From Cyanobacteria bacterium M_surface_7_m2_040 (GTDB lineage Bacteria > Cyanobacteriota > Cyanobacteriia > PCC-6307 > Cyanobiaceae), in NCBI GenBank assembly GCA_016882555.1, contig VGPQ01000003.1, positions 1 through 16,758 on the forward strand: a DNA stretch of 16,758 bases. The letters are read 5' to 3'. Made by a program: the position numbers and the translations under genes. Positions within the stretch are counted from its first letter, which is position 1, and the number at the start of each line of letters is the position of its first letter. Under the pieces are notes generated by a model. That model was not told where the DNA came from, made no database searches, and saw only the letters and a program-made list of their open reading frames with translations. This document shows positions 1-16,758 of this stretch, piece by piece.

Positions 1-170
1 CCGTGTTCCGGCGCCAGAACCAGCCCGAGGTGGCCGTGCCCCTGCTGGTCGAGGTGGTGAAGGTGATGACCCCGGCCAATGAGAATGGCCGCAAGGCCTA
101 CCAGCAGCTGGTGGAACTGGGCTTTGCCGCCACCCCCTACAACGCCCCCGGCCCCAGCAGCGGCAGCTGA
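1..170 (+). CDS. C-terminal end of an unidentified protein (5' truncated by window edge)
   Basis: An open frame entering from the left edge (first full codon at base 3) reads about 55 residues to a TGA at 168-170. It lies 48-72 bases upstream of bolA on the same strand, with the codon use of its neighbours. The visible part has a helical, amphipathic look (segments AVPLLVEVVKVM and KAYQQLVELGF), somewhat like the last helix pair of a helical-repeat protein, then a Pro/Ser/Gly-rich tail. I do not recognise the family from this fragment and assign no function. The co-directional position suggests it could share a transcript with bolA and grx4. Confidence 0.6.
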   Translation, partial: VFRRQNQPEVAVPLLVEVVKVMTPANENGRKAYQQLVELGFAATPYNAPGPSSGS

Positions 171-242
171 AGGCAACGCCACCGGCGAAGCCGTCAGCTC
201 CCGGCCGTCGCTGCCACAATGACCCGCAATATCCCTCTCTGC

Positions 243-476
243 ATGGTTCAGCCAGATCAGGTGAGGCAGGCGATCCAGACCGCCCTGCCCGACGCCAGTG
301 TTGAAGTCGAAGACCTCACCGGAGGCGGCGATCACCTGCAGGTCAAGGTCGTGTCATCCGCCTTTGCCGGCCAGAGCCGGGTGCAGCAGCACCAGATGGT
401 GTACCGGGCCCTGAAGCAGGAGCTGGCTAGTGAGGCGATCCACGCCCTGGCCCTGCAGACCGCCACGCCGGCCTGA
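243..476 (+). CDS. bolA: BolA family protein
   Basis: BolA-family protein of about 77 residues. BolA proteins act with CGFS monothiol glutaredoxins, sharing a [2Fe-2S] cluster between them, and take part in iron-sulfur trafficking and redox signalling in the cytosol. Seen in the sequence: the segment [19 protein letters not shown], then [13 protein letters not shown] and the C-terminal [10 protein letters not shown], which is the usual BolA core with the conserved histidine of the HALA motif. I chose the ATG at 243 (MVQPDQV) because cyanobacterial homologues begin at that point; an in-frame ATG at 219 would add eight residues without a better ribosome site. The gene lies 45 bases before grx4 on the same strand, which supports a BolA-glutaredoxin pair. 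Family call is firm, start less so. Confidence 0.9.
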
Positions 477-521
477 GCCACTCACCCCCTTAGCCACACC
501 CCAGCACCTCTGACCCTGACC

Positions 522-845
522 ATGGACACCCAGATCCAGCAACGCATCGAAGGACTGATCGCCAGCAGCCCCATCTTCGTGTTCATGAAGGGCAACAAGC
601 TGATGCCCCAATGCGGCTTTTCCAACAACGTGGTGCAGATCCTGCATTCCCTCGGGGTGCCGTTCGAGACCTTCGACGTGCTCTCCGACATGGAAATCCG
701 CCAGGGCATCAAAGACTTTTCCGACTGGCCGACCATTCCCCAGGTTTATCTGAAGGGGGAATTCCTGGGCGGCAGCGACATCCTGATCGAGATGTACAAC
801 TCGGGTGAGCTGCGCGAAAAGCTGGAGATCGCCCTGGCCAGCTGA
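522..845 (+). CDS. grxD: Grx4-type monothiol glutaredoxin (CGFS)
   Basis: Monothiol glutaredoxin of 107 residues, full length for the single-domain family. It binds a glutathione-ligated [2Fe-2S] cluster, usually with a second Grx or with BolA, and hands it to apo-proteins. Seen: the active-site CGFS at residues 31-34, preceded by the conserved lysine K23 (FMKG), the cis-proline region WPTIPQ at 69-74, and GGSDI at 83-87, which contacts glutathione. These residues are all intact. It follows bolA with a 45-base gap and probably shares its transcript. In cyanobacteria this protein is often called Grx3 or GrxC; the naming varies, the family does not. Confidence 0.95.
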   Translation: MDTQIQQRIEGLIASSPIFVFMKGNKLMPQCGFSNNVVQILHSLGVPFETFDVLSDMEIRQGIKDFSDWPTIPQVYLKGEFLGGSDILIEMYNSGELREKLEIALAS

Positions 846-921
846 ACGGTCTGCGGCTCAGCCAACCAGCTGCTCAGCCAGCGGGCCCATGCTCAGCTGC
901 CCGCAAAGCGTGAGTTGCGGC

Positions 922-1188
922 TCAGTTGCGGCCTGTCTCAAACAGGGTTCTGGGGTCACCACCGGGCCCCACAAAGCTTGACGGATCCATGATCCAGCGG
1001 TCGACCAGCTCCTCGAGGCGACGCTGCGAAATCGGATCGAGCACCGCGGTCTTGCGCAGGGCATGCAGGTAGCCGTCGGCGTAGAGCCGCAGCTCAGACG
1101 GACCGTGGTAGCGGTCGGCCAAATCCTGGCAGGCATCGCAGAGCGACTGAAAGTGGCGAATCGCGTCGGGATGCTGCAGTGCGGTCAT
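922..1188 (-). CDS. DUF6761-type cyanobacterial small protein
   Basis: A protein of about 88 residues, all helical by appearance, of a type I know only from cyanobacteria (DUF6761). Seen: DAIRHFQSLCDACQDL near the start, then SELRLYADGYLHALRKT and RRLEELVDRWIMDPSSF, the last being the family's recognisable 'D-P-S-x-F' end. No enzyme motif, signal peptide or membrane segment is visible, and the function is unknown. The start at 1188 (MTALQHPDAI) is preferred because homologues begin near there; an upstream in-frame ATG at 1212 would add eight residues. It converges with grx4 and diverges from the response regulator gene. Confidence 0.8.
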   Translation of the reverse strand: MTALQHPDAIRHFQSLCDACQDLADRYHGPSELRLYADGYLHALRKTAVLDPISQRRLEELVDRWIMDPSSFVGPGGDPRTLFETGRN

Positions 1189-1355
1189 GCCAGGGATCAA
1201 CCCTGGGGCCATTGTGGTCGATCGCGACGCCGATGGGGAGCCCCCAGCTGAGCAAGCGTCCCACGTGCCAGATCGAAAGGCATCGCCTGATACGCGGAGC
1301 AGCCGGATTGGCCCGTTAGCTTGGGGTCACATCTGGAACCCTGCGGTTCATCCCC

Positions 1356-2132
1356 ATGGATCTGCCGCCAGCCAGTTCGGCCCAGACCAGCCAACCCAAA
1401 CGGGTTCTGGTGGTCGACCCCCACGCCACCCTGCGCACCGTCCTGGCGCAGCGACTGCGCCAGGACGGCCACCTGGCGGCTGCCGTGGGCAGCGCCCGCG
1501 AAGCGATCGACATCTGCCAGGAGCAATCACCCGACCTGCTGGTGGCCTCGGAGCTGCTCGAGGAAACCTCGGCCCTGCGGCTCGCCGCCAAGCTGCGCAC
1601 GCCGGTGATGGTGCTCACCGCCCGCTCCGGCTCAGAACCGGTGGTCGCCCTGCTCGATGCCGGGGCCGATGACGTGCTGCGCAAACCCTTTGGCCTCGAA
1701 GAGCTGGCCGCCCGCTGCCGCACCCTGTTGCGGCGCAGCCGCACCGGCCTGCAGGAGCGGGTGTGTGTGGGGCCGCTGGAGGTGCACGTGCTGCTGCGCC
1801 AGGTCACTCTGCGCGACCAACCGGTGGAGCTGAGCCCGCGCGAATTCGCCCTGCTCTGCGCCCTGCTGATGCCACCCGGCGTGGTGCGCAGCCGTCAGGA
1901 GCTGCTGCGCATGGCCTGGCCGCCGTTCAGTGGCGGCCCCCGCTCGGTCGACACCCAGGTGTTGACGCTGCGGCGCAAGCTCGAGCAGGCCGGCCTTGGC
2001 GAAGGCGGCGGCATCGAAACCATGCGCCAGCAGGGCTACCGCTTCAGCCTCGAGACCCTGCCCGCCGAGGCGCCAGTGGCCGAAAGCAGCAGTGGCAATG
2101 GCGGCACCAATCCCCTCGCCACCCTGGGCTGA
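1356..2132 (+). CDS. OmpR/PhoB-type response regulator with a degenerate receiver
   Basis: DNA-binding response regulator of 258 residues. Receiver domain at about 15-128 and winged-helix output domain at about 135-232 (VELSPREFALLCALL, then SVDTQVLTLRRKLE as the recognition-helix region, and MRQQGYRF for the wing). The receiver keeps the switch threonine (LTAR, T88) and the conserved lysine (LRKPF, K110). It lacks the phosphoacceptor: where the family has 'PDLxxxD' it reads PDLLVAS, with S65 in place of aspartate. The acidic pair at the end of strand 1 is reduced to one residue (VVDP, D21). It should therefore not be activated by ordinary phosphotransfer. No histidine kinase is adjacent. The tail after residue 233 is low-complexity. 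I cannot name the orthologue; RpaA and RpaB are unlikely because both keep their aspartate. Confidence 0.9.
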   Translation: MDLPPASSAQTSQPKRVLVVDPHATLRTVLAQRLRQDGHLAAAVGSAREAIDICQEQSPDLLVASELLEETSALRLAAKLRTPVMVLTARSGSEPVVALLDAGADDVLRKPFGLEELAARCRTLLRRSRTGLQERVCVGPLEVHVLLRQVTLRDQPVELSPREFALLCALLMPPGVVRSRQELLRMAWPPFSGGPRSVDTQVLTLRRKLEQAGLGEGGGIETMRQQGYRFSLETLPAEAPVAESSSGNGGTNPLATLG

Positions 2133-2147
2133 GCGAAGCGGCTGTGA

Positions 2148-2705
2148 TCAAGCCGGGATCCAACCCGCCAGCAGCCAGACCAGTTCAGCGCTCAGCATCA
2201 ACCCGCTCAACACCGCCAGCAGCTGATAGGTCCACGGGGGGGTGAGCCGGGCCACGCCAGCGAGGTCGAGCGCTGTCGAGGCGCCGAAACGCCGGAGAAA
2301 CTCTTCGAACCGGTCGATCCGTTGTGGCAGCAAGTAGGCCCCGCCACCGCTCTGACGCACATAGAAGACGCGTCCACCCTGGCTGGTGCCCACGGGGGTG
2401 AGCCCAGCGATCTGATCGAAGCGCAGGCTCCAGCCACGCCGCAGCAGCCAGCGGCACCAGGCGGGATGGCCGACGCTGATGGCGTCGGTCTCGAGCCGCA
2501 CCTGCTCGCTGGTGAGCGCCCACACCAGCACCAGGCCCAGCGGCACCGCCAGCAGCAGGGCGGGCTGAAGCAACGGCGGCGCCAGGGCGGGCAGCGGCAG
2601 CACCAGGGCCAGGTACAGGCTCACCAGGGTGAAGCGAATCATCGGGGCCATCGGGTAGACGCCGGCCGTCGCGCTGGCGGGAGCGGGCGCCTGCAGGCTG
2701 GTCAT
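2148..2705 (-). CDS. Membrane protein with a PH-like middle domain, unknown function
   Basis: A 185-residue protein with three likely membrane segments: about 25-42 (FTLVSLYLALVLPLPAL), 48-64 and 160-181. Between the second and third lies a soluble stretch (about 66-150) with the feel of a bacterial PH-like domain: EQVRLETDAISVG, then WSLRFDQIAGLTPV, then VFYVRQSGGGAYLLP and FEEFLRRF. Such domains occur in small membrane proteins of the DUF304/YdbT kind. The start at 2705 is supported by a four-base ATGA overlap with the stop of the upstream gene, which implies translational coupling. It converges with the response regulator gene across 15 bases. Function unknown; the PH-like assignment is an inference from pattern only. 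Confidence 0.75.
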   Translation of the reverse strand: MTSLQAPAPASATAGVYPMAPMIRFTLVSLYLALVLPLPALAPPLLQPALLLAVPLGLVLVWALTSEQVRLETDAISVGHPAWCRWLLRRGWSLRFDQIAGLTPVGTSQGGRVFYVRQSGGGAYLLPQRIDRFEEFLRRFGASTALDLAGVARLTPPWTYQLLAVLSGLMLSAELVWLLAGWIPA

Positions 2706-2995
2706 CGATCGTCGGCCGAGCCCGGCAGGGGTTCGATCAGCTCGGGCGGGGTGCAGCGGCCCGAAAACACCTCCTGCTCCCGCCCTTTCCAGAACGCGCC
2801 CAGGCGCATCAGATCGGCATGGGCCTCGGCCAGCTTGGCCACGTACTCGCTGGGGTCCATTGCGTCTTTGGCCTCCTTGAGTTTGGTGAGGCGCAGCATC
2901 TGCAGCATCCAGGGCTTGCTGAGCTCACCGCGCTGCTCGAGGTAGCGGGCCAGCTCCGCCGAACTGGGGCCGGCAGGACCAGGGGAAGCACTCAT
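2702..2995 (-). CDS. Small conserved cyanobacterial hypothetical protein
   Basis: A protein of about 97 residues, starting MSASPGP; an in-frame ATG at 3007 would add four residues. After a Pro/Gly/Ser-rich start it is charged and helical: LARYLEQRGELSKPW, MLQMLRLTKLKEAKDAM, and YVAKLAEAHADLMRLG, followed by FWKGREQEVF. It has no cysteines, membrane segments or catalytic motif that I recognise. Its stop overlaps the start of the downstream membrane protein gene by four bases (ATGA), so the two are probably made from one message and may work together. It diverges from the Erv-like gene across about 85 bases. I recall similar short proteins from Synechococcus genomes, without a function. Confidence 0.75.
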   Translation of the reverse strand: MSASPGPAGPSSAELARYLEQRGELSKPWMLQMLRLTKLKEAKDAMDPSEYVAKLAEAHADLMRLGAFWKGREQEVFSGRCTPPELIEPLPGSADDR

Positions 2996-3081
2996 CAACC
3001 TGTACAACGGGTAAGACCAGCCTATGGATGCGGGTCCGGTCGTTGTGAATCACCGATACCATCGGGAGGGGCAGGACACGG

Positions 3082-5388
3082 ATGAATCAGCTGCGCGAAC
3101 GTCACCAGTTGGTGGAGATCTGGAACGCGGTCAGCGCTGATCCGCCCCCAACCGCCAGAGGCCTGGCCGATCGGATCGCGGCTGCGCTGCAAGCCGCAGG
3201 CACCGCGCTTGCCGCCTCGGAAATCGAACCCCTGCTGCACAGCCTGCAGGGCGATGGGCTGCCTTCCGCCGGGCAGGGAAGGTTGCTGCTCACGGTGCTG
3301 GCCGGCGATCAGCGGCTGCGCTGTGAAGAGGCCTATGGCGTGCTGAGTGCGGCCTGCCCGCAGGGTGTGAGCGTGGCGGTGCTGCAACAGCTGCTGACGG
3401 TCTTCGCACTGAAACCCAGCGAGGCCGAGGCCATCGCCATCGCCATCGACCGCGATGGTGCCGGGCAGATCAGCCGCGACGACTTTCTGGCCTTTTTGCC
3501 GGCAGGGTTCCAGCGGCACCCGCGCAGCTACCACGCCTCCCACCTGGGCCACAAACCTGCGACCACGCCCGCTTCAGCCAGCGCCCAAGCCTCTGCAGCA
3601 ACGAGCGCGACAGCGCCCACCCCGCCGGCCAACGGGCAGGACGCAACCGGGACGTCGCCGCTGCAGCTGCAGATCGGCCTGTTCCGCCTGGTGCAGGGTG
3701 CGGCCTACCGCAGTTTCCGGGCCAACTATTCGGCCAATTCGGAGACCCACCTGCGGGCCTACGACCTGCCCTACACGATCGAACACTTCGCGGCCTTCGT
3801 GAATGCCGCCATCGACCTCTACGCCGCGCTCGGGGTTGTGGAGCCGGAGGCCCGTCAGCCGCTCGAGGATCTGCTGGGCTCGGTCAATGGTGCTCTCGAG
3901 GCGCTGCATCAACGCATGCAGCACTGGCACGAGCTCCAACCGAACGAGGCCATGCGCGAGGCCGAAACCCAGCTCGAGGAGGAGCTCGCCGAACTCGACC
4001 ATCAGCACCAGCTGTTTGCGGGCCTGGTCGAGCTGCTGCTGGTCACTGGCCTGCAGGGTCACGATCCACGCCAACTGAGCAGCGACGATCTGCGCCACCA
4101 CGAGCTCAATCGCCTGCGCCATCGCGACGACCACCGCGAACTCAGCGATCACCGTCACGGCGACGCCACCAGCGTTGGCACCCAGACCCAACGCCCCTTC
4201 CTCGACACCTGGCAGCGGGTGATCGTCGATGAGAGCGACACCCGCTATGCGGGGGCGATCATGCCGACCCGCTACTGGTATGAGGAGTTCATGCCCCGGC
4301 TGCTGCGGGCCTGCTCGGTGCGCACGGCTGCCGATCTGGCTGCACTGGATGCCGAAACCGAGGCCGATCTCGATGCCTGGTTCCAACAGGTGCGCGATGC
4401 CGGCGAGTTCGATCGCTATGCCCCAGCGGTGCGCGCCCACTTTCCGCAGTGTTCGCCGTCGGTCAAACAGGAGCTCAAGCAGGCCTGGCGGCTCACACGC
4501 CATTACCTCAACGGGGTGCAGAAACGGCGCGAACGCGAAGAATTCGGCCGCGGCGATGGCTACCTCAGCGAGTATGTGGCCTTCATCGACGTCTACCTGG
4601 GGCGCAGCGACATCGCCGACTCGGAGATGCGTCTGAGCTTCCCCTACTACCTGGGCCCGGCCACCTGGCGCTTCCTGCACACCAGCGCTGAGATCATCGC
4701 TGCCAAGCCCGACGCTGAACAGGCCGTGCTCGTGGACCTGTTCAAACGCTTCTTCGCCACGCTGGCGACGATGTACCCCTGCCCCTATTGCCGCTACCAC
4801 CTCAATCGCTACGTGGTGCGCAACAAGGAGGTGAACCTCTACCCGATCGAATACCTGCTGCTGGGACCCCGCGACGAGGGGGACCCCCACATCGAGGTGA
4901 CGCTCGACCAGAAGTTGTCGGTGATCAACAACGGGGCCAGCCTGCGCCTGTTTCTGTGGAAGCTGCACAACACGGTGTCGGCTTCGATCGCCCGCAGCGA
5001 ACCCTGGTTCCACCGCGATGAGCAGGCCCACTACACCACCCGCTACTGGCCGAGCCTGGATTCCGAGCTGGCCCGGGCCGAAGCCCTGGCCTACCAGGCG
5101 ATCGAAACCGAGCGGGTGAGTCGCATCTACGGGGTGTTGAAACAGGCCGCCCATCTGGGTGTGCTGCGCGATGAACTGCAGCTGGCCCTGAGCCGGCCCG
5201 GCTCCGCGGAACTCAGGCAGCTCTGGCAACGGGCCGAGACCACCGTGGTCAAGGCCGAAGAGGCCGTGCTGCGCTCCGGCTTTCTGCAGCAGAACTACCA
5301 CTACAACCCCGAGTTGGAGCTGGCCGATCCCCACTTCAGCCCTGAGGAGGAGGCCCTGGCCCGCAGCGGCTATTACGTGGAGGCCTAG
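3082..5388 (+). CDS. EF-hand and Erv/ALR-type sulfhydryl oxidase domain protein
   Basis: A 768-residue protein. Residues 123-134 (DRDGAGQISRDD) fit an EF-hand loop with ligands at positions 1, 3 and 12, but alanine at position 5. A Pro/Ala/Ser/Thr linker (about 157-192) follows, then a helical region (195-325), a His/Asp/Arg-rich stretch (327-360) and another helical region. At about 521-645 is an Erv/ALR-like domain: LGPATWRFLHT (W529, H533), MYPCPYC with the redox pair C567/C570, and LFLWKLHNTVSASI with the His-Asn (629/630) that contacts FAD in the family. Erv enzymes oxidise thiols to disulfides and pass electrons to oxygen. The family's second, structural cysteine pair is absent; other cysteines are C81, C92, C411 and C457. 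There is no signal peptide. A GGAGGGG tract lies 12-18 bases before the ATG. It stands alone, converging with crtH. Confidence 0.85.
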   Translation: MNQLRERHQLVEIWNAVSADPPPTARGLADRIAAALQAAGTALAASEIEPLLHSLQGDGLPSAGQGRLLLTVLAGDQRLRCEEAYGVLSAACPQGVSVAVLQQLLTVFALKPSEAEAIAIAIDRDGAGQISRDDFLAFLPAGFQRHPRSYHASHLGHKPATTPASASAQASAATSATAPTPPANGQDATGTSPLQLQIGLFRLVQGAAYRSFRANYSANSETHLRAYDLPYTIEHFAAFVNAAIDLYAALGVVEPEARQPLEDLLGSVNGALEALHQRMQHWHELQPNEAMREAETQLEEELAELDHQHQLFAGLVELLLVTGLQGHDPRQLSSDDLRHHELNRLRHRDDHRELSDHRHGDATSVGTQTQRPFLDTWQRVIVDESDTRYAGAIMPTRYWYEEFMPRLLRACSVRTAADLAALDAETEADLDAWFQQVRDAGEFDRYAPAVRAHFPQCSPSVKQELKQAWRLTRHYLNGVQKRREREEFGRGDGYLSEYVAFIDVYLGRSDIADSEMRLSFPYYLGPATWRFLHTSAEIIAAKPDAEQAVLVDLFKRFFATLATMYPCPYCRYHLNRYVVRNKEVNLYPIEYLLLGPRDEGDPHIEVTLDQKLSVINNGASLRLFLWKLHNTVSASIARSEPWFHRDEQAHYTTRYWPSLDSELARAEALAYQAIETERVSRIYGVLKQAAHLGVLRDELQLALSRPGSAELRQLWQRAETTVVKAEEAVLRSGFLQQNYHYNPELELADPHFSPEEEALARSGYYVEA

Positions 5389-5395
5389 TCGGTCC

Positions 5396-6931
5396 CTAGG
5401 CCGGCAGTGCCCAGGGGTTGATCCCCAGATCCGCACCGATGCGATGGGCGCAGGCGAAGCCGCTGAAGGCCACGGCGTTGAGCCCCTGGCCGGGGAAACA
5501 GGAATCGCCGACGCAGTAAAGGTCCTTCAGACCCGTGCGGTTGAAGGGCATCGGCAACAGCCCAGGCAGCCGCAGGGCTGGGATCGGCCCGTAGCTGCCG
5601 CCCATGCGCCCCAGGAAGCGGCGATGGCTGCGGGGAGTGCCCACCTCACGGTGACGGATCGCCCCCGCCAACCCCGGCAGGATCGCCTCCAGGCGAGCGA
5701 TCAGGCGGTCGGCATCGGCCTGTTTCTTGGCCTTGTACTCGGCCGGTGACAGGTGCTGCCAGTGCTCGATCGCACTGGGGGCAAAGGTGTGCAGGATGTG
5801 ATGGCCCGCCGGCGCCAGGCTGGGATCCAGCAGCGTGGGCATCGACACAAAGATCACCCCCTGCTCGGCCTCCATCTGCTGCCAGTCCTCCAGGATCAGG
5901 TGATGGCAGTGGAAGCCATCGGGCACCACGGCGGCATCGATGCCCAGGTGCAAAGACAGGAACGAGGGCGAGGGCTTGTAGCGGCGGCGCCAGGTGGTTT
6001 CGGCTTGGGGCGTGTGGGCGGTATCGACGAGCCCGCCGAAGGTGTCCCAGCGGGTGGCGTTGCTAACCACCCGGCGGGCGCGGAGTTGTTCGCCATTGGC
6101 CAGCTCCACGCCCACGGCCCGGGCCGCCCCCCCCTCGCCCTCGAGCAGCACCTTGGTGACCCGGGCCTTGTAGCGGATGGCGCCGCCATGGCGCTCCAGG
6201 CCCGCCACCAGCTTCTCGGCGATCACGCCAACACCGCCTTTGGGGTAGTTGATGCCGCCGGCATGGCGATCGGAGAACACCATCCCCGCATTGATCATCG
6301 GGGTGAGATCAGCGGGCATCACCGACCAGCAGAAGCACTCCATGTCGATGAAGCGCAGCAACTGCTCATCGCGGATGTGGGCCCGCGCCACGTCGCCCAC
6401 GTTCACCGGCAGCCAGCGGGCCAGGCCCAGGCAGGCCAGGGGCGCTCTGAAAAACACCTTGGCCAGGTAGGCGGGGTCCTCGAGCGAGAGCAGCGGCATC
6501 GCATCGAGGCAGCGAAACACCTGCCAGCAGGTGTCATAGAAGGCGCGGATGCCCTTGGCCTCATGGGGGAACAGGGCCGTGAGCCGCGCCACGAAGCTGT
6601 CGTAGTTGCGATCCACCGCCACGGTGAGGCCGCCGGGCAGGTGGTACTCGAGCTGTGCCGGGTCGGGCACGGTCTCGCAGTGCTCGCCCACATCGGCCAG
6701 GGCGCGGGTCAGCAGGTTGGTGTGGCCGCTCTCGCCGAACCCGAAGATCATCGAAGCGCCCACATCAAAGGTGTAGCCCGCCCGCTTGAAGCTGCCGCCC
6801 GATCCCCCCGGGATCAGGTAGCGCTCGAGCACCAGGGTGCGCGCGCCCTTGGACGCCAGCTGGCTGGCGGTCACCAGGCCGCCGATGCCGCTGCCGATCA
6901 CGATCACGTCCCAGGGAGCTTCTGCCACCAC
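5396..6931 (-). CDS. crtH: Carotenoid cis-trans isomerase (prolycopene isomerase) CrtH
   Basis: CrtISO-type enzyme of 511 residues, the usual length. It converts poly-cis prolycopene to all-trans lycopene, using reduced FAD, in the desaturase pathway that feeds the photosynthetic carotenoids. Seen: the FAD dinucleotide motif GSGIGG at residues 13-18 with E37 (LVLERYLIPGG) at the ribose position, then RAGYTFDVGASMIFGFGE, the mid-protein INYPKGGVG, and the C-terminal FAD segment LYCVGDSCFPGQGLNAVAFSG. The pattern after the first glycine motif separates CrtH from the CrtI/CrtP desaturases. The gene starts 39 bases after the stop of the channel-like gene and is the last of the psbY-trmFO run on this strand. 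No defects visible. Confidence 0.93.
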   Translation of the reverse strand: MVAEAPWDVIVIGSGIGGLVTASQLASKGARTLVLERYLIPGGSGGSFKRAGYTFDVGASMIFGFGESGHTNLLTRALADVGEHCETVPDPAQLEYHLPGGLTVAVDRNYDSFVARLTALFPHEAKGIRAFYDTCWQVFRCLDAMPLLSLEDPAYLAKVFFRAPLACLGLARWLPVNVGDVARAHIRDEQLLRFIDMECFCWSVMPADLTPMINAGMVFSDRHAGGINYPKGGVGVIAEKLVAGLERHGGAIRYKARVTKVLLEGEGGAARAVGVELANGEQLRARRVVSNATRWDTFGGLVDTAHTPQAETTWRRRYKPSPSFLSLHLGIDAAVVPDGFHCHHLILEDWQQMEAEQGVIFVSMPTLLDPSLAPAGHHILHTFAPSAIEHWQHLSPAEYKAKKQADADRLIARLEAILPGLAGAIRHREVGTPRSHRRFLGRMGGSYGPIPALRLPGLLPMPFNRTGLKDLYCVGDSCFPGQGLNAVAFSGFACAHRIGADLGINPWALPA

Positions 6932-6970
6932 GCTGCACAGGCCATCCAGCGCTGAACCCTAGGCCGAGGC

Positions 6971-7690
6971 TCAGTTGCGGCGGCGGTGGTACCGCGCCAG
7001 CACCAGGGCGATCAGGATCGCCACATAGAGCTGGCCGGCCACGGTGATCAGGGTGGTGGCGGCCTCGGCCACCAGGCTGCGCGCCTGGATCAGGTTGGTG
7101 CCCGCGGTGGTCAGATACCCGAAGGCGCCCAGAAACATGCTGGGACCGGCAGCCAACAGCTGCAGCACATCGCTGCTGCCGCCGGACACCGACTTCAGCA
7201 GGCCGAAACTGGCCGGGTTCAGCAACCAGATGCTGAACAGCAGCAGACCGCCGCTGTAGCCGATCAGCAGATACCCGCTCGCGGCCCCCATCACCACCGA
7301 GAAGGTCACGTAGGGCTCCTGGATCAGGCTTTTGACCATGCGCAGGATGGTCATGCCGAGGTACACCAGCCAGACCAGCAGGTGCACCAGGGTGAACCAG
7401 AACGACGACGCCAACCCCAGCAATCCCAGCAGCAGCCAGACCAGCTCCAGCGCGATCGCGGCGACGCCCACCACCATCGCCCGCCGCCGCGTGGCCCGCA
7501 GCATCGAAAAGCGCGTCAGGGTGCTCAGAATCAGCAGCGCCAGGGCCATCGCCAGCAGCGAGTTGAGTGGCGGCCACAGGCGGCACACGGGCTGCAGCGC
7601 CAGGATCAGCAGCTCCAGGGCCAGCAGGTAGCGGTAGCCAGCGTGGCGGCGGCGGATGCGGGCAATGTCCCAGCGCGCGGGGCGGATCAT
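6971..7690 (-). CDS. Two-TM potassium-channel-like membrane protein lacking the GYGD filter
   Basis: A 239-residue membrane protein with hydrophobic segments at about 21-36, 42-60, 72-92, 97-115, 128-157 and 205-233. The last third follows the cyanobacterial Ion_trans_2 pattern: [18 protein letters not shown], then LNPASFG, a pore-loop region, and [15 protein letters not shown] near the end. Channels of this family carry a TTLGYGD-type filter; here the matching stretch (190-201) reads [12 protein letters not shown], so the GYG backbone carbonyl motif is gone. It may be a non-selective pore, a different channel, or a structural protein. The start at 7690 is supported by a four-base ATGA overlap with the end of trmFO. 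The family assignment is my alignment by eye. Confidence 0.75.
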
Positions 7691-9057
7691 CTGACGACGC
7701 CTGCAGCCAGGGGCACTGCAGCCGCCAGATCGGCCAGGGCCCGGTCGCGGTAGGCGCCGTAGCGCTCCCGCTTGGCCTTGATGCGCACGGGCAGCTCGGG
7801 CAGCAGCCCGAAGTTGGGCGGCATTGGCTGGAACTGGCCGCGCTTGCCGCCTGCGCCGCAGGGCGCCTCGGCCACAAAGTGCGTGAGCGCGCCGATCATC
7901 GTGGTGGGCGGCAGGCTGATCGGCTCCTGGCCCAGGGCCAGCCGGGCGGCGTTGGTGCCCGCCAGCCACCCCCCGGCCACCGCCGCCGCATAGCCCTCGG
8001 TGCCGGTGATCTGGCCCGCCGCCAGCAGCGTGGGGCGGGCTCTGAACTGCAGGGTGGGATCGAGCAGCTGGGGCGACTCCAAAAAGGTGTTGCGGTGCAT
8101 CACGCCAAAGCGCACGAAGGTGGCGTTCTCGAGCCCGGGGATCAGCCGCAGCACCCGCTGCTGCTCGCCCCACTTGAGGTTGGTCTGGAAGCCCACCAGG
8201 TTCCAGAGGCGGCCGTCTTTGTCTTCCTGGCGCAGCTGCACCACCGCGTAGGCCCGCTTGGCGCGGCGCACCTCGCGATCGTTCAGATCGCCCCAGCGGG
8301 GATCCCAGAGGCCGATCGGTTTGAGGGGGCCGAAGCGCATGGTGTCGTCACCGCGGCGGGCCAGCTCCTCGATCGGCAGGCAGCCTTCAAAGAAGCTGGC
8401 GCTCTCCTTGTCGAAGTCTTTGAGCTCGGCCTGCTCGGCCGCCAGCAGCGCCTCGCGAAAGGCCAGGTACTGCCCCTGGTCCATGGGGCAGTTGATGTAG
8501 TCGGCGTCGCCCTTGTCGTAGCGGCTGGCACGGAAGGCCACGCTCAGATCGATGCTCTCGCCCTCGACGATCGGGCTGGCGGCATCGAAAAAGTGGCAGT
8601 CGTCGCGGCCGGTGAAGGCCCGCAGCTGCTCGGCCAGGGGCTCGCTGGTGAGGGGCCCTGTGGCGAGCACGGCGAGTTCACCGGGGGCCGGCAGCTGGGT
8701 GTGCTCGCGCCGCTCAACCGTCACCAGCGGGTGCTGCTCGAGGGCCGCGGTGAGAGCAGCGCTGTAGCGGCCCCGATCCACCGCCAGGGCGCCGCCGGCG
8801 GGCACCGCATGGGCATCGGCCGTGGTGATCACCAGCGAGCCCAGCCGGCGCAGTTCTTCCTGCAGCAGCCCGGCGGCCCGGTCGCTGCTCAGGGCGCCGA
8901 AGCTGTTGCTGCACACCAGTTCGGCAAATTCAGGGCTGTGGTGGGCGGGCGAGCGGCGCACGGGGCGCATTTCCACCAACCGCACGGGCACCCCGGCGCG
9001 GGCGATCTGCCAGGCGGCTTCGGTGCCGGCCAGGCCGGCACCGATCACCAGCACCAT
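7687..9057 (-). CDS. trmFO: TrmFO, folate-dependent tRNA (uracil-54-C5)-methyltransferase
   Basis: A 456-residue flavoprotein that makes ribothymidine at position 54 of the tRNA T-loop, taking the one-carbon unit from methylenetetrahydrofolate and using FADH2. Seen: the N-terminal FAD motif GAGLAG at residues 6-11, RLVEMRP at 26-32, [12 protein letters not shown] around C49, YINCPM around C190, [10 protein letters not shown] around C226 (the context of the catalytic cysteine in characterised TrmFO), and the C-terminal [18 protein letters not shown]. Full length, with no defects. Its ATG overlaps the psbY stop by one base (TGATG), and its own stop overlaps the next gene's start, so translation of the run is probably coupled. 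Confidence 0.96.
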
Positions 9058-9182
9058 CAGGCGGCGCGGCCGCGCTTGATAAACAGCTGCAGCTGACCCA
9101 CGGCGGCGCGGCCGATGTGGAACACGGCCCAGCCCGCGGCCAGCACGATCGGAGCAGCCACCAACACCAACCGAGCGTCCAT
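9057..9182 (-). CDS. psbY: Photosystem II protein PsbY
   Basis: A 41-residue single-span membrane protein. It begins [20 protein letters not shown], continues [14 protein letters not shown], and ends with a short basic tail. The start MDxR, the hydrophobic span at about residues 5-21 and the FxIGRAAxGQ continuation are the marks of cyanobacterial PsbY, a peripheral small subunit of photosystem II near cytochrome b559. The gene is too short for ordinary gene finding, but its TGA shares a base with the trmFO ATG, which argues that it is translated. It is the first gene of the run psbY - trmFO - channel-like protein - crtH. A TTGACA hexamer (minus strand, 9244-9249) lies upstream, but I see no convincing -10 box at the right distance. 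Confidence 0.88.
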
Positions 9183-9256
9183 GTCAAAGCGCGTTTCAGT
9201 GCGGCGATCTTAAGGAGTGCCGCCGCCGAGCGCTGGCGACCCCTGTCAAATGGCAA

Positions 9257-9775
9257 TCAACTGAAGCCAAGATCGCTGCTGCGGCCGGCATGGGCCATGG
9301 CCAGCTGGCGGTAGCGGCGGGCGTGCTGGCGCTGCTCGGCGATGGCCTCGGGGCTCTGCTGGCGCTTGAGCAGCGCCGGCGCCCCCATCACCAGCGCGCC
9401 GGGGGGCACGTCTTTGGTGACCACCGCACCCGCCGCCACCAGGGCGCCGGCTCCCACGGTGACGCCGTTGAGCACGATGGCGCCAATGCCAATCAGGCAG
9501 CCGTCTTCGAGGGTGGCGCCGTGCACCACGGCCCGGTGGCCAATGGTCACATCGGTGCCGATGGTCACCGGATAGCCCGGATCACCATGCAGCACAGCCC
9601 CGTCTTGCACGTTGGAGCCCTCGCCGATGACGATGGGGCACACATCGCCGCGGGCCACCGCCGTGGGCCACAGGCTGGCGCCGGCCGCCAGCTGCACATT
9701 GCCGATCAGCACGGCGGTGTCGGCCACCCAGGCGTCGGGGTGCACCACGGGATCCGGCCAGGGGAAGGCGGTCAT
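9257..9775 (-). CDS. Gamma carbonic anhydrase family protein (left-handed beta-helix)
   Basis: A 172-residue hexapeptide-repeat protein of the gamma-CA/PaaY/YrdA kind, normal in length. Seen: repeats such as [19 protein letters not shown] and [19 protein letters not shown], forming a left-handed beta-helix, and a C-terminal helix. The three zinc ligands of the family are at H63 (VLHGD), H80 and H85 (GHRAVVH), with the usual spacing; R42 and D44 (ARGD) and Q57/D58 are in the positions used at trimer interfaces and the active site. Whether it hydrates CO2 cannot be told: many free-standing homologues are inactive or act as acyl-CoA thioesterases or assembly factors. It is not next to any carboxysome gene. 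It shares strand with psbY but is separated by 74 bases; the stops and starts do not overlap. Confidence 0.9.
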
Positions 9776-9835
9776 TCGGAGACTCGGGCAGCCGTAGAGG
9801 AGCCCATTCTCGATGGGGCCTGCCGGGTGATACGT

Positions 9836-10288
9836 TCACACGGTGGCACACCGCGCCACACCCTGGCGCCCGGCGCCCGGGCGGGTCGTTAGCTCAGCGG
9901 TAGAGCACTCGGCTTTTAACCGATTGGTCCTGAGTTCGAATCTCAGACGACCCATAGTCAAGATTGAAGGATCTGAGAGATCCGCTCCCCTGATCGTGGG
10001 AAACAACAAAGAGGCCTGCCACACCTCGTCGAGATCCACCCTGTCATAGGCATGAATCAGGAGATCTCGCATCCCGGCCGTGCCACGCCATGGCACATCG
10101 ACGTGCTTGTCCCGTAGATCCGGACTGAGCCGTTTGACAGCTTCTCCAAGAACTTCAAGACAACGAATTACCGCGTCCTGGAGATAATCCGTATCCTCAA
10201 AGGAATCAAAGCCGGTGATCGGGAAGGCCAGGGCGCGAATGATCACCGCAATGATGTCCTCCAGGGCCTCCTGATCGCGCGGTGTCAT
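9836..10288 (-). CDS. hepT: HepT-like HEPN toxin, C-terminus replaced by antisense-tRNA sequence
   Basis: The 150-residue frame begins as a HepT (DUF86) protein. HepT toxins are HEPN RNases, silenced when the paired MntA antitoxin AMPylates them. Seen: the RX4HXY motif as R74-D-L-L-I-H79-A-Y81, followed by DRVDLDEVW, where family members read 'V-D-x-x-x-x-W'. After about residue 91 the family pattern ends. Residues about 112-136 are the reverse complement of tRNA-Lys, and the stop lies at 9836-9838 beyond it. The normal last helix therefore seems lost, with a foreign tail read through the tRNA gene. The start overlaps the mntA stop (ATGA). Base composition is lower in GC than the surrounding genes, which suggests transfer. 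Whether the toxin still works is unknown. Confidence 0.8.
   Translation of the reverse strand: MTPRDQEALEDIIAVIIRALAFPITGFDSFEDTDYLQDAVIRCLEVLGEAVKRLSPDLRDKHVDVPWRGTAGMRDLLIHAYDRVDLDEVWQASLLFPTIRGADLSDPSILTMGRLRFELRTNRLKAECSTAELTTRPGAGRQGVARCATV
9883..9954 (+). tRNA. trnK: tRNA-Lys (anticodon UUU)
   Basis: Cloverleaf of 72 bases, no encoded CCA. Acceptor GGGTCGT (9883-9889) pairs with ACGACCC (9947-9953), discriminator A at 9954. D-stem GCTC/GAGC, anticodon loop CTTTTAA (9913-9919) with TTT at 9915-9917, and a T-loop with the GTTCGAATC core. The outermost anticodon-stem pair is C-T, a mismatch I also recall in cyanobacterial tRNA-Lys. The gene is overlapped on the opposite strand by the 3' end of the hepT reading frame. 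A GC-rich stretch precedes it; no terminator with a T-run follows. Confidence 0.97.
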
Positions 10289-10575
10289 GCCAGTGGCACA
10301 GCTTCTGCTTCCACCCGATCGCGCAGACTCGGTCTGAGATTGCGGCGACGGATCAGATCCACTTTGTGATCCAGCAAAGCTTCCAAATCCTGTTGAAATT
10401 CAGCCCGCTGAAACAGGCTCGTGCCCTGGGGCAGGTCGACTAGAAGGTCGATATCGCTGGCTTCAGTTGCCTCATCACGTGCGACCGATCCGAACACCGC
10501 GATGTTGAAAGCGCCGTAGCGCTCGGCAATCACCCGCAGCTTTTGTGAGAGGGCCTGGAGTTCTGAGAGACGCAT
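10285..10575 (-). CDS. mntA: MntA-like minimal nucleotidyltransferase antitoxin
   Basis: A 96-residue minimal nucleotidyltransferase, normal length for the MntA antitoxin. In characterised pairs it transfers AMP to a tyrosine in the HepT RX4HXY motif and so neutralises the RNase. Seen: FGSVARDEATEASDIDLLVD with the GSX10DXD signature (G29, S30, D41, D43), and the third carboxylate at D73 in HKVDLI. All three metal-binding acidic residues are intact, so it should be catalytically able. The gene is first in the pair and its stop overlaps the hepT start by four bases, the usual arrangement. The pair sits beside tRNA-Lys in a less GC-rich stretch, consistent with acquisition. Confidence 0.92.
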   Translation of the reverse strand: MRLSELQALSQKLRVIAERYGAFNIAVFGSVARDEATEASDIDLLVDLPQGTSLFQRAEFQQDLEALLDHKVDLIRRRNLRPSLRDRVEAEAVPLA

Positions 10576-10625
10576 CGGCCTGACAGAGCGCGACTCAAGT
10601 CTATGGATGGATTCAGGAAGAGAGT

Positions 10626-11072
10626 TCAGCGCACCACCAGCACCGGGCAGGGGCTGGTGGCGAGCACTTTCTGGGTTTCGCTGCCCAGCAGCAAGCCTTC
10701 GAGGCCGCGGCGGCCGTGGGAGGCCATCACAATCAGATCGCAGCCCAGCGAGCGGGCCGCTTCAACGATGGCGGCATGGGGTGAGGCATGCTCGACGGCC
10801 TGCTGGCGGGGCTCGAGCCCGGCTGCCTCCACATGGGCCACGGCAGCGGTCATCACTGCTTCGGCGCTCTCGCGACTGGCGCGCACCAGGGCATCGACCG
10901 TGACGGGATCGATCGCATCGCCCATGCCCAGGATCGGCAGCGGCACCGGCGGCTGCGCGTGCAGCACCGTCAGGTGTGCCCCCAGGGCCTTGGCCAGGCC
11001 GATCGCCTGATCCAACGCGGCGCTCGAGAGCTCCGAACCATCGGTGGGCACCAGCAGATGGGTGTAGGGCAT
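10626..11072 (-). CDS. Universal stress protein, UspA family
   Basis: A single-domain Usp of 148 residues, the usual length. Seen: LLVPTDGSELSSAALDQA at the start, with D11 in the adenine-binding position; the middle LTVLHAQPP; and the nucleotide-binding signature ASHGRRGLEGLLLGS near residues 116-130, a common variant of the G-2x-G-9x-G-S ATP-binding loop in which the first glycine is alanine; then CPVLVVR at the end. This suggests an ATP-binding Usp. The start MPYTHLL at 11072 fits the family better than the upstream in-frame ATG at 11081. It is flanked by toxin-antitoxin genes but resembles the local genes in base composition. No partner gene adjoins it. Confidence 0.92.
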   Translation of the reverse strand: MPYTHLLVPTDGSELSSAALDQAIGLAKALGAHLTVLHAQPPVPLPILGMGDAIDPVTVDALVRASRESAEAVMTAAVAHVEAAGLEPRQQAVEHASPHAAIVEAARSLGCDLIVMASHGRRGLEGLLLGSETQKVLATSPCPVLVVR

Positions 11073-11372
11073 GGCGAGCAAGGGCTGCGGCTACCCCTGG
11101 TTTAGGCAGGTTGTGGGGCTTTGGGGCTGCGCCGCAGGCCACCCTGAGCTGCTCAGTCGGCCGTGCACACCACAAAGCACAGATCCCACCTGATGCTCTC
11201 AGTGGTGGAGCCGTAGAAGGCCCTGCCAGGGGGCCTTACGAAGGTGAGCACCTTTGTGGACACCTTCAGCAGCACTTCAGCGCAATACCGGAGGCCCGGC
11301 CAGGAGCCACTGGCGACTGGAGGACCTGGCCGCACGCATGGGGGTGAGCCGCTTCACGGTGGCCGATCACGA
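11073..11372. other. Gene-poor stretch between usp and the broken toxin
   Basis: About 300 bases with no reading frame that I can support. Short open frames exist on both strands (for example 11153-11335 on the minus strand, ending in WDLCFVVCTAD) but match no family I know. At about 11317-11450 the plus strand reads LEDLAARMGVSRFTVAD, which resembles the first half of an XRE-type helix-turn-helix but lacks the rest of the domain. The stretch is probably debris around the toxin-antitoxin remnants. Confidence 0.4.
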
Positions 11373-11474
11373 TCACGACAGCTTGGGCAAAACCCTGGAG
11401 GCAGCCCGCAAGACTGCGAGCGCCTTGCGAGAGCATTTCTCTAGGGAGGATCGGGTGTCGAGCAGCACCGCCAT
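11373..11474 (-). pseudogene. Remnant of a PIN-domain (VapC-like) toxin
   Basis: A frame opening two bases after the stop of the RHH antitoxin reads MAVLLDT, the typical first strand and first catalytic aspartate of a PIN toxin. It then jumps to SRKALAVLRAAS, which resembles a later PIN helix, and stops after 33 residues; more stops follow in the same frame (11364-11369). A working PIN domain needs about 130 residues and three or four acidic residues; here only the first is present. Position, spacing and the opening motif make a broken vapC likely. The match is short, so the call is tentative. Confidence 0.4.
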
Positions 11475-11476
11475 CG

Positions 11477-11731
11477 TCAGCGCTCACCAAACCCGGCCAG
11501 ATGGACAGGATTGCTCGACAGGTCTGGTGGGGCTCCTTCGCAACAGCCCACCAGATCAGCCACGAGATCGGCAGCGGTCGGTTCTGCTGCGGGCGAGGGC
11601 TCAGGCAATCCCTGCAGGAATGCCCTCAGAGCACGGCGCATCAGCTCAGATTTGCTGAGCCTGCGGCGCTGGGCCTGCTCCGAGAGCTCGGCATCCAAGG
11701 CATCGGGCAGCTTGAGAGAGACCACCGCCAT
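11477..11731 (-). CDS. CopG/ribbon-helix-helix antitoxin (VapB-like)
   Basis: An 84-residue RHH protein. It starts MAVVSLKLPDALDAELSEQA, giving the DNA-contacting strand SLKL and first helix, then RRRLSKSELMRRALRAFL for the turn and second helix. The C-terminal part, DLVADLVGCCEGAPPDLSSN followed by PVHLAGFGE, is the toxin-binding tail seen in CopG antitoxins that pair with PIN toxins. The start at 11731 is chosen because the domain begins there; the open frame extends to 11857, but that part is the shadow of the AraC remnant. The gene appears intact while its toxin partner downstream is broken, so it may be an orphan antitoxin. Confidence 0.8.
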   Translation of the reverse strand: MAVVSLKLPDALDAELSEQAQRRRLSKSELMRRALRAFLQGLPEPSPAAEPTAADLVADLVGCCEGAPPDLSSNPVHLAGFGER

Positions 11732-11789
11732 GGCCCAGCAGGACAACTCAACCGCAAGGTCAATACCCTTGCGCAGTCGGTATTGAGCT

Positions 11790-12101
11790 TCACGCCGGCT
11801 GCACCGCCCGGGCGCCGCGCCGGTAGGCCGCCGGGGTGCAGCCGTAGCGGCGGGCAAAGGCCTGCCGCGTGGAGGCCGAATCGCTGAGCTACAACGCCGC
11901 CAGCGATGTGCCGGCGCGCGCGGGGTCGTGCGACTGCTTGGCCAGCAGGGCCAGCCGCTGCTGCCGCGCCGCCGCCAGCACCGCCGCCGAGGGTGGCGCC
12001 ACTGAAGCCATCAAGGCATCGCGGGCCTCCTCACGCCGGGCCGCCTCAAGCAGCCCCCAACGGGCCAGATCGCTGGCGCTGTAGTGCAACGGCGAATCCA
12101 T
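11790..12101 (-). pseudogene. AraC-family regulator remnant with an in-frame amber codon
   Basis: From the ATG at 12101 a frame runs 70 residues to a TAG at 11889-11891 (ending AGTSLAAL). Reading on in the same frame gives LSDSASTRQAFARRYGCTPAAYRR and a TGA at 11790-11792. The part after the amber codon is the end of the second helix-turn-helix of AraC/XylS regulators (family pattern 'SDSSxFxRxFxRxxGxxPxxYR'). The residues before it (SLAAL) match the start of the same helix, with about four residues missing at the break. The upstream 60 residues match nothing I know. I read it as a decayed regulator fragment; a separate small gene ending at 11889 is possible but less likely. Confidence 0.5.
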
Positions 12102-12129
12102 GTGAGGCAGTCTGGGGGCAGGGAGCGGC

Positions 12130-14199
12130 TCAGTGCAGCGGATCGCTGATCACCAGCACCGAGCGCTCGAGCTGGCGCAGCAGGCGGCTGGTGCGGTCGC
12201 TGGCGGCGATCGGCAGGCCGGCCACCAGGCGGCGCTGCGAACGCAGAATCACCAGATGGTGGGCCTCGCTGGCGCGGCGGATCTCCGCTTCCACGCCCAG
12301 GTTGGGACGCAGGGCGAGATCCACCGGCACCGCAGCGGCGGTGGGTTCAGCCTGGGGGCGCCAGCGCTGCAGCTCACGCTTCAGCTGCAGCCGCTCAGCG
12401 GCCGGCAGGCGAGGGTCGTGCAGATGCAGCAGGGTGATCGATCCGCCCTGCGCGGCGGCCATGCGCTCGGCCAGCTGAAACTGCTCCAATGCCGCGGCCG
12501 TGAGGTCCTTGATCGGCACCAGCAGGCGCGTCATGGTGGCGGGCGGCTGCTGCAGCCGCGCCACCACCACCGGGCAATGGGCCTGGCGGCAGGTGGCATC
12601 CACCAGGTCTCCGAACAGCCAGCGGCCGAAGGCCGCACCGCGGCCCATGCCCATCAGCACCAGATCAGCACCCTGCTCCAGGGCGGCGCGGGCGATCCCC
12701 GCGGCCACATCGGCATCCACCCGCAGCAGCGGCTGCCACGGGCCACTGCCCAAGGGAGCGGGCAGCTGGGCCTGCTGCAGGCGGGCCCGACCCGCGGCGA
12801 TCGCCGCCAGCAGCTCCTGATCGGGTTGGCCATTCAGCTGCACCTGGCGCGGCGAAACCACGACCAGCGGCAGCAGCTGACCCCGACTGCCCTGCTCACC
12901 GCCGCTGAGCAGGCTGGCCATCGCCAGCAGATCGTCCTGCTTGGCGGGATTGGCCAACGGCACCAGCACCCGCAGCGCCCGGCGCACCAACGCCAGCTGG
13001 CCCCCTTGATCAGCGGTGTAGCCGGCCGCCGCCGCCGCCGCCAGGCGCGGCATCGCCAGGCTGGTGAGCCAGGGTCCCAGGCTGGCCGTGACCACCATCA
13101 TCGCCAGGACGCTGTTGAGCATGCGCTCATCGAGCAACCCGCCCCTGAACCCCACGAAGGTGGCCGCCAGGGTGGCCGCCACCTGCGGCAGCGACAGCGA
13201 CCACAGGGTGAGCATCTGGGGGCCGTTGTAGCCGTAGAGCTTGCCGGCCCACCACGAGGCCAGGCCCTTGCTGGCGATCAGGGTGGCGATCAGAGCCACC
13301 GCAAACACAGAGCCCAGGATCGTGGCGGCAAACACCGGCACATCAAGCATCAGCCCCAGATCGATGAAGAACACGGGGATGAACAGGGTCGCCCCCACAA
13401 ACACCACCTGCTCCTTCACCCGGCCTTCGGGCAGCACAGCATTCACCGCCAGCCCGGCCAGAAAGGCACCGACGATCTTTTCCACCCCGGCCAGCCCGGC
13501 CCCCAGCGCCGCCGCAAACAGCCCCAACAGCACGGCCATGAACAGCTGGCTGTCGCTGTTGACGCTTCGCTGCACCAGCACCCGCCCGAAGCGGGTGATC
13601 AGCACCACCACCAGGGCGCCGTACACCGCCACCTTGAGCAGCAAAATCAGCACGCTCATGGCACTGAGATCACCGCGACCCACCCCCATACACAACGCCA
13701 GCACCAGCAGGGCGGCGATGTCGGTGAAGATCGTGCCGCCAATCGCGACGGTCACCGACTCCTCGCGCATGGCGCCGTAGCTGCGCACGATCGGGTACCC
13801 CAGGGGCGTGTGCGACGCCAGGATCGAACCGATCAGCACCGCACTCAGAGGGCCATAACCAAACGGCAGCGCCAGCACCATGCCGGCCGCCATCGGCAAG
13901 CTGAAGGTCAGCAACCCGAAGCGCAAGGAGCGCTCCCGGATGCGCTGAAACTGAGCCAGATCAATCTCCAGCCCGGCGATGAACAGCAGATAGATCACTC
14001 CCACGTCGGCCAGCAGCCGCACCGTGCCGTTGCTGTCGTTCAACCACCCCAGGGCATTGGGGCCGATCAGCACCCCGGCCAGCAACAGCCCCACCAGATC
14101 CGGCAGACCCAGGCGGCGGATCAGCGGCGGCACCAGCACGCTGATGGCCAGCAGCAGGGCAAAGGTGCCAAGCGGGCTCTGAGCCAGAAACGGGGCCAT
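12130..14199 (-). CDS. CPA2-type cation/proton antiporter with two C-terminal Usp-like domains
   Basis: A 689-residue protein. Residues about 10-385 form a Na+/H+ exchanger domain of KefB/NapA type with about 12 membrane segments: LPDLVGLLLAGVLIGP (32-47), YLLFIAGLEIDL (70-81), GTIFTD with D160 as the likely ion-binding carboxylate, VEKIVGAFLAGLAVNAVLPE (239-258), and FFIDLGLMLD (277-286). Two soluble units follow: about 402-548 (RRALRVLVPLANPAK to DLVLMGMGR and CPVVVARL) and about 556-686 (TRLLVPIKDL to SVLVISDP), both with Usp-like fold patterns; clear ATP-loop motifs are weak. The start at 14199 (MAPFLAQ) lies five bases after the ParB-like gene's stop; upstream in-frame ATGs fall inside that gene. 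The ion (Na+ or K+) cannot be told from sequence. Confidence 0.88.
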   Translation of the reverse strand: MAPFLAQSPLGTFALLLAISVLVPPLIRRLGLPDLVGLLLAGVLIGPNALGWLNDSNGTVRLLADVGVIYLLFIAGLEIDLAQFQRIRERSLRFGLLTFSLPMAAGMVLALPFGYGPLSAVLIGSILASHTPLGYPIVRSYGAMREESVTVAIGGTIFTDIAALLVLALCMGVGRGDLSAMSVLILLLKVAVYGALVVVLITRFGRVLVQRSVNSDSQLFMAVLLGLFAAALGAGLAGVEKIVGAFLAGLAVNAVLPEGRVKEQVVFVGATLFIPVFFIDLGLMLDVPVFAATILGSVFAVALIATLIASKGLASWWAGKLYGYNGPQMLTLWSLSLPQVAATLAATFVGFRGGLLDERMLNSVLAMMVVTASLGPWLTSLAMPRLAAAAAAGYTADQGGQLALVRRALRVLVPLANPAKQDDLLAMASLLSGGEQGSRGQLLPLVVVSPRQVQLNGQPDQELLAAIAAGRARLQQAQLPAPLGSGPWQPLLRVDADVAAGIARAALEQGADLVLMGMGRGAAFGRWLFGDLVDATCRQAHCPVVVARLQQPPATMTRLLVPIKDLTAAALEQFQLAERMAAAQGGSITLLHLHDPRLPAAERLQLKRELQRWRPQAEPTAAAVPVDLALRPNLGVEAEIRRASEAHHLVILRSQRRLVAGLPIAASDRTSRLLRQLERSVLVISDPLH

Positions 14200-14204
14200 C
14201 GGGC

Positions 14205-14867
14205 TCAGGCCTCGCCCCCGCCCTTCCAGCCCGCCAGATGCGAGGCCGCCCGGGAGCGGGCCAGGGCGCGGGCGGCGGGCAGGGCCGGCTCCAGACGGGC
14301 CGAGCTGAACGGCGGCAGGGTGCGGCTGCGCAGCCAGGCCCCCCAACGGAATTCATGGAACGGGATCAGCGGTGCCGCCTCGACCACCTTCTCCTTCTTC
14401 AGCTTCCAGACCAGGCTGCGGTAAGGATCATCGTGGAGCCCCAGGAGCGTGGCGGGCAACACAGCCGGGTTGAGTGGTCCCAGCCCGCGGCCGTCATAGA
14501 GGTAGAGCCAGCCGCGGCGGTGGAGTTCCTCCAGCACCACGCTGCGTTCGTCGCTGGCGACATCCAGCGCCACATAACCAAAGGCCTTCGCTTGCGGCTG
14601 CAGTTCGGCCAATGCCCGCAAGCGGTGGTGGCGATCCACCATCCACACGGCGCCACTGCGGCTGCGCACCAGTGGCACGGGCTTGCTGCCCAGGTAGGCG
14701 CGTTGCTGGCTGGGGCTGTCGCCCTTGAAATCGCTGATGCGACTGCTGACCTCGGCCAGACCCACGCACAGCTGGGTGGGCTGCAGGCTGAGAATCGGGA
14801 GCTCGATCAACGCGTGGCCCTTGGCCGGAGGCGGCAGAGGCTGGTAGGGGGGCAGGCGAAGCGCCAT
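14205..14867 (-). CDS. ParB-like nuclease-fold protein (ParBc_2 type)
   Basis: A 220-residue protein of the 'putative ParB-like nuclease' kind, not a chromosome-segregating ParB: there is no helix-turn-helix and no CTP-binding GERRW motif. Seen: LPILSLQPTQLCVG (23-36), KPVPLVRSRSGAVWMVDRHH (62-81) followed by RLRALAEL, which is the DRHHR core of the family, then DDPYRSLVWKLKK (146-158) and the FHEFRWGAWLR stretch (170-180). The family's activity is unproven. It sits between hli and the antiporter, 51 bases after hli and five bases before the antiporter start, so these three genes probably form an operon. The C-terminal 40 residues are Ala/Arg-rich. Confidence 0.82.
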   Translation of the reverse strand: MALRLPPYQPLPPPAKGHALIELPILSLQPTQLCVGLAEVSSRISDFKGDSPSQQRAYLGSKPVPLVRSRSGAVWMVDRHHRLRALAELQPQAKAFGYVALDVASDERSVVLEELHRRGWLYLYDGRGLGPLNPAVLPATLLGLHDDPYRSLVWKLKKEKVVEAAPLIPFHEFRWGAWLRSRTLPPFSSARLEPALPAARALARSRAASHLAGWKGGGEA

Positions 14868-14918
14868 GGCTTCAACGAAAGCCCCCGAATCCTCGCCCAG
14901 ATCAGCACCTGGCAGGGA

Positions 14919-15122
14919 TCACCCCTGACTCAGCAGGGCACCCAGGCCGATCTGATGCAGGATCCCCTGGCCGGTGAGGGCCTCGGTGAGCACCCCGATC
15001 ACAAAGCCGAGCATGGCGGCACGGCCATTGAAACGCTCGGCAAAGCGCAGCTGCTCGGCATGGATCTGGGCTGCAGCGGCGTTTTCGAACCAACGCTGAT
15101 CTGCCTGGGCGGCGCGTGACAT
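14919..15122 (-). CDS. hli: High-light-inducible protein (Hlip), chlorophyll a/b-binding-like
   Basis: A 67-residue one-helix protein of the light-harvesting-like family. These bind chlorophyll and carotenoid in thylakoid membranes and protect photosystems and chlorophyll-synthesis complexes in high light. Seen: the chlorophyll-binding motif AERFNGRAAMLGF with E29, N32, R34, M37, G39 and F40 (ExxNxRxAMxGF), inside the membrane span about 33-50 (AAMLGFVIGVLTEALTG), and the terminal GQGILHQIG. The start MSRAAQ at 15122 is preferred to an in-frame ATG at 15137. It heads an apparent operon with the ParB-like and antiporter genes and diverges from cbiX. An HLR1-like half-site lies just upstream. 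Confidence 0.93.
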   Translation of the reverse strand: MSRAAQADQRWFENAAAAQIHAEQLRFAERFNGRAAMLGFVIGVLTEALTGQGILHQIGLGALLSQG

Positions 15123-15146
15123 GACGATGCGTAGCAACTCCGGGCA

Positions 15147-15154
15147 ATTGTAAC
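15147..15154 (-). promoter_or_regulatory. Possible HLR1-like half-site / -10 box upstream of hli
   Basis: On the minus strand the sequence is GTTACAAT, which matches one half of the HLR1 element, the binding site of RpaB described at high-light-responsive cyanobacterial promoters ((G/T)TTACA(T/A)(T/A), normally two copies two bases apart). Only one good copy is present; eight bases further on is GTTGCTAC, a poor second copy. The same bases contain TACAAT, an acceptable -10 hexamer 25 bases before the hli ATG, with no good -35. One function or the other is plausible; neither is proven. Confidence 0.3.
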
Positions 15155-15253
15155 GATTTCTTTAGGAGTGTTGACCTGTGGGATTCCGTGAATACCGAAC
15201 AAAGGCCTTCGGGGGGAAGGGCCGGCATAAGGTTCGGACTGAACCTGGCGCCC

Positions 15254-16459
15254 ATGGCCTTCGACATCGCCTCCTTGACTGCCAGCGCCGACGGTCCGAT
15301 CGGCGTGATGATCTGCGGCCATGGCAGCCGCAACCGCCTGGCGGTGGGCGAATTCGCCGCCCTGGCCGAGCGGGTGCGCCAACGCCTGGCGCCGCTGCCG
15401 GTGGAGTACGGCTACCTGGAGTTTGCCCGGCCGATCCTGCGCGATGGGCTTGAGAGCCTGCGCGAGCAGGGGGCGCGCCACGTGCTGGCGGTGCCGGCGA
15501 TGCTGTTTGCCGCCGGGCACGCCAAAAACGACATCCCCTCGGTGCTCAACACCGTTGCCGCCGAAACCGGCCTGCGCATCGACTACGGCCGTGAGCTGGG
15601 CGTCGATCTCAAGATGATCCAGGCGGCCGGGGCGCGGGTGCGCCAGGCCCTCGAGCAGGCCGATGCCGACGACCGCAGCGCCGGGCGCGCGCCAATCCCC
15701 CTGCACGACACGCTGTTGGTGGTGGTGGGGCGGGGCTCCTCGGATCCCGATGCCAACTCCAACGTGGCCAAGGTGACGCGCATGCTGGTCGAGGGCTTCG
15801 GCTTCGGCTGGGGCGAGACCCTCTATTCAGGCGTGACCTTCCCGCTGGTGGAGCCGGGCCTGCGCCATGTGGTGCGTTTGGGCTTCCGGCGCATCGTCGT
15901 CTTTCCCTATTTCCTGTTTTCAGGGGTCTTGGTGAGCCGCATCGTGGCCCACAGCCAGCGGGTGGCCGCGGATCACCCCGAGATCGACTTCTGCTCGGCG
16001 TCGTACCTGGGGGATCACCCCTTGGTGGTCGACACCTTTGTGGAACGGGTCCACGAAGTGGTGGCCGGCGACACCGCCATGAACTGCTCCCTGTGCAAGT
16101 ACCGGGCCCAGGTGCTCGGCTTTGAAACCGAGGTGGGCGCCCCCCAGCACAGCCACCATCACCACGTGGAAGGCCTGTGCGAGAGCTGCACCCTCTGCGA
16201 GAACGAATGCACCGGTGCCTGCCAGAGCGATGGCGTGCCGATCCCCCTGGCAGGCCAGGAGCCTCACAGCCACAGCCATAGCCATAGCCACAACCATGGC
16301 CACAAGCCCGAGCACGCGCATGCGCACGACCATGCCCATGACCACCAGCACGATCACAACCCCGCCGCCGAACCCCATCACCACACCCCCTACCCCCACG
16401 CCGAGCACCCACTGGGGCCTGTGACCTTGCGACGCCAGGGCCGCGATGAACAGAGCTGA
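15254..16459 (+). CDS. cbiX: Sirohydrochlorin cobaltochelatase CbiX (long form)
   Basis: Long-form CbiX of 401 residues, which inserts Co2+ (or a related metal) into sirohydrochlorin on the way to cobalamin-type corrinoids. Two chelatase repeats: the first with ICGHGSRN (H23) and AAGHAKNDIP (H89), the second with VVGRGSSDPDANSN near 158-171. After these come CSLC (C278, C281) and a cluster C309, C312, C315, C319, C323 (CESCTLCENECTGAC); a C-terminal Fe-S cluster is known in some long CbiX proteins. Residues 338-385 hold about 20 histidines, including runs of alternating His-Ser and Ala-His-Asp, likely a metal store or chaperone tail. The ATG at 15254 is preferred; a GTG at 15188 would add 22 unconserved-looking residues. 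It diverges from hli. Confidence 0.92.
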   Translation: MAFDIASLTASADGPIGVMICGHGSRNRLAVGEFAALAERVRQRLAPLPVEYGYLEFARPILRDGLESLREQGARHVLAVPAMLFAAGHAKNDIPSVLNTVAAETGLRIDYGRELGVDLKMIQAAGARVRQALEQADADDRSAGRAPIPLHDTLLVVVGRGSSDPDANSNVAKVTRMLVEGFGFGWGETLYSGVTFPLVEPGLRHVVRLGFRRIVVFPYFLFSGVLVSRIVAHSQRVAADHPEIDFCSASYLGDHPLVVDTFVERVHEVVAGDTAMNCSLCKYRAQVLGFETEVGAPQHSHHHHVEGLCESCTLCENECTGACQSDGVPIPLAGQEPHSHSHSHSHNHGHKPEHAHAHDHAHDHQHDHNPAAEPHHHTPYPHAEHPLGPVTLRRQGRDEQS

Positions 16460-16758
16460 CAGCAGAAGCTGAAGTTTTTCGGGCGATCTGCGCTGCCTTG
16501 CGCGTCTCAGAGCGGCGCGGGTCTCAAGGGATTCACGGGCATTAGCCCTGCTGATCGTTGCCGGGTTTCCCCATGGCAGCGGTGTTTTCCCCAGTTCGCC
16601 AGCGTTTTTTTCCACAGCGGAAATCGATCCGCCTTTGCTGCAGCGGCACAGCTGTGGAATCGATGGAAGCGTTCATTCCCGCTTGACAGCGGCGCCCGCC
16701 TTGACCAATGGGCCGTCGTGGTTGCCACAGCGGCGCCAGGACGCCAGCGCCAGCGGCC
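16460..16758. other. Non-coding right edge with DnaA-box-like nonamers
   Basis: No supportable gene in the last 300 bases. Nonamers resembling the cyanobacterial DnaA box TTTTCCACA occur at 16608-16616 (exact, plus strand), 16585-16593 (TTTTCCCCA, one mismatch), 16653-16661 (minus strand GATTCCACA, two mismatches) and 16721-16729 (GTTGCCACA, two mismatches). There is a palindrome CACAGCTGTG at 16647-16656, and a TTGACA hexamer at 16683-16688 without a clear -10. It may be a promoter region for a gene beyond the edge. No dnaA or dnaN is in view, so an origin is not supported. Confidence 0.35.

Follow-up and report, generated by a model that had tools for sequence, protein, structure and literature searches.

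The open reading frame at positions 3082..5388 of the forward strand of the window (the whole stretch of DNA that was analysed, 16,758 nucleotides) encodes a 768-residue protein which, judged from its sequence, belongs to a bacterial family that combines a calmodulin-like domain and an Erv/ALR-type domain with a conserved, unclassified middle domain. The Erv/ALR domain had been proposed earlier as part of a large protein of unknown architecture; the open frame and the place of the Erv part (residues 516-660) bear out the large protein with its embedded domain, but two parts had been overlooked, a calmodulin-like N-terminus and a conserved domain in the middle, and it is the family defined by them that goes beyond the Erv call. 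As an Erv member the family is ordinary, while its layout is unusual: calmodulin is usually considered a eukaryotic protein, and Erv oxidases are usually associated with mitochondria, the secretory pathway or viruses. The features are listed below; the stretch first proposed (4639-5016) corresponds to residues 520-645.

3082..5388, forward strand: whole gene, 768 aa, calmodulin-like domain, unclassified helical domain, Erv/ALR domain and C-terminal helices (open frame, 515 homologues, 91-sequence alignment)
3082..3519, forward strand: calmodulin-like domain, residues 1-146, with four helix-loop-helix units whose calcium loops are eroded here (AlphaFold2, family profile, the Nostoc relative L040)
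3448..3483, forward strand: last EF loop, residues 123-134, DRDGAGQISRDD, with Ala at ligand position 5 (sequence, family comparison)
3646..4626, forward strand: conserved helical domain without recognised relatives, residues 189-515 (no convincing Pfam or PDB match, conservation, co-occurrence)
4627..5061, forward strand: Erv/ALR domain, residues 516-660 (PF04777, model match to Erv structures)
4666..4680, forward strand: W529-x-x-x-H533, expected FAD contact (91/91 sequences, aligned with WxxxH of 2hj3 and others)
4780..4791, forward strand: C567-P-Y-C570, expected active-site disulfide (91/91 sequences, aligned with CxxC of 2hj3, 1jr8 and 4e0h)
4837..4926, forward strand: stretch between the CxxC and HN helices, residues 586-615, insertion limits approximate (longer than in 2hj3, C570-H629 spacing)
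4966..4971, forward strand: H629-N630, expected FAD contact (91/91 sequences)
5062..5385, forward strand: C-terminal helices, residues 661-768, lower conservation (helices in both models, 4 of 108 columns at least 98% conserved)

Homologues and alignment

Among 7997 candidates scored, 515 homologues were found at E ≤ 0.001; within the best 120 of these, most were near full length and some carried the NCBI name 'ERV1/ALR-related protein'. One relative (P0105), 84% identical over 58% of the query, bears the source name 'histidine kinase, partial', which is probably a misnomer. In total, 98 loci were read (the window and L001-L097) and 95 were matched in the ORF set, the unmatched ones being a VKOR locus (L002) and two loci (L089, L090) that encode relatives and were missed by ORF picking. 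After L001 (the window again), L082, L059 and L014 had been dropped as duplicates or as shorter than 700 aa, the alignment held 91 sequences of at least 700 aa, window included; at least seven pairs among them are one genome met twice (zero-length pairs in the tree), so the number of independent sequences is smaller.

The Erv/ALR domain

The Pfam profile Evr1_Alr (PF04777), the search by which the original prediction was to be checked, matched the whole protein significantly (E = 7e-10, 39.5 bits, gathering cut-off 27.6) and the isolated domain likewise (E = 1.2e-11, 43-45 bits). All 58 family sequences scanned, window included, gave a match at E ≤ 1, and one relative scanned in full (L063) scored 27.1 bits, just below the cut-off. 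When the C-terminal third was searched against solved structures with phmmer, Arabidopsis Erv1 (2hj3) came first at E = 9e-5, followed by yeast Erv2, yeast Erv1 and ALR, and a profile built from 58 family sequences again placed 2hj3 on top (E = 6.6e-6) with a similar list after it; the HN helix aligned with WLCHVHNTVNRSLGK of 2hj3 as a second stretch, which is non-significant alone.

The motifs WRFLHT (W529, H533), MYPCPYC (C567, C570) and LWKLHNTV (H629, N630) lie at the claimed positions, and the proposed conservation of the CxxC and His-Asn residues among homologues holds throughout: all six named residues are identical in 91/91 aligned sequences (the window and 90 relatives), as are K627, R638 and E640. 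The same order of W-x3-H, CPxC and HN was also present in L089, L090 and L082, all outside the alignment, and no single frame with this order was found in L059, a 3-kb contig. We take W529/H533 and H629/N630 to be FAD-contact positions and HNxxN to be a FAD-contact motif, of which the HN is invariant here and the last Asn is replaced by Ser (HNxxS) in 90 of the 91 sequences. Conserved columns (≥ 98%) made up 43 of 115 in the Erv part (516-585 and 616-660). The protein has six cysteines, none beyond C570, and apart from the CxxC pair none is kept throughout the alignment (C457 in 74/91); a conserved shuttle or structural disulfide is therefore absent, in line with the lack of the family's extra structural disulfide that had been pointed out.

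Structure prediction, also proposed as a check, gave a divided answer when the models were compared. With VIA-align, the domain model matched Erv/ALR chains above all else compared (100 residues at 3.4 Å to Arabidopsis Erv1), helical models being able to reach middling Z by chance, while with Foldseek neither the full nor the domain model had a PDB match at E ≤ 0.001. Taken together, Pfam, the PDB profile, conservation and the VIA-align ranking concur that this is, at the level of sequence and prediction, an Erv domain, with the CxxC placed as in the active site, a profile score over the curated cut-off and a predicted fold shared with the family. Erv enzymes are defined in passages of PMC3509050 by a common fold, cofactor binding and active-site cysteines; of these, the fold is present here by prediction and the cysteines by sequence.

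The calmodulin-like N-terminus

AlphaFold2 placed helices at residues 7-18, 25-38, 45-55, 63-74, 77-91, 98-108, 112-122 and 132-137, and the structures ranked highest for the full model, with the same caveat on helical models, were calmodulins with a target peptide, spanning about 75..326, the modelled helix 307-325 lying as if it occupied the place of that peptide. Sequence comparison agreed, as a profile from 53 family sequences matched centrin/calmodulin (best E 3.5e-10), the Nostoc relative L040 matched calmodulin at E about 1e-38, and PF00036 marked four EF-hand stretches each in L040 and in the Nannocystis relative L079.

No canonical calcium loop of the PS00018 type was found in the window protein. 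On a tree built from an alignment that contains the loop columns themselves, the 57 members of the Nostocales-side clade all have at least one canonical loop, and 27/34 members of the window's clade have none; among the picocyanobacterial sequences counted, window included, the loops are lost in 18/22. The calcium loops look intact in filamentous cyanobacteria and worn out in the window protein, for which, to judge from these residues, calcium control cannot hold.

The middle domain

Pfam and PDB searches with the middle domain returned no convincing relative. At least 98% conservation was seen in 56 of 297 columns (189-346 and 377-515), less densely than in the Erv part, and many of these columns are Arg, Glu, Trp or Tyr. 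Among 386 cyanobacterial genomes sampled, PF04777 was patchy, occurring in 16, and the middle domain was present in 15, all of them among these 16, and was never found without PF04777. The sixteenth genome (G167) carries a broken copy without the middle domain (L014, 949-2304), Nostoc-like, in which the calmodulin-like part is directly joined to the Erv part and the frame stops early while the similarity runs on; by its sequence, this copy is decayed.

Proposed function and alternatives

Hydropathy scanning of the 768-aa protein revealed no clear transmembrane or signal segment (peak 1.54 against our own threshold of 1.6, a crude scan whose threshold was exceeded in 2/91 sequences), and cytosolic action is therefore expected, unlike that of VKOR. 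We consider it fairly likely that the protein is a thiol oxidase with an Erv fold and FAD as cofactor, soluble and probably located in the cytosol, whose ancestral form was under calcium control. Substrate thiols would be taken up by the C567-C570 pair, from which electrons would travel via FAD to oxygen, with a disulfide and hydrogen peroxide as products, as extrapolated from characterised Erv enzymes. Because there is no conserved shuttle cysteine pair, the substrate would either react with the CxxC without an intermediary, like the substrates of compact viral Erv enzymes, or be presented to it by the middle domain. Ancestrally, the N-terminal calmodulin-like lobe would bind calcium and clasp a middle-domain helix, and this calcium-driven clasp could gate access or activity, whereas in the window protein and most picocyanobacterial relatives, since their calcium loops have decayed, this lobe has more likely become a static element of the structure.

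More speculatively, and with our doubts outweighing our confidence, the family could be a calmodulin-gated cytosolic generator of disulfides or peroxide in bacteria, whose oxygen-consuming Erv oxidase is switched on by the calcium signal itself. On this reading, each end of the protein resembles a eukaryotic module, the gene would have been passed among cyanobacterial, alphaproteobacterial and myxobacterial lineages, and picocyanobacteria would have retained the enzyme after losing its calcium switch. If true, this would tie calcium to the formation of disulfides or peroxide in a cell that itself produces oxygen. With calcium loops intact in some lineages and decayed in others, the family offers a ready natural comparison for possible calcium control of the oxidase, and its conserved middle domain invites structural work.

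The alternative that survives best, though we regard it as unlikely, is a redox or oxygen sensor that supplies no disulfides and in which the flavin-CxxC site switches the middle domain as output. The strong conservation of the middle domain (mean majority fraction 0.69-0.72, compared with 0.78-0.86 for the Erv part), its confinement, within the 386 cyanobacterial genomes, to those with PF04777, the absent shuttle disulfide and the standalone gene with no recognised folding partner adjacent would all suit a sensor, but no output domain was recognised by Pfam or in the PDB, and no catalytic residue varies, which resembles a turnover enzyme. Less probable still is an enzyme for hydrogen peroxide formation or oxygen consumption that acts on a small thiol, e.g., glutathione, with the disulfide as by-product: Erv enzymes other than this family prefer dithiols, which speaks against it, but the expected cytosolic place would fit, as would a single CxxC without a shuttle pair, an arrangement described for many viral Erv enzymes, compact ones among them, in passages of PMC3509050. 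We think it very improbable that the Erv fold no longer catalyses and now acts as a scaffold of a structural or FAD-binding kind, a reading to which the HNxxS change and the longer stretch after the CxxC could point, given that a CxxC invariant in 91/91 sequences from three phyla is hardly to be expected at a dead site. Chance resemblance through short motifs in a helical protein, for which the non-significant Foldseek scores might be quoted, can practically be dismissed, as the profile is significant, the motifs are invariant and the four lines of evidence for the Erv domain agree.

Comparison with known systems

The role predicted for the thiol oxidase, disulfide making, is shared with the cyanobacterial VKOR-thioredoxin oxidase, VKOR being a membrane enzyme unrelated to Erv. 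The same genome also carries a VKOR-type gene (PF07884, E = 1.5e-26), so that an Erv domain together with VKOR in one cyanobacterium, as had been proposed, is a fact of sequence. QSOX, which consists of thioredoxin and Erv domains, is likewise a large protein with a helical region ahead of a C-terminal Erv domain, but the present family lacks a thioredoxin domain (none by Pfam in the window protein at E ≤ 10 or in five relatives at E ≤ 0.001) and a second conserved CxxC, and has the calmodulin-like N-terminus in its place; the Pfam matches of the window protein and of the five relatives at these limits were EF-hand-type families and Evr1_Alr, and the sole invariant CxxC of the family is that of the Erv part. 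NCBIfam gave no match to the 768-aa protein.

Erv1/ALR and Erv2 share with the family the predicted fold and the CxxC, W-x3-H and HN motifs in order. The family differs from them in its CxxC-HN distance (C570 to H629, 57 residues in 81/91 sequences against 28 in 2hj3, i.e., 29 longer by our own alignment count), in HNxxS, in having neither a structural nor a conserved shuttle disulfide, in the position of the domain within 768 aa and in its expected cytosolic place. Calmodulin has the four EF-hands in common, and the Nostoc and Nannocystis relatives cited are 50-56% identical to it across some 138 residues, but here it forms a domain of a larger protein whose loops are lost in the window protein and most picocyanobacterial sequences. 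Mimivirus R596 also joins an Erv module to a domain of no known kind; according to PMC3509050 that domain is C-terminal and R596 has a CX9C pair, whereas the extra domains here are N-terminal and without a conserved second pair.

The calmodulin-Erv architecture was not found described in searches of open PubMed Central text, and the passages of PMC3123361 (on calcium-binding loops) that deal with cyanobacteria, Nostoc and calmodulin make no mention of this protein. An Erv domain in cyanobacteria is itself less new than originally implied, given the NCBI names cited above and a passage of PMC10598087 (2023) which lists PF04777 for Nostocales, Oscillatoriophycidea, Rhizobiales, Rhodobacterales, Pirellula, Verrucomicrobiaceae and Euryarchaeota; elsewhere, the same paper speaks of absent bacterial homologs.

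Distribution and gene neighbourhood

By locus (80 of 96 relatives kept), the family was found in Cyanobium, Synechococcus, Prochlorococcus and many Nostocales and Oscillatoriales, and beyond cyanobacteria in Rhodobacterales, Rhizobiaceae, other alphaproteobacteria and the myxobacteria Nannocystis and Enhygromyxa. A quick tree put sequences from alphaproteobacteria next to the picocyanobacterial ones, in their midst and also basal to the Nostocales side, with Nannocystis nested in the cyanobacteria; several joins of this kind carry a star, but they unite long branches, where a join can be false. Gene transfer between lineages is the simplest reading of these sequences.

Based on rough gene calls, the family gene has no recognised constant neighbour, its neighbours differing between lineages, and none points to a substrate or is a recognised folding partner. 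In the window, a BolA-like gene (219..476, below the curated cut-off) and a Grx4 monothiol glutaredoxin gene (522..845, above the cut-off), a common iron-sulfur pair, lie 2.2 kb upstream of the Erv gene. The carotenoid isomerase gene (5396-6931, reverse strand) is convergent with the Erv gene and ends 8 bases on; it is also the neighbour in three other Cyanobium-type loci, two of them seemingly one genome. Antisense to the Erv gene, a 620-aa open frame (3574-5436, reverse strand) looks like a by-product of high G+C rather than a gene. The only plasmid copy found, in Gemmobacter aquarius (L102, 4479-6737), is annotated as ERV1/ALR-related protein and stands beside glycogen and sugar nucleotide genes. 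In a genome of the Nannocystis phylum, a 283-aa protein (L100, 1480-2331, reverse strand) scored over the PF04777 cut-off; on inspection of its sequence, the start resembles a sulfotransferase and the end an Erv domain that lacks the CxxC.
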